From an uncultured Actinomycetes bacterium (GTDB lineage Bacteria > Actinomycetota > Thermoleophilia > RBG-16-64-13): a DNA stretch of 58,898 nucleotides. The stretch lies in assembly GCA_903873715.1 (NCBI GenBank), contig CAIQPS010000087.1:1-58898 (forward strand). The letters run 5' to 3'. Numbering within the stretch: the stretch's first letter is position 1; every line of letters begins with the position of its first letter. The notes below the pieces were generated by a model. The model worked only from the letters and a program-made list of their open reading frames with translations. It was not told where the DNA came from and did no database searches. Below are positions 1 to 58,898 of this stretch, in pieces. The position numbers and the translations under genes were made by a program.

Positions 1-1346
<1,346 letters not shown>

Positions 1347-1360
1347 GGCGCGGCGGCGGT

Positions 1361-2803
1361 CTAGGCTGACTGGACCTGGCCGAACGCCCAGGCGACGCTC
1401 TCGGCCACTACCTCGATGTCGCGCTCGTCGAGGGCGAGCACGTCGAGGTGCAGGCTGTCCTGCGACACGCGGGCGATCAGAGGGATCGGCGCGTGGCGCA
1501 GCGCGTTCTCGAAAGCGACGATAGTGGGAGTGGCGGAAGCTGAGGCCGCGGGCGCCTCGGGAAAGCGGATGCGGACCGCGTGCGACGGCACTTCGGTGAG
1601 CGGCATGGAGCCGCCTCCAGCCCGGGCGCTGGTCTCCTCCACCTCTGTGATGAACCCTCCGGGCGCGCGCCTGTCGATCGCGGCCAGGAGTGCCGCCGCC
1701 AACGGGGCGGTGTCGGCAGGCGTGCGGGACAGAGAGCGGAGCACCGGTATCTCGCGGCGGGCGCGTTCCGGGTCCAGATAGATTCGGAGCGTTGCCTCGA
1801 GGGCCGCCAGGGTCATCTTGTCCAGGCGGAGCGCGCGGGCCACCGGGTGCTTGCGCAGCCGCCCGATGACGGCCTTGCTCCCCACCAGGATCCCGGCCTG
1901 AGGCCCGCCCAGGAGCTTGTCGCCGCTGAAACAGACCACGTCGGCTCCGGCACGCAGAGACGCTGCGACGGTGGGCTCGCCCCGGTACGCGTCGAGCTCG
2001 TTCAGCGCCCCGCTCCCGAGGTCGTCGGCCACGATGACGCCACGCCGGCGGCCCAACTCCACCATCTCGCCCAGGTCGGCCTCCTCGGTGAAGCCCATGA
2101 TCCGGTAGTTGGAGGTGTGGACCCGCAGGATCATCGCGGTGTCGGGCGTGATGGCGGACTCGTAGTCGCCTATCCGGGTGCGGTTGGTGGTGCCGACCTC
2201 CACCAGGCGGACTCCGCCGGCGCGCATGATGTCGGGCAGGCGGAACGAACCGCCGATCTCCACGAGTTGTCCGCGCGACACCAGGACTTCGCGCCCGGGC
2301 GCCAGAGCCATGAGCAGTAGCAGGACCGCGGCGGCGTTGTTGTTGACGGCGAAGGCGGCTTCAGCCCCGGTGAGCCGGGTGAGGAGCGCCTCCAGGTGGG
2401 TCTCGCGGTGGCCGCGGGCGCCCAGTCCGAGGTCGTATTCCAGGTTGCTGTAGGAGCGGGCCACCTTCACGACCTCGTCCACCGCCTGCTCGGCGAGGGG
2501 CGAACGGCCGAGATTGGTATGGATGACCACCCCGGTGAGGTTGAGAAGAGGGCGCAGGCCCGGCGTCTGCCAATCGGCCAGCAGCGAAGCGGCGGCGGCG
2601 AGGAGAGTGCCAGGATCGCCGAGGGCGGATCCAGCGGTGGAATCTTTCAGTATCTCCCGGCGCGCGCCTTCCAGCGCCGCCCTCACGGCCTCCACCACCT
2701 GGGTGCGCGGGTACGCGGCCAGCAAGGAAGCGGCTGCGGCATGGTTCAGCAACTCCTCCACCGCAGGCAGCGCCCGCAGCGCCTGCCGGGCGGACTCGTC
2801 CAT
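1361..2803 (-). CDS. selA: L-seryl-tRNA(Sec) selenium transferase SelA
   Basis: PLP enzyme converting Ser-tRNA(Sec) to Sec-tRNA(Sec) with selenophosphate. About 480 aa, normal for the family. Recognisable stretches are the N-terminal [20 protein letters not shown], the central [15 protein letters not shown], and [16 protein letters not shown], which carries the PLP lysine. ATG 2803 overlaps the stop of the upstream polyprenyl synthase (TGATG); a GTG one codon earlier (2806) is an alternative. The gene is followed by selB. selD and the Sec tRNA gene are not in the window and must be elsewhere. Confidence 0.96.
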
Positions 2804-3825
2804 CACTTCTCCCGCTCCAGGAAGAAGTCGGCCATGGAGGCGAGGACCTCGCGGGCGGGGGTGTCGGGGATGAAATCGAGCGAGAGCCGGGCCTTGACGA
2901 TCAACTCGTGCGCCATCCGCCGGGCGAATCCTATCGAATCGTACTTGTAGAGCAGGTCGACGGCCTCGGCCGCGTCCTCCAGCGTCTTGTCGTGGCCTAG
3001 ATGGAGCAGTTCCACCATGCGGTCCCGGTCGGCGCCCTCGGCCCGCGAAAGGCAGTGGATGACCATGAGCGTCCGCTTGCTCTCCAGGATGTCGCTCAGG
3101 TAGTCCTTGCCCATGGTGTCGACATCGCCGAGGATGTTGAGCAGGTCGTCCTGGATCTGGAAGGCGATGGACGAGTCCCGGCCGAAGTCCTGCAGCGCCT
3201 CGAGCTCGCGCGACGTGGCCCCACCGATGAGCGCGCCGGCTTTCAGCGGCGCGATACCGGAGTAGTAGCCGGTCTTGCCCAGGGCCATGTGCATGTAGTC
3301 ACCGGGAGTGAGGTCGTAGACCTCGTCGCGCACCCAACCGACGTCGAGGGCCTGGCCCTCGACGGTGCGGGCACTCATCTCGCCGATGACGTCCAGCACG
3401 GCGATCTTGGTGGCGTCGTCCAGAGCCGGGTCCCGCACCACGATGGTACAGACCAGCCCCAGGGCGTAGTCGCCGGCGTTGATGGCCAGCGGCTCCCCAT
3501 GCACGATGTGCGCGCACTTCTGGCCGCGGCGCAGGATGCTCGCGTCCATGATGTCGTCGTGGATGAGAGCGGCCGCGTGGAAGAACTCGATGGCGCAGCC
3601 CGCGGACATGGCCTTCATCGGGTCCCCGCCGACGGCCTCGCAGGCCAGCATGGTCATGGCGGGCCGGGCCCGCTTGCCGCCCCGAGCGATGAACTCGTCC
3701 AGGATGTCGTACAGGTACAGCCGGAGGGGGCTGTTACGGGACACCACGTCGAGATAGCCGTGGAGATGCGCGTCGATGTCCGGAGTAGCCCTGAGCAGGT
3801 ACTCCACAAAAAGTTCGCTACCCAT
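2803..3825 (-). CDS. Polyprenyl (geranylgeranyl/heptaprenyl-type) diphosphate synthase
   Basis: Trans-isoprenyl diphosphate synthase of about 340 aa, condensing IPP onto allylic diphosphates to make a carrier lipid or quinone side chain. Seen: GGKRARP near residue 50, the first Asp-rich motif HDDIMD, and the second QDDLLNILGD. The product length cannot be read from sequence. ATG 3825 is preferred over GTG 3846 because TGCTATCGT (3832-3840) ends 6 nt before it, consistent with a leaderless transcript. First gene of a minus-strand operon with selA and selB; its stop overlaps the selA start. The functional link to selenium genes is probably only positional. Confidence 0.9.
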   Translation of the reverse strand: MGSELFVEYLLRATPDIDAHLHGYLDVVSRNSPLRLYLYDILDEFIARGGKRARPAMTMLACEAVGGDPMKAMSAGCAIEFFHAAALIHDDIMDASILRRGQKCAHIVHGEPLAINAGDYALGLVCTIVVRDPALDDATKIAVLDVIGEMSARTVEGQALDVGWVRDEVYDLTPGDYMHMALGKTGYYSGIAPLKAGALIGGATSRELEALQDFGRDSSIAFQIQDDLLNILGDVDTMGKDYLSDILESKRTLMVIHCLSRAEGADRDRMVELLHLGHDKTLEDAAEAVDLLYKYDSIGFARRMAHELIVKARLSLDFIPDTPAREVLASMADFFLEREK

Positions 3826-3868
3826 GCCGAGACGATAGCACGGCACCGCCCGCCGCGTCGGCCAGCCG

Positions 3869-3947
3869 CCGGGACGAGCGCGTCCAGGCGAACGTGAGCG
3901 TACGTACTCGTCAGCGTGGTGAGCCGGGACACGCTCGGCCAGGCGCC
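3869..3947 (-). repeat. Structured intergenic repeat, copy A
   Basis: A 45-nt core (3884-3928) is identical at 44 of 45 positions to 6242-6286. It begins 20 nt after the stop of the MFS gene, exactly as copy B does after the LCP gene. It is enclosed by a 10-bp stem: in the minus-strand RNA, GAGCGUGUCC pairs fully with GGACGCGCUC (one G-U pair). The core holds the 8-bp palindrome GTACGTAC and two near-copies of ACGCTCACG. There is no T-run, so it is not a standard intrinsic terminator. Confidence 0.7.
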
Positions 3948-3948
3948 A

Positions 3949-5628
3949 CTACCCGCGCTTCTTGCTCACGAAAAGCGCCAGCCCGGCGCCCACCAACATC
4001 AGGATGATGGAGAACAGATACGTGGTCCGCATCGCGTGGGCGAACTGGTCCATGATCGTGTTCACGTCGAAGAGGTCCTTGAAGAAGGCGACCACCTGTT
4101 GTTGCATCGAGGCGGGCACCTGGCTGAGCATGTCCTGCACGTCGGAGGGCATCGCCGCGCCCATCCCGCCGCCGGCCTGCATCTGGCCCATGTTGGTGGC
4201 GGAGGAGGCGACCGCGTCGAGGATGGCCTGCTTCGTGCCGGCCGGCAGCGGGAACGGAGCCGCGTCCAGCTTGGCGGCGACACCCGCCTGGATGTAGACG
4301 ATGGCGCGGTTCATGAGCACGGCACCCATCACAGCGATGCCGAGCACCGAGCCGATCTGCCTGGTGCTCGAGATCACCCCTGAGGCTTGACCGGCTTTCT
4401 CCGGCGCCACGGAACCCATCACAGCCGAGGTCATCGGCGGCATGACCATCCCGATCCCGAAGCCGGAGACCGCGAACGGCAGGATGAAGCCCGGCCAGTC
4501 TGCGTCGGACACCATCGCCCTGCGTGTCAGGAAGAAACCCACCGCGGCCACCAGCATCCCCGAGAACATCAGCCACTTGGGCCCGATGCGGTCGGAGAGG
4601 GCGCCGGACGTCGGCGAGGCGAAGATCACCACGGCCGCCAGCGGCGTCATCACCAGGCCGGCCTTGATGGCGCTGTAGCCCAGCACGGACTGCAGGAACA
4701 CGGGCAGCAGGAAGAACACGCCCATCATCCCGAAGGACATGATGAGCCCCACGGCGTTGGTGACGCTGTAGGTGCGAATCTTGAACAGGGAGAGGTCCAT
4801 CAGCGGCTGCACCTGCCTCCGCTCGATGAGCACGAAGGCCGCCATCCCCACCACGGTCGCCGCGAACAGTCCGAGGATCGGCCCCGACTTCCACCCGTAA
4901 TCCTGTCCCTCGATGAGGGCGAAGGTCAGGCAGAACAGCGACGCCGTGAGCACGCCGACGCCCGGGTAGTCCATCTGCTTGACGGACGTCGGGTCGGTGG
5001 ATTCGGGAACGAAGCGCAGCCCCAGGATCAGCAGGATCACCCCGATGGGCACGTTGATGAAGAAGATCCACCGCCATGATGCACCGTCCACGAGAAGCCC
5101 GCCGATACTCGGACCGAGCGCCAGGGAGATGCCGCTCACCCCGCCCCAGAAGCCCATGGCCTTGCCCCTCTCCTCGGGCCGGAAGACGTTGGCGATGATG
5201 GAGAGTGTGTTGGGCATCATTAGCGCGCCCCCCAACCCCTGGATGGCCCGGAAGCCGATGAGCCACCCGATTCCGGGCGCGAGACCGCAGGCCAGCGAGG
5301 CCAGGGTGAACAGGCACAGCCCAACGGTGAAGACCCGCTTGCGCCCGTAGAGATCGCCCAACCGCCCCGTGGTGATGAGCGACACCGCGAAGGCCAGCAG
5401 GTACGCGTCCATGACCCACTGCACTCCGGCGTAGCTGGCGCCGAACGCTTTGAGGATGCTGGGGATGGCGATGTTGACGATGGTGCCGTCCAGCAAGAGC
5501 ATGAACACGCCCACACAGAGGATCGCGAGCACCCCCCAGCGCCGCCGGGTGTACCGGATGTCGGAGACCGCGCCGGGCCCACCGCCGGCCGCCGCGCCGC
5601 CGGCAGTTCCTGTCGTCACGTCGGTCAC
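3949..5628 (-). CDS. DHA2-family (EmrB/QacA-type) multidrug efflux MFS transporter
   Basis: Proton-driven drug exporter of the inner membrane, about 559 aa with a 14-helix DHA2 layout. Signs are LLLDGTIVNIAIPSI in helix 1, GRLGDLYGRKR in the loop between helices 2 and 3 (motif A), and the motif C-like ISLALGPSIGGLL. A hydrophilic loop of about 90 residues rich in Met, Gln and Ala precedes the last helix. GTG 5628 is chosen because it lies just after the marR stop with GGGGGTGAG upstream; the longer ORF start would run deep into marR. It forms an operon with marR, so repressor and pump are probably induced by the pump substrate. Confidence 0.9.
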   Translation of the reverse strand: MTDVTTGTAGGAAAGGGPGAVSDIRYTRRRWGVLAILCVGVFMLLLDGTIVNIAIPSILKAFGASYAGVQWVMDAYLLAFAVSLITTGRLGDLYGRKRVFTVGLCLFTLASLACGLAPGIGWLIGFRAIQGLGGALMMPNTLSIIANVFRPEERGKAMGFWGGVSGISLALGPSIGGLLVDGASWRWIFFINVPIGVILLILGLRFVPESTDPTSVKQMDYPGVGVLTASLFCLTFALIEGQDYGWKSGPILGLFAATVVGMAAFVLIERRQVQPLMDLSLFKIRTYSVTNAVGLIMSFGMMGVFFLLPVFLQSVLGYSAIKAGLVMTPLAAVVIFASPTSGALSDRIGPKWLMFSGMLVAAVGFFLTRRAMVSDADWPGFILPFAVSGFGIGMVMPPMTSAVMGSVAPEKAGQASGVISSTRQIGSVLGIAVMGAVLMNRAIVYIQAGVAAKLDAAPFPLPAGTKQAILDAVASSATNMGQMQAGGGMGAAMPSDVQDMLSQVPASMQQQVVAFFKDLFDVNTIMDQFAHAMRTTYLFSIILMLVGAGLALFVSKKRG

Positions 5629-5632
5629 AATC

Positions 5633-6100
5633 TCACCCCCGTCTTCCCACGAGCCTCTCCAGACCTTCCAGGAAATCCCGGCAGGCTCGGTCGTCCATGC
5701 CGGACAAAGCCGCTTCCACGTCACGCCTGCGCTCGCTTAGCACCTGGTCGGCCATCGACTGCGCCCGGCTGCTCAGCCCCACCCTCACGATCCGTTGGTC
5801 GCTGGCGTCGCGTGTGCGGGTGACGTAGCCCATCTCCACCAAGGGTTTGACCAGCCCGGTCGCGGACGCCATCGTGATCTGCATCCCTTCGGCCAACTCC
5901 CCCATCGTGAGGGAGCCGTACTGCGCGAGATGGATGAGCGCCCGCAGTTGCGCCGCCGAGACCTCGCCGGACGCCCCGTTCATGGCCGCAGCGTGCGCCG
6001 CCCCCTCCCTGTTGAGGGTCTTGGCCAACTCGGGAAGCACCTTGATGACTTCCCTGATTATGCGTTCGCGCTCGTCCATGACCGGTATGCGACACCCCAT
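5633..6100 (-). CDS. MarR-family transcriptional regulator
   Basis: Winged-helix repressor of about 155 aa. The DNA-binding segment is SLTMGELAEGMQITMASATGL, followed by the wing RTRDASDQRIVRVGLS. It most likely represses its own operon, including the adjacent exporter, through the palindrome at 6124-6138. A second ATG at 6079 (MDERER) is an equally plausible start because neither has a clear Shine-Dalgarno. The ligand is unknown. Confidence 0.9.
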   Translation of the reverse strand: MGCRIPVMDERERIIREVIKVLPELAKTLNREGAAHAAAMNGASGEVSAAQLRALIHLAQYGSLTMGELAEGMQITMASATGLVKPLVEMGYVTRTRDASDQRIVRVGLSSRAQSMADQVLSERRRDVEAALSGMDDRACRDFLEGLERLVGRRG

Positions 6101-6123
6101 CGGCTGTGAGTGTTTGTTTGGTC

Positions 6124-6138
6124 GCCTAAATATTAGGC
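6124..6138. promoter_or_regulatory. MarR operator palindrome
   Basis: Perfect inverted repeat GCCTAA-ATA-TTAGGC covering the -10 box of the marR promoter, so a bound dimer would block polymerase. The AT-rich centre stands out in this GC-rich DNA. Assignment to the adjacent MarR is inferred from position. Confidence 0.8.
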
Positions 6139-6158
6139 CACCTAAGCGCTGAGTGCAA
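6130..6158 (-). promoter_or_regulatory. Promoter of marR-exporter operon
   Basis: On the minus strand, -35 TTGCAC (6153-6158), a 17-nt spacer and -10 TAATAT (6130-6135), a good sigma-70-type promoter. The -10 lies inside the operator palindrome. Confidence 0.75.
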
Positions 6159-6221
6159 GAGGAGTGCTGCCCCGGCGCGTCGCCCGGCGGCCGCGCCGAA
6201 CAGACCCCAGAGAATGAGTGG

Positions 6222-6306
6222 TCGCCCTGGCCCAGGCGCGCCCAGGCGAACGTGAGCGTACGTACTCGTGAGCGTGGTGAGCCGGGGCGCGCCCGGACCA
6301 GGGCCC
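6222..6306 (-). repeat. Structured intergenic repeat, copy B
   Basis: Second copy of the 45-nt core (6242-6286), again starting exactly 20 nt after a stop codon (LCP gene). The enclosing stem differs in sequence from copy A but is also complementary: GGCGCGCCC pairs with GGGCGCGCC, and an outer CCCUGGUCC pairs with GGGCCAGGG. Conserved loop with compensated stems suggests selection on structure. Confidence 0.7.
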
Positions 6307-7875
6307 CTACTGCGAGACAGGCACCATCGACTCGGCCATCTTCAGCAGCACGTCAGGCTTGGCCGAATACATCAAGGTGTTCGAGATGAAGTAGAGCACG
6401 TCCCCGCTCGTCCACCAGATGTGGTCGGTGCGGGAGTTGGAGCCCACGACGTGGTAGACGACCCCGTTCTTCTCCACCTCGGTGCCCTTCGTGGCCAGAG
6501 GCGGGTCGGTCCAGGTGGTGGCGGAGATGCCTATGTAAAGGTCCCGGGCCCCATAGCGGTACATCACCCGGACGCAGGGCTCTTTCCCGTCGCCGGTCTC
6601 GATCCCGTACGTCCGGCCCCCGGTCGGGTACGTGTTCGAGTAGGAGTAACCGTCAGGGACGTACGTGGGAGCCTGCAGCTTGAAGGAGATGGACTTCTGC
6701 AGCCCCTTCCACATCGCGGCGTCCTTGATCGTGCCGCCCGACGTCGCCGTCAGGCTCGTGCTGGTAGCGGCCACCAGCTGAACGGCCGCCGCCGAGCCTG
6801 TGGTGGACGTCGTCGTCGAGGTCCCGGCCTGGGAGGTGCCGGTCTCGGAGCTGCCGGTCTCGGAACTACTGGTGGTGGAAGCGTTCTCTTCCGGAGGCGT
6901 GAGGAACTGGGTGACCACTTCCTTCAGCTCGCTGGTGGGGACGAGGACCACCGACTTGCCGTCGATGGTGGGCGTCGTACCGGTGAGGAACAGCTGGCGG
7001 ATGCGCGACCCGTCCAGCCCGACCACGAACTTCGCCAGCTTGAGGAAGTCGCCGGCGGTGAGGTTGGTGGCCATCCCGTCCATCATGGTACTGATGATGC
7101 TGGGCAGCTTGGTGGTGAGGTTCCAGCCGGCGGCCTGTTCGCGCAGGGCTGCGAGCACCCGCTGCTGCCGGCGCTGCCGGCCGAAGTCGGAGTTGCTGTC
7201 GTACCTGAAGCGGGCGAAGAGGAGCGCGTCCGTGCCGCTCAGCAACTGATAGCCCGGGTGGATGTCCATGTCGCGGGTGGCCCTGGTGTATTGCCGGTCG
7301 ATGTCCACGTAGACGCCGCCCAGCGAGTCCACCAGCTGCGAGAACGTCTCGAAGCCGACCTCCGCATACTTCTTGACGTTGATCCCGGTGACGGCCTTGA
7401 TGGTCTTGATGCTCAGCGCCGGCCCGCCGTACGCGTAGGCCGCGTTGATCTTGTTCTTGCCATGCCCCGGTATGCTCACGTACATGTCGCGCGGGATGGA
7501 CAGGATGGACAGATAGTCGTTCTCCGGGTCGACGTGGACCAGCATGAGGGTGTCCGACCGGCCACCCGAAGTCGGGTCGTCGGAGCGGCTGTCGTTCCCC
7601 ACCAGCATGATGTCGATGGCCTGCTCGGATTCCTTGATGGGGACCAGGGTGGTCGGCGGGGCTTCCTCCAACGCCGCCACGGCGTCGGGATGCGTCTCGT
7701 TGATACGCTGGTTGACCGGTTCGACCGTTTTGGAGAACCAGAGGTAGGAACCACCGGCCAAGGCGAGAATCAAGACTATGACGCCGATGGCGCTGAACAA
7801 CGCGATACGGAGACGCCGTCGTCTGCGCGCACCACGCGTGCGATGGATGCGGGGTCTATCATTCCTGTCCGCCAT
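6307..7875 (-). CDS. LytR-CpsA-Psr (LCP) family cell-wall glycopolymer ligase
   Basis: Membrane-anchored, extracytoplasmic enzyme that attaches polysaccharide or teichoic-type polymers to peptidoglycan. About 522 aa: basic cytoplasmic N-terminus with an Arg run, one transmembrane helix (about residues 25-48), then the LCP core with IDIMLVGNDSRSDD, RSDTLMLVHVD, SIPRDMYVSIPGHGKNKINAAYAYGG (quoted as overlapping motifs: SIPRDMYVSIPG and KNKINAAYAYGG) and LLFARFRYDSNSDFGRQRRQ. A Ser/Thr/Gly-rich linker leads to a C-terminal domain of about 130 aa with several Trp and Tyr, not recognised by name. ATG 7875 follows a TATCAT box (7885-7890) by 9 nt. Its setting beside polysaccharide genes fits the role. 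Confidence 0.9.
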   Translation of the reverse strand: MADRNDRPRIHRTRGARRRRRLRIALFSAIGVIVLILALAGGSYLWFSKTVEPVNQRINETHPDAVAALEEAPPTTLVPIKESEQAIDIMLVGNDSRSDDPTSGGRSDTLMLVHVDPENDYLSILSIPRDMYVSIPGHGKNKINAAYAYGGPALSIKTIKAVTGINVKKYAEVGFETFSQLVDSLGGVYVDIDRQYTRATRDMDIHPGYQLLSGTDALLFARFRYDSNSDFGRQRRQQRVLAALREQAAGWNLTTKLPSIISTMMDGMATNLTAGDFLKLAKFVVGLDGSRIRQLFLTGTTPTIDGKSVVLVPTSELKEVVTQFLTPPEENASTTSSSETGSSETGTSQAGTSTTTSTTGSAAAVQLVAATSTSLTATSGGTIKDAAMWKGLQKSISFKLQAPTYVPDGYSYSNTYPTGGRTYGIETGDGKEPCVRVMYRYGARDLYIGISATTWTDPPLATKGTEVEKNGVVYHVVGSNSRTDHIWWTSGDVLYFISNTLMYSAKPDVLLKMAESMVPVSQ

Positions 7876-7920
7876 GCTCGGCGCATGATACCAGCAACGG
7901 GGATTCGAGGCCGTCATACC

Positions 7921-7950
7921 TTGACAGTGCGCCCGAAGGGTCACTAATCT
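7921..7950 (+). promoter_or_regulatory. Promoter of the sugar transferase gene
   Basis: TTGACA (7921-7926), 18-nt spacer, TAATCT (7945-7950). The downstream gene starts at 8000 behind an AGGAG ribosome-binding site. Confidence 0.75.
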
Positions 7951-7999
7951 CCGTTGGGGCGTTTTTAGACGCAAAGGGACGCTGCACGACAGGAGCGCC

Positions 8000-9514
8000 A
8001 TGGATCCGAGAACACGAACCTCAAGCCCTACCTGGCGCTCGAAGCCGGGGCGCGGCCGCGATTCCCGCACACGCAAGTTCCTCGTGATCTGTGACGTGGT
8101 GGCAGCCCTCGCCGCGGTCTTCGGCATGTACGTGTACCTCAGATACCGCCGGGCCGGACAGCCCCACGAGGAGGTCGCGATCCTCTTCGCGGCCCTCGTG
8201 ATCGTCGTGGTGGTGCTTGTCCTGGTCCTGGACGGTCAGTACGTGGGGCGCGGCCGGCTGTCGCGCATCGCGGATGTCGGTGCCCTCTTCCGGGCGACGA
8301 TCGCCGCGGCTGCCTTCGCCTTCATCCTCAACTTCATGACCAAGGGCTTCTTCACCGGGTTCACCACCATCTCCCGCGTGGGGATAGGCATCTTCTTTGT
8401 GATCTTCCTGGCCATCGCCATCCTCGGACGCCTCATCCTGGCAGCCATCGAGCGAAGAGGCTTCTCGTCCGGGCGCGGGGTGAAGACCGTCATCGTGCTG
8501 GGCAGCGGGGACGTGGCCGACGAGTTCCGCATGTTCCTGGACCGGCGGCCGTGGCTGGGCACCCGCATCGGCGGGCAGTTGGACTACGTCCACGACCGGT
8601 CGACGCTGGCCGAGGCGGCAGCCTCCGGGGACGGTGACGGCGGGACGATGCTGGGCATCATGAGCAACGACCTCGAGGGCCTGCACGTCCTCGACCAGGC
8701 GCTGGACAAGTCGGGGGCGTCCGAGATCGTCGTGGCCCTCGATGAGGGTCAGCACGCCGATCTGGCGCACATCGCCACGCTACTGACCCTGGCCCACGTC
8801 CCGTTCCGGGTAGTCCCGTCGCTCTTCGAGCAGAGCTACCGGGCGACGGAACTGCTCGGCTACGGGGAACTGCCCGTGATCGACGTCGACGTCGACCCCA
8901 TCAACCGCGTATCCCGGTCGTCCAAGCGGGTGCTCGACCTCACCATCTCCATCGGGGTCGCCGTCTTCCTCTCCCCGCTTCTGCTGCTGCTGTCCACCGC
9001 AGTGGCGCTCGAGTCCGGACTGCCCGTCATCTACAAGCAAGAGCGCATCGGCAAGCACGGACGGCACTTCATGATGTTCAAGTTCCGTACGATGGTGAAG
9101 GACGCGGACAAGCAGCTGGAAGCCCTGCTCGAGCAGAACGAGGCCGGCGCCGACGGACTCATGTTCAAGATGCGCCGCGACCCCAGGGTCACCCGGGTGG
9201 GATCATTCCTGCGGAAGACCAGCCTCGACGAGCTCCCCCAGTTCTTCAACGTGTTGAAGGGGGACATGAGCGTCGTCGGGCCCAGGCCGCCGCTGCCCCG
9301 CGAGGTGGAGTTGTACGAGCAGCAGCACCTGGTACGGCTGCGCGCCTTGCCGGGCATCACGGGGCTGTGGCAAGTGTCGGGGCGGAGCGACCTCACGTTC
9401 GAGGACATGGTCCGTCTGGACCGCTACTACGTGGACAACTGGTCGCTCGGGATGGACCTCGGCATCCTGCTCCGGACCTTCGTGGTCGTGCTGGGACGCA
9501 AGGGGGCGTACTAG
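8000..9514 (+). CDS. Polyprenyl-phosphate sugar phosphotransferase (WbaP/CapE-like initiating transferase)
   Basis: Transfers the first sugar-1-phosphate to undecaprenyl phosphate, starting each repeat unit of an exopolysaccharide. 504 aa: four N-terminal helices, a nucleotide-binding-like middle (VIVLGSGDVADEF), one more helix after SKRVLDLTIS, then the catalytic bacterial sugar transferase domain with IYKQERIGKHGR, MFKFRTM, TSLDELPQFFNVLKGDMSV, VGPRPPLPREVE and LPGITGLWQVSGRS. AGGAG precedes ATG 8000. Divergent from the LCP ligase and next to a CpsB-type phosphatase, the usual partners in such loci. The sugar specificity cannot be told. Confidence 0.93.
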   Translation: MDPRTRTSSPTWRSKPGRGRDSRTRKFLVICDVVAALAAVFGMYVYLRYRRAGQPHEEVAILFAALVIVVVVLVLVLDGQYVGRGRLSRIADVGALFRATIAAAAFAFILNFMTKGFFTGFTTISRVGIGIFFVIFLAIAILGRLILAAIERRGFSSGRGVKTVIVLGSGDVADEFRMFLDRRPWLGTRIGGQLDYVHDRSTLAEAAASGDGDGGTMLGIMSNDLEGLHVLDQALDKSGASEIVVALDEGQHADLAHIATLLTLAHVPFRVVPSLFEQSYRATELLGYGELPVIDVDVDPINRVSRSSKRVLDLTISIGVAVFLSPLLLLLSTAVALESGLPVIYKQERIGKHGRHFMMFKFRTMVKDADKQLEALLEQNEAGADGLMFKMRRDPRVTRVGSFLRKTSLDELPQFFNVLKGDMSVVGPRPPLPREVELYEQQHLVRLRALPGITGLWQVSGRSDLTFEDMVRLDRYYVDNWSLGMDLGILLRTFVVVLGRKGAY

Positions 9515-9545
9515 CCGGCTAGCCGGCCGCCGGCGGCCCACCCGG

Positions 9546-10397
9546 CTAACTGAAGAAGCGCCTGCTTTTGGCCGGCTGACTGCCGGCGCCCATGGGCAGC
9601 GGGCGCTGCCCCTTCAGCAGGCGCGCCGGGTTCACGCTCACCAACAACTCCCGGTCCTCGGGCGTCACCCGCTTGCCGAGCTCCTCGAGCAGGGGCCCGA
9701 CCGTCCACGTGAAGCTGGGCTGGGAGTGGGCGTCGGAAGCCAGCAGGCCGTACCAGCCGCGGGCAAGTATCTCGTGGAAGGGCTTCTGGCTGTCCCGTCT
9801 GAATATCTCGCTGAAGCTCCCTGCGGTGCCCTGCAGGATGGCGCCGGCCCCTAGACAGGGCTCCAGGACGTCCACCGACCGGCGCACCCGGTCGTTGCGC
9901 TCCGGGTGCGCGATGACCGGCAGGAAGCCCGACGAGGCCAGCCGGGCGATGGTCTGCTCGAACATAGGCGGCCAGTTGGAGAACGGCATCTCTATGAGCA
10001 GCGGGCGGGCGCACCGTGTTCCCGTGGCGGCCTCGCCCCCACCGGACGCAGAGCCGCCCGCGGGGTCCTCGCCATCGCCGCTGATGTCGATGCAGACCGA
10101 GCGGAGCTGTTCCGCATCCGCCGTCGCCGCCAGCAGCATGCTCACCTCGAACCCAGGGTACAGGCGGACCTCCATCCCTGCCTCGGCCACGGCCGCGGCC
10201 ACCTGCCGGAAGACCTCGCGAGACCGTGCGATGAGCGCGGCATCGTAGTCGTAGAGGTGCGGAGTGAGGCACATGGCGGTCACGCCCTGCTCGACCGCGA
10301 ACCCGATCATCCGCAGTGTGGTCTCCACGTCCGGCGACCCGTGGTCCACCAGAGGCAGCGCGTGTGAATGTGTATCGACGATGCTGGTGACCGGCAT
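9546..10397 (-). CDS. CpsB/YwqE-type PHP-fold protein-tyrosine phosphatase
   Basis: Manganese-dependent phosphotyrosine phosphatase that usually controls a polysaccharide tyrosine kinase. 283 aa with DTHSHALPLVDHGS at the N-terminus (metal ligands), TPHLYDYD, YPGFEVS, IAHPERN and SDAHSQPS. An Asp/Gly/Ser/Ala-rich insert of about 25 aa lies after residue 100 (near 10020-10090). No tyrosine kinase gene is in the window; the Wzz-like protein at 22434 has no kinase domain. A TATATA box lies in the 112-bp divergent region upstream. Confidence 0.85.
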   Translation of the reverse strand: MPVTSIVDTHSHALPLVDHGSPDVETTLRMIGFAVEQGVTAMCLTPHLYDYDAALIARSREVFRQVAAAVAEAGMEVRLYPGFEVSMLLAATADAEQLRSVCIDISGDGEDPAGGSASGGGEAATGTRCARPLLIEMPFSNWPPMFEQTIARLASSGFLPVIAHPERNDRVRRSVDVLEPCLGAGAILQGTAGSFSEIFRRDSQKPFHEILARGWYGLLASDAHSQPSFTWTVGPLLEELGKRVTPEDRELLVSVNPARLLKGQRPLPMGAGSQPAKSRRFFS

Positions 10398-10509
10398 GGC
10401 TCACTTTCTTCTCAACTACTCGGCTCAGTCGGCCGACAAACTATATACCGAGGATTTCGGGTCGACAGAGTTTTGACGAGGCGGGTCCGCGTCTCAGGAG
10501 GCTGAGAAG
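10398..10509. promoter_or_regulatory. Divergent promoter region
   Basis: 112 bp between the CpsB-type gene and the HEAT protein gene. It holds TCGGCCGA and an AT-rich box around 10440-10448 (TATATA) that can act on either strand. The rightward gene has AGGAGG followed by ATG 10510. No -35 can be assigned with confidence. Confidence 0.45.
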
Positions 10510-12381
10510 ATGTCGTCCTTCATAGCATGGCCGACCATTATGGGAAGCACCTATCTGCTTCCTGCCGTCGTGGTGGTGGTACTGCTACTGACCCTGCTCC
10601 TGCTGATGACGGCCCGGCGGCGCTCGAGGGCCGAGAGGGCGCGCCTCGCCGCGGAGCCCCTGTTCGGGATGGATGAGGCCGCACCGGCCTACGCCGACCC
10701 GCAGCCGGGCATACCCGTACAGGCCGCAGTCCCCGAGATGAGCCAAGCCTACATGACGCAACCCGTCCCGATGACCACGCAGCCGGCGGCTATGTACTCC
10801 GCCCAGGGATCGGTCATCACCCAGCCCGTGGGATTGGCCCACGCGCAGCCCCTGGCGCCGCCGTCCCTCACCCTGGTGCCGCCCGTCGTGCAGCCCGTGT
10901 CGGTCGCCGCCGGGATGTACCAGACCGCGGCGCCGGTCATGCAACCGGTTCCGGTCATGCAACCGGTTCCGGTCATGCAGCCCGCTCCGATGATGCAAGC
11001 GGCTCCCGCGGTGCAGACCGCGCCGATGATGCAGGCCCAGCCCGTGATGCAGCCCGCGCCCTTGGCCGCAGCTCCGGCAGCCGCCTACGCCGTGGAAGAC
11101 TTCACCGGCCTGGCCCCAGAGAAGCAGGGGCGGAAGTCAAAGCCCGACAAGACCAAGGACAGACCCGGTCTGTACGACGTCTCCGTGCCCTCCAGTGTCG
11201 GCGCCGCCGACCCCATGCAGACGACTATCACCGAAGTGCTGAACGGCTGGGGGGATCTCGCCCCCGAAGACTTGAAGCGCCTCGACCTGTTCCGTCCGGA
11301 CCGCTTGTATTCGGCCCTCATGGCCGTCCAGGTGCCCAAGACGAGGTCCAACGACGCCAAGCAGCGCCTCGACCAGATGCGCCGGTACGCCCTCGAGATG
11401 GAGAGGCGGGCCCAGACGGTGCAGGCCGCGCAGGCGGCTGAAGCCGCTCTGGCCGCCCAGGCCGGGCCGGCGGCGTTCGCGCCCCCGGCGGCATCGGCTG
11501 CGGTCCTCGGGGCGGTCCAGAACATCGTCCCGCCGCCCGTGGCCTCTGTGGCTCCGGCCGCCCCCATCGCTCCCGTGGCCACCGCGCCGCAGGAGCCGGT
11601 GATGGCCCCGGTACCCATGACGCCGAGCCTCCAGGACGACCCGATCGACCAGCGCTCTCCGATCTTCACGGGATACGCCGGCCCCGGCGGCTCCCCAGCA
11701 TCGGAGCAACCGCAGATCGACCTCGATCCGCCGCACCTGTGGTCGGACACACCGCCGGTGGCCATGACGGCCCTCGAAGACCAGGACTCCGACTGGACCA
11801 CCATCAACACCCTGTGGCCGCCGGATTCCGAGCAGGCGGTCGAGGTGCTGCCGGCCCCCGCGTTCGAGGAGATCGAGATGGATCCCCTCGACATCCTGGG
11901 CGTCCACGAACCGGCTGCGCCCGTCACCGCGCCGGCGAAGCCGCTCGACAGCCTCCCTCGATTCGACGCAGCCCCGCCTGTCGACGAACTGCCGCCGCTC
12001 AGGGCGATGGCCCCGCTCGGCGGGCCGGCCCGTCCCGCAGAGCAGGCGGACCCGCTCAAGGGCTTCGCCGACGGGCTCCTGTGGGACGACGACCCGGTCC
12101 CGCTGTCTCGGCTCAGTGTCAAGGTGGAGACCGCGGAACAGTTGCTGGCGCTGCCCAAGGACGAACGGGTGGACATGACGGCGTTCCTTCCTCCCACCGA
12201 ACTCGCGGCGACGTTCCGGGCGACCAGGGACATGGAGCTCAAGAAGGCCGTCATCGACACGTTGGAGCACATAGGGACGCCGGCGTCACTGAACGCGCTG
12301 GGCACCTGTTTCGAAGACACGGACCCCGACATCCAGGTCTACGCGCTGGCCGCGGCCGACCGTCTGCTCGGCGCCGCCTAG
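10510..12381 (+). CDS. Membrane-anchored HEAT-repeat protein with Met-Gln-Pro-Val repeats
   Basis: Unrecognised 623-aa protein. One transmembrane helix at about residues 17-36 (VVVVVLLLTLLLLM) is followed by a basic stop-transfer, a long Pro/Met/Gln/Ala-rich region with tandem units such as VMQPVP, a more ordered segment near residues 215-300 that includes WGDLAPEDLKRLDLFRPD, another Pro/Ala-rich linker, and a C-terminal HEAT-like repeat pair (ELKKAVIDTLEHIGTPASL...LGTCFEDTDPDIQVYALAAADRL, given as fragments). Function unknown; the layout suggests a cytoplasmic scaffold attached to the membrane. Strong AGGAGG ribosome-binding site. Confidence 0.8.
   Translation: MSSFIAWPTIMGSTYLLPAVVVVVLLLTLLLLMTARRRSRAERARLAAEPLFGMDEAAPAYADPQPGIPVQAAVPEMSQAYMTQPVPMTTQPAAMYSAQGSVITQPVGLAHAQPLAPPSLTLVPPVVQPVSVAAGMYQTAAPVMQPVPVMQPVPVMQPAPMMQAAPAVQTAPMMQAQPVMQPAPLAAAPAAAYAVEDFTGLAPEKQGRKSKPDKTKDRPGLYDVSVPSSVGAADPMQTTITEVLNGWGDLAPEDLKRLDLFRPDRLYSALMAVQVPKTRSNDAKQRLDQMRRYALEMERRAQTVQAAQAAEAALAAQAGPAAFAPPAASAAVLGAVQNIVPPPVASVAPAAPIAPVATAPQEPVMAPVPMTPSLQDDPIDQRSPIFTGYAGPGGSPASEQPQIDLDPPHLWSDTPPVAMTALEDQDSDWTTINTLWPPDSEQAVEVLPAPAFEEIEMDPLDILGVHEPAAPVTAPAKPLDSLPRFDAAPPVDELPPLRAMAPLGGPARPAEQADPLKGFADGLLWDDDPVPLSRLSVKVETAEQLLALPKDERVDMTAFLPPTELAATFRATRDMELKKAVIDTLEHIGTPASLNALGTCFEDTDPDIQVYALAAADRLLGAA
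10936..10985 (+). repeat. 18-bp tandem repeat in the HEAT protein gene
   Basis: The unit ATGCAACCGGTTCCGGTC occurs twice in a row plus diverged neighbours and encodes the MQPVPV units. Near-perfect identity suggests recent slippage. Confidence 0.8.
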
Positions 12382-12405
12382 CCGGCTGCGCCGCAAGGGC
12401 TACGT

Positions 12406-13251
12406 CTAGGCGAGATCCCTCTGGAGCCGCCGGGCGCGGAAGAGGACCTCGTCCTCGTCGAGTCCGGCCCTCCAGGCCACGAACGGGGAGCGCTTCTCGA
12501 GGTCGAGCGGCTGGGCGAAGAGGTCCTGGCCGGTGAGCGACACCGCTCCCCCTCCGGCTTCGCGGAGTATCAGAAGTCCCGCGGCCAGGTCCACCGAGCG
12601 GGACCGCACGGCGGCCACCAGCATGTCGGCCACGCCCACCGCCAGGTAGCACAGCGAGAGCGCCAGCGACCCTATCTGGCGGAGCCGCATGTCCCGGCTG
12701 GAGCCCACCGCCCCGGCGGAGCTCAGGTCGTGATAGCTGAAGTGGTGCCTGTCGGGCCGTCCGGCCTCGAAAAGGACGATCTCCACGAGGTCCTGCGGCA
12801 CCGAGTCGCGCGGAGCCGGCGACAGCAGCCCCGAGCCCCGGACGGCGCTGAAGACCCTGGGTCTCGTGTAATCCTCGATGTAGCCCACCCGGACGTCGCC
12901 GAGCGTAGGCCCGTCCGCGATAGCGATGGAGGCACAGAACGGCTCCAGTCCGCGCTTGGCGTTGAGACTGCCGTCCAGCGGGTCGATGACCACGCGCCAC
13001 GCTGCGTCCCCGGGGCCGCGCACGCCCGCCTCCTCCGACACCAGGGAGTAAGGATGAGGCGCCTCCTGTTCGAGGACGTCGAGGATGGCCGTCTCGCAGG
13101 CCCTGTCGAGTTCCAGAGTGCGGTCCCCGCCGGCGCCGCGGCCGAGCACGGCCCGGCCCGAAGCGGTGCCATACAGGTCCTGCGCGGCGGCCTTGCCCGC
13201 GGCCGCCATGTGGGCCGCGCAGTCGAGCCAGAGTTGTTCGTCGCCGGTCAT
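12406..13251 (-). CDS. Inositol monophosphatase-family phosphatase
   Basis: Lithium-sensitive Mg-dependent sugar-phosphate phosphatase fold, about 281 aa. Metal-site motifs are SEEAG and VIDPLDGSLNAKRGLEPF, with a later DLAAGLLILREAGG. The usual WDxAA motif is represented by VDLAAG, lacking the Trp. The substrate could be inositol phosphate, fructose bisphosphate or another sugar phosphate. ATG 13251 lies 8 nt after TATCGT (13260-13265), again near-leaderless, and is 49 bp from a divergent phosphoesterase start. Confidence 0.82.
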   Translation of the reverse strand: MTGDEQLWLDCAAHMAAAGKAAAQDLYGTASGRAVLGRGAGGDRTLELDRACETAILDVLEQEAPHPYSLVSEEAGVRGPGDAAWRVVIDPLDGSLNAKRGLEPFCASIAIADGPTLGDVRVGYIEDYTRPRVFSAVRGSGLLSPAPRDSVPQDLVEIVLFEAGRPDRHHFSYHDLSSAGAVGSSRDMRLRQIGSLALSLCYLAVGVADMLVAAVRSRSVDLAAGLLILREAGGGAVSLTGQDLFAQPLDLEKRSPFVAWRAGLDEDEVLFRARRLQRDLA

Positions 13252-13300
13252 GTCGGCACACGATAGCACCCGGCCACGGGGGCCGCGCTACCATTGGGAC

Positions 13301-14272
13301 GTGGGAAGCGTGCGGAACAGGACATGGCTAGTAGGGGCGGCGGCCGCCGCCGCAGGCGCAGCTGCCGCCACGTACATGGCCTTCGAGGCCCAGTGGCCCG
13401 TGTGCACCGAGGCCACACTGGAGGTCCCCGGCCTGCCGGCTCAGTGGCAGGGCGTGAAGGTCCTCCACCTCTCCGACGTCCACGCGGGGCTCTTCCCCAC
13501 CAACGAGCGCGGCTTCGCCAAAGTGGTGGAGTGGGCGGCGCCGCTGGAGCCCGACCTGGTGTTCCTCACCGGCGACGTCCTCGGCGACCCGCGCCGGAGC
13601 GCCCGCTCTCTCGACCTCCTTCGCGGCCTGCGCCCGCCGCTGGGCATGTTCGCGGTCACCGGTAATCACGAATACGGCCTGGGCAAAGGCCCGCTCGCCC
13701 ACGCCCGGGACTCGGTGGGTCTCTGGGAAGCGGCAGGTGCGACCCTGCTCGACGACACGTGCACCGCGCTGCCTGAGCGCGAGGGCACCCGGCTGGTCCT
13801 GTGCGGCGGCGACTACCTCACCGGAGGGTTCGGACTGGTCGATCCCGCGGCACGGCGGGCATGCGCGGGCCCGGCGAGGAGCGGCGGCGCGGCGGATCCG
13901 GCCCCGGCGGCGACCGGCTCATCGCCGGCGGCGACCGCGCCGGCGAACGGCGGCGACTTCCCCATCCTGCTCATCCACGTCCCCCCGGCGTCGGACTCCC
14001 CGCTGGCCGGGCGCTTCCCGCTGGCCTTTGCCGGGCACACCCACGGGGGGCAGCTGAGAGTGCCGTCACCGTCAGGGCTGCGGCCGCTGGTGGCCGAGGA
14101 TGGCGAGTTCCTCTCCGGGGTATACGAGTGGGGAGGAGGCCTGCTGGTGGTCTCGCGAGGGGTCGGCACGAGCTTCCTGCCCTTCCGGCTGCTCACCAGG
14201 CCGGAGGCGACCCTGTGGCGATTGGCACAAGGCGTCATTCTTCAGCAGCCTGATAAACTTCGAGACAGGTGA
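13301..14272 (+). CDS. Calcineurin-like metallophosphoesterase (YkuE/YaeI type)
   Basis: Membrane-attached metallophosphoesterase of about 323 aa. N-terminal hydrophobic Ala-rich signal anchor, then VLHLSDVHAGLF (GD/H metal motifs), LVFLTGDVLGDP, AVTGNHEYG (GNHE), and the late FAGHTHGGQLRVP. A low-complexity Ala/Gly/Pro/Ser insert of about 35 residues sits between them (near 13860-13955). GTG 13301 is chosen because TACCAT (13289-13294) ends 6 nt before it, giving a leaderless mRNA, and an earlier start would run into the divergent IMPase gene. The family includes lipid-A and UDP-sugar hydrolases; substrate unknown. Confidence 0.85.
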   Translation: MGSVRNRTWLVGAAAAAAGAAAATYMAFEAQWPVCTEATLEVPGLPAQWQGVKVLHLSDVHAGLFPTNERGFAKVVEWAAPLEPDLVFLTGDVLGDPRRSARSLDLLRGLRPPLGMFAVTGNHEYGLGKGPLAHARDSVGLWEAAGATLLDDTCTALPEREGTRLVLCGGDYLTGGFGLVDPAARRACAGPARSGGAADPAPAATGSSPAATAPANGGDFPILLIHVPPASDSPLAGRFPLAFAGHTHGGQLRVPSPSGLRPLVAEDGEFLSGVYEWGGGLLVVSRGVGTSFLPFRLLTRPEATLWRLAQGVILQQPDKLRDR

Positions 14273-14304
14273 GTCGAAGCATCGGCACCGGAACAGGGGG
14301 CGTG

Positions 14305-14718
14305 ATGGCTGAACCGCAAGATGACCGGCTTGACGGCGATCTGCCGGTGGCACCGAGCGATTTCGAGGACGAAGAGCGGCCTCTCCTCTCCCACGACGTG
14401 GTGGCCACCTACGTGGCCGACGCTGCGCGGTCGGTGGAGGGCGTGGCCGATCTCCATTTCCCCGCGTGGAAGACCCTCTCTTCCCGAGTGCGCGAGATGC
14501 ACGCCGGCGGCGTGGTGGTACGCGACGGCGGGCCCGGCGTGGTCGACCTGGACATCCACGTGCGCGTCCTGTGGGGCACCTTCATCCCCGACCTGGCCGC
14601 CAGGGTCGAAGATGCCGTCCGGGAGCGGGCCACCGCACTCCTCAGCATCGACCTTGGCACCGTCACCCTCTACGTCGACGAGATCGCTGCTCCGGCGGAG
14701 GCCGGTACGGAGGGCTGA
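14305..14718 (+). CDS. Asp23/Gls24-family envelope stress protein
   Basis: About 137 aa with the Asp23 core: LSHDVVATYVADAARSVEGV, then a beta-rich part with VVDLDIHVRVLWGTFIPDLA and a closing LGTVTLYVDEI. Members bind near the membrane and are linked to envelope stress. ATG 14305 has AGGGGG upstream; an upstream in-frame GTG at 14269 overlaps the preceding stop but lacks a ribosome site. Downstream genes follow in the same direction. Confidence 0.8.
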   Translation: MAEPQDDRLDGDLPVAPSDFEDEERPLLSHDVVATYVADAARSVEGVADLHFPAWKTLSSRVREMHAGGVVVRDGGPGVVDLDIHVRVLWGTFIPDLAARVEDAVRERATALLSIDLGTVTLYVDEIAAPAEAGTEG

Positions 14719-14721
14719 ACC

Positions 14722-15411
14722 ATGCCCGAATTCCTGCCGCTGAGTGCGTTTCGGCAGGGACTTCTTCCGGAGGATTGCCGCTCCTGCGCGTGGTGGCTCA
14801 CCACCGAGGGGAGCTCGTCGCTGGGCGAGGTGGAAGCTGCGGGCAGACGGCATGAGTGGCTGTTCGACGTGGAGCATTCCTGGGGGTTCGCCGGATTGCT
14901 GGCGCACGAACCGGTGCCCCGGCGAGGCGGGGGCTCAGCAGACCCGGTCGTGACCGGCTCCATCCATTTCGCCCCGGCGTCGACGCTCCCGCGCTTCAAG
15001 GTCCTGCCCTTCCCACCGCTGCCGCCCTTCTCCGCCCTGCTCTTCTGCCTGAAGCTGGACGGCGATGCACCCCGTTGGGCCGCGAAGCGCCTCATCCGGC
15101 ACGCCCTCCACGAACTCCGGAGACGCGGCGTCCAGGAGGTCTTCGCGGTCGCTCACCGGACAGGGGCCGGCGGCGCGGACCGGCCGGCGTGCCGCTATTT
15201 CCCGATCGACCTGCTGGCGGACAACGGCTTCGCCGAAGTGGCCGCCAACGGCGACGTCGTGCTGATGTGCGTCGACAACCGGGGGCTGATATCGCTCGCC
15301 GACCACGTGGAGTCGGCGCTGCGGCGTATCTTCTCCCGGGAGGAAGAACCGGCTCCCAGCCCGGTCATCTGGGCCGGGAGCGGGGCCGGCCCCGAGCAGG
15401 GGGGCTCGTAA
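14722..15411 (+). CDS. Putative GNAT-like acetyltransferase with N-terminal CxxC
   Basis: 229-aa protein, only tentatively recognised. It opens with [12 protein letters not shown], a Cys-x-x-Cys next to two Trp that resembles actinobacterial GNAT-related proteins starting with a CRxCxxW motif. The middle ([21 protein letters not shown]) is placed like the acetyl-CoA helix of GNAT folds, but the usual Q/RxxGxG/A loop is not clear, so it may be a degenerate or non-catalytic member. It starts 3 nt after the Asp23 stop, so the two are cotranscribed. Confidence 0.5.
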
Positions 15412-15455
15412 CCGACACCGGCGGGAAAGCCGCCGCCGAACGACAAGGAGAGGCT

Positions 15456-16220
15456 ATGAGCACTGGAGCGATCACAGGCATCGTCATCGCGGTCCTGGTG
15501 GTGATCACCATCCTTTCGATGGCCATCAAGGTCTTCCCGGAGTACCAACGCGGGGTCATCTTCCGGCTCGGCCGCCTCCAGTCCCCCAAAGGGCCGGGCC
15601 TCTTCTTCATCATCCCCATAGTCGACAGGGTGGTGCGCGTCGACCTGCGGACCATCACCTTCGACGTCCCGGCCCAGGAGGTCATCACCAAGGACAACGT
15701 GCCCGCGCGCGTGAACGCGGTGGCCTACTTCCGGGTGGTGGACCCCTCCCGGTCGGTCGTGCAGGTGCAGAACTTCATCCTCGCCACATCCCAGATAGCC
15801 CAGACCACCCTGCGCAGCGTCCTCGGCCAGTCCGACCTGGACCACCTGCTCACCGAGCGCGACAAGCTGAACCAGCGCCTCCAGGAGATAATCGACGAAC
15901 AGACCGAGCCATGGGGGGTCAAGGTCTCGGTGGTCGAGATCAAGGACGTGGAGATCCCCGCCGGGATGCAGCGGGCCATGGCCCGCCAGGCGGAAGCGGA
16001 ACGGGAGCGCCGGGCCAAGGTCATCGCCGCCGAGGGCGAGTTCCAGGCTTCGGAGAAGTTGGCCCAGGCGGCGGCGGTCTTGTCTCAGAACCCGGCCGCC
16101 ATCCAGCTCCGCTACCTGCAGACCCTGGCCGAGATCGCCACCGAGAAGAACTCGACCACGGTGTTCCCCATCCCCATCGACCTGATAGAGCCCTTCCTCA
16201 AGAAGCAGCTGGCTCCGTAG
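15456..16220 (+). CDS. Slipin/stomatin-like SPFH-domain membrane protein
   Basis: About 254 aa: one N-terminal transmembrane helix (residues 6-25), an SPFH domain with [36 protein letters not shown] and the following [18 protein letters not shown], then an Ala/Glu-rich coiled coil ([20 protein letters not shown]) and an oligomerisation tail. Slipins form membrane rings and are often paired with an NfeD protein, which is not found here. AAGGAG precedes ATG 15456. Its last 23 bp overlap the convergent flippase gene. Confidence 0.93.
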
Positions 16221-17523
16221 AGGGGCCGGCGGGCGCCCGGGACACGAGCAGGGCCACCGCGCCCCACAGGCACACCGCGCACAGTCCGTCGGAAGCGAGC
16301 GACGTCCACGCGGCGGCGACCCAGCCGAACCGCGGGATGAGTATGAGATTCAGCACGAAGTTGAACACCGCTATCCCGATCTGGAACCTACTGCGCACCG
16401 CCTGCCTGTCGGCGCCGGTGAGGACGCTGGCTGCGAGATAGCTGATCGCACGCAGGAACGGCAGCAACGCGATCCAGCGCAATGCCGAGGCCGTCTCCTG
16501 ATACCCGGGGCCGAAGACCCAGGGCAGCAACGGGCTGAGGAGGTAGAGCGCCACCCCCGCGACGATGCTGTAGGCGAGGGCCCAGGGCAGCAGGCGGCGC
16601 CCGAACCCCAGGCTCCCCCGGATCCCCCGCGCGCCCTCTCTGAAGAAGCGGGCGTAGCTTGCCACGAGCAGGGCCCGCACCGGGGCGTACGCCGCGTCCT
16701 CTATGCGGTACGCGGCGGCGTAGAAGCCCGCGGCGGCGAGGCTGTCCATGCGGCCCACCAACGTCTTGTCGATGTCGTTGTAGGCCCCCTGGGCAGCCCA
16801 GGACACCGCGAAATAGAAGCCCTCGCGGAAGTTGCCCTTCATGAGCTTGAGGGAGAACGTCCCCCAACCGAGCCGGCGCCGGACGAGGGCCAGGGCGATC
16901 GCGCCACAGACCGCGCTGCTGGCGGCGTACAGGACCGCCCAGGTCATCGCGGAGGCCGGGGTGCGGAAGAAAAGCAGCAGGACGATGGCGGCCACAAGCC
17001 GGGTGCCGGTCGCGAGCGCCTGGAGGAACGCCACGGCCCGAAGCCGCTCGAACGCCTGGAACGCGGCGGCGGCGATATCCACGAAGCGGGCGAGCAGCAG
17101 ATCGGAGACGCAGATCATCAGAGGGATCCAGATGGAGATGCTGCGGCTGAACACCAGGATGGTGAGCAGCGCGGAGATCGCCACCAGGATGAAGCCGGAC
17201 ACCACGGTGGTGGCGAGCGACACCCCGAAGTAGGCGGGGAACGCGCTCCGGTCCCGGGCCACCTTCTTGATCATGATGCTGTGGCTGCCCCACGCGGTGA
17301 ACGGGGAGAAGAAGTTGGCTATCGCGACGACGCCGACGAAGGCGCCGTAGTTCTGCACGCCGAGCTTGCGGGCGATGATGATGAAGTAGAGCGCCTGGAT
17401 GGCCATGCGCGCGAACAGGCCCGCCGCGCTCCAGGCCGTGTTCTTACCGAGATGCGTGTGCCGGAGACGTAGGACCGGGCTCAGGGCCGCTTTCAGTCTC
17501 GCGCTGGCCGCGTGGGACGACAT
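16198..17523 (-). CDS. Wzx-like polysaccharide flippase (MOP superfamily)
   Basis: 441-aa integral membrane protein with about 12 hydrophobic helices and the family N-terminus [19 protein letters not shown] followed by [19 protein letters not shown]. It moves undecaprenyl-linked repeat units across the membrane. The central [23 protein letters not shown] and late [18 protein letters not shown] match the family. It is 3 nt downstream of the GT4 gene and probably in the same operon. Confidence 0.88.
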
Positions 17524-17526
17524 GGG

Positions 17527-18780
17527 TCAGTCTGCGGCACCTTGAAGACGCCGCCGATACCGGCGGGACTTCCGGGCGGCGGCGGCATAGGCGAGCGCGA
17601 GGTTCTCGGCCTCGTTCGCCCAGGAGAACTCCTTGAACCGTTCCTTGGCGCTGACCGACATGGCCGCCTTGCCTTCCTCGTCGTCGATGACGGCGAGGAT
17701 GTTCTCGGCGAGCGAGACGGGGTCGTTGTTCTCCGCATAGCGGGAGGCGTCGTGCGCGATGCGCCGGTCCTCCACGAGGTCGAACTGCACGATGGGCTTG
17801 CCCAGGGTGAGGTATTCGAAGATCTTGTTCATGGTGCAGCCGTCTGTGTAGACGTTCTTGGGATCCGGGGCCACGCAGACATCGCATGACTCCAGGACCC
17901 CGGCCGCGAAGCGTCGGTCGACATAGCCGAGGAACTCGACGTTGGCATCAACGCCCAGCTCTCGAGCCAACTGGGTGACGTACGGGTATGCGGGACCGCC
18001 GCCCATGAGGACGAACCCGACGTCCGTCCGCCCTTTGGTGCGCACGATGTGCTCGGCCGCCCTGATCAGCAGGTCCACCCCGTCCTGCTCGCCCATCACC
18101 CCGAGGTAGCCCACCAGGCGGTCGAAGGGGAACTCCGGGGCCGGCTGGGCGGCGGGAGCCTGGAACTCCTCGGGATCGGGGATGCTGCGGACGACGAACA
18201 CCTTCTCGGACGGCACGCGGCCGCGGCCGGTGGCCACCTCGGCATGCGTCTGGTTGGGTGCGATGACCACCGACGCCAGTGCGAAGGTCATCCGCTCGGC
18301 CGCCAGCAGCCCGCGATGGAACATCCCACGCTTGCCGTACTTGGCCTTGTAGAGCTCCGGACTCCGGTCGTGCTGGTCGTAGATGAGCTTGACGCCGCGC
18401 AGCATGTACGGCAATGCCGAGATGAAGAGCGTGTCGGGGGGATTGCAGACGTGTATGACGTCGAACTTCTTCTCACGCCACAGGCGCCGCAGCAGGCGGG
18501 ACTCGCCCCTCCATGCCGCGTAGTACTCACGGAGGTAGCCCTTGGCCGAGCTCACCTCGACGGGCAGCGGGTGGCGCCGTATGGTGACGCCGTCCAGCGT
18601 CTCCTCGGTAGCGTCGAACCCGAGCATGATGGGGCACACGACGGACATATCGACGCCCTTGTCGACCAGGCTCCTGGTCTCCTGCCAGACACGCCGGTCG
18701 AAGGGGACGGGGAGGTTCTCCACGAGTATCACGGCTCGCAGCCCTGAGATGTCAGTCTTCGTGAAGTCCTCGCGTGCCAA
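17527..18780 (-). CDS. GT4-family glycosyltransferase (exopolysaccharide assembly)
   Basis: GT-B fold transferase, about 417 aa. N-terminal VILVENLPVPFDRRVWQE is typical of WbuB-like capsule transferases; then DVIHVCNPPDTLFISALPYM, IYDQHDRSPELY, VIAPNQTHAEVA and a C-terminal domain with GYLGVMGEQDGVDLLIRA, VGFVLMGGGP and the Glu-motif region CVAPDPKNVYTDGCTMNKI ahead of EYLTLGKPIVQFD. The start is uncertain: TTG 18780 is a guess because no good ATG or GTG precedes the conserved part; the open frame extends to 18897. Next gene is the flippase. Confidence 0.85.
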   Translation of the reverse strand: MAREDFTKTDISGLRAVILVENLPVPFDRRVWQETRSLVDKGVDMSVVCPIMLGFDATEETLDGVTIRRHPLPVEVSSAKGYLREYYAAWRGESRLLRRLWREKKFDVIHVCNPPDTLFISALPYMLRGVKLIYDQHDRSPELYKAKYGKRGMFHRGLLAAERMTFALASVVIAPNQTHAEVATGRGRVPSEKVFVVRSIPDPEEFQAPAAQPAPEFPFDRLVGYLGVMGEQDGVDLLIRAAEHIVRTKGRTDVGFVLMGGGPAYPYVTQLARELGVDANVEFLGYVDRRFAAGVLESCDVCVAPDPKNVYTDGCTMNKIFEYLTLGKPIVQFDLVEDRRIAHDASRYAENNDPVSLAENILAVIDDEEGKAAMSVSAKERFKEFSWANEAENLALAYAAAARKSRRYRRRLQGAAD

Positions 18781-18890
18781 GCGCCCTGTCTCCGTTCCGT
18801 CTCTGTTCAGGTAGCATCTTCTCCCAATCGGGACCGAAAGAAAAGCAATCGCCTGACCGCACGCCCCGCCTTGCCAAGTGCTCGCGCGGG

Positions 18891-18919
18891 TTGACACCGC
18901 TCCGGGCGCTCACTAGCAT
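18891..18919 (+). promoter_or_regulatory. Promoter of the ATP-grasp gene
   Basis: TTGACA (18891-18896), 17-nt spacer, TAGCAT (18914-18919), close to consensus. It rules out the earlier in-frame starts as translated from this transcript. Confidence 0.8.
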
Positions 18920-18968
18920 GCATGCCGACCCCGGCTCGCGGGACAGACAGCGGAGGACCGAGCGGAGG

Positions 18969-19799
18969 ATGGGTATCAGAAGATGGACACTCGGGAGGAT
19001 AGGCTTCTGTCCGGCAGTGGATAGGGCCTATGCGCTCTGCTACTTCCTGTACCGGCACCACCGCTGGCCTCGCGCCTATCTCTTCAACGACCGCCTCTTC
19101 CGCATGAGATGGAACGGCGATCTGCTCGACCCGCTCAGGCAGAAGGTCACCGACAAATACCTGGTCAAGGAATACGTGAGCGCCCGGGCCGGCGCCCAGT
19201 ACACCGTTCCCACCTTCGCGATCCTGCGGACCGAGATTGAGATCTACGAGTACACGTTCCCCGAACAGTGCGTGGTGAAGCCGTCCCACGCCACGGCCGT
19301 CGCGCTGCTGGTGAAAGACGGCACCGTCGACCGCGCACTGGTCAAGCGGTGGCTGCACCTCGACCACTACCGGGTCAACCGCGAGCAGAACTACGCGTTC
19401 CTCACGCCGGGCATAATCGTCGAGGAGTACGCGCTCGGCATCCCGGCGGCGGCCGACGACTTCAAGGTCCACTGTTTCCAGGGAGTGCCGAAGGCCATCC
19501 AGGTCGACCAGGACCGTTTCGGCGACCACCGCCGCATCATGTACGACACGGAGTGGAACGCGCTCCCCTACGGCATCCACGACCCTATCGGAGTGCCGGT
19601 GCCGCGCCCCGCGAACCTCGGCGAGATGCTGCGCGTGGCCGGCATCCTGTCTCAGGAGTTCGACTTCGTGCGCGTCGACTTCTACACCGACGGCACCATA
19701 CTCAAGGTGGGGGAGATAACCAACTGCCACGGAGGAGCCGGGCAGAGGTTCATCCCGCGGAAGGCCGAGGCGGATTTCTCCAGGCTGCTGTTCGGCTGA
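18969..19799 (+). CDS. TupA-like ATP-grasp protein
   Basis: About 276 aa. The order DKYLVKEYVSARAGAQYTVP, CVVKPSHATAVALLVKDG, LTPGIIVEEYAL, DDFKVHCFQGVPKAIQVDQD, FVRVDFYTDGTILKVGEITN matches the ATP-grasp fold of the TupA-like group, found in polysaccharide and teichuronopeptide clusters where it may add amino acids to the polymer. Late Asp and Glu residues are the expected Mg-ATP ligands. ATG 18969 is chosen because it lies downstream of the promoter at 18891-18919 and GGAGG motifs precede it. Confidence 0.75.
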   Translation: MGIRRWTLGRIGFCPAVDRAYALCYFLYRHHRWPRAYLFNDRLFRMRWNGDLLDPLRQKVTDKYLVKEYVSARAGAQYTVPTFAILRTEIEIYEYTFPEQCVVKPSHATAVALLVKDGTVDRALVKRWLHLDHYRVNREQNYAFLTPGIIVEEYALGIPAAADDFKVHCFQGVPKAIQVDQDRFGDHRRIMYDTEWNALPYGIHDPIGVPVPRPANLGEMLRVAGILSQEFDFVRVDFYTDGTILKVGEITNCHGGAGQRFIPRKAEADFSRLLFG

Positions 19800-19841
19800 C
19801 GACCGGGCCGGCGGCACGCGGACCGGGCCGGCGCGCGCAGG

Positions 19842-20939
19842 CTAGACCGGCGGCGCGCCCGCACTTTGCGGCGGATATCCGAGAGCCGCGTACACCTGCT
19901 CCACCTGCTCCACCACCCGGTCCGTCTCATACCTGCCGCGCACGTGCTCCCGAGCGGCCCGTCCGAGGCGTTCGCGCTCTTCGGGGTCGTCGAGCAGGCG
20001 GGCGATGGCATCCGCAAGGGCCGCGGGATCGCCCGGCTTCACCAGCAGGCCGTTGATCCCGGAGAACAGGAACGACGGGATGCCGCCCACATCGGTGGCC
20101 ACGCACGGGACACCGGCGATCATGGCTTCCAGCAGCGAGAGTCCGAGGGCCTCCCGGTGCGAGGGCAAGCAGAAGAGGGTGCATCCGCCCAGCAGCTGCT
20201 CCAGTCTCTCCCAGGGGACCCACCCGGGCACGGAGACGAGCGCGGGGACCGGCAGCCCTTCCACGAGCGCCTTGAGCCGGCCGCTCTCCTCACCCTCGCC
20301 CGCGAGGACGAACTCCACCCGCCGGCCGCGCTCCTGGAGTATCCGGGCAGCCTCCAGCAGGTCGAACACGCCCTTCATGGCCACCAGCCGGCCGGCGAAC
20401 AGCACCATCTCGGGCTGACGGGGTGCCCGGGCGACCGCCGGGACGCGCACGGGGCTGGGAATGACAGTGGCATCGCCCCGGCCGAAGACCTCGGTCATGG
20501 CGGTCTTCCATTGCTCGGACAGCACGACCACCGCGCCGGGACGGCGCAGCAGAGACCTCACCAGCCGCCGCCGCAGCGGACTGCCACCGGTGGCCCAATC
20601 GACGAAGGCCCCGCCGTGCACGTGCACCACGAACGGGCAGCGGAAGAGCCAGGCCGTCGCCATGAAGCCGCTCTTCCTCTGGAAGCTCCGGCCTGAAGCG
20701 GTGTGGATGTGAAAGAGCGGCCGCGGCCGCGAGAGCGCCAGCGGCACGGCCCTGGCCAGCGCCGACAACGCCACGGTGAGACGGGCCGCGAAGCTGCCCG
20801 TCGACGTGGTCCGCAAGAACCGGATGTCGTAGTGGGCCGCGAGCGGGGAGTCGAGGTAGCGCTCGATGACGTTCAACATGCCGCCGGGCTGGCCGGGCCC
20901 GACCATGACGACCACGGAACGGCCGGGAGCGCGGGTCAC
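19842..20939 (-). CDS. GT4-family glycosyltransferase
   Basis: GT-B fold transferase of about 365 aa with N-terminal VGPGQPGGMLNVIERYL, then FVVHVHGGAFVDW, AVVVLSEQWKTAMTEVFG, VLFAGRLVAMKGVFDLLEA, VLAGEGEESGRLKALVEG and the C-terminal donor-binding PSHREALGLSLLEAMIAGVP with CVATDVGGIP. GTG 20939 overlaps the stop of the ligase gene (GTGA), so translation is coupled. The open frame runs much further upstream through the ligase gene, but that part is an out-of-frame shadow. Confidence 0.92.
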   Translation of the reverse strand: MTRAPGRSVVVMVGPGQPGGMLNVIERYLDSPLAAHYDIRFLRTTSTGSFAARLTVALSALARAVPLALSRPRPLFHIHTASGRSFQRKSGFMATAWLFRCPFVVHVHGGAFVDWATGGSPLRRRLVRSLLRRPGAVVVLSEQWKTAMTEVFGRGDATVIPSPVRVPAVARAPRQPEMVLFAGRLVAMKGVFDLLEAARILQERGRRVEFVLAGEGEESGRLKALVEGLPVPALVSVPGWVPWERLEQLLGGCTLFCLPSHREALGLSLLEAMIAGVPCVATDVGGIPSFLFSGINGLLVKPGDPAALADAIARLLDDPEERERLGRAAREHVRGRYETDRVVEQVEQVYAALGYPPQSAGAPPV

Positions 20940-22441
20940 GGGCGCGCCGGCCGCCGTCTGCGCAACCACGCCCCCAGACCCCGGGAGGGCCGCGGTTCGA
21001 TGACCTTGCGCCCGAAGGCGGCCATTACGCCGGCCAGTCCGAAGAACAGGACATACGCCGGAGGGCTGGTGTACGAGGCCGCGGCCACGGATTCGATGAT
21101 GAACTCGACCCACCAGGCGCACCCGAGCAGCCCGAGGAACATCACGTAGGGGTCGGGTTTGCGCGCCAGGTGGCGGGCCACGTTGAAGATGGCCACCAGG
21201 AAGAGCGCGTATGCGATGAGCCCGAACACTCCCGTCTCGCCGAGGATCGCGGGCCAGAAGGTATCGGTGAGCTCGGTGCTGCCCGGCCCCATCCCCGGTA
21301 CCTGGTCTATCCCGTACGTCTTGTAGAGCGGGGAATAGTGAGTCGAAGCCATCCAACTGCCGTATCGGGCGAAGCCGGCCCCCAGTGGGAAGAAGTCCAC
21401 CGCGATCTCGCCCGAGGTCCGGTAGAGGACCACGCGGGCCGCCGGAGAGTCGTTGGCGACGTACTCGTTGTAGGTCTTCTTGACCAGCGTCGAGGTCAAC
21501 GGCCAGGCGGCGAGCGCCACCACGACCACGATGAGCACGATGATGCCCAGGGTGAGCAACCAGCGCCTGCTGCGGGCCACGATGGGAGTGGCAACGGCGG
21601 CGCAGAGAGCGATGAGCGCCTTGCGCCGGAACGTCAGCACGACGGCCGCGGCCGAGAGGACGGCTCCCACCACCGGCGACTTCCATCTGCGGAAGGCCAG
21701 GGCGTATGCCGCGAAAGCGGCGGCCAAGAGTGCCGCGACCTGCCCGAGCACCCCGGGATGTACGAAGGGACCGACAAGGCTGCGGAGACTCGCGAACCGC
21801 ACGCTCGCCGTCGGCGACGCGGTGAACCAGCCGTACCAGCGCCCGGGCAACAACAGGTTGAGCGCACAGAACACGAGGATCACCCCGCCCACAGCCGCAC
21901 CCCACCTGATGATGCGCTTCACGTCGGCCTGACTCCAGTCGAGTTGCGCGACGGCCCACGTGAACAGGGCCCCTTTGAGGAACAGGTAGGCGTCTTCGGC
22001 CGCCCAGACGAGCGGCGAACGGATGAGGGAGGCGATGGCCCCGAGCACCACGAACAGCAGCAGCCAGCGCCAGCCCGGGAAGGCCTTCAACCTCCGGGTG
22101 GACCACAGCGTCGTCCCGAGCACCACCACGGCGTAGACGATGATCGCCGCGTCGTCGATGACCTTGGCCGACGACACGTGCTGACCTATCTCGTTGCCGG
22201 CGAGACTGGCGAGCACGATCAGCCCGGCCGCGGTCTTGGGATACCGCACGGAAAGAGCGACGAGGACAACGGCCGCGAGTACGAGGGTGACCGTCCGAGG
22301 GTAGTAGACGATCCCGACGGAGGCCGCGGCCGCCAGCACCACGGCAAGCACGCCGACGACGAGTTGCATCGCCACTCCCCAGCGGCGACTTCTCGACCTC
22401 CCCGTCCCAGGCTCGATGTGCGCGGCGCCGAGGCTATCCAT
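20936..22441 (-). CDS. O-antigen ligase/polymerase (Wzy/WaaL-like) membrane protein
   Basis: About 501 aa with 10-12 helices. The large extracytoplasmic loop near residue 330 (VVLYRTSGEIAVDFFPLGAGFARYG, shown in part as EIAVDFFPLGAGFARYG) and the following LTDTFWPAILGETGVFGLIA are the usual O-antigen ligase signature. Polymerises or transfers lipid-linked repeat units outside the membrane. ATG 22441 overlaps the end of the upstream wzz-like gene by 8 nt, and the next gene overlaps by GTGA, so three genes form one operon. Confidence 0.85.
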   Translation of the reverse strand: MDSLGAAHIEPGTGRSRSRRWGVAMQLVVGVLAVVLAAAASVGIVYYPRTVTLVLAAVVLVALSVRYPKTAAGLIVLASLAGNEIGQHVSSAKVIDDAAIIVYAVVVLGTTLWSTRRLKAFPGWRWLLLFVVLGAIASLIRSPLVWAAEDAYLFLKGALFTWAVAQLDWSQADVKRIIRWGAAVGGVILVFCALNLLLPGRWYGWFTASPTASVRFASLRSLVGPFVHPGVLGQVAALLAAAFAAYALAFRRWKSPVVGAVLSAAAVVLTFRRKALIALCAAVATPIVARSRRWLLTLGIIVLIVVVVALAAWPLTSTLVKKTYNEYVANDSPAARVVLYRTSGEIAVDFFPLGAGFARYGSWMASTHYSPLYKTYGIDQVPGMGPGSTELTDTFWPAILGETGVFGLIAYALFLVAIFNVARHLARKPDPYVMFLGLLGCAWWVEFIIESVAAASYTSPPAYVLFFGLAGVMAAFGRKVIEPRPSRGLGAWLRRRRPARP

Positions 22442-24215
22442 CGGTCTTCCCACCTTTGCGGCGAGTGCGCGCCACTATGCGGGTCTTCGCGAAGACGGCG
22501 AGGCCGCCTATGACCAACCCCGCGACCAGCGCCAGGAGGATCTGCCTCCCGAGAGGCGGCGGGAAGAACGGCCGGTCCGCAGCCATCGCCGCTTTGGAGA
22601 CGGCGAACCCGAGCCTGGTCGGATCGAGCGACTGGATAGAAGCGAGGTCGGTCTGGAGGGGGGTGATCCGATCCTGGCCGGCACCGGACTGCTGGAGACC
22701 GCTCAACTCATCCTCGAGCCGCCGCTCCACCGCGGCGACGCGCAGGCTCATCGCGGCTCTCTGGCCTTGGACGTACCGGTTGGCGAAGAGATTGGCGATC
22801 CTCGCGGCGGCCACCGGGTCGGCGTTCTCGGCGCGGATGGAGACGAGGGCCATGTTCGCGCCCTTCCCGACGGACACGGACCGGCGAAGGGCGTCGACCG
22901 ACTCGGCGCCGACCATGTCCGCCACAGGTCCCGCGAGTATGTCCAACGGGACCAGGGTCATCTTGAAGCCGTAGCTGGTGAAGCTCTCCACCGGCGGGAG
23001 GAAATCCTGAAGCCCGGAGACTTTCCCCACGTAGGTCCATGTCGCCGGAACGGTCGTCTGTTCGTACTTCGCCGGAGTGCCGCCACGGTTCAGCATCTGC
23101 CCGAACAGGAACACCCCACATTCAACGCGGATCGTGCTGGTGCTGTCCGGGACCACCGTCCAGGGGAAGCGCACCTTCGCGACTTTCGTCTTGCCGTCGT
23201 AGGACGTGATCTCCCGGCACTGGCCGGCGCCCCGGCCGGAGATGATCTTCACGAGCGCGCCCTTGTAGCCCTGGCTCATGCCGGACGCCCCGGCATCCAG
23301 CACGACGGTGTCCGCGCTCCCACCCCGGGCCACGCCCTTGCGGGTGCTGGGCATTGTCTTGCCGCTGGCGTATCCCGGCGAGACGGTCACGTCATACTCG
23401 CCCTTGTCCAGGGCTCCTGACACCCTGCACAGGTACCAACCAGCCGGATACCCGTCGTTCCTGGTGATCTGCGCCCGGACATCCGCACCGGACGTGAGGA
23501 CCTTGCCGGATCTGAGGTCGAAGGCGGCGCTGACCGTGTTGGCCGTTCCGGCGAGCGAGAGGGTGATGGACGTCATCTGCCCCGCTTTGGCGTAGACGGT
23601 GTAGCTGTACGTGCCGGCCGGCAGGGACAACCTCTGGATGAGGGAAGGCCCTCGCGAGATCCCATATGCGAACAGGTAGTCGGAGGTCACGTCCTTGCTC
23701 AACGGACTGCGTGCGCGATCCGGGTCCACCCCCGCGGCTTTCAAGAGGTAGGCCTTGTCGCTGAGCTGCTCGGAATGGTCGAGCAGATTCAGTGTGTCCC
23801 GGAACGGGGCACTGGTGGTGGGCCAGACCTGCAGACCGGCACCGCCCGTCCCGGGCTTGGTGCAGTAGTAGACGTCCCCATCACCCGCGGGGTCGGTGAC
23901 CACTGAACCGGCCACGTAGGCCGACCCGGTCTTCCACACGGACGCGGGGGCGTCGGCGAGGGACAACGGATCGGCCATCACGAGGGAGAGCACGTGGGCT
24001 GGGTCGGCCACTTTGGCTTTCTGGAACACCAGACTGGTGGTAGCGGAGTATTCGGGCGGCCGCGTGACGGAGATGCCCACCACGGCCGCGATCACGACGA
24101 CCACAGGGAGGACCACCAACCAGGAATCCACCATCACGGCGCGCGTGTCGAGGCCGGACCGCAAGCTCCGCAACCGCGGCAGTATGCGTCGACCGATTGA
24201 GCCTATCCGAGCCAT
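22434..24215 (-). CDS. Wzz-like polysaccharide co-polymerase with large inserted beta-domains
   Basis: About 593 aa. One helix at residues 31-50 and one near 565-585 frame an extracytoplasmic region as in Wzz proteins; the segment near 410-500 and the coiled part LRVAAVERRLEDELSGLQQS match the family, with no kinase domain. Residues about 95-375 are not Wzz: they include SAYVAGSVVTDPAGDGDVYYC (in part), a carbohydrate-binding-like sandwich LPAGTYSYTVYAKAG, and KGALVKIISGRGAGQCREI followed by SYDGKTKVAKVRFPW, which look like phage tail-fibre modules. ATG 24215 is preferred; ATG 24233 with AGGGGG upstream is possible. Confidence 0.75.
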   Translation of the reverse strand: MARIGSIGRRILPRLRSLRSGLDTRAVMVDSWLVVLPVVVVIAAVVGISVTRPPEYSATTSLVFQKAKVADPAHVLSLVMADPLSLADAPASVWKTGSAYVAGSVVTDPAGDGDVYYCTKPGTGGAGLQVWPTTSAPFRDTLNLLDHSEQLSDKAYLLKAAGVDPDRARSPLSKDVTSDYLFAYGISRGPSLIQRLSLPAGTYSYTVYAKAGQMTSITLSLAGTANTVSAAFDLRSGKVLTSGADVRAQITRNDGYPAGWYLCRVSGALDKGEYDVTVSPGYASGKTMPSTRKGVARGGSADTVVLDAGASGMSQGYKGALVKIISGRGAGQCREITSYDGKTKVAKVRFPWTVVPDSTSTIRVECGVFLFGQMLNRGGTPAKYEQTTVPATWTYVGKVSGLQDFLPPVESFTSYGFKMTLVPLDILAGPVADMVGAESVDALRRSVSVGKGANMALVSIRAENADPVAAARIANLFANRYVQGQRAAMSLRVAAVERRLEDELSGLQQSGAGQDRITPLQTDLASIQSLDPTRLGFAVSKAAMAADRPFFPPPLGRQILLALVAGLVIGGLAVFAKTRIVARTRRKGGKTDG

Positions 24216-24297
24216 CGCCTGCCAGCTTAACATGACCCCCTGCCCCGGCCCACCCTGATGGCCGGTGCCCCCATATGCTATAAATACCGGACTACCT

Positions 24298-24370
24298 GGG
24301 GGTATAGCTCAGTTGGGAGAGCGGCGCGTTCGCATCGCGCAGGCCAGGGGTTCGAATCCCCTTACCTCCA
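24298..24370 (+). tRNA. tRNA-Ala (anticodon CGC)
   Basis: 73-nt cloverleaf: acceptor GGGGGTA/TACCTCC with the G3-U70 alanine identity pair, D arm GCTC/GAGC, anticodon stem GCGCG/CGCGC with loop TTCGCAT, T arm AGGGG/CCCCT with TTCGAAT. CCA is not encoded. It decodes GCG. TATGCT and TAAAT boxes lie 12-25 nt upstream. Confidence 0.97.
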
Positions 24371-24441
24371 CTCTCCGCGCAGGATCCGCCTTCGAGATGG
24401 ACCCGGCGCCGGTCCGGTCCCCAATACCGAGGTGACGAAGA

Positions 24442-24888
24442 ATGGCCGGTACCACCCTCGAGATATCCATCCGCACTCCGGAGCGCGAGATCCTCGTCGA
24501 CATCACGAGCCGCGTAGAGGCGGCCATCGGGCAAGCGCACGCCACATTCACCGGTGTGGCCACCGTGTTCGTTCCCCACACCACAGCCGGGGTGACCATC
24601 AACGAAGGGGCCGACCCCACCGTCGTCCGCGACATCGTGGACCATCTGCGCCGTCTGGTCCCCCGCGAATCGGGTTTCCGGCACGGCGAAGGCAACTCCG
24701 ACGCGCACATCAAAGCATCGCTCATGGGCAGTTCGGTCGCCGTCCCCGTGGAGGGCGGCCGACTACGGCTGGGCACGTGGCAGAGCATCTACCTGGCCGA
24801 GTTCGATGGGCCCAGGGACAGGAGGGTGTGGATAGTGCCCATCACCGCCGGCTCCGAAGACCAGCGCGCATCGGGAGGACGGCCATGA
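24442..24888 (+). CDS. YjbQ/UPF0047 family protein (secondary thiamine-phosphate synthase type)
   Basis: 148 aa, the usual length. Conserved VFVPHTTAGVTINEGADP, then RHGEGNSDAHIKASLMGSS and LGTWQSIYLAEFDGPRDRRV with the metal-binding His residues. Overproduced members show weak thiamine phosphate synthase activity; the true role is unclear. GAGGTGACGAAG precedes ATG 24442. The stop overlaps the next start (ATGA). Confidence 0.93.
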   Translation: MAGTTLEISIRTPEREILVDITSRVEAAIGQAHATFTGVATVFVPHTTAGVTINEGADPTVVRDIVDHLRRLVPRESGFRHGEGNSDAHIKASLMGSSVAVPVEGGRLRLGTWQSIYLAEFDGPRDRRVWIVPITAGSEDQRASGGRP

Positions 24889-25913
24889 GCAAGAAGACGG
24901 CGACGAGCGGCACCGGCGAGCCGGACCGGCCGCCGGCCATGAGCGACACCGCGGCGCCGGACGGCGCAAGCCTCGCCCGTCTCTGCGAACAGGTGCTGCG
25001 CGACTTCATCGCCGACCCGGCACGAAACAACCTCGGCCCCGGCGATCCCGACCCCGCGTGGGCGGGCTTCCTCCTGGGCTTCGCGGCCGGCGACGACCCG
25101 CTGTGGCACGAGCTGAAGACCGCGGTCGGACCGGAGCATTGGACCCCGGCCGAGGCATTCGCCGCCGGCCGCGGCGCGGCGGCGGCCTCGGTGGCCTCCC
25201 CGAACGCCAAGCAGCCCGCGACTCCCTGGGCGGCGCTGCCTCCTGCCGCGCCGCAGCCCGGCGGCACACGCGTCCCGGACCCGGCCCCGGCCGAGCTCAC
25301 AGTCATCACCTGGGCGGTCATCCAGACGGAGAAGACCAAAGCCGCCAACCGCGCCGAGTCCCGCGTGCCGGCGGACCCGTGGGCACGCGCCCGCGTGTTC
25401 GGGCAGCAGGCCAACCGAGGACTGCACCTGTCCATGCTGGAGGCGCTGCGGGCGCATGGCCTGGACGCACTCGCCCCGGCGATGCTCCCGGCATGGGGAG
25501 AAGCTGGGCAGGGAACCAACGAATGGCGGTCCACCTGGTCGGAGCGGCACGTGGCCTATGTGGCCGGGCTGGGGACCTTCGGACTGGCGGGCGGCCTTAT
25601 CACGGCCAAGGGCCAGGCGGTCCGGTTCGGCTCGGTGCTTGTCCGCGCATCGCTCCCGGCGTCGCCGCGCCTATACGCAGGCCCGTTCGACTACTGCCTG
25701 CACTACAGCGGTCACGAGTGCGCGGAGTGCGCCGCCCGGTGCCCTGTCGGTTCGATCGACCCCCAGGGCAGAGACAAGGTGGCGTGCGTGCGCCAACTGG
25801 ACTTCAGCGAGCGGTACGTGAAGGAGCACTACGGCTTCGACGGGTACGGCTGCGGCCTCTGCCAGACCGCGGTGCCCTGCGAGTCGGGCATACCGGAGGC
25901 GCTGCGCCCGTAG
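24885..25913 (+). CDS. Epoxyqueuosine-reductase-like 4Fe-4S protein
   Basis: About 342 aa. The C-terminus has two clusters: ECAECAARCPVGSID (CxxCxxxCP), and YGCGLCQTAVPCESGIP, as in the ferredoxin half of QueG and reductive dehalogenases. The middle holds RHVAYVAGLGTFGLAGGLIT and the following FGSVLVRASLP, a cobalamin-protein signature. Gly/Ala/Pro-rich inserts occur around residue 100. The N-terminus is divergent from QueG, so it may act on another substrate; it is linked by ATGA overlap to yjbQ. No signal peptide is seen, so it is cytoplasmic. Confidence 0.75.
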   Translation: MSKKTATSGTGEPDRPPAMSDTAAPDGASLARLCEQVLRDFIADPARNNLGPGDPDPAWAGFLLGFAAGDDPLWHELKTAVGPEHWTPAEAFAAGRGAAAASVASPNAKQPATPWAALPPAAPQPGGTRVPDPAPAELTVITWAVIQTEKTKAANRAESRVPADPWARARVFGQQANRGLHLSMLEALRAHGLDALAPAMLPAWGEAGQGTNEWRSTWSERHVAYVAGLGTFGLAGGLITAKGQAVRFGSVLVRASLPASPRLYAGPFDYCLHYSGHECAECAARCPVGSIDPQGRDKVACVRQLDFSERYVKEHYGFDGYGCGLCQTAVPCESGIPEALRP

Positions 25914-25929
25914 AAGCAGCCCTCGCCCT

Positions 25930-25944
25930 GCCGCCGATGGCGGC
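25930..25944 (+). terminator. Hairpin after the Fe-S gene
   Basis: GCCGCC-GAT-GGCGGC stem-loop 17 nt past the stop, without a T-run, so either weak termination or RNA end protection. Confidence 0.4.
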
Positions 25945-25999
25945 CGCCGGAAACTGATACGATGGCCCGCATCGTCACCATCTAGATGGGGTGATCCCT

Positions 26000-26962
26000 A
26001 TGGCAGCGGGCGAACCATCCCCCACTCCACGTGCGCGCGTGGCCCAGGTCTTCGCAGCCACGATCTCCACCGGGATTGTCGCGGCGATGCTCATCGTCGC
26101 AAGCCGGTACAACTACCTACTGTTCCACACCGCCGCGGAACTCGCCTCGATCGTGGCCGGGTCGCTGCTGTTCATCGTCGCCGCCCGCATGTGGAACATC
26201 TTCCCCAACACGTATCTCATGTTGTTGGGAGTGGGCTTCTTCTGGGCGAGCATCATCGACGCCACCCACCTGATGGCGTACAAGGGCATGGGAGTGTTCC
26301 CCGACGCCGGCACCAACCTGCCCACGCAACTGTGGGTCTTCGCCCGCTATCTCCAGGCAGCCGTCGTCCTGGTCGCGACACTCGATCTGCCTCGGAAGCG
26401 CCGGCGGTGGTGGCCGCTGGCTCTGGTGATAGGGGCGATCACGGCGATCGGCTTGGCTTCGATCTTCGAGGGTTGGTTCCCAACGGCCTATATCGACGGC
26501 CACGGCCTGACGGAGTTCAAGAAGGTCAGCGAGTACATCATCTCGTTCATGCTCGTGATCTCGATCGCACTGTTGGTGTCCAAGCGCAGGCACCTGGACT
26601 CCTACACGTTCGGGTGGCTGCTTGCGGCCTTCACCTTGAGCGTCATGAGCGAGTTGGCCTTCACGTTCTACGTGAGCGTGTACGGTATCAGCAACATGGT
26701 GGGACACCTGTTCAAGATAGCCGCGTATTCGGCCGTGCTCCTGGTGACCGTTCGGGCTATGATCACCCTGCCGGTGGCCGCACTCAAGACGCACGCGCGC
26801 ATCTGCGCGCGCTGCAAGGCCATCCAAGAGGATGACGGCACGTGGACGCCGGTCGAGAAGATCCTGTCGGAACGCGGCGTGAGTGGGCTGACACACGGTG
26901 TCTGCCCCTCGTGCTTCCGGGAACTGTATCCCGAACACAGAGACCTCGTCGACGGCGGATAG
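26000..26962 (+). CDS. MASE3-like membrane sensor with C-terminal Cys-rich zinc-type tail
   Basis: About 320 aa. Seven to eight helices (residues about 15-260) of MASE3 type (FWASIIDATHLMAYKGMG, LWVFARYLQAAVVLVATLDL), usually a sensor joined to a kinase or cyclase. Here only a tail follows: ICARCKAIQEDDGTWTPVEK, then LTHGVCPSCFRELYP, which has four Cys that could bind zinc. The same tail ends the PAS protein at 45866. No catalytic output domain is present. GGGGTGAT lies before ATG 26000, and TGATACGAT upstream looks like a -10. Confidence 0.7.
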   Translation: MAAGEPSPTPRARVAQVFAATISTGIVAAMLIVASRYNYLLFHTAAELASIVAGSLLFIVAARMWNIFPNTYLMLLGVGFFWASIIDATHLMAYKGMGVFPDAGTNLPTQLWVFARYLQAAVVLVATLDLPRKRRRWWPLALVIGAITAIGLASIFEGWFPTAYIDGHGLTEFKKVSEYIISFMLVISIALLVSKRRHLDSYTFGWLLAAFTLSVMSELAFTFYVSVYGISNMVGHLFKIAAYSAVLLVTVRAMITLPVAALKTHARICARCKAIQEDDGTWTPVEKILSERGVSGLTHGVCPSCFRELYPEHRDLVDGG

Positions 26963-26991
26963 ACGCGGCGCCGACCGCCTGGTCCCCGACC

Positions 26992-29808
26992 CTAGTCGTC
27001 CCCGGAGGGTCCCTCGTCGATCGTTTCTGGCTCGGCTTTCTTGCGCCTCGGCCGCTTGGGGGCGGGCTCTTCCACCACGACCGGCTCCTCCGCCGGGACC
27101 GGAGCGCGCTCTTCCTCCGCGGCCGGCTCTTCTGCGGCCAACTCTTCGGGCTGCTGGTCCTCCACCGGAGCGCTCCAGCCCTGGTCGCCGCTCTCATAGC
27201 GGGTGACCGCCGACTGCTCCTCGTCGCTCGGGGCGGTCTCCCCGCTCCGGTCGAGGTCGAAGCCGCGATCGGATTCGAAGCTGCGGCTGAACTCGCCACT
27301 GCGGTCGAACTCCCGGCTGTTGGTGAACTCCTTGCTGCGATCGAACTCCCCGGTGAAGCCGGAGGTGTAGGTCTCGCTCTCGTCATCGAGGAAGACGTGG
27401 TCCGCGTCGGGCCACTGGATGTCGTCGCTGCGGCCCGAGCCTTCCAGGTACTGCCCGGTGAACTCGTCCACCGGGATGGCCCCCGAGCGGCGCGAGCTCG
27501 CCAGCCGCCTGCGGCGGCGCCACAACATGAAGCGCCACGCCGAGATGACGACAAGGATGAACCACGCGATGATCTCCAGCGTCTGGCCGAAGGTGTTGGC
27601 CCAGGTGCGGCCGTAGGTCATTACCACGTGGGTCTGGGTCGGGATCACCATCATGAACGACGGCGAAGCGAGGAACGGGCCCTTTGCTCCGCTCACGTGC
27701 CAGTTCGGGAAGTACGACACCTTGACCCACACCGGTTTGCCCACGGCGGCCTGATCGACGTCGAAGGTGAACTTCTCGTTGTCGAGCTGTTCGCTCACAA
27801 CGTGGCCCTCGGTGGTGTACGGCACCTGCGGGATGGTGATGGGCAGGTCGGCGGTGGCTTCATCGCCGGTGGCGGCCTGGTCGCCGCTCGTGGTCTGGTC
27901 GGCAGGAAGCACCTGGTCGAGGGTGATGCTGGCGAAGCCGGCGAGCGCCGGGTCGCCATTGTCCAGGATGATGGGAGTCTTGAGGACGCTCATGTCCTCG
28001 TACCACTTGACGGCCATGTCGCGCCATTGCACTTGCGGGATATCGATCTTGACGGGCTGGTTCTGCATGACCTCGGCGTAGCCGGTCATCCCCGCGATGC
28101 GGAAGATGTTGTAGTCCCCGAAGGTGGCCAGCAGGGTGGTGCGCCCGTCGGCCTTGGTGTCGGCCGTCACCTCCTCGGTGCAGGTGATGAAGTACTCGAT
28201 GTTCATCAGCTGCATGTGGGTGATCCCGTTGGCCACGTTGAGGGTGGGATAGTCCACCCCGATGATGGCGTTACTGGCCTGCTTGGACAGCTCCGCCTGG
28301 TTGATGAAGTGGAACGGCGCGGTGTAGGACGCCTCCATGAGCGTCCCCTCCATCGTCCACATGTTGGTCCAGTACGGGATGATCTCGAAGGCGCGCGGCG
28401 TCCCGAACTCGTCGATCTTGGAGTTGTGCTCCACCATCACGCGCTGCCCGCCGCCCAGGGTGTTCAAGTAGTTGTTGATCTCCTGGTACTGCGACCAGTT
28501 CTGCTTGCCCTCGTACCCCGAGTAGTTCCATTTGATCCAGCCCATGGCCGTGTGGCTGGTGAGGATGACCACCACCAAGAGCACGAGCGCGACGAGCGGC
28601 GTGTACATCCGCCTGGCTGTGATCCCCTTGGCGTCGAACAGGTCGTGGAACCAGACGGTGAACGGCCGGACCATCCAGCTGATGCCGTAGGCCGCCCACA
28701 GGTGGATCGACATGTACCAGAACGGCACCACGCGGGCGTTCCAGAGGCGGCCGCTCGGGAGGATCCAATACAGGATGAACACCACGAGGCTCATCCACAG
28801 CAGCGGCAGCAACCGCTTCTCGCGCTTGGCCACCGCGAACAGGAACCCGACGATGGCGGGGACGCCCACCGGCGCCAGCCACCAGCCTCCGAGCCCTTCC
28901 CACCCCAGTTGGTCCCAGGCCATGTGCGCCGTCCACTGCAGGTTCGCGGCGAACGGGATGGACCAGAAGGCGCTCAGGAAGAACCCGATGGCGGCCACGG
29001 CGGCCAGGTAGACCAGCGAGCGCCAGCGGAAGTTCACCAGAAGCAGCCCGGGCGAGACCACCACCAGGACGATGGTGGGCACTATGTGCGACAGCACGAG
29101 CGCCATGAGGATGAGGCAGTTGAGCACGAAGAACATGTTGAGCTTGGGCTTCTCCATGCCTCGGTACATCGTCCCCAGCCATAGGAACACCAGGGAGAAA
29201 CTGAGCATGTAGCCGAACTCGCCCGCCAGCGTACTGAGGACGTTGCCCCCGTAGATGGAGTAGCTCTCCATGAGGAGCATCACCACCGCGAAGACCGCCG
29301 CGATCACCGGGAAGGGCCGGCGGATGCGGAACAGGCGCCCGAACGCGTACGCGGTCCAGGGAAGGGCGAACACGCCCAGCACGGTGACCAGCTTGAACGC
29401 CAGCGTGTACGGCAGGAACCAGTTGAAGATGGCGATGAGCAGGAACGGGAACGGGAAGTAGAACGTGAGCATGGGCATGCCGGCATACCAGCCCGGGGCC
29501 CAACCGGTCAGCCTGAAGTGCGGGAGCAGTTCCTGGATGAGGTACTGCGCGGGGTAGTGATGCGCCCCGGTGTCGCCACCGGCGGTGGTGGTCAGGCTGA
29601 AGAGGAGGTTCGGCTTGTAGAAGACGAAGAGGACCGCGTAGATGATGAGGAACGCGACAAGGGTGGGGATCCAATCCCAGAGGTCCCCCTTCTCGACCAG
29701 ATCCTCCCGCGCGGGGGGGCGCCGAGGCGCAAAGCGCCGCTCGCGCTCAAGCCTGATGCCCTCCTGCGGCGAAGCGTCGTTCTCCAGCCGCCCCTCAGGA
29801 TCCCGCAT
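26992..29808 (-). CDS. PTPS-related large membrane protein (GT-C-like, YfhO-type)
   Basis: 938 aa. Cytoplasmic basic N-terminus, 11-13 helices, conserved TTTAGGDTGAHHYPAQYLIQ after helix 1, GWYAGMPMLTFYFPFPFL, and a large extracytoplasmic region from about residue 440, ending in a helix near 755. Matches the family named PTPS-related, thought to be lipid-linked sugar transferases. The last 180 aa are acidic and repetitive, with DRSGEF/DRSKEF units and a final Lys/Arg-Pro stretch, a cytoplasmic tail not typical of the family. AAGGAGAGGA precedes ATG 29808. Operon with a DPM1-like transferase and GtrA, which supply and flip the sugar donor. Confidence 0.82.
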   Translation of the reverse strand: MRDPEGRLENDASPQEGIRLERERRFAPRRPPAREDLVEKGDLWDWIPTLVAFLIIYAVLFVFYKPNLLFSLTTTAGGDTGAHHYPAQYLIQELLPHFRLTGWAPGWYAGMPMLTFYFPFPFLLIAIFNWFLPYTLAFKLVTVLGVFALPWTAYAFGRLFRIRRPFPVIAAVFAVVMLLMESYSIYGGNVLSTLAGEFGYMLSFSLVFLWLGTMYRGMEKPKLNMFFVLNCLILMALVLSHIVPTIVLVVVSPGLLLVNFRWRSLVYLAAVAAIGFFLSAFWSIPFAANLQWTAHMAWDQLGWEGLGGWWLAPVGVPAIVGFLFAVAKREKRLLPLLWMSLVVFILYWILPSGRLWNARVVPFWYMSIHLWAAYGISWMVRPFTVWFHDLFDAKGITARRMYTPLVALVLLVVVILTSHTAMGWIKWNYSGYEGKQNWSQYQEINNYLNTLGGGQRVMVEHNSKIDEFGTPRAFEIIPYWTNMWTMEGTLMEASYTAPFHFINQAELSKQASNAIIGVDYPTLNVANGITHMQLMNIEYFITCTEEVTADTKADGRTTLLATFGDYNIFRIAGMTGYAEVMQNQPVKIDIPQVQWRDMAVKWYEDMSVLKTPIILDNGDPALAGFASITLDQVLPADQTTSGDQAATGDEATADLPITIPQVPYTTEGHVVSEQLDNEKFTFDVDQAAVGKPVWVKVSYFPNWHVSGAKGPFLASPSFMMVIPTQTHVVMTYGRTWANTFGQTLEIIAWFILVVISAWRFMLWRRRRRLASSRRSGAIPVDEFTGQYLEGSGRSDDIQWPDADHVFLDDESETYTSGFTGEFDRSKEFTNSREFDRSGEFSRSFESDRGFDLDRSGETAPSDEEQSAVTRYESGDQGWSAPVEDQQPEELAAEEPAAEEERAPVPAEEPVVVEEPAPKRPRRKKAEPETIDEGPSGDD

Positions 29809-30526
29809 TCCTCTCCTTCCACAAGATGAGCCTCAGCCGCAGCAACGCCTTCATGGTGCGCGGTATGCGACGTACTATAGACGAACGCGCTTTCCTTTTC
29901 TCCTCGACAGTCACGGGGATCGCGGCCACCTTCACCTTGCCTCGCCGCGCGCGGATGATGAGCTCGGTGTCGAAGATGTCCTGGCGCATCACAGTCTGGG
30001 GCGCGTACTTCTGCACCACCTCACGCCGCAGGACCTTCATGCCGTGCGTGTCGTCCATCTTGCGGTCGAAGAGCGTGCGCAGGATGGTGGTGAACCCGTA
30101 GGAGATCATATGGCGGATGGGGGAGCGCTTGTCCTCCGCGCCCTCCATCAACTTGCTGCCCACCACGATGCCCGCGTCCTTGGCCAGCAGGTCTCCGGCG
30201 GCAAGCATGAAGGGGATGTCGTGGAAGTCGATGTCGAAGTTGCAGACGAAGTCGCCGCGACCCTCGAGCATGCCGGTCTTCATGGCATAGCCGTAATCCG
30301 GGATGGGGACCCGCAACGCTTTTATGCGCGGGTTCTCCGAGGCCAGCCGTTCGGCTATCTCGGGAGTGGCGTCGGAGCTGCCGTTCTCGGCCAGGATCAT
30401 CTCGTAATCGACGCCCTTTGCATCCATCTCCGTGACCATCTCGGCCACCTCGGCCTCGAGGCATTCGGCCTCGTTGTGGATGGGGATGATCACCGAGTAG
30501 CGGGGCGCGCCGGCCGGGTCAGGCAT
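29795..30526 (-). CDS. DPM1-like GT2 polyprenyl-phosphate sugar transferase
   Basis: 243 aa, GT-A fold: YSVIIPIHNEAECLEAEV, ILAENGSSDATPEIAE, PDYGYAMKTGMLEGRGDFV, FDIDFHD (metal-binding DxD), IVVGSKLMEGAED and a MRQDIFDTELIIRA segment. It makes polyprenyl-phospho-sugar on the cytoplasmic face. AAGGAACAAG precedes ATG 30526. It overlaps the upstream gtrA by 8 nt and the downstream membrane gene by 14 nt. Confidence 0.9.
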   Translation of the reverse strand: MPDPAGAPRYSVIIPIHNEAECLEAEVAEMVTEMDAKGVDYEMILAENGSSDATPEIAERLASENPRIKALRVPIPDYGYAMKTGMLEGRGDFVCNFDIDFHDIPFMLAAGDLLAKDAGIVVGSKLMEGAEDKRSPIRHMISYGFTTILRTLFDRKMDDTHGMKVLRREVVQKYAPQTVMRQDIFDTELIIRARRGKVKVAAIPVTVEEKRKARSSIVRRIPRTMKALLRLRLILWKERNAGS

Positions 30527-31052
30527 CTTGTTCCTTCTTCGTAGGTGACTCTTGGACTGTATCGACGGCCGGACCGGTTTCGGAGAGACCGTCGTGCTTC
30601 TTGAGCGCGGTGTGGCGGAAGGCCAGGTACCGGCTCCCGAGGAAGTTCCAGACCACGGCCACGATGGCCGCCGCGAACGTCTCGGCTTCCCGGATGAGGA
30701 ACGATTCCGACTTGAAGCCCAGGTTGAGAGCGGTGAAGACCACCAGGTTCACCACGAGCGGCGGCAGGTTGACGAGGAAGAAGAACCCGAATTCGCGCCA
30801 GCCTTTGCCGGACTTGCCCGCTCCGAACGTCCAGTATTTGTTCCACACGAAACTGTTGGCGATCCCCAGCACGTAGGCGATGGCGTTGGCGGGGATGTCC
30901 GGCACGCCGATGACCTTGGCGAGCAGCGCGAAGATGCCGAGAGTGACCAGCGTGTTGCTGACCCCGATGACGATGAACCGCAGCGCCTGTCCGGACGCGC
31001 GGTCGCGGCTCAGGAGCCGGGAAACGCGGGATGGTTCACCTCTGGGGATCAC
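30519..31052 (-). CDS. GtrA-like membrane protein
   Basis: About 177 aa with four helices and the family opener LRFIVIGVSNTLVTLGIFAL plus GIANSFVWNKYWTF and WNFLGSRYLAFRH. GtrA proteins are believed to move polyprenyl-phospho-sugars across the membrane for GT-C enzymes. GTG 31052 is the probable start, just downstream of a TTAGCATAT box; the open frame reaches 31100 but would overlap mtaB. Confidence 0.85.
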   Translation of the reverse strand: MIPRGEPSRVSRLLSRDRASGQALRFIVIGVSNTLVTLGIFALLAKVIGVPDIPANAIAYVLGIANSFVWNKYWTFGAGKSGKGWREFGFFFLVNLPPLVVNLVVFTALNLGFKSESFLIREAETFAAAIVAVVWNFLGSRYLAFRHTALKKHDGLSETGPAVDTVQESPTKKEQDA

Positions 31053-31078
31053 GGGCCATATGCTAACATCCGTCGCCC

Positions 31079-32620
31079 ATGGCGACCCCTGCAGAAACAA
31101 AGACGGTGGCCTTCCGCACCATCGGGTGCAAGCTCAACCAGTGTGAGACCGCGCAGATGCAGGAGACCCTTCTGGCCGATGGCTACCGCCTCGTCGATTG
31201 GGACTCCGCAGCAGACATCAGAGTGGTCAACACATGCACGGTCACGGCCAAGAGCGACCGCACCTGCCGCCACGAGATCAGACTGGCCAAGCGGCTGGAC
31301 CCAGGCTGTGCCGTGGTGGTCACCGGCTGCTACGCGCAGACGGCTCCGGACGCCGTCGCGGCCATCCCCGGCGTGGACCTGGTGCTGGGCAACCTGGACA
31401 AGCTGCGGTTGGCGGAACACCTGGCGGGGATCGGACCGGCGATCGCCGGCGCGCCGGAGACCACGGAGGAACGGGCCGGCGAGGCCGCGCCCGGCGCTGG
31501 CAGCCCCGCGGCGCCCGCAGGCGTCGCCGGCACCGAGCCGCGCCATCCCGCACTGTCGGTGTCCCCGTACCCGGAGCACCCCGAGTTCGAAGGCGAGTTC
31601 TTCAGCCATTTCTACGGCTATACCAGGGCCTTCCTCAAGGTCCAGACCGGCTGCGACTCCTATTGCGCCTACTGCATCATCCCGATAGCCCGCGGGCCGG
31701 CGCGCAGCATGCCCAAAGCAGACGTGCTCCGCGAGGTGGGTCTGCTGGCGGAACGGGGGTTCCGGGAGGTGGTGCTCACCGGCATCAACCTGGGAAGTTG
31801 GGGCCGCGACACCGGCGAAGGGTCCATCGCCGACCTGCTCGACGCACTGCTCTCCCGCGACACGGGCGGCGCCCCGGACGTGGTGGGCCGCTACCGACTG
31901 AGCTCCATCGAGCCGCTGGAGGTCGACGGTGCGCTCATGGCTTCCATCGAAGCTGCGGGCGACCGGGTGGCGCGCCACTTCCACCTGCCCCTGCAGAGCG
32001 GGAGCGACTCGGTGCTGCGCCGCATGAGCCGGCCCTACACGGCGGCCGGATACCTGGCGATCGCCACCGAACTGGCCGCACGGTTCCCCGACGCCGCCAT
32101 CGGGGCGGACGTCATCGTCGGCTTCCCGGGCGAGACAGAGGCCGAGTTCGCGGAGACCCTGGCGTTCGTCGAGCATGCGCCGCTCACCTATCTGCACGTG
32201 TTCAGCTACAGCGACCGTCCGGGCACCAAGGCATCTCAGATGGGCTCCAAGGTGCCCCCTGACACGGTCCACGATCGCAGTGTGGCTCTCCGGGCGTTGG
32301 GAGAGCGTAAGAATGTCGGTTTTCGCGATAGGCTGAGAGGGACCGCGCAGCGAGTCCTGGTCCTCAAGGAGCGGGACGCCGCCGGCAGGCTGGTGGGGAT
32401 CACCGGCAACTACGTGGAGGCCCTTCTTGACGGAGACGACGCGCTGATGAACCGCTTCGCGACCGTGCGCCTGGAGGAACCGGGCGAGGACGGCCGCTGG
32501 ACGGCCACCCTGCTCGAGGCCGAGCCGGACGCGGGCAACGCCGAGGCTGGGCCGGGCGCAGCGGGGCCACGCGGCGCAGCCGACAGCAGGCCGGCACCGG
32601 GCGGCGCGGGAGGCTGCTGA
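31079..32620 (+). CDS. mtaB: tRNA t6A37 methylthiotransferase MtaB
   Basis: Radical-SAM enzyme making ms2t6A at position 37 of ANN-decoding tRNAs. Three N-terminal Cys for the auxiliary cluster lie in [26 protein letters not shown] and [10 protein letters not shown]; the SAM cluster is [21 protein letters not shown] and [13 protein letters not shown] are further MtaB signatures and distinguish it from MiaB and RimO. It is long (513 aa) owing to an Ala/Gly/Pro-rich insert near 31438-31545 and a low-complexity C-terminal tail. ATG 31079 lies 9 nt from TAACAT, near-leaderless. Stop and dtd start overlap. Confidence 0.94.
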
Positions 32621-33162
32621 TGCGGGCGCTCGTCCAGCGCGTGCAGCGTGCGTCCGTCGAGGTGGACGGGGCGGTCGTCGGTGAGATAGGGCCGGGACTG
32701 CTCGTCTTGGTGGGGGTAGGCAAGAGCGACACCGGCGGCGGTGGAGCGGCAGGGCCGGGCGGCGGAGCGGCCGCGGGGCTGGATGCCGGCATCGCCAGGG
32801 CGCGCTCCCTGGCGGACAAGGTCGCCAACCTCCGCATCTTCTACGACTCCGAGGGCAAGTCGAACCTGTCGCTGCTCGACACCGGCGGCGCGGCCCTCGT
32901 CATCAGCCAGTTCACCCTCTACGCCGACTACCGGCGCGGACGGCGGCCCTCGTTCAGCGACGCGGCCGACCCCGGTCCGGCCGCGACCCTGGTCGACGAG
33001 TTCCGAGGGGCTCTGGAGCGCCTCGGGGTCGCGACGGCATCCGGCAGGTTCGCCGCGCACATGGTGGTGTCGCTCGTGAACGACGGCCCGTACACCATCC
33101 TCGTCGACACCGACGAGTTGGATTCGCCGCGCCGCGGCGGCGGGCGCCCTTCGGAGGCCTGA
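32620..33162 (+). CDS. dtd: D-aminoacyl-tRNA deacylase
   Basis: Edits D-amino acids from tRNA. 180 aa with [38 protein letters not shown] and [11 protein letters not shown], whose Gly-Pro supplies the cross-subunit active site (usual NxGPVT). Longer than the usual 145-150 aa because of a Gly/Ala-rich insert of about 20 residues after VGVGKSD (near 32728-32784) and a C-terminal extension. The start overlaps the mtaB stop. Confidence 0.95.
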
Positions 33163-33164
33163 GG

Positions 33165-33977
33165 GTGCGCCTCCCGGACTATCACACCCACACCGTACGC
33201 TGCGGCCACGCCCGCGGGACGCCGTCCGAGTACGTGGCCTGCGCTCAGGCCGCCGGACTGCTCGCCATCGGCTGCGCCGACCACCTGCCGCTGCTCCCCG
33301 AGCCCGACCCCGAGCTGGCCATGGGGGCGTGCGAACTGGAGGACTACGTCGCGGAAGTGAAGGAGCTCCAGAGCCGGCTCCCCGGTTTCGTGCTCCTGGG
33401 GATCGAGGCCGACTACCGCCCCGACACCATCGTGGAGGTCCGGGCGCTGCTCGACAGCCGCCCGTTCGACTACGTCATCGGCTCGGTGCACCATCTCGGG
33501 GACTGGGGCTTCGACGATCCCCGCCAGATCGACCGTTACGAATCGGCGGACATCGACGCCATGTGGGCCGAGTACTTCGAACTGGTGGGCGACGCGGCCG
33601 AGACCGGCCTGTTCAGCATCATCGGACACCTGGACCTGGTGAAGAAGTTCGGCCACAGGGCCGCGCGGCCCCTGGAGGCGGAGCTCGAGCGGCTGCTCGC
33701 CCGCCTCGCGGCGGCGGGGGTGGCGGTGGAGATCAACACCGCGGGACTGCACAAGCCGGTCGGAGAGGCCTACCCCTCGCCGGCCATCCTCAGGAAGTTG
33801 CGGAAGGCCGGGGTGCCCATCACGTTCGGCTCCGACGCGCACCGGCCCGAAGAGGTGGGCCGGGACTTCGCCCACGCCGTAGGCCTGGCCCGCGCCGCGG
33901 GATACGACTCGTTCGCGGTCCTCGTACCCGACCCCGACGGCGGGCGCGCCCGCCTGACTCAGGCGCCTTTCGCATGA
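33165..33977 (+). CDS. HisJ-type histidinol-phosphatase (PHP family)
   Basis: 270 aa, PHP phosphoesterase fold with DYHTHTVRCGHARG, GCADHLPLLPEP, GIEADYRPD, DYVIGSVHHLGDWGFDDP, IIGHLDLVKKFG and FGSDAHRPEEVG, matching the HisJ subfamily whose product is histidinol. No other histidine genes are near, so another phosphate ester is possible. The start is a GTG immediately following the dtd stop. The stop overlaps the next start (ATGA). Confidence 0.88.
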   Translation: MRLPDYHTHTVRCGHARGTPSEYVACAQAAGLLAIGCADHLPLLPEPDPELAMGACELEDYVAEVKELQSRLPGFVLLGIEADYRPDTIVEVRALLDSRPFDYVIGSVHHLGDWGFDDPRQIDRYESADIDAMWAEYFELVGDAAETGLFSIIGHLDLVKKFGHRAARPLEAELERLLARLAAAGVAVEINTAGLHKPVGEAYPSPAILRKLRKAGVPITFGSDAHRPEEVGRDFAHAVGLARAAGYDSFAVLVPDPDGGRARLTQAPFA

Positions 33978-34873
33978 ACGCTGCGGTCATCTTCAATCCC
34001 AACTCCGGCAGGGGCCGCGCGGGCGCCATCGCCCACACAGTCGCCCTGAGCCTGTCCAAGCGCGGCGTGGAATGCGACCTGCGCGCCACCCGGCGCCCCA
34101 AAGAGGCCATCGTCCTGGCCGAGCACTCCGCCCCTCACGTCGACGTCGTGGTGGCGATCGGCGGAGACGGCACCATCAACGAGGTCACCAACGGCATGGC
34201 ACGCGCCCGGGACAAGGCCGGTCCGGGAGTGCGGCAGCCGATGCTGGGGATCGTCCCGGCCGGCACGGTGAACGTCCTGTCGCTCGAACTGGGCATCCCG
34301 TTCCAGGTGGAACGGGCCTGCGCGGTCATCGCCGCGGGCAAGACGATGTCCCTGGACCAGGGCAACGTCAACGGCCGCCGCTTCATGCTGATGATGGGAG
34401 CCGGCATCGACGCCCTCACGGTGCGGAACGTGGACCCGGCCGCAAAACGCCGTTACAGAGAGATGGCGTTCGTCACCACCGGCATGAAGCTGGGGTTCAC
34501 CCACAAGCACCCGGCCTTCGTGGTGGTCGCGAACGGTGAGGAATACCTGGCCACGTTCATGGTGGCGGGCAACAGCCGCTGGTATGCCGGGCGCTTCGGG
34601 GTGACGCCCATGGCCGACCCCACCGACGGGGTCCTCGACCTCGTGCTCTACACAGGCCTGGACCGCGCCGGCCTGGCCGGATTCTGGCTGGGCGTGCCGA
34701 GCGGGCTGCATCTGCGGGCCAAGAAGGTCCTGTATCTGCACGCCACGAAGGCGGAGATCCGCCCCATCAGCAACGATGAGCCCATCTGGTATCAGACCGA
34801 CGGAGAGGTGGCCGGCAGATTGCCTGCCCACCTGGAAGTGGAGCCGCACGCCATCGAGGTGCTGATACCTTAG
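33974..34873 (+). CDS. Diacylglycerol kinase-like (YegS/LCB5 family) lipid kinase
   Basis: About 299 aa with IFNPNSGRGRAG at the N-terminus, IGGDGTINEVTNGMA (nucleotide binding), GIVPAGTVNVLSLELGIP and a C-terminal FGVTPMADPTDGVLDLVLYTG. Phosphorylates a lipid such as diacylglycerol or a related sphingoid-like lipid. Last gene of the mtaB-dtd-hisJ-like run, all overlapping. A GGGGCC-GAC-GGCCCC hairpin follows. Confidence 0.9.
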   Translation: MNAAVIFNPNSGRGRAGAIAHTVALSLSKRGVECDLRATRRPKEAIVLAEHSAPHVDVVVAIGGDGTINEVTNGMARARDKAGPGVRQPMLGIVPAGTVNVLSLELGIPFQVERACAVIAAGKTMSLDQGNVNGRRFMLMMGAGIDALTVRNVDPAAKRRYREMAFVTTGMKLGFTHKHPAFVVVANGEEYLATFMVAGNSRWYAGRFGVTPMADPTDGVLDLVLYTGLDRAGLAGFWLGVPSGLHLRAKKVLYLHATKAEIRPISNDEPIWYQTDGEVAGRLPAHLEVEPHAIEVLIP

Positions 34874-34884
34874 CGGCGGCGTCC

Positions 34885-34899
34885 GGGGCCGACGGCCCC
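34885..34899 (+). terminator. Hairpin after the lipid kinase gene
   Basis: GGGGCC-GAC-GGCCCC 12 nt after the stop, without a T-run. The rest of the 113-bp convergent gap (34874-34986) is GC-rich with more potential hairpins. Confidence 0.45.
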
Positions 34900-34986
34900 T
34901 GAGGACCAAGCGCAGTGCCCCGGTCGCGGCGCACCGGGGGAGGCAGCACCGCAGCCGGTGCCGGCGGCCCCGCCGGCCCGCGCCGG

Positions 34987-36054
34987 TCACGCCAGGTTGG
35001 AGAGGACGCGCTCCACGAGCCTGTCGATCCGGAACAGGGCGTCCACCACCCGCGGGTCGAACTGCAGCGCCCGCTCCTGTCTGATCTCGGCCAAGGCGGC
35101 CGGAGCGCTCCACGCCGGTTTGTACGGGCGGGTATGCAGCAGGGCATCGAAGACGTCCGCCAAAGCGACGATGCGGGCAGCAAGCGGGATCTCCTCACCG
35201 CGCAGGCCCCGGGGATACCCCCGGCCGTCCCAGTGCTCGTGATGGGACGCCGCGATCTCCCGGGCCATGCGCAGCACGTCCGACTGCGCCCCACTGAGCA
35301 GTTCGGCACCGAGCACGGCATGGTGACGCATGGCCGCCCGCTCCTCGTTGGTGTCGAGGCTGCCCTCTTTCAGGAGCACCTTGTCGGTGACGGCGATCTT
35401 GCCGAGGTCGTGCAACGGGGCCGCGTTCGATATCAGCCATACCTGGTCGCGGCCGAGCCCCAGCTCCTCGGCGATCATGCCGCTGAGCCGGCCCACCCGT
35501 TTCGTGTGCTCGCCCGTGGCGTCGTCCCGCAGCTCGGCCACCCGGCTGAGCAACTCGAGGGTCTCCTGCTGGGCCTGGCGCACCTCGCTGCTGCGCCGCC
35601 GGACCAAGCCTTCCATGATGTTCCTGGCCTCCCGCAGGCGGACGTACACGAATCGGGTGTCTAGAAGGCTGTGGACACGAAGGCGCAGTTCCTCCGGGTC
35701 CACAGGTTTGGTCACGTAGTCCTTCGCGCCGGCGCTCAGCGACCGCCGGCCGACCGCCGGGTCGGGCGACCCCAGTGCGAGGATCGGGAGGAACCGCTCG
35801 GGTGCCACCCTGGCGATCACTTCGGCTACCAGACCCGGCCCGTCGAAGGCGGGCCCGTCCACGTCCACCACCAGGAGATCGGGGTCGGCGGTCTGTACGT
35901 AGCGGCGCATCTGCTCCGGGCCGGTGATCTGGATCAGCCGGGGGTAGCCGGCTCTCTCCAGCACCCGCATGACCGACTCGGCCGATACCGGCTCGGGCTC
36001 CACCAAGACGATCTCCGCCTGGGCGTAACTGCGCTCCATCGGGTCCACGGTCAC
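34987..36054 (-). CDS. Response regulator with HD-GYP phosphodiesterase domain
   Basis: About 355 aa. Receiver domain at about 15-125 with the phospho-acceptor region DLLVVDVDGP and the late KDYVTKPVDPEEL; helical linker; HD-GYP domain with GEHTKRVGRLS, PLHDLGKIAVTD and HHEHWDGRGYPRGL. Degrades cyclic di-GMP or a related dinucleotide. GTG 36054 overlaps the previous stop (GTGA); ATG 36039 is an alternative. Last of a three-gene operon with two secreted proteins. No dedicated histidine kinase is present. Confidence 0.92.
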   Translation of the reverse strand: MTVDPMERSYAQAEIVLVEPEPVSAESVMRVLERAGYPRLIQITGPEQMRRYVQTADPDLLVVDVDGPAFDGPGLVAEVIARVAPERFLPILALGSPDPAVGRRSLSAGAKDYVTKPVDPEELRLRVHSLLDTRFVYVRLREARNIMEGLVRRRSSEVRQAQQETLELLSRVAELRDDATGEHTKRVGRLSGMIAEELGLGRDQVWLISNAAPLHDLGKIAVTDKVLLKEGSLDTNEERAAMRHHAVLGAELLSGAQSDVLRMAREIAASHHEHWDGRGYPRGLRGEEIPLAARIVALADVFDALLHTRPYKPAWSAPAALAEIRQERALQFDPRVVDALFRIDRLVERVLSNLA

Positions 36055-36770
36055 TGGCCCGCCGCCTGGGCCACGGTGCTGTCGACGGTGGACTCGTCCA
36101 TGGAGAGGGACGTGTACTTGCTGCCCCAGTCGGCGGGCACGAAGCGCTTGGCGGCTCCGTTGTCGATCTTGAACCGGCCCTGGAACGAGCCCATTGGTAC
36201 GTAGTAGGTACCGGGCACCACGCTGATGTCGCCGGTGCCGAGGAAGAACAGGCACGTGTCGCCCAGTTGGGTGAGCGGCGCCCCATCGACGAGGACCTTC
36301 ACCTTGGTCTCGGTGTCGGCCTTGGTGGGGCCGCCGAACTTGTCGCCCACGACGTAGGCCTGGGTGGTGATGCCCCCCGGTTCGAGGATGGTCACCTCGT
36401 CGCCCACGCCGGCGTCACCTTTGAAGCATTTGGCCACCGTGAGGGTCAGCTTGGTGTACACCACGGTGTTGAAGTCGAGGTAGGAGACGTCGGTGACCTC
36501 GCCCCGCACCACCAGGTCAGACACGCTCTTCAGCTGACCCACACTGGTGTAGACGACCGCGAAATCGCAACTCAGGATCTGTTCGGGCAACTGCGCCCCG
36601 TCGGCCGCGGCAGGCTCCGCGATCGTGCCCGCTCCGAGCCCGGCGATGACGTCGGCCTGCCCGGGCTGCACCGGGACACCGGACCCGAGCAGCATGAAGG
36701 ACGCCACGATCGCTGCGGCCAGCACCGCGACCCCTGCGAACGAAGCGATCGCTCTTCCTGACAGCTTCAT
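36051..36770 (-). CDS. Secreted protein of unknown function
   Basis: About 239 aa. Start MKLSGRAIASFAG with a hydrophobic signal segment (VAVLAAAIVASFMLL), so exported or anchored. The mature part has LVVRGEVTDVSYLDFNTVVY and LTLTVAKCFKGDAGVGDEVT, a beta-rich pattern seen in several secreted bacterial proteins, plus a Cys pair. No named function. AGGGGG lies 9 nt before ATG 36770; ATG 36776 is another option. Only 10 nt separate it from the upstream protease. Confidence 0.75.
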   Translation of the reverse strand: MKLSGRAIASFAGVAVLAAAIVASFMLLGSGVPVQPGQADVIAGLGAGTIAEPAAADGAQLPEQILSCDFAVVYTSVGQLKSVSDLVVRGEVTDVSYLDFNTVVYTKLTLTVAKCFKGDAGVGDEVTILEPGGITTQAYVVGDKFGGPTKADTETKVKVLVDGAPLTQLGDTCLFFLGTGDISVVPGTYYVPMGSFQGRFKIDNGAAKRFVPADWGSKYTSLSMDESTVDSTVAQAAGQ

Positions 36771-36780
36771 GGTCATCCCC

Positions 36781-37377
36781 CTAGTACAGATAGTTGATGC
36801 CGTTCGCATCGTCGGCTTGGCATGCGTTGACCGTCCGCCCCGACTCGAGCTGGCACATCACCCGGCTGGTGACGCTCGTGTGCCCCAGCCCCATGACATG
36901 ACCCATCTCGTGAGCGCAACTGCCCTCTTCGTTGTAGGCGCTCAGGGGGTCGAAGCAGGGGGTGTTCAGCTTGATCTTGGCCCAGTTCCAGTTGGTCGCG
37001 AGCGGGTTTATGACCACGTTGTTGAGGATCTGCTCCGTGCTCGCGATGATGCCCGTGTCGGGGTCGTAGTAGATGTTGTGATAGATGTCCATGACGCTCT
37101 GGCTCTGCGTGTAGGTGCGCGCCCAGTAGATGGGAGTGGTTATGCCGAGCCGGGACGTGGTGTGGATCCAGGTGTAGACGGCGTTGTTGACGACCGTCTC
37201 CTGGTACCCGGCCGATGCCGTGACGTAGTAGTACCGGGGGTTGGAGCCGTAGTTGCCCACGCCCCCGTTCAACACATGGCCGTTGTAGGTGGTGTACGCC
37301 GATGCGGTAGCCGGCAGGCCGAGTGCCAGTACCACGGCCGCGATGGCTGCCAGCATCGCTGCTCGTTTGTGACTCAC
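36781..37377 (-). CDS. Secreted matrixin-like zinc metalloprotease (M10 type)
   Basis: About 198 aa. Signal peptide MSHKRAAMLAAIAAVVLALG with probable cleavage after ATASA, so exported. Catalytic zinc motif CAHEMGHVMGLGHTS (HExxHxxGxxH) and a Met-turn SRVMCQLESG. It is small, with no pro-domain or Cys-switch recognised, and could be a minimal catalytic unit. GTG 37377 is selected because GGGAGGG lies 7 nt upstream; ATG 37398 is an alternative. First gene of an operon with the secreted protein and HD-GYP regulator. Confidence 0.85.
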   Translation of the reverse strand: MSHKRAAMLAAIAAVVLALGLPATASAYTTYNGHVLNGGVGNYGSNPRYYYVTASAGYQETVVNNAVYTWIHTTSRLGITTPIYWARTYTQSQSVMDIYHNIYYDPDTGIIASTEQILNNVVINPLATNWNWAKIKLNTPCFDPLSAYNEEGSCAHEMGHVMGLGHTSVTSRVMCQLESGRTVNACQADDANGINYLY

Positions 37378-37443
37378 TCCGATCCCTCCCACGTTCATGA
37401 GTGCGCGGACCTTCTATCTCTGCTTATGTCCGGCAATGGGCGC

Positions 37444-37472
37444 AAAATCACAAAGGCCGGGAGACGGCCTTT
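37444..37472 (-). terminator. Intrinsic terminator of the sigma/anti-sigma operon
   Basis: On the minus strand, AAAGGCC-loop-GGCCTTT followed by GTGATTTT, 53 nt past the anti-sigma-like stop at 37525. It separates that operon from the protease operon. Confidence 0.7.
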
Positions 37473-37524
37473 GCGGACGGGCGGAGAGGGTGCGGGCGGC
37501 GGCGGACGCCGCCCGCGGAAGGGG

Positions 37525-38259
37525 TCACTCGATCAACGAAGAGAGCGCGTCCCGGAGGCGGCTCAACAGCCGCTCTTCCACTGGGACGGTCAGCGGCTTG
37601 GAAAGGGAGAACGCCCCATCCTCGGGAAGGATGACGCCCTTGTCCTGCAGGAAACGGACCGCCGCTCCAGGGGACGAGATCGCGGCCGGGTCGACGGCCA
37701 GGGTGGGCGACGGACCGTCGGACAGCAGGCCCCCGAACGCCTTCACCAGAAGGACGGCGTACTCGCCCTGGCTCATCGCAGCCGACGCGGACGCCCCGAG
37801 GACGGCCTTCTCGTCGACGAGGCCGAGCTTGGCGGCCTGGACTGCCAGGGCGGCGCGATCGCCCTCGGGAAGCATGTCGAGAGGGGCCACCATCTGGTAG
37901 AGGGACATGACGTCCGCCACCGCGTCGACGTTGGAGACCCGAGCGGCCTCCTGGGTCGACGTCCCTGTCGCGGCGACCGTGGCCTCAGGCGAGCCGTCAT
38001 GACCGGCGAACGCGACAGCTATCCCCACTGCGACGGCTATGGCGACGACGGCGCCGGCAAAGGCAAGGCGCGGACCCGCCCACCTGGCGGCAAGCCGCTT
38101 GTGCGCGGAACGCCGCGCCGACTCCGCCCGGTCGGCCGCCAGGATACGCTCCAGCACCCGCCGGCCGCCTTCGCTCTCCAGCCATTCCTGACCGGTGGGC
38201 CGCAGTTCCGGCTTGGCGGCGCGCACGTCGTCGAGAGATATGGGATCTCGTCTCTTCAT
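37525..38259 (-). CDS. Probable membrane anti-sigma factor
   Basis: About 244 aa. Acidic and basic N-terminal cytoplasmic part of about 60 aa, one helix (LAFAGAVVAIAVAVGIAVAF), then an extracytoplasmic segment of 160 aa with SLYQMVAPLDMLPEGDRAAL and AMSQGEYAVLLVKAFGG, which could be a sensor. No zinc-binding HxxxCxxC. ATG 38259 overlaps the sigma-factor stop (ATGA), the usual ECF sigma/anti-sigma arrangement. The role is inferred from this position and topology. Confidence 0.7.
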   Translation of the reverse strand: MKRRDPISLDDVRAAKPELRPTGQEWLESEGGRRVLERILAADRAESARRSAHKRLAARWAGPRLAFAGAVVAIAVAVGIAVAFAGHDGSPEATVAATGTSTQEAARVSNVDAVADVMSLYQMVAPLDMLPEGDRAALAVQAAKLGLVDEKAVLGASASAAMSQGEYAVLLVKAFGGLLSDGPSPTLAVDPAAISSPGAAVRFLQDKGVILPEDGAFSLSKPLTVPVEERLLSRLRDALSSLIE

Positions 38260-38906
38260 TCGTCTCTCGTCTCCACAGGAGAGAGTTTCGTCCCCACTAC
38301 AGGCGTATATGTCCGGATGACCCCGATTTCTTCCAAAAGTGCTTCCCGGGCCCGCGAGATGCGTTGGGCGACCGCGCCGGGCGAGCACCCGAGGATCACC
38401 GCTGCCTCGTCGTACTGGAAGCCCTCCCACACGACCAGCAGCAGGGCTTCTCGGTCTTTCTCCCTGAGTCTGGCGAGCGCTTCGCGCATGATCATCGCCC
38501 GGACGGCGGGAGTCGAACCGTCCCAGGCCCCGTCGGAGGCCAGCAGCGCCACTTCCCCGCTTCGCTCCACCAGCGCGTCCCGGCGGCGCGAGCCGCGGAG
38601 CTGGTTGGCCAACACTTTGCGGGCCACGGCGAACAGCCAGGGAAGGACCTCGTCGGGATCGAGGGGCGAGTCCTCGAACCGCCTGACGAGGACCATGAAG
38701 ACCTCGGACACCAGGTCCTCGGCCTCGGCGGCGCTGCATCCCCGGTGATGGGCATAGTCGAACACCCGGGGCGCGTAGAGCAGGAACGCGTCTTCCAGGC
38801 GACGGCGGCGTTCATCCGCGGCGTCCTGCCGGTAGCCCGGCACGGCCGCGGTCCGCCGGCTGCCCGCAGGCGCCTGACCCTCTTTCCCCCGCCGGAGGAT
38901 GCCCAT
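38256..38906 (-). CDS. ECF-type RNA polymerase sigma factor
   Basis: About 216 aa. Region 2 has AFLLYAPRVFDYAHHRGCSA, EDLVSEVFMVLVRRF and WLFAVARKVLANQLRGS; region 4 has LREKDREALLLVVWEGFQYD and AAVILGCSPGAVAQRISRAR. ATG 38906 lies 9 nt after a TATATT box (38916-38921) within TGCTATATT, so a near-leaderless mRNA. Targets cannot be told; the downstream secreted protease operon is a candidate. Confidence 0.92.
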   Translation of the reverse strand: MGILRRGKEGQAPAGSRRTAAVPGYRQDAADERRRRLEDAFLLYAPRVFDYAHHRGCSAAEAEDLVSEVFMVLVRRFEDSPLDPDEVLPWLFAVARKVLANQLRGSRRRDALVERSGEVALLASDGAWDGSTPAVRAMIMREALARLREKDREALLLVVWEGFQYDEAAVILGCSPGAVAQRISRAREALLEEIGVIRTYTPVVGTKLSPVETRDE

Positions 38907-39042
38907 GATTCCCGGAATATAGCACCGGGCCTCGGCCAGGAGCGACGCCGTCACCCGCTGCGGGGGCGGGAAAACCTGTTCAGCCCACGGGCATATCTGT
39001 CGATATATGACTCGTGGATGGGCATCATCTACTGGAGGATCC

Positions 39043-39381
39043 ATGTACGCCCTTGCTGTTACACCCGTAGTGACCGAGTTGGACGAAGACGGCTATATAG
39101 TCGCGCTGCAAGGCACGGCTGCTCTGGCCTCGGTCGCGCGGGGCTGGTTCAAGACGAAGATCGCCTGGTGGCGGTCCGAAGCGGCCCCGGGCGAGGACAT
39201 CCTCCTCGACATCCCGAAGTCCTCCAGGGAGACCCTCCTCGGCACGGAGTTCGACGCCGCTCTCTACTGGGCCGAGCGCGGCCCTGGACGGGGTGAGCCC
39301 CTATGGGCGGGCAGGTTCCGCGTGCGGAACACGGGCGGCGGGCCCGTCCTCGAAGAGGTGGACACCGGCGCTATCTGTTGA
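39043..39381 (+). CDS. Small hypothetical protein
   Basis: 112 aa, not recognised. It begins MYALAVTPVVTELDEDGYIV, has alternating beta-type segments and a Trp-rich middle (GWFKTKIAWWRSE), and ends with EEVDTGAIC. No signal peptide or helix. GGAGGATCC gives a good ribosome site for ATG 39043; the earlier in-frame ATG at 39007 has none. It is convergent with the selenoprotein gene, with a GGAGGC/GCCTCC stem (39383-39412) between them. Confidence 0.65.
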   Translation: MYALAVTPVVTELDEDGYIVALQGTAALASVARGWFKTKIAWWRSEAAPGEDILLDIPKSSRETLLGTEFDAALYWAERGPGRGEPLWAGRFRVRNTGGGPVLEEVDTGAIC

Positions 39382-39459
39382 CGGAGGCACCTCAGGCGCT
39401 GCCGCCGCCTCCGCTCTACCGGCCAGCCCACTCTCGGCGCCGCCCCGCACTGCGCCGGC

Positions 39460-41238
39460 TCAGTGGCCGCTCGATTCCGCGTAACCGCTCCTGCTCAACG
39501 CTGCCGCGTGCCGTTTGAGACGGGCGGAGCGGCGGCGGGCCGCATCGGGATCCTCTTCGTAGACCCCGCTCTTCGGCCGCCACTTGTCCACCGACACCGT
39601 CTTCCCATGCCACATGTCGGTGGTGAGCCATAGCGCCTGCGTCTCGCCGCCGACGACCACCACGTTGATGTTCTCCGGCACGCCGTAGGGCGCGATGAGG
39701 GCATCGTCGGGAAGGTCCAGCCAGGTGGCGAACGGCTGCATTCCACTCCGTGCGAAGGGCTCGACGAGCGAGTAGACCACGTCGGACCCCCAGAACTGCT
39801 TGGCGGTCATCTTGAAGTTCTTCGACAGGTACTCGGACAGCTGGTCCGGATGGTCGAAGCCCTGCTCCTTGATATGTGCGGCCACCAGCGGGTCCATGAC
39901 CATCGTGATCGCTCCCCGCAGGCAGGGGAACGCCTGCATGATGATGAGCATCTCTTCCTGAGCGGGCCGACAGCAGCCGGCGGCGCCCATGCTGTTGATG
40001 GCCGTCCAGCCCTGGAACACGCTGACCGTGCTCTCCTCTTTCTTGAAGCCCTTGCGGACGTGGAACGGCTCCCAGACGCTCCGCTCCTCGTTCTCGGCGA
40101 ACATCATGTTGTTGTAGTTGATGGTGTTGCCGAGCGAGGCCATGAACGTCTCGCCCAAGCGGGAATCGGCCAGGTTGATGGCCATGAGCGTCCACGCCCG
40201 GCCTATGACCGAGTTGGCGTGGTTGAAGGGGCTGAGTGCGCCGAGGCCGGCGTTCATGCCGATCTCTTCGCGGATCGGCCCGTTGACGAACGCCATGCGG
40301 CCGAACGAAGTGGTGGAACTGGGGAGCGCGGGCTCCTCGGTGGCGGCCAAGGCGAGGATCACCGGCAGGTGCTCCGGCCCGGCGCCCGCCATGACGGCGT
40401 TGACGGCCACCTTCTCCACGGTGTACTCGAGCTTCTCCTGGTGCACGGTGATGGTCATCCGGCCTACGACCTCGTTCGGGTCGGCGGCTGTGCCGGTGAG
40501 CATGTGGGCCACCCGCTCCTCGGTGGGGAGCACGATGGGGAGGCCGTCGGTCCAGCCGCTCTCCAGGAACAGCTGGTGCAGGTTCTCCTCTTTGTCGGCG
40601 GCGAGGAGGCGCGGGCGCGGAGCCCCGCGCCGAGCCTGCGGCTCCTTCTCCTCCGGGGTGAGCGGCAGGGTGAGGGCCTCGACGACCTGCTGCATGATCG
40701 GCCTGCCGGTGACCGGGTCGTCCCCTTCGACGTAGCGGCGCAGCACCTCGCGCGGCCGCCCCACGAGCGGGTACGGGGCGTAGGTGAAGCGCAGGCGCAT
40801 CCCGTGGTTGAGCGCGTCGTTCTCCACGACCTCGGCGAAGCGGGAACTGCAGATGGGGGCGGTGGGAACGCCGAACTTGGCTTCGAGCTCTCGAGAGTGT
40901 GCGGCCAGACTGGTCGCGCAGCCGTCTCAGCCACCGACGCCGAAGATCACGGCGTGCGCATCCCTCCTCGCGTCCTCCCACATCTGGGGCTCGTCCATGA
41001 ACATGATGCCCGTCTTGTGCTTGAGCACCGTCTTGACGCTCGGCATGTTGCGCTCGAACCAGGCCACGACCTCTTCGAGGAACTCCCAGCCCCCGCCGAA
41101 GCCGATGTCGATGAGGTGGATGGTCTTGCCTTCCAGAGAGTCCAGCCGCGGGGCCATGGGCAGAGGCTCGATGACGTTGGTGGGTTGCCCTCGCGGATCG
41201 AGGACGGTGACGACAGAACCGGCAGTTTTGAGTGCCAT
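39460..41238 (-). CDS. UGSC-type selenoprotein with long C-terminal domain (in-frame UGA = Sec104)
   Basis: 592-aa protein read through a UGA at 40927-40929; standard gene calling splits it in two. The N-terminal domain (1 to about 165) matches the UGSC family of selenoproteins: TVLDPRGQ, APRLDSLEGKTIHLID, HAVIFGVGG-Sec-DGCATS and a later PICSSRF. Sec104 and Cys107 form a UxxC redox pair (here U-D-G-C, not U-G-S-C). The C-terminal part (about 215-592, from ESGWTDGLPIVLPTEERV) is not recognised by name; it carries an adjacent Cys pair at 422-423. GGAGGT precedes ATG 41238. selA and selB lie in the same window. The reaction is unknown; redox chemistry is inferred. Confidence 0.88.
40892..40929 (-). 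ncRNA. Bacterial SECIS hairpin following the Sec UGA
   Basis: In the mRNA, UGCG (nt 7-10 after UGA) pairs with CGCA, an inner G-C pair flanks single bulges, and CCA pairs with UGG around the loop GUC. The loop starts 17 nt after the UGA with G first, inside the distance (16-37 nt) and loop-G rule known for bacterial SECIS. Derived by eye; folding not computed. Confidence 0.75.
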
Positions 41239-41280
41239 CAGTACCTCCCAGCCAGGCGCGGATCCCCCCAGGGAACGCGA

Positions 41281-41301
41281 ATACTGAATCGAGTTCAGTA
41301 T
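41281..41301. promoter_or_regulatory. Operator palindrome in the selenoprotein/SDR divergent region
   Basis: Perfect inverted repeat ATACTGAA-N5-TTCAGTAT. It lies about 9 nt downstream of the expected start of the leftward transcript, suiting a repressor dimer such as a TetR-type protein. No regulator gene is adjacent. Confidence 0.75.
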
Positions 41302-41314
41302 CAGTCCGACTGTC

Positions 41315-41342
41315 ATTATCCCGCGGTTTGCGCGGCAGTCAA
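41315..41342 (-). promoter_or_regulatory. Leftward promoter of the selenoprotein gene
   Basis: Minus strand: TTGACT (41337-41342), 16-nt spacer, GATAAT (41315-41320). Confidence 0.7.
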
Positions 41343-41356
41343 GAGTGTTCTATTGT
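41328..41356 (+). promoter_or_regulatory. Rightward promoter of the SDR-MFS-cupin operon
   Basis: TTGCGC (41328-41333), 17-nt spacer, TATTGT (41351-41356). It overlaps the leftward promoter, so the two transcription units may be regulated together. Confidence 0.6.
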
Positions 41357-41396
41357 GGTGGGGCACTTCCTAATGAATAAGATTCAGGAGGAACCG

Positions 41397-42389
41397 GTGA
41401 AGGACTTCAAAGACAAGGTCCTGTTCGTCACGGGCGGGGGCTCGGGGGCAGGTTTCGGCCAGGCCAAGCTGTTCTCCGAGGCGGGCTGCAAAGTGGTCAT
41501 CGCGGACGTCCGTCAGGATCACCTGGATCAGGCTGTCAAGTACCTCAAGGACAAGGGCGCCCCGGTGCACGGCATCAAGCTGGACATCACCGACCGGGCG
41601 GCCTACGCGGCCGCCGCGGACGAGGTGGAAGCGGTGTTCGGCACCCCGCCGCAACTGCTGTTCAACACCGCCGGGGTCAACACCTTCGGTCCGGCAGAGG
41701 CCTCCACCTACGAGGACTACGACTGGGTCATGGGCGTCTGCCTGGACGGCGTCATCAACGGGATGGTCACTTTCGTGCCCCGCATGATCAAGGCCGGTCT
41801 GGGTGGCTACATCGTCACCACCGCGTCCATGGGCGGATTCTGGGGCGGCCCCATCACCGCGCCGTATTCCGCGGCCAAGGCGGCGGTCATCAACCTCATG
41901 GAGAGCTACCGGGCGTCGCTGGGCAAGTACGGCATCGGGGTGTCGGTGCTGTGCCCGGCATCCATCAACTCCAACATCCACAACGCGGGCGAGACCCGGC
42001 CGGCGCATCTGCAGAAGACCGGCTATCTCATGGACCAGGGCGCCATCGACTCGCTCGAGTTCATCTACAAGTCGGGGCTCGACCCGGTCGACCTGGCCAA
42101 GTGGCTCAAGAAGGGCATAGAGGAAGAGCAACTCTACATCATCCCCTACCCGGAGGAGAAGGCGGCGCTCGAGGCCCACTTCAAGCTGATCGTGGACTCG
42201 GTGCTGCCCGTGGAAGCCGACCCGGTGAACACGCAGCGGCGCGTGGACGCCTGGAAGGCCATGATGGAGATGGCCAAGGAAGCCGCCACCGACCCGGCGA
42301 AGGCCAAAACGGGGTTCGGCAGGGCCAATCCGGAACTCGACTGGGTCAAACCGGCGGTGCCGCGGCCTGCCGTGCCGCCGACGGACTAG
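41397..42389 (+). CDS. Short-chain dehydrogenase/reductase (SDR)
   Basis: About 330 aa, classical-type Rossmann SDR with a longer C-terminus. FVTGGGSGAGFGQAKLFS (TGxxxGxG cofactor loop), then IADVRQD, FNTAGVNTFG (NNAG variant), the catalytic Ser region IVTTASMGGFWGGPI and YSAAKAAVINL with Tyr/Lys. GTG 41397 is selected for AGGAGG five nt upstream. Oxidoreductase on an unknown alcohol or ketone. First gene of the rightward operon sharing a regulatory region with the selenoprotein gene. Confidence 0.9.
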   Translation: MKDFKDKVLFVTGGGSGAGFGQAKLFSEAGCKVVIADVRQDHLDQAVKYLKDKGAPVHGIKLDITDRAAYAAAADEVEAVFGTPPQLLFNTAGVNTFGPAEASTYEDYDWVMGVCLDGVINGMVTFVPRMIKAGLGGYIVTTASMGGFWGGPITAPYSAAKAAVINLMESYRASLGKYGIGVSVLCPASINSNIHNAGETRPAHLQKTGYLMDQGAIDSLEFIYKSGLDPVDLAKWLKKGIEEEQLYIIPYPEEKAALEAHFKLIVDSVLPVEADPVNTQRRVDAWKAMMEMAKEAATDPAKAKTGFGRANPELDWVKPAVPRPAVPPTD

Positions 42390-42414
42390 CCGGAATCATC
42401 ACGGGCGGGTCGCG

Positions 42415-43653
42415 ATGGACGCGCCGGAGGGCGTGAGGACTGCACCAGCGGCCACTACGGTCGCCGCCGAGTCCATGGTCCAGAAGTATCTGGGCCGCAA
42501 GGGCATGGTGGCGTATCTGGGCGCGCTCACGATCTTCCCGTTCCTGTCGACGGACCTCTATCTGCCGGCGCTGCCGGGCATGACCTCGTACTTCGGCGTG
42601 GCGGAGTACCTCACCAACCTCACCCTCATCTCGTTCTTCGTGGTCCTCGCCCTGGCGGCCCTCGTCTGGGGACCCCTGAGCGACCGCTACGGCCGGCGCC
42701 CCGGTCTCCTGGTGGGGCTCACCATGTATGCCGTCGCCGGCGCGCTGTGCGCGGTCTCGTCCGACGTCTACCAGTTGATCGGCTTCCGCATCCTCCAGGC
42801 GCTGGGTGCCGCATCCGCCGGCGGCACCGCGACCGCCATCGTCAAGGACATGTACCACGGCCGCAGGCGCGAGGTGATCATCGCCGCCATCCAATCGATC
42901 ATCGTCCTCTCGCCCGCCATCGCCCCGATGATCGGGGCGCTCATACTCAGGTTCACGTCCTGGCGCGGGACGTTCGCGGCCCAGGCCATCTTCGGGCTGC
43001 TGGCGCTGCTGGGGACCGTGGCCTTCCAGGAGACCATCGCGGAACGGCTCACGGGGCACCCGCTGCGGTCGCTCAAACGGCTGGGAGTGGTGCTGCGCAA
43101 CCGCACGTTCGACTACTACCTCATCAACTTCTCCCTGCTGGGGATCCCGGCCATGGCGTTCGTCGCTTCGTCCTCGTACATCTACGAGGAGACCTTCGGT
43201 GTCTCCAGCCAGGTGTTCAGCTACTTCTTCGCCGTCTACGCCGTGTCTCTGGCGGTCGGGTCGCAGATATACGTGCGGGTGTCGCTCTGGGCCGCACGCG
43301 ACCCCATCATCTGGGGGTGCCTGGCGATCAGCACGGTGAGCGGCGCCCTTCTCCTGTTCCTGGGCCACCTGGGGCCCTGGATATTCATGATCTGCCTCGT
43401 CCCCAGCCAGATGGCGTTCATGTGCATGCGCCCACCGGCCGTCTACCTGATGCTCGCGCAGCACGACCAGGATTCGGGGTCGGTGGCGGCGGTCATGGGC
43501 TCGACCCACACGGTGCTGGCCAGCGCCGGCATGGTCATCGTGTCGCTGAGCCTGTGGGGCCGGGTGGAGATGGTGGGCCTTCTCATGCTCGTCCTGGGAG
43601 TGGCGAGCCTGGCGATGTGGATGTTCCGGCCTCGTAGAGCAAAGGTGTCGTGA
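42415..43653 (+). CDS. Bcr/CflA-type MFS transporter
   Basis: 412 aa with 12 helices and the DHA1 Bcr/CflA pattern: FPFLSTDLYLPALPGM, LVWGPLSDRYGRRPGLLVGL (motif A), and a GFRILQALGAASAGG stretch. Likely moves a small organic compound; direction unknown. It lies 25 nt after the SDR gene and 20 nt before the cupin gene, so the transported compound may be the pathway substrate. Confidence 0.9.
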   Translation: MDAPEGVRTAPAATTVAAESMVQKYLGRKGMVAYLGALTIFPFLSTDLYLPALPGMTSYFGVAEYLTNLTLISFFVVLALAALVWGPLSDRYGRRPGLLVGLTMYAVAGALCAVSSDVYQLIGFRILQALGAASAGGTATAIVKDMYHGRRREVIIAAIQSIIVLSPAIAPMIGALILRFTSWRGTFAAQAIFGLLALLGTVAFQETIAERLTGHPLRSLKRLGVVLRNRTFDYYLINFSLLGIPAMAFVASSSYIYEETFGVSSQVFSYFFAVYAVSLAVGSQIYVRVSLWAARDPIIWGCLAISTVSGALLLFLGHLGPWIFMICLVPSQMAFMCMRPPAVYLMLAQHDQDSGSVAAVMGSTHTVLASAGMVIVSLSLWGRVEMVGLLMLVLGVASLAMWMFRPRRAKVS

Positions 43654-43673
43654 CCTTCAGGAATGGAGAGACC

Positions 43674-44765
43674 ATGAGCGGCGGTAGATACGGCCACAAC
43701 GTCCAACCTCTGCGCCTGCGGACGGAGCTCGTCTACCCGTCCTTCCGCGGCAAGATCTCGGACTTCTCGCTGGTCTACGACCAGGAGGTCCTGCCCGAGG
43801 CGCCGGTCTGGATCGAGACCTACCACGCCTACGCCCCCGGCACCGGGGTCATGGCGCCGAGCGACCTCGCCCCGGTGGTGGACGGGCGGCCGGTGGAGGC
43901 GCTGCGCGATGTGGGCCAGCACTCCCACGACGACTTCGACGAGGTCTACTTCTTCTACGGCACCGACCACACCGACAACACCCGCCTCGGGGGTGAGGTG
44001 GAGATGTGGCTGGGCCACGGGGACGAGGCGGAGAAGTTCGTCTTCAGCGAGCCGACCGCGGTGTACGTGCCCAAGGGGACGGCTCACAACCCCTGGACCA
44101 TCACCAGGATCACCGACGCGGATCGCCCGATCATGATCACCACCATCGCCCTCACCCGGGACTACAGCCTTGAGCCGGGCAGATGCACGCAGTACCCATA
44201 CCCGCCGGCGTTCGCGGCGGCCAAGACCGGCGAGCCGGTGCCGGGCACCGGGAAGTACGCGGGGCTGGTGAACCGCCTCACCCTGTCGCGGGACATCTAC
44301 ATCACCCAGCTGATGGGCCGGGCCTGCGTGCCCGGGCTCCTGTTCGACGACAAGGTCTGCAGGGCACCGGTGTGGGCGGAGTTCTTCTTCGTGTACGCGG
44401 GGGGCACGGGCATCGGGGTGCCGTCGCTCATGGCCGCGACGTCCGGCGATTCCATGTCCTATTGGGACTTCAGACAGGGCATGCAGCACACCCAGGCCTA
44501 CGACGAGGTGTTCCTCTACATCCCCACCCACCCGCACGACACGCTGAGCCTGGGCGGGGAAGCGGTGGAGTACCTGGGCGACGAGGGCCACAGCATGACC
44601 AAGGCCTCGGCGGTCTACGTCCCCAGCACCGTGCCGCACAACCCCAGCTACTTCAAACGGGTCGACCGGCCCTACTACCTCATCGTCTTCGCCATCACCA
44701 ACAACTGGCAGTTCCACGAGGGCGCGTTCCACCCGACGCCGGCGCCGGACACCTTCAAGTTCTGA
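43674..44765 (+). CDS. Bicupin-like protein (two tandem cupin domains)
   Basis: 363 aa, an internal duplication. First copy: QHSHDDFDEVYFFYGTD (His83, His85, Glu90) and VYVPKGTAHNPW (His138). Second: QHTQAYDEVFLYIPTHPHD (His272, Glu278) and VYVPSTVPHNPSY (His322). Each copy also has an LGGE(V/A) turn and a DRP strand. The His/Glu sets suit a metal-dependent dioxygenase or isomerase, but could be structural. GGAGAGACC precedes ATG 43674. A strong hairpin follows. Confidence 0.8.
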   Translation: MSGGRYGHNVQPLRLRTELVYPSFRGKISDFSLVYDQEVLPEAPVWIETYHAYAPGTGVMAPSDLAPVVDGRPVEALRDVGQHSHDDFDEVYFFYGTDHTDNTRLGGEVEMWLGHGDEAEKFVFSEPTAVYVPKGTAHNPWTITRITDADRPIMITTIALTRDYSLEPGRCTQYPYPPAFAAAKTGEPVPGTGKYAGLVNRLTLSRDIYITQLMGRACVPGLLFDDKVCRAPVWAEFFFVYAGGTGIGVPSLMAATSGDSMSYWDFRQGMQHTQAYDEVFLYIPTHPHDTLSLGGEAVEYLGDEGHSMTKASAVYVPSTVPHNPSYFKRVDRPYYLIVFAITNNWQFHEGAFHPTPAPDTFKF

Positions 44766-44783
44766 GCAGCTCCCGGAAATGAC

Positions 44784-44810
44784 ACCGGCCGGGGCGCAGC
44801 CCCGGCCGGT
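44784..44810. terminator. Strong hairpin between convergent genes
   Basis: ACCGGCCGGGGC-GCA-GCCCCGGCCGGT, a perfect 12-bp stem 18 nt past the cupin stop and readable from both strands. No T-run on either side. Confidence 0.55.
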
Positions 44811-44867
44811 CGACCTTCCGATGAGTGGCCGGCCGCGCCGCCAAGGCGCCGGGCCGCCGCGCCTCCG

Positions 44868-45671
44868 CTAGATCGCCAGCCCCCCATCCACCGGCAGGAT
44901 GGCGCCGGTGATGAACGAGGCCGCGTCCGAGCACAGCCAGAGGACCGCTTCGCCCATGTCGTCCTGCGGGTCGCCCCAGCGCTTGAGCGGCACCCCCTCC
45001 ACCATGCGGTCGGCCATGCCCTCCACCACGGAGGTGATGTTGTCGGAGAGCATGGTGTTGCGGATGGGCCCGGGGCACACGCAGTTGACCCGGATGCCGA
45101 GCGGGGCTCCCTCCACCGCGGCCACCTTGGTGAGGGCGGTGAGCCCGGTCTTGGTTGCGCCGTAACCGGCGAAGCCCGGGATCTGCCGGAACGCCTGCGC
45201 CGACGAGCAGATCACGATGGCGCCCTTGCCCTGCGCCGCCATCTGCCGCATCTCGTACTTGAGGCAGAGGTAGACTCCGGTGAGGTTCACGTCCACGTGC
45301 TTTAGCCACCGCTCCGTGGATGAATCGACGATGGGCTCCATGGGGATGCGCACGCCGTCGGGGCCGACACCGGCGTTGTTGTAGGCGAAGTCGAGGCTGC
45401 CGTACAACTCCACCGTCTTGGCCACCATGGCCTCGACCTCACTCTCCTTGGTGACGTCGCAGGGCACGAACGTCGCGTCGCCGCCTGCCTCTTTGATGAG
45501 ACGGACGGTCTCGGGGCCTCCGGCCATGTCCGCCAGGTCGGTGACCACCACTTTCGCGCCTTCGCGCGCGAACACGATGGATGCCCCCCTGCCGATGCCG
45601 GAGCCGGCTCCGGTGACCACGGCCACCTTCCCTTCGATGCCCATACGGTTGTTGTCGCCGTAGCGTCTCAT
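44868..45671 (-). CDS. Short-chain dehydrogenase/reductase (SDR)
   Basis: About 267 aa classical SDR: VAVVTGAGSGIGRGASIVFA, AYNNAGVGPDG, VICSSAQAFRQIPGFA, YGATKTGLTALTK (Tyr-x-x-x-Lys) and VNCVCPGPIRNTM. A late ASFITGAILPVDGG matches the FabG-like group. CGGGGGG precedes ATG 45671; ATG 45644 is a second option. Convergent with the cupin operon but likely the same metabolism, giving two SDR genes around the transporter and cupin. Confidence 0.9.
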   Translation of the reverse strand: MRRYGDNNRMGIEGKVAVVTGAGSGIGRGASIVFAREGAKVVVTDLADMAGGPETVRLIKEAGGDATFVPCDVTKESEVEAMVAKTVELYGSLDFAYNNAGVGPDGVRIPMEPIVDSSTERWLKHVDVNLTGVYLCLKYEMRQMAAQGKGAIVICSSAQAFRQIPGFAGYGATKTGLTALTKVAAVEGAPLGIRVNCVCPGPIRNTMLSDNITSVVEGMADRMVEGVPLKRWGDPQDDMGEAVLWLCSDAASFITGAILPVDGGLAI

Positions 45672-45809
45672 CGTCCCCCCGATCAGAGATGGGTCTTGGC
45701 TGCCACCTTCCAAGAACCAGCATAGCGAGGAGTCAGCGCTACCGCCAGCGCTTGCTGAACGAGATTCACCTTCCGCCGATGCGGGAAACACCTGGGCCCG
45801 GGGGCCACC

Positions 45810-45838
45810 TTGTCGACTCTACGCGAAACCTGTATCGT
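45810..45838 (+). promoter_or_regulatory. Promoter of the PAS-protein gene
   Basis: TTGTCG (45810-45815), 17-nt spacer, TATCGT (45833-45838), 28 nt before ATG 45866. Confidence 0.6.
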
Positions 45839-45865
45839 CTACGTACACCGAGCAAGGCGGTCCGC

Positions 45866-46444
45866 ATGAACATCCTTGAGCCAAACGAGTACGCCATCCT
45901 GGTCGAGCAGGCTCCCATCCTGGTTTGGAGGTCTGACACCACGGCGGCCTGCGACTACTTCAACGAGCGCTGGCTGGAATTCACCGGCAGGACCATGGAG
46001 CAGGAGATGGGGACCGGATGGGCCGACGGCGTCCACAAGGACGACTTCGACGGCTGTCTGGCCATCTACCTCGGGGCGTTCGAAAGACACGAGATCTTCG
46101 AGATGGAGTACCGGCTGCGCCGGAACGACGGGGTCTACCGCTGGATATTCGACCGCGGCGTGCCGTTCTACAGGGACGGCGAGTTCGCGGGCTTCATCGG
46201 CAGTTGCATCGACGTCGACGAGAGCGTCCGCGCGCGGATGGAACTGGCCGAACGCCATGAGGCCGAGATCGACACGCTCCGAGGCCTGCTGCCCATCTGT
46301 GCGCACTGCAAGCGCATCCGCGACGAGCAAGGCGAGTGGCACCAGATCGAGACCTACGTGAGCGCGCACTCCGACGCGGACTTCACCCACGGGGTCTGTC
46401 CCGACTGCCTGGAGGAGCATTTCCAGGACTACACGGGGCGGTAG
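45866..46444 (+). CDS. PAS-domain protein with the Cys-rich tail
   Basis: About 192 aa. PAS/PAC fold at residues 5-130 (QAPILVWRSDTTAACDYFNE, WADGVHKDDFDGCLAIY, YRLRRNDGVYRWIFDRGVPF), a short helix, then LPICAHCKRIRDEQGEWHQI and DFTHGVCPDCLEEHFQDY. This tail matches that of the MASE3 protein at 26000 and could bind zinc. No kinase, cyclase or DNA-binding domain. Possibly a sensor that passes its signal by partner binding. Confidence 0.85.
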   Translation: MNILEPNEYAILVEQAPILVWRSDTTAACDYFNERWLEFTGRTMEQEMGTGWADGVHKDDFDGCLAIYLGAFERHEIFEMEYRLRRNDGVYRWIFDRGVPFYRDGEFAGFIGSCIDVDESVRARMELAERHEAEIDTLRGLLPICAHCKRIRDEQGEWHQIETYVSAHSDADFTHGVCPDCLEEHFQDYTGR

Positions 46445-46589
46445 GGGGCACCCGAGCCCAGGCGGTTCCGCGGAGTGACGCGGCCGGGCTGGGCGAGGCC
46501 GTGGCCGAGCCCGGCCGACCCAGCCGGGGGCTGCACCCTCGCGCCCAGCGGCCGGCGGCGCGGCAGGTGCCGCATCCGCTCCTCGCCCG

Positions 46590-49500
46590 TCAGACCTTCC
46601 ACACCTCCACGGTCACCGGCAGCCCGTTCACTTTGAGGGATTCGGCGTGGGTGCCGGGCGCGGCCGCGACAGCTGCCGCGTCGTCCTCGGCGGCCACAGC
46701 CGCCAGATCCACCGCCAACGTCTCCTTCTGCACCCAGTCGCCATGCACGGCCAGCATCTCGGCGACCTCGGCCGGACCGGTCACCCGCAGGTGGATGCGG
46801 TCGTCTATCTGGAAGTCCGCGGTCTTGCGGGTGTTCTGGATGTGGTGCACCAGCTCGCGGGCCAGGCCTTCCTGGACGAGCTCAGGCGTCAGCACGGTCG
46901 ACAGGCCGACAGCCACGCCGCCCTCCCGTTCCACCTTGAAGCCCTCGCGCTCGTGGCTCTCCACGGCGAAGTCCTCGGCGGTGAACTCGTACTCCTGGCC
47001 ATCCACCGTCACCATCACGGAACGGCCGGTGGCGATCCTGTCGCCGGTCTCATCCGCCGGAAGGGCGGCGACGGCCGCCGCGACCGCAGGCATGTTCTTG
47101 CCGAACTTCGGGCCCAGGGTGCGGTAGTTGGGCTTGACTACGTAGCTCACCAGCTCGCTGGCCGCCTCGACGAAGTCTATCCGCTTGACGTTGAGTTCCT
47201 CGGCCACCACCGCGGCAAGGCTCTCGACGGCCGCGCGCTGCTTGGCCGCGCACGCGACCACCGCCAGGTCGATGGGCTGGCGGGTCTTGATCTTGGAGGC
47301 GTTGCGCGCCGAGCGGCCCAGGTTGACCACCTGCTGGGCGACGCCCATGCGGTACGACAGGTCCTTGTCGATGAGGGCCGCGTCGGCGACCGGCCAATCG
47401 ATGAGATGCACCGACTGCGGTGCCCCGGGCGTCCGTTCGGCCACCAGGTTCTGGTACATCTCCTCGGCCAGGAACGGGGTGAACGGCGCGAGCAGTTCGG
47501 CCACCGTCGTCAGACACTCGTTCAGCGTGAGGTACGCCGCGATCTTGTCGGAGTCGGCCTCGCTCTTCCAGAACCGGCGGCGGCTGCGACGCACGTACCA
47601 GTTCGACAGCTCGTCCACAAACTCGTAGATGGCCCGGCCGGCCCCGAAAGCGTCATAGCCGTTCAGCCCTTCGTCCACCTTGCCGATCAAGATGTGCAGC
47701 TCGCTGAGGATCCAGCGGTCCATGAGGGTGCGCTCGGATGCCGGCATGGTGGAGGCACCGTCCGGGCCGGTGTAGGAGGCCGGGTCGAAGCCGTCGATGT
47801 TGGCGTAGAGCGTGTAGAACGAGTAGGTGTTCCACAGCGTGAGGATGAACTTCCGGATCACCTCGTCCACGTTGTCCGGGCCGAAGCGGCGCGGGAACCA
47901 GGGCGAGCTGGCGGTGAACAGCAGCCAGCGCAGGGCGTCGGCCCCCTGCTTGTTGAGGATGGTCCACGGATCGACGACGTTGCCCAGCCGCTTGGACATC
48001 TTGCGGCCTTCACTGTCGAGGATGTGGCCCAGACAGAGCACGTTCTTGTAGCAGGTGTGGCCGGTGAGCAGCGCGCTGATGGCCAGCAGGCTGTAGAACC
48101 AGCCGCGGGTCTGGTCGATGGCCTCGCAGATGTAGTCGGCCGGGAAGCGGGTCTCGAACTTGTCCCGGTTCTCGAACGGATAGTGCCACTGGGCGACGGG
48201 CATGGAGCCGCTGTCGAACCAGGCGTCGATCACCGATGTCACACGCTTGGCCTCGGCGCCACACTCGGGGCAGGCGAAGGTGACCTCATCCACGTACGGA
48301 CGGTGGAGTTCGAGGGTCGACAGGTCCTTGCCGGCCAGTTCGCCCAGTTCCTCACGGGAGCCGATCACGGTGTCGTGGTTGTTGGCGCAGCGCCAGACGG
48401 GGAGCGGCGTGCCCCAGTACCGGTCGCGGGAGAGCGACCAGTCGATGTTGTTCTCGAGCCATTTGCCGAAACGGCCGTGCTTGAGGTGGTCGGGATACCA
48501 GTCGACCTCTTCGTTGGCGCCCAGCACCGCGTCCTTGCGGGCGGTGGTCTTCACGTACCACGACGATTTGGCGTAGTAGATGAGGGGCGTATCGCAGCGC
48601 CAGCAGAACGGATAGTTGTGCTCGTAGGGCAGGCGGCGCACCAGCAGGCCGCGGGATTCGAGATCCTCCATGATGCCCTTGTCGGCGTCCTTGACGAACA
48701 GCCCCACCCACGGAGTGACTTCGGCGGTGAAGCGGCCCTCCATGTCCACGGGCATGACGACCGGCAGGTCGTTCTCCTGGCCGACGATCATGTCGTCGGC
48801 GCCGAACGCCGGCGCTATGTGCACGATGCCCGACCCCTCGTCGGTGGCCACGTAGTCCGCGGCGATGACCCGCCAGACCGGCTTCTCCGGCGTGACGAAC
48901 TGGTAGGGCGGCAGGTAGTGCTTGCCCACCAGAGCGCTGCCGGGATAGGTCTCTTCGATGACGGCCTCGTCGCCGAACAGGCTTGTGACCAGGTCCGCGG
49001 CCAGGATGAAGTGCTCGTCGCCCACTTTGGCCGTCGCGTACTGGATGTCCGGGCCGACGGCGGCGGCCACGTTGGAGATGAGGGTCCACGGCGTCGTGGT
49101 CCAGACGAGGAGCGACACGGGCAGACCGTCGGCGGCTTTGACCGGCGCCGGCGCGGCGCCCGCCAGGGCCTCTGGCGTGGAGGCATCGCTTTCGGCCAGC
49201 GGGAACCTGACGAACACCGACGGGTCGGTGACCATCTGGTAGCCGGATGCCACCTCGTGCGAGGACAGGGCCGTGCCGCACCGCGGGCAGTACGGGACCA
49301 CCTTGTAGCCCTCATACAAAAGGCCCTGCTTGGCGAACTGCGACAAGATCCACCACACCGACTCGATGTAGTCGTCGGTCATGGTGACGTACGGATCGTC
49401 CAGATCCACCCAGTAGCCGATGCGCTCCGTCATGCGGTTCCACTCGTCCACGTAGGCGAGCACCGACTCCTTGCAGAGCTTGTTGAACTTATCGACGCCG

Positions 49501-49841
49501 TAGGCCTCGATCTGTTCCTTGTGGTCGATGCCCAGGCGCTTCTCGATCTCGAGCTCCACCGGCAGGCCGTGGCAGTCCCAGCCGCCCTTGCGGCCGACGT
49601 AGTAGCCCTTCATGGTCCGGTAGCGCGGGAAGATGTCCTTGAAGATGCGCGCCAGTACGTGGTGCACCCCGGGCTTGCCGTTGGCCGTGGGCGGGCCTTC
49701 GTAGAACACCCATTTCGGGCTGCCGGCCCGCAACTCCATGCTCTTCTCGAAGATGCTGTTCTCTTTCCACCACGCGAGGATGCGCTCCTCGAGAGCGGGG
49801 AAGCTCTGACTCGTGTCGACCGGACGATACTGGCCTGCCAT
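46590..49841 (-). CDS. ileS: Isoleucyl-tRNA synthetase (type-2, IleS2-like)
   Basis: About 1083 aa, class I synthetase. HIGH region is GVHHVLARIFKDIFPRYRTM, KMSKS-type motif KMSKRLGNV, and a DGLPVSLLVWTTTPWTLISN editing-domain lead. GVHHVLAR and the length fit the eukaryote-like IleS2 class, often mupirocin-resistant. Zinc-type CPRCGTALS and CPECGAEAKR are present. An acidic Ala/Pro-rich insert lies in the editing domain near 49130-49200. AGGAGG precedes ATG 49841; the ORF reaches 50090 only by running through the T-box leader. Regulated by uncharged tRNA-Ile. Confidence 0.97.
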   Translation of the reverse strand: MAGQYRPVDTSQSFPALEERILAWWKENSIFEKSMELRAGSPKWVFYEGPPTANGKPGVHHVLARIFKDIFPRYRTMKGYYVGRKGGWDCHGLPVELEIEKRLGIDHKEQIEAYGVDKFNKLCKESVLAYVDEWNRMTERIGYWVDLDDPYVTMTDDYIESVWWILSQFAKQGLLYEGYKVVPYCPRCGTALSSHEVASGYQMVTDPSVFVRFPLAESDASTPEALAGAAPAPVKAADGLPVSLLVWTTTPWTLISNVAAAVGPDIQYATAKVGDEHFILAADLVTSLFGDEAVIEETYPGSALVGKHYLPPYQFVTPEKPVWRVIAADYVATDEGSGIVHIAPAFGADDMIVGQENDLPVVMPVDMEGRFTAEVTPWVGLFVKDADKGIMEDLESRGLLVRRLPYEHNYPFCWRCDTPLIYYAKSSWYVKTTARKDAVLGANEEVDWYPDHLKHGRFGKWLENNIDWSLSRDRYWGTPLPVWRCANNHDTVIGSREELGELAGKDLSTLELHRPYVDEVTFACPECGAEAKRVTSVIDAWFDSGSMPVAQWHYPFENRDKFETRFPADYICEAIDQTRGWFYSLLAISALLTGHTCYKNVLCLGHILDSEGRKMSKRLGNVVDPWTILNKQGADALRWLLFTASSPWFPRRFGPDNVDEVIRKFILTLWNTYSFYTLYANIDGFDPASYTGPDGASTMPASERTLMDRWILSELHILIGKVDEGLNGYDAFGAGRAIYEFVDELSNWYVRRSRRRFWKSEADSDKIAAYLTLNECLTTVAELLAPFTPFLAEEMYQNLVAERTPGAPQSVHLIDWPVADAALIDKDLSYRMGVAQQVVNLGRSARNASKIKTRQPIDLAVVACAAKQRAAVESLAAVVAEELNVKRIDFVEAASELVSYVVKPNYRTLGPKFGKNMPAVAAAVAALPADETGDRIATGRSVMVTVDGQEYEFTAEDFAVESHEREGFKVEREGGVAVGLSTVLTPELVQEGLARELVHHIQNTRKTADFQIDDRIHLRVTGPAEVAEMLAVHGDWVQKETLAVDLAAVAAEDDAAAVAAAPGTHAESLKVNGLPVTVEVWKV

Positions 49842-49897
49842 CTGTCCTCCTAGTAGGGGCCGCCGCTCCTGGAACGCGGCGCCGCACCGCAAGAAAC

Positions 49898-50001
49898 AAA
49901 AACGCCCCGCCCCGCGCTTGCGCACACCGGCGGAGATTCGCCGGAGCGCCTGCCTGTCCTGCGGCTGGTGCCGCACGACCGGAGCGCGTAGGGACGAGAC
50001 G
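49898..50001 (-). terminator. T-box-controlled attenuator
   Basis: CGTCTCGTCCC (49991-50001) pairs over 11 bp, with wobble pairs, with GGGGCGGGGCG (49903-49913), extended by ACGCGC/GCGC; TTTTT follows at 49898-49902. Mutually exclusive with the antiterminator. Confidence 0.75.
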
Positions 50002-50385
50002 TTGCCTCGCGGTACCACCCTACTTGGCCGCGCGCTGCCGGCACCTGGGGCGCCGGGGCGCTGCTGTCCGGGACCGCCTGCCGCTCGCACGGCGCGGCCG
50101 CCCGGGCGCGGCCCACTCTGCGGATGCTTTCACATCCCCCTTCTGTAACGGGAAGGACCCGTCCAGGTCTACTTGGCCGGTCACCGGCCCGGCGGCGCAG
50201 CACCCTCACAGGGCGACGCCTGGGCGGCGGATCAGCCGTTCGGCTGGCGGCTCGGGGAGGATATTCGGCCGCTGGTTCCCGCCGGGCTCGCACCATCCCC
50301 GGCTCGCTCGAGGCCCGGCTTGTCGGCCGGCCCTCGGGAAGAGCAGCGCCTACTCGTTCCCGTCATCGCCTTTGCAGGGCCGTAG
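49898..50385 (-). promoter_or_regulatory. T-box riboswitch leader of ileS
   Basis: Long leader covering most of the 624-nt gap upstream of ileS. The Stem I start GCGATGACGGGAACGAGTA is at 50351-50369; a specifier loop GAATATC holds the Ile codon AUC; the T-box AGGGTGGTACCGCG is at 50008-50021, where it binds the tRNA 3' end. The 3' side of the antiterminator (CGTCTCGTCCC, 49991-50001) pairs instead with GGGGCGGGGCG to form the terminator. Uncharged tRNA-Ile should therefore allow readthrough. Confidence 0.9.
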
Positions 50386-50390
50386 TCTAC

Positions 50391-50419
50391 GGCTGTGCAG
50401 GGGGAAGTTCAAGCTGAGA
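50391..50419 (-). promoter_or_regulatory. Promoter of the ileS leader
   Basis: On the minus strand, TTGAAC, 17-nt spacer and TAGACT just upstream of the T-box stem I. Positions are approximate to 1-2 nt. Confidence 0.65.
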
Positions 50420-50465
50420 CCGGCTACACTGGGTGCCTTCGGACACGCCGGACAGGACATCGGGT

Positions 50466-51800
50466 ATGGGAAGAACGGGGAGCACGAGACATCTGCTGGT
50501 AGCCATGGCATCGGCCGTGGTGGTCGTCATGGCGCTCCTGGCAGGCGCCTTCGCTTCGCCGGCGCGCGCCGGGTCGTCCCTGTGGACCCCGAGCGGGACC
50601 GCCGCTTCGACCGGTTTCTCCGACGTCCAGGGCGGCGAGTGGTACGCACCGGCGGCGCAGGCCGCGGCCGCGAGTGCGGTGATGCTCCGGCACATGGACG
50701 GCACGTTCGACGCCGGGGGCACCGTCACCCGGGGCGAGATGGCGTACTACCTGGCCCGGGCGCTGGGACAGGCCGAAGCGCCGGACCAGCCCTTCTCCGA
50801 CATCCATCCCTGGGATTGGTTCGCCGGATCCGTGGGCGCCATGGTCAGGGACGGTATCGTGGCCGGGAGCACCGGGGCGGAATTCTTGCCCCAGCAGGCA
50901 ATCACGAGGCAGGAGGCGGCCCTGCTGGTCATGAGGGCCTGGGCGGCACGGGACGGCGCGCTCATCGGATCGGACGCCGAACCGCCGCTGACCCCCAAGG
51001 AGGCCGTGCGCTGGCTGAGAGGCTTCCGGGACCGCCGGCAGATAGACCCTGCATGCGCGGCATCCCTCGCCGACGCCTGGCGCCTGGGGATACTCGACAG
51101 TCCCACCGACAACCTCCTGGCTCCCGACGCGCCGCTCACCCGGGCGGAGATGGTGGCGATGCTCTACCGGACGTTCCTGGGCCCGGTCTCCACCGAAGCC
51201 GTGGACGAACAAGACCTGCTGTCCGGTGACGTGCGCGATCTCCTCGAGGTAGGCGCCAGAGGGACTGCGGTCCGGCTGCTCGAGTCGCGGCTCGACGCTC
51301 TGCGGTATGCGTGCGGGCCCGCCGACGGCATCTACGACCATCGCACACGGGACGGGGTGATGGCTTTCCAGAAAGTGGAGGGCCTGGAACGGACCGGACG
51401 GGTGACCGCGGAGGTCTGGAAGAGACTCGCCACCGCCACCACGCCGAAGCCCAGGCTGTCGGGCAAGAAGACCCGCTGCGAGGTGGACCTGTCCCGCCAG
51501 GTGCTGTTGATGATCACGGACGACCGGGTGACAGAGGTGGTCCACATATCCAGCGGCAGGGGCGGCACCCCGCCCGGACATCACCGCATCGAAGAAAGAC
51601 TTCAGGGCTGGATAGCCTGCGTCACCGTGAACGACTACATGTACTCACCGGCGTACGTCTTCGACCTGATCGCGGTGCACGGTTACCCGAACGTGCCGGA
51701 CCACCCGGCGAGTCACGGGTGCGTGCGCACCCCCATATGGATCGCCGACGATATCTACGCCCAGTTGCGGACAGGCACCGTCATCGACATGTACCGCTAG
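50466..51800 (+). CDS. SLH-domain and peptidoglycan-binding L,D-transpeptidase
   Basis: About 444 aa. Signal peptide (LLVAMASAVVVVMALLAG, cleaved near ASPARA), three S-layer-homology-like units (GFSDVQGGEWYAPAAQAA, PFSDIHPWDWFAGSVGAM, TRAEMVAMLYRTF), a peptidoglycan-binding fold (VGARGTAVRLLESRLDAL ... DGIYDHRTRDGVMAFQKVEG, as fragments) and the YkuD catalytic domain with VHGYPNVPDHPASHGCVRTP (His, SHGC). It would crosslink peptidoglycan outside the membrane, with the SLH region holding it to the wall. ATG 50466 lies 35 nt past TACACT. The stop overlaps the convergent pseudokinase end by 4 nt. Confidence 0.88.
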   Translation: MGRTGSTRHLLVAMASAVVVVMALLAGAFASPARAGSSLWTPSGTAASTGFSDVQGGEWYAPAAQAAAASAVMLRHMDGTFDAGGTVTRGEMAYYLARALGQAEAPDQPFSDIHPWDWFAGSVGAMVRDGIVAGSTGAEFLPQQAITRQEAALLVMRAWAARDGALIGSDAEPPLTPKEAVRWLRGFRDRRQIDPACAASLADAWRLGILDSPTDNLLAPDAPLTRAEMVAMLYRTFLGPVSTEAVDEQDLLSGDVRDLLEVGARGTAVRLLESRLDALRYACGPADGIYDHRTRDGVMAFQKVEGLERTGRVTAEVWKRLATATTPKPRLSGKKTRCEVDLSRQVLLMITDDRVTEVVHISSGRGGTPPGHHRIEERLQGWIACVTVNDYMYSPAYVFDLIAVHGYPNVPDHPASHGCVRTPIWIADDIYAQLRTGTVIDMYR

Positions 51801-53266
51801 GGGGCCTGGATGGTCAAGGAGTGTTCCCGGGAGTCGCTGTTGTAGTTGGCGTTCCCACCGAAGCTCCAGGTGACCGTGTAGACGCCGACATCCGTGTGGC
51901 TGGCGCCGTTGCTGGTTATCAGGCCGTTGAGGTTCTCTCCCGCGACACCCGAGGCGTCAAGGATGAGGTGATGCGAGGCTCCGTCGTAGATGAAGACACT
52001 CTGCACCACGGAGATGATGGCGTTCGCCTTGCCGATGACCAGCGTGCCGCTCGTGGACCCCTTGTAGCCGGCTGAAGCGATCGTCGCGGTGAACGAGTAG
52101 GAGCCGGCGTTGGTGTGGGCGCCGCCGCTGTAGCTGAACGACACGTTCAGCCCGGCCGGGCTCGTCGTGTACGACGGGTTCTGGGCCGAGCCGTTGTAGG
52201 TCTTGCTGGAGTCGGTGATGGTGATCGTCGCGACCTTGGCCGCCGTGGTGGTCGTCCGGTTGGTGGTCGTGGTGCTCCGGGCCGTGGTGGTGGTCGGTAT
52301 GGTGGTCGTTGTGGTCGACGACGTCGTGGTGTCGGAGGAGAGCGTGGTGGTCGAGTCGCTGCTCGCCGACGAGGTGGTCGCCTCGGTGGTTTCGGTGGTG
52401 GTGGGCGCCTCGGTGGTGGGCGCCTCGGTGGTGGAGGCGAGCGACGTGGTCGTCTCGCCGGCGATGGTCGTCTCGGTGCCCCCGCCCATGAGACCGGTGG
52501 CGTACGCGACACCCAGGCCGATGGCGAGCAACGCGATCACGGCCACCGCAGCCGCCAGATAGACCAACCAGGCCGGTCGGGAACGCCGGGCCGTGCCGCC
52601 CATCGACGCGCCGGCTGAGCCCCCCAGACCTGCCGCGGCCGTGGCCGGCGCCGGCTTCACAACCTTCTTCTGCAACACCGCCGGCATCGCCGCGACCACC
52701 GATGGGTCGGCCTTCAGCGATTGCAGGAAACTGTCCGCATCCTGGAAGCGTGCATGCGCTTCCCTGCTGATGGCCCGGTCGATGGTGGGGCCGACGCTGG
52801 CAGGGAGGCCCACCAGGGCATCCTCGGGCACGTGAGGCGTCGGCTTGTACAGCACCCGGTAGGAGACGTCGCCGGCAGCCGCGCCGTCGAAGGCGCCGAA
52901 GGGGTCCTTGCCGGTGATCATCGCGTACGCGACGATGCCGAGCGAGTAGTAGTCGGTGTACGGGCCGACGGGATCGTGCAGCAGTTGCTCCGGCGCCATA
53001 TAGGCGGAATCCTCCGCCGTCTTCACCTTGTGGAGCCGCGTCTCTTCCGTGTCGTCGTCGTCGGGGAAACCGACGAGCGTCACGTCACCGTCTGCATCGA
53101 TGACGATCTTCCGAGGAGAGATGCTGCCGTGGATCTTGCCGGACTTGTGAGCCACCGCCAGCTGCGAGAGCAGCTGCTCCAGGATGTCCAGTACGTGCCC
53201 ATGGTCCAGCGGGCCCTCAGCGAGTCGCTGGGCCAAGGTGGCACCCCGAAGTTGCGGATCCGGCAT
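51797..53266 (-). CDS. Transmembrane pseudokinase with MBG-type extracytoplasmic domains
   Basis: About 489 aa. The Ser/Thr kinase-like part begins at the C-lobe: no glycine-rich loop and no Lys of subdomain II. The catalytic loop reads HGSISPRKI (46-54) where HRDLKPxN is expected, and DFG is VGFP, so the key Asp residues are missing; YMAPEQL and YTDYYSLG remain. One helix at about 233-257, then a Thr/Ser-rich linker (262-350) and MBG-like beta domains containing ITDSSKTYNGSAQNPSY. A signalling scaffold or ligand sensor is more likely than an enzyme. GAGGAG precedes ATG 53266. Confidence 0.82.
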   Translation of the reverse strand: MPDPQLRGATLAQRLAEGPLDHGHVLDILEQLLSQLAVAHKSGKIHGSISPRKIVIDADGDVTLVGFPDDDDTEETRLHKVKTAEDSAYMAPEQLLHDPVGPYTDYYSLGIVAYAMITGKDPFGAFDGAAAGDVSYRVLYKPTPHVPEDALVGLPASVGPTIDRAISREAHARFQDADSFLQSLKADPSVVAAMPAVLQKKVVKPAPATAAAGLGGSAGASMGGTARRSRPAWLVYLAAAVAVIALLAIGLGVAYATGLMGGGTETTIAGETTTSLASTTEAPTTEAPTTTETTEATTSSASSDSTTTLSSDTTTSSTTTTTIPTTTTARSTTTTNRTTTTAAKVATITITDSSKTYNGSAQNPSYTTSPAGLNVSFSYSGGAHTNAGSYSFTATIASAGYKGSTSGTLVIGKANAIISVVQSVFIYDGASHHLILDASGVAGENLNGLITSNGASHTDVGVYTVTWSFGGNANYNSDSREHSLTIQAP

Positions 53267-53418
53267 CGCACCACTCCTCTCGAGTCGGTGGAACGCACTC
53301 AATATTCTATGCGGTTTCCCGAATTCCCGCAGACGCCCCACAGCACCCCGGCCCGGAGCGGCCCGTGTCCCGCGTCCGGCGGAGGCGTATCATTCCCGTC
53401 ATACAAGGGGAGGAAGTC

Positions 53419-54663
53419 ATGCCCGATTGGTTTTTCGGCCGCTCCAAACCGGCCGATGAGGATCGCTTCCGCGACGATCCTTTCGCGGCGGCCGACGCCG
53501 CAGACGATGCCCTGACAGACCACGACCGCACCCACGGCGACAACGGCCGCGGTGCTCCAGGACCCGGCGACAACCAGCCCACCGCCGTCTATACCCTGGG
53601 ACGCGCGGTGGAGCCGGCGGACGGCCCGGAGCCGCGCAGGCGCCCGCCCGTGAAGGTCCGCCCAGCCCGTACGGCCGATTCCAACCTGGTGGCTCCCCCG
53701 GTACTACAGGACGAGGAGATGGTGGACGTCGCCCGGCGCGCGTCCGAGATAGCGTCCGCCATCGGCTCGGTGATCCTCGGCAAGGAAGAGGTCATCCGGG
53801 CATGCGTGGTGGCCCTGCTCGCCGGTGGGCACGTCATCGTGGAGGACTTCCCCGGGGTGGGCAAGACCCTGCTGGCCAAGTCGCTGGCCCGGTCCATCGA
53901 CTGCACGTTCGCCCGCGTCCAGTTCACCCCCGACCTGCTGCCCGGGGACGTGACGGGCGTGACGGTGTTCAACCAGAAGAGCGGCGAGTTCGAGTTCCGG
54001 CCGGGCCCGATCTTCGCCAACATCGTCCTGGCCGACGAGATCAACCGGGCCTCGCCCAAGACCCAATCCAGCCTGCTGGAGTGCATGGAGGAGGGCCAGG
54101 CGACCATCGACGCCATCACCCACCCCATCGCGCCGCCCTTCATGGTCATAGCCACCCAGAACCCCATCGAGTACGAGGGCACGTACCCGCTCCCCGAGGC
54201 CCAGCTCGACCGCTTCATGATGCGGCTGAGCCTCGGCTACCCGGCCCCGGAAGCCGAGCAGGACATCATCCACGAGCAGACCTCGCACAACCCGCTGGCC
54301 GAACTGCGGCCGGTGCTCCACGGCTCCGAGGTGCTCGCCATGACCCAGGCCGTCTCCCGGGTGCGGGTGGCGCCGGCGTTGCGCAGCTACGTCGTCGACC
54401 TGATGACCGCCACCCGCCAGCAGCGCGAGATCTACCTGGGCGCGAGTCCGCGCGCCGGCATCTCGCTGACGCGGGCGGCGAAAGCGCTCGCCCTGCTGCG
54501 CGGCCGGGACTTCGTGGTGCCCAAGGACATCAAGGACCTGGCCGTGCGGGTGCTCGCTCACAGGCTGATGCTGTCGCCGGACGCCAAGGTCCACGGGGTG
54601 ACGGCCGAGGCGGTGGTCGCCCGGTTGCTCGAGACGGTGCCCGTACCCCAGACCGGGGGGTAG
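53419..54663 (+). CDS. MoxR-family AAA+ ATPase
   Basis: About 414 aa. After a low-complexity, charged N-terminus of 90 aa comes the AAA+ core: EDFPGVGKTLLAKSLA (Walker A), NIVLADEINRASPKTQSSLL (Walker B), IATQNPIEYEGTYPLPEAQ and a lid with SPRAGISLTRAAKALALLRG. Acts as a chaperone or modulator for the downstream DUF58 protein. GGGGAGGAAG precedes ATG 53419, and TATCAT (53388-53393) may be the -10. First of the moxR-DUF58-transglutaminase operon. Confidence 0.93.
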   Translation: MPDWFFGRSKPADEDRFRDDPFAAADAADDALTDHDRTHGDNGRGAPGPGDNQPTAVYTLGRAVEPADGPEPRRRPPVKVRPARTADSNLVAPPVLQDEEMVDVARRASEIASAIGSVILGKEEVIRACVVALLAGGHVIVEDFPGVGKTLLAKSLARSIDCTFARVQFTPDLLPGDVTGVTVFNQKSGEFEFRPGPIFANIVLADEINRASPKTQSSLLECMEEGQATIDAITHPIAPPFMVIATQNPIEYEGTYPLPEAQLDRFMMRLSLGYPAPEAEQDIIHEQTSHNPLAELRPVLHGSEVLAMTQAVSRVRVAPALRSYVVDLMTATRQQREIYLGASPRAGISLTRAAKALALLRGRDFVVPKDIKDLAVRVLAHRLMLSPDAKVHGVTAEAVVARLLETVPVPQTGG

Positions 54664-54666
54664 ACG

Positions 54667-55992
54667 GTGGCGCGCCCCACGGGCCGCGGGTTCGGGATCC
54701 TCGGCCTCGCCGTCGGGACGTACCTGGCGGGACGGGTGATCGGGACCTGGGAGCTGTACCTCCTGGCGTTCGCCTTCGCGGCCCTGTTCGTGCTGTCCTG
54801 GCTCTTGGTGGCCCTCGCCGGGAGACGCATCCGCGTGACCCGGGAGATCGTCCCCGAGCGGCCGGTGGCAGGTGACGAGCCGGACTATTCGCTGACCGTC
54901 AAGAACGACTCTCTCGTCCCGGGGCCGCAGTTGCGGATACGCACCGACACCGAGACCCTCGCCGAGGACGACCTGGAAGGCGAGGTGGAGAGCCTCGGGC
55001 CGCGGGGGCGCAGGGTACTGCGAACGCGCCTCGGCTGGGTGGCCCGCGGGGTCCACACCCTGCCACCCGCGGAGATCCTGGTGGAGGACCCGTTGGGCAT
55101 CACGCGGGCCGCCCACCGCTCCGGCGACCCGATGACCGTCACCGTGTATCCGCGCATCTCGTTCCTGCGATCTTCGGTGCTCCACCCCGAACTCGGACTC
55201 AAACAGGACTGGGCGGGCCAGAAAGGCCTGCTCACACCGGGCGCCTCCGAGTTCCGGGGCATACGCCAGCATCAGCCCGGGGAGCCCCTCAGCCACATCG
55301 ACTGGAAGAGCACCGCCAAGACGGGCACGCTCATGATCCGGGAGATGGAGGAGCCGGCCGGGTCGGACATAACCCTGGTGCTCGACGGCAGCGCCGACCA
55401 GGTGGTGGGCATGCTCCCGGAGACCAACTTCGAGCTGGCGGTGCGGGCGGCCGGGAGCATCGCTGACTACGCCCTGCGGATGGGGCGGGGAGTCACGCTC
55501 ATCTGCCACGAGATCGACAAGCGGCAGGTGCGCCTCACCGCGGACGGCGGAGGCCGGCGCAACCTGCTCGAGACACTGGCCGAGACCAGGGCCGACGCCG
55601 CGGCGCCGCTGGCTCTGGTCATGCGGCGGCTGCTCAGCGACCGGCTCACACCGCTCCGCTCCCAGTCGCTCACCCTCGTCGGGATGACGCTGGACGCCCA
55701 GATGGCCCGGGCCCTCATAAGCCTGCGCGAGGACGGCGTCAATCTCGGCTTCGTCTACGTGCCGGGCTATTCGTTCGCGGGCGGGGGCGGGCTGCTGCCG
55801 TTCCTGCCGCCGCGCGAGGGCGGCGGGCTGTCCGGCCAGGACGCCGGCGCGCTGCCGGCCGAGCAGCGCGCCCTGCTGCTCACACTCGCCGATGCCGGCA
55901 TCCGCTGCGTCACCCTGGCCCAGGGCGACGACCTGGTGCGCGCCCTCTCGGTGTGGCAGACCTCCCGGCCGAGCCGCACGGCGGTGAGGTGA
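54667..55992 (+). CDS. DUF58 domain-containing membrane protein
   Basis: About 441 aa. Two N-terminal helices, a beta-rich extracytoplasmic part, then the DUF58 signature: EFRGIRQHQPGEPLSHIDWK, STAKTGTLMIREMEEPAG and DITLVLDGSAD. The last part resembles a von Willebrand A-type fold. The usual partner of MoxR, with which it may assemble. GTG 54667 follows the MoxR stop by 3 nt. Confidence 0.9.
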   Translation: MARPTGRGFGILGLAVGTYLAGRVIGTWELYLLAFAFAALFVLSWLLVALAGRRIRVTREIVPERPVAGDEPDYSLTVKNDSLVPGPQLRIRTDTETLAEDDLEGEVESLGPRGRRVLRTRLGWVARGVHTLPPAEILVEDPLGITRAAHRSGDPMTVTVYPRISFLRSSVLHPELGLKQDWAGQKGLLTPGASEFRGIRQHQPGEPLSHIDWKSTAKTGTLMIREMEEPAGSDITLVLDGSADQVVGMLPETNFELAVRAAGSIADYALRMGRGVTLICHEIDKRQVRLTADGGGRRNLLETLAETRADAAAPLALVMRRLLSDRLTPLRSQSLTLVGMTLDAQMARALISLREDGVNLGFVYVPGYSFAGGGGLLPFLPPREGGGLSGQDAGALPAEQRALLLTLADAGIRCVTLAQGDDLVRALSVWQTSRPSRTAVR

Positions 55993-55996
55993 GGCC

Positions 55997-58306
55997 GTGA
56001 AGATCGTGCCCCGCCTCCTCTACCTGGCCGCCCTTGTCGGGCTGGCGATCACCGCGGCGCTGGCCCTCGACCGGTCCCTGCACCCTTCCATGTCCACCGA
56101 CCTGGTGCGGGCGGTCATCATGGGCGTCGTGCTGGGAGCGTCGGGGTTGGTGCACCGGAAGGCCTGGGCGCTGTCCTTGATCCTGCTGCCGCTCGGCGCG
56201 TACGTGCTGTTCCGGACGGTCCTGCCGCCGGGGGCCGGCGTCGAGGGGCTCGGGAGCATCTACCGCTTCTACCAGGCCGCCTTCGCCACAGGCGGGGAGC
56301 AGTACGCGGCCAAGTTCTTCCCCTTGGACCTTGCGGGGGCCCCGGAACTGCGGCTGGTGCTGGTCACCGTCGTCTATTGCGTGAGCGGGATGGCGTCGTT
56401 CTTCGGGCTCGGCCTGCGGCGCCCGGTCATGGGGATGTCGCTCGCCCTGCTCCTGCTCGGTTTCAGCTTCACCGTCGACACCATCCCCCGGCTGGCGGCC
56501 CTGGCCGTCATCTTCCTGGTGCTGGCGGCCTGCGTGCTGGCCCTGGCGCGAAGCCTGGAACGGCGCACCTGGCGGCTCCGCGACGCCGTCCCGGGCGTGC
56601 TGGTGGGCGGGGCGGGGGCGGCGCTGGCCGTGCTGCTACTCGGGGCGGCCCCTTCGGCGGCCGCCACCCCCTGGCAGGACTGGCGCACCTGGAACCCGTT
56701 CAACCAGGGCAGCGCGGTCTACTCGTTCAACTGGTTGCAGGACTATCCCAAGCTCCTGAGCCCTATGAACGACGCGGTGATCATGCGGGTGGAAGCCATC
56801 AAGCCCACCTACTGGCGCGCCAACGCCCTCGACCAGTTCACCGGGAACGCCTGGGTGGCCTCCCAGGACTTCCTGCAGGATCTCCAACGTGGCACGCCTG
56901 ACGGTGGCACCGGGCAGGCCGGCGCCTTCACCTGGTCGGTCCCGGCGCCCACGCCGAGAGTCTCCGGCACCGCGACCACGGAGCGCTTCCGCCTTCGGTC
57001 CGTCTACACCAACTACTTCTTCACGGGCGGAGACCCCGTCTCGCTCACCATGGACCAGGACGTGACCATCCGCATGAACGACACCCGCGCGCTGCACGTG
57101 GTGAACGCACTCGGGCCGTCGCTCGACTACACCTTGAGGGCGGTGATCCCCAAGATCACACCCGCGGCCCTGGTGGCCCTGGGCCGCAACTACCCGGAGG
57201 GGATGGAGCGCTACCTCGCCCTGCCGTTCCCTGCGGCCGCGCAGGTCCGGTCCGAGGACGGAGAGACGGGCTGGCGCGCCGCCGTTCAGGACCTCCCGGG
57301 CGGTGCCCAATGGCTGGACCTGTACAAGGTGAACCAGACCATGATCGGGGACGCCACCGACCCCTACCAGATCGCGCTGAAGCTGGAGGGATACCTGCGC
57401 CGCAACTTCGAGTACACGCTGACGCCGCCCACGAGTGACTACTCATCGCCTTTCGCGGCCTTCCTCTTCGACACCAGGGCCGGCTACTGCCAGCACTTCG
57501 CGGGCGCCATGGCCATGCTGCTGCGCTTCAACGGCATCCCGTCGCGAGTGGCGGTGGGCTTCACGAGCGGGGAACTCATCTCCGCCGGGGTCTTCTCCGT
57601 GGCGGCGAACAACGCCCACGCCTGGGTGGAGGCCTACTTCCCCACCGCCGGCTGGGTGGCCTTCGACCCCACGCCCGGCCGCAACCTCCCGTACCCGGGG
57701 GCCTCGTCCACCAGTCCCGGCTTCAGGGACCCGTTCCTGACCTCCTCGTCGGGGTCCAGTACCACCACTACGGAGCCGCTGCCCGACAAGGGCAGCACCG
57801 GCACCACCGCCGATCCGGCCACCACGGGGCAGAGCGGGCGCAGCTTCCTGGCGCGAGCCCCGTGGTTCCCCTGGGTGCTCGGGATCGTCGTGATACTCGC
57901 CGCCTGGCCCACCGGCAGGCGGCTGTGGCGGGAACGGGCGCTGCGGCGCGGGACGCTCACCCAGCGCTTCGCGGCCTCGCTGCACCTGGTGCGGGCCTCT
58001 CTGGCAGCCTACGGGATGGCCGCCACCCGCAGCAGCACCTTCGAGGACACCCTCGACTTCATAGAGGGACACCTGGGACTCACGTGCGACCCGTTCCTCG
58101 AAGCGCGGGCCGGGGCGGTGCTCTTCGGAGGGCGGCACGCCCGGTCGGACGACATCGCGCGGGCGGAGGCCTTCAGGCGGGAGGTGCAGGCCGGTCTTCG
58201 CCGCCGGCATGGGTGGCTGCGGACGGTCCTGGTGGCCTACGGGGTGCCGCCCGCGAAGCGGCGCGGCGCGGGGAAACCGGCGTTGGCGAAAAATACATCA
58301 CCATAG
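55997..58306 (+). CDS. Transglutaminase-like membrane protein (TgpA type)
   Basis: 769 aa. Six to seven N-terminal helices, an extracytoplasmic region, a transglutaminase core with DTRAGYCQHFAGAMAMLLRF (Cys), IPSRVAVGFTSGE, NNAHAWVEAYFPTAGW (His) and VAFDPTPGR (Asp), then a Thr/Ser-rich linker, one more helix and a C-terminal cytoplasmic domain. Acts on proteins or peptidoglycan at the outer face. GTG 55997 follows DUF58 closely. The stop lies in an inverted repeat shared with the next promoter. Confidence 0.92.
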   Translation: MKIVPRLLYLAALVGLAITAALALDRSLHPSMSTDLVRAVIMGVVLGASGLVHRKAWALSLILLPLGAYVLFRTVLPPGAGVEGLGSIYRFYQAAFATGGEQYAAKFFPLDLAGAPELRLVLVTVVYCVSGMASFFGLGLRRPVMGMSLALLLLGFSFTVDTIPRLAALAVIFLVLAACVLALARSLERRTWRLRDAVPGVLVGGAGAALAVLLLGAAPSAAATPWQDWRTWNPFNQGSAVYSFNWLQDYPKLLSPMNDAVIMRVEAIKPTYWRANALDQFTGNAWVASQDFLQDLQRGTPDGGTGQAGAFTWSVPAPTPRVSGTATTERFRLRSVYTNYFFTGGDPVSLTMDQDVTIRMNDTRALHVVNALGPSLDYTLRAVIPKITPAALVALGRNYPEGMERYLALPFPAAAQVRSEDGETGWRAAVQDLPGGAQWLDLYKVNQTMIGDATDPYQIALKLEGYLRRNFEYTLTPPTSDYSSPFAAFLFDTRAGYCQHFAGAMAMLLRFNGIPSRVAVGFTSGELISAGVFSVAANNAHAWVEAYFPTAGWVAFDPTPGRNLPYPGASSTSPGFRDPFLTSSSGSSTTTTEPLPDKGSTGTTADPATTGQSGRSFLARAPWFPWVLGIVVILAAWPTGRRLWRERALRRGTLTQRFAASLHLVRASLAAYGMAATRSSTFEDTLDFIEGHLGLTCDPFLEARAGAVLFGGRHARSDDIARAEAFRREVQAGLRRRHGWLRTVLVAYGVPPAKRRGAGKPALAKNTSP

Positions 58307-58336
58307 TACTAACCTTTCCTTCCTATGGTATACAAT
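58300..58336 (+). promoter_or_regulatory. Ferredoxin-desulfurase promoter with inverted repeat
   Basis: ACCATAG (58300-58306) and CTATGGT (58323-58329) form a perfect 7-bp inverted repeat; TACAAT (58331-58336) is a -10 ending 6 nt before ATG 58343, leaving a leaderless transcript. No clear -35, so an activator or a Rrf2-type regulator could act here. Confidence 0.5.
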
Positions 58337-58342
58337 CTACCT

Positions 58343-58600
58343 ATGCCTGCGACGAAAGAAAGAGCGGGGGAGAAGAAGCCGGTTTTCGACCCGGCGAGGT
58401 GCAAACGCTGTGGCATCTGCACCCACTACTGCCCTTTCGGCGCTATCGCTCAGAAGGAAGATGGCACCCCGTACCTGGCGAAGCCGGAACTCTGTACCTC
58501 ATGCCGGATCTGCCAGGACATGTGTCCCGACTGGGCCATACGTTTGACGAAGCACGGCTCCGGGGATGCCGAAAAGGAACCTGAGAGGTCTCATGGATAA
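58343..58600 (+). CDS. 2[4Fe-4S] ferredoxin
   Basis: 85 aa. Two cluster motifs: CKRCGICTHYCPFGAI and CTSCRICQDMCPDWAI, both CxxCxxCxxxCP. The second follows PYLAKPEL. Likely an electron carrier. ATG 58343 is chosen because it falls at the expected transcription start; the ATG at 58325 is upstream of it. The TAA overlaps the downstream desulfurase start, so the two are coupled. Confidence 0.93.
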   Translation: MPATKERAGEKKPVFDPARCKRCGICTHYCPFGAIAQKEDGTPYLAKPELCTSCRICQDMCPDWAIRLTKHGSGDAEKEPERSHG

Positions 58601-58898
58601 AGCGATCTACCTAGACCACGCTTCAACGACTCCCACCGACCCGGAAGTCGTCCAGGCTATGCTCCCCTACTTCAGCGAGGACTTCGGCAACCCCGCCACC
58701 GTCTACAGCTACGGCCTCAGTGCGGCCGACGCGGTCACGCAGGCGCGGGAGTCCATCGCCGCTATCGTCGGCGCGGACCCGGACGAGATCTACTTCACGA
58801 GCGGCGGCACCGAGTCCGACACCTGGGCCAGCATCGGCCCCGCCGACGCCCAGCAGAAGACGGGCAAGCACCTCATCACGTCCGCCATCGAGCACCAC
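58593..58898 (+). CDS. Cysteine desulfurase (NifS/IscS-like, 3' end outside window)
   Basis: Only the first 102 codons are present. AIYLDHASTTPTDPEVVQAM and FGNPATVYSYGL match the N-terminus of class V cysteine desulfurases, with IYFTSGGTESDTWA and ITSAIEHH, whose His stacks on PLP. Supplies sulfur for Fe-S clusters, or selenium transfer in some organisms. GAGAGGTCTC precedes ATG 58593. The neighbouring ferredoxin suggests an Fe-S maturation operon continuing past the window. Confidence 0.92.
   Translation, partial: MDKAIYLDHASTTPTDPEVVQAMLPYFSEDFGNPATVYSYGLSAADAVTQARESIAAIVGADPDEIYFTSGGTESDTWASIGPADAQQKTGKHLITSAIEHH

Follow-up and report, generated by a model that had tools for sequence, protein, structure and literature searches.

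A fused UGSC-family selenoprotein from an uncultured actinomycete and the probable relation of its Sec domain to GrdB and PrdB

Analysis of 58,898 nucleotides from an uncultured Actinomycetes bacterium (contig CAIQPS010000087.1; this whole stretch is referred to as the window) indicated that two open reading frames on the minus strand (39460..41238) form one selenoprotein gene, in which the UGA at 40927-40929 would almost certainly be decoded as selenocysteine 104 (Sec104). The selenoprotein belongs to UGSC, a known, widespread and uncharacterised family. The standing partnership of UGSC with the C-terminal domain and the probable remote homology of the UGSC domain to the Sec domain of GrdB and PrdB go beyond what the original prediction had found. 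The latter relation suggests a reaction type as well as assays, and a testable reductase hypothesis can now take the place of the earlier thioredoxin-like guess.

Read from 41238 to 39460, with the UGA taken as Sec, the gene encodes a single protein of 592 residues. It starts with an ATG (41238-41236) preceded by a Shine-Dalgarno-like GGGAGGT, passes through the in-frame TGA at codon 104 (40929-40927) and ends with a terminal TGA (39462-39460); without recoding it falls apart into ORFs of 129 aa and 455 aa. The coordinates given in the original prediction were correct, and its landmarks APRLDSLEGKTIHLID, HAVIFGVGG, DGCATS and PICSSRF were all present in that order on the minus strand, where we place the gene. 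The assignment to UGSC was upheld by the one Pfam match, PF24696 (71.9 bits, cut-off 25), which extends over residues 11-171 and so spans the UGA, in agreement with the single run of homology that had been proposed across this codon. The score with the NF041046 (UGSC_fam) equivalog was 54.1 bits, under the curated cut-off of 125. The protein is like the PF24696/NF041046 family in its N-terminal 170 residues, which match over the UGA, in the U-x-x-C at the same place and in the presence of a SECIS; it differs in the fused partner of about 380 residues, in falling under the NF041046 cut-off and in its motif, as the literal U-G-S-C is absent and the U-D-G-C recognised earlier stands in its place (GVGG-U-DGC). 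The U-x-x-C spacing is retained, with Cys107 as the +3 partner of Sec104.

Reading of the UGA as Sec is consistent with its conservation among orthologues and more distant relatives. Five further genomes from the same family have UGA at this codon, four of them with full-length genes of 76-83% identity, and a paralogue in the same genome (contig C47, 221-1894; 49% identical) also carries the UGA, as U-P-G-C. In one genome (G001), fused genes of the U-D-G-C and the U-P-G-C type are separated by about 21 kb on a single contig. UGA in an equivalent homology context was also found in distant phyla, and other homologues have Cys in its place (Neorhizobium GVGHCSTC, Variovorax GACGSC, haloarchaea GDCGSC and alphaproteobacterial CSTC), so that both residues anticipated for position 104 in alignments over the UGA, Sec and Cys, were observed. 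In comparison to the closest homologue, dN/dS was about 0.08 before the UGA (dN 0.067, dS 0.84) and about 0.09 after it (dN 0.123, dS 1.31). Such purifying values on either side of the UGA indicate that translation continues in frame through the downstream half.

A SECIS-like hairpin, GCGACCA-GUC-UGGCCGC, is located at 40901..40917 on the minus strand, with a stem of 7 bp that begins 10 nt past the UGA and an apical GUN loop that begins 16 nt past it. The copy in the window contains a single A.C mismatch (6 of 7 pairs) and is not significant when taken alone, since 7.8% of synonymous shuffles match it; the support for the SECIS is for this reason comparative. Across 14 genes of the UDGC clade the stem was 95.9% paired, compared with 21-64% for slid versions, and double compensatory changes (U-A/G-C and G-C/C-G) were noticed at two stem pairs. 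The SECIS originally proposed downstream of the UGA, for which conservation in related genomes had been set as the test, is thus conserved and covarying within this clade, with the window copy alone being weak. The selenocysteine machinery is complete in the genome: selA, selB, selC and selD were all found. As had been noted earlier, two of these genes are in the window, both on the minus strand, namely selA for selenocysteine synthase (1361..2806; TIGR00474, 545.5 bits, cut-off 267.9) and selB for the Sec elongation factor (3..1346; TIGR00475, 302.9 bits, cut-off 242), the latter with its 3' end lost at the contig end. The tRNA-Sec with anticodon TCA and selD (G000:C128:30662-31585) are outside the window. 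The selD gene contains an in-frame TGA, which suggests that selenophosphate synthetase of this genome is probably a selenoprotein as well. Taken with the conserved UGA and the selection on both sides of it, the covarying hairpin and the sel genes bear out the original selenoprotein call.

The C-terminal partner domain (39577..40596, minus strand; 'WTDGLP...TVEK...NGP...IGRA...AENEE') matched nothing in the Pfam and NCBIfam libraries, in line with its earlier description as an unrecognised fused domain, and it has no fold match in the PDB. A profile search identified the domain at no fewer than 565 loci, distributed over Actinomycetota, Acidobacteriota, Chloroflexota, Bacillota, Spirochaetota, Myxococcota, Pseudomonadota, Rokubacteria and others. 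A UGSC domain was present in 79 of the 80 best-matching loci (of at least 565), mostly fused and in the rest adjacent, with the exception of one locus. Likewise, a C-domain gene was found directly upstream of all ten short actinobacterial UGSC genes selected with PF24696. In G035, a genome of the window's class, the C-domain gene comes after a UGSC gene that contains a UGA; on haloarchaeal plasmids, a UGSC gene with Cys is directly followed by a C-domain gene annotated as 'hypothetical protein', and in one of these loci (L019) a TGA stop at the junction keeps the two genes apart. At nearly every locus examined the two domains are fused or are encoded side by side, in one order or the other, which makes this partnership the rule. 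The C-domain is the standing partner of UGSC and no random extension, and the two very likely act as a single functional unit; any expression experiment with UGSC therefore needs both parts. On two haloarchaeal plasmids (L018 and L019) one UGSC gene is flanked by two different C-domain genes, which suggests a heteromeric form of the partner there.

The conserved residues of the C-domain are P-T, TVEK, V-M-A-G, P-E-x-x-P-V, N-G-P, I-G-R and E-N-E, together with His 393 (68 of 78), and no Cys is universally conserved in this domain among the 78 fused homologues. The adjacent Cys pair pointed out in the original prediction is indeed present at residues 422-423 (39970..39975, minus strand); Cys occupies its two columns in no more than 3 and 2 of the 78 sequences, and the pair was ruled out as the active site for this lack of conservation.

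Fused UGSC proteins were found in at least eight phyla. Among 83 fused genes, taken from the loci that best matched the query profile and hence no random sample of nature, position 104 was occupied by U in 64, by C in 11 and by neither of these in 8; the motifs were USTC (22), UDGC (9), UGSC (6), UPGC (5), UGGC (5), UHGC and others, and Cys107 was retained in 71 of 78 fused homologues. All U-bearing genes contained exactly one in-frame UGA each. In the maximum-likelihood tree the window gene falls into a well-supported clade (100/98) that consists of nine Sec rows and spans five phyla, a pattern suggestive of horizontal spread. The Sec, Cys or other label at position 104 requires eight changes on the tree. 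Residues that replace Sec or Cys in some homologues are Ala, Met, Leu, Asn and Ser. Fused homologues without Sec or Cys were noticed at L008 (genome G002), L023, L053, L070, L084 and L090, and some of them also lack the second Cys (Sporomusa GDMGTS). The loss of Sec or Cys at 104, and in a few members of Cys107 too, indicates that the family is not uniform and that part of it works differently or is inactive; the Sec-free homologues could represent a branch that is possibly non-redox.

The proposal that the fused form may be a new subfamily was not supported by this survey, given its presence in at least eight phyla and its varied motifs. In addition, a fusion of UGSC with a domain termed 'Unknown_1' had been described in the 2008 Global Ocean Sampling (GOS) metagenome report (PMC2398784), so the fused form as such is not new. 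According to that report, UGSC was among the commonest selenoproteins in GOS water, with 255 Sec genes. The GOS fusion resembles the window protein in combining a UGSC selenoprotein with an uncharacterised conserved domain; the GOS report differs from our reading in that it takes the UGSC fold as Trx-like. By sequence, the window gene represents an ordinary clade within a very widespread fused family, with UDGC as one of several variants. Such genes, split by the UGA, are missed by annotation, and an example is the fused U-G-S-C selenoprotein gene of the Acidovorax sp. T1 plasmid p2-T1 (L021, 7929-9464), for which only the short ORF upstream of the UGA was called. This plasmid is a conjugative IncP plasmid, the gene lies near IS1071 and IS91 elements, and at the C-terminal end it passes into a transposase-like frame.

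To describe the fold, we modelled the full-length protein with AlphaFold2 from 78 fused sequences (pLDDT 92.7, pTM 0.91) and the UGSC domain alone (pLDDT 96.7, pTM 0.92). The N-terminal UGSC domain (40639..41214, minus strand) was modelled as a beta-alpha sandwich of helices alternating with strands 39-44, 69-74 and 96-100; Sec104 is placed between strand 96-100 and helix 105-122, at the start of the helix. In the Foldseek search with this domain alone, three GH3 N-acetylglucosaminidases were found just under 1e-3 (5e-4), followed by ornithine carbamoyltransferase, lumazine synthase and WrbA, which are loose alpha/beta relatives; the GH3 matches are read as a shared alpha/beta fold type only. 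Thioredoxin was absent among the 50 listed matches. From the topology of the model and this list, the domain is predicted to be Rossmann/flavodoxin-like and not thioredoxin-like, and a thioredoxin fold was ruled out. The full-length model gave no Foldseek match in the PDB below 1e-3 and so yielded no relative of the C-domain there, and the PDB sequence search with the window protein returned nothing significant.

The relation to the selenoprotein B of glycine/sarcosine/betaine reductase (GrdB, PF07355) and to PrdB of D-proline reductase was examined with HHalign, using profiles of GrdB and PrdB-like genes gathered from Bacillota. The UGSC profile aligned with the GrdB+PrdB Sec domain over 93 columns at a probability of 96.9% and a pairwise E-value of 1.8e-10, which refers to a single comparison and, multiplied by about 25,000 families, still remains near 5e-6. 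Sec was aligned with Sec and Cys with Cys (U-G-T-C on U-x-x-C), and the later segments lE-x-x-G-I-P-T and HP-L/V-G were in register. Each family was also significant separately (94.6-96.0% with GrdB alone and 91.5-95.9% with PrdB alone), and the controls gave 14% for the reversed profile, 0.7% for SDR, 0.4% for the C-domain, 31% for GrdE and 2.4% for the N-terminal part of GrdB. U-P-x-C motifs occur in PrdB paralogues as well. The PF07355 HMM had no match to the window protein at E<=1 and none in its own genome; the link is thus a profile-profile one over about 93 columns. We consider remote homology of the two Sec domains likely with good confidence. The passages on UGSC in recent selenoprotein reviews and in PMC2398784, which cover the literature incompletely, do not mention this relation.

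The shared features are the Sec domain, a helix, the G-I-P-T strand and the HP-L/V-G segment. Unlike GrdB and PrdB, the window protein has no PF07355 match, no N-terminal half of the GrdB type and no pyruvoyl partner GrdE/PrdA; UGSC has a different, unrelated partner domain instead, and it occurs also in aerobic lineages. The HHalign probability of the C-domain with GrdE was 0.1%, which ruled out a GrdE-like pyruvoyl subunit, and the N-terminal half of GrdB was ruled out by HHalign too. No pyruvoyl partner of the GrdE/PrdA type was found, a result based on the comparison of the C-domain with GrdE.

In glycine reductase, GrdB both binds the substrate and releases ammonia, and Sec attacks the polarised carbon; PrdB partners the pyruvoyl subunit PrdA, and for monofluoroacetate, cleavage of the C-F bond by a GrdB-like pair via attack by Sec has been proposed (PMC13188914, PMC9908766, PMC10838667). 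On analogy with these systems, we slightly favour an enzyme of two domains that works reductively, in the manner of GrdB and PrdB, on a small substrate of the carboxylate type. The hairpin just downstream would aid the reading of the UGA as Sec104, which would then act as the nucleophile in a reductive attack on a small carboxylate or carbonyl compound that the C-terminal domain helps to hold. Cys107 could serve as the resolving thiol, closing a selenenyl-sulfide with Sec104 that an external thiol or flavoprotein system would re-reduce. The partner domain would take the place of the pyruvoyl subunit (GrdE/PrdA), a putative role next to its measured difference from GrdE; as the partner is not GrdE-like, the substrate would be held and activated in some other way. 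Among the parts of this proposal, the reductive-cleavage chemistry is tentative and the carboxylate type of substrate rather doubtful. Outside the window, UGSC loci are accompanied by TRAP and tripartite tricarboxylate (TTT) transporters, CoA transferases, CoA ester lyase, HpcH/HpaI-type aldolase and aldehyde dehydrogenases, which point to small organic acids, and FAD oxidoreductases are the neighbours found most often on the same strand (8-9 of 109); the tally is too diverse for naming a substrate. More speculatively still than the cleavage chemistry, UGSC and its partner might constitute a third, pyruvoyl-free branch of Sec-dependent reductive cleavage beside glycine and D-proline reductase, spread over many phyla and haloarchaea, aerobes included, with the partner as a previously undescribed substrate-binding fold.

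Other readings of the gene have to be weighed against the GrdB/PrdB-like reductase. According to the 2008 proposal, UGSC would be a thiol:disulfide (selenol) oxidoreductase of the thioredoxin-like kind, joined to an accessory redox domain, and its U-x-x-C would cycle through a selenenyl-sulfide in reacting with protein or low-molecular disulfides. The U-x-x-C spacing and the replacement of Sec by Cys suit redox cycling; however, the domain was modelled with confidence as a parallel Rossmann/flavodoxin-like sandwich, without thioredoxin among the 50 listed matches, the C-domain lacks a universally conserved Cys, and there are homologues with Ala, Met or Leu at 104, so that we regard this function as unlikely. 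Members that have lost both Sec and Cys would be odd for an obligate redox pair and are more easily understood if the protein catalysed a non-redox reaction of the isomerase, racemase, lyase or thioesterase type, where Sec or Cys acts as a base or covalent nucleophile and Sec only tunes the pKa. The abundance of acid-catabolism genes at the loci and the merely loose alpha/beta sandwiches matched by Foldseek also fit such a reaction. Against it, Sec usually serves in redox or nucleophilic reduction, Cys107 is co-conserved at +3 in 71 of 78 homologues and the profile link is to the reductases GrdB and PrdB; we consider it somewhat less likely again than the thioredoxin-like function.

That the UGA is a true stop, separating two proteins or marking a gene broken by a nonsense mutation, could be argued from the two open ORFs and the imperfect hairpin of the window. 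It is very improbable in view of the UGA being conserved over genera and phyla, the Cys at this site in homologues, the purifying selection on either side, the covarying hairpin and the complete sel machinery.

In the window itself, the neighbours of the selenoprotein gene are a divergent SDR oxidoreductase (41398..42389, plus strand), an MFS transporter, a double-cupin-like protein and a second SDR. The double-cupin-like protein (371 aa, 43650-44765), encoded downstream of the SDR and MFS genes, has no NCBIfam match. A homologue of the divergent SDR follows directly after the fused gene in another genome (G015), which indicates that the linkage to the SDR is conserved. At that locus (L118, 900-9634), two glycyl radical enzymes and their activase directly precede the fused selenoprotein gene, after which comes the SDR; both glycyl radical enzymes are PFL2-like and score under all equivalog cut-offs. 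Between the divergent selenoprotein and SDR genes of the window, the sequence contains a perfect 8-bp inverted repeat, ATACTGAA-TCGAG-TTCAGTAT (41281..41301), a possible operator for a regulator.
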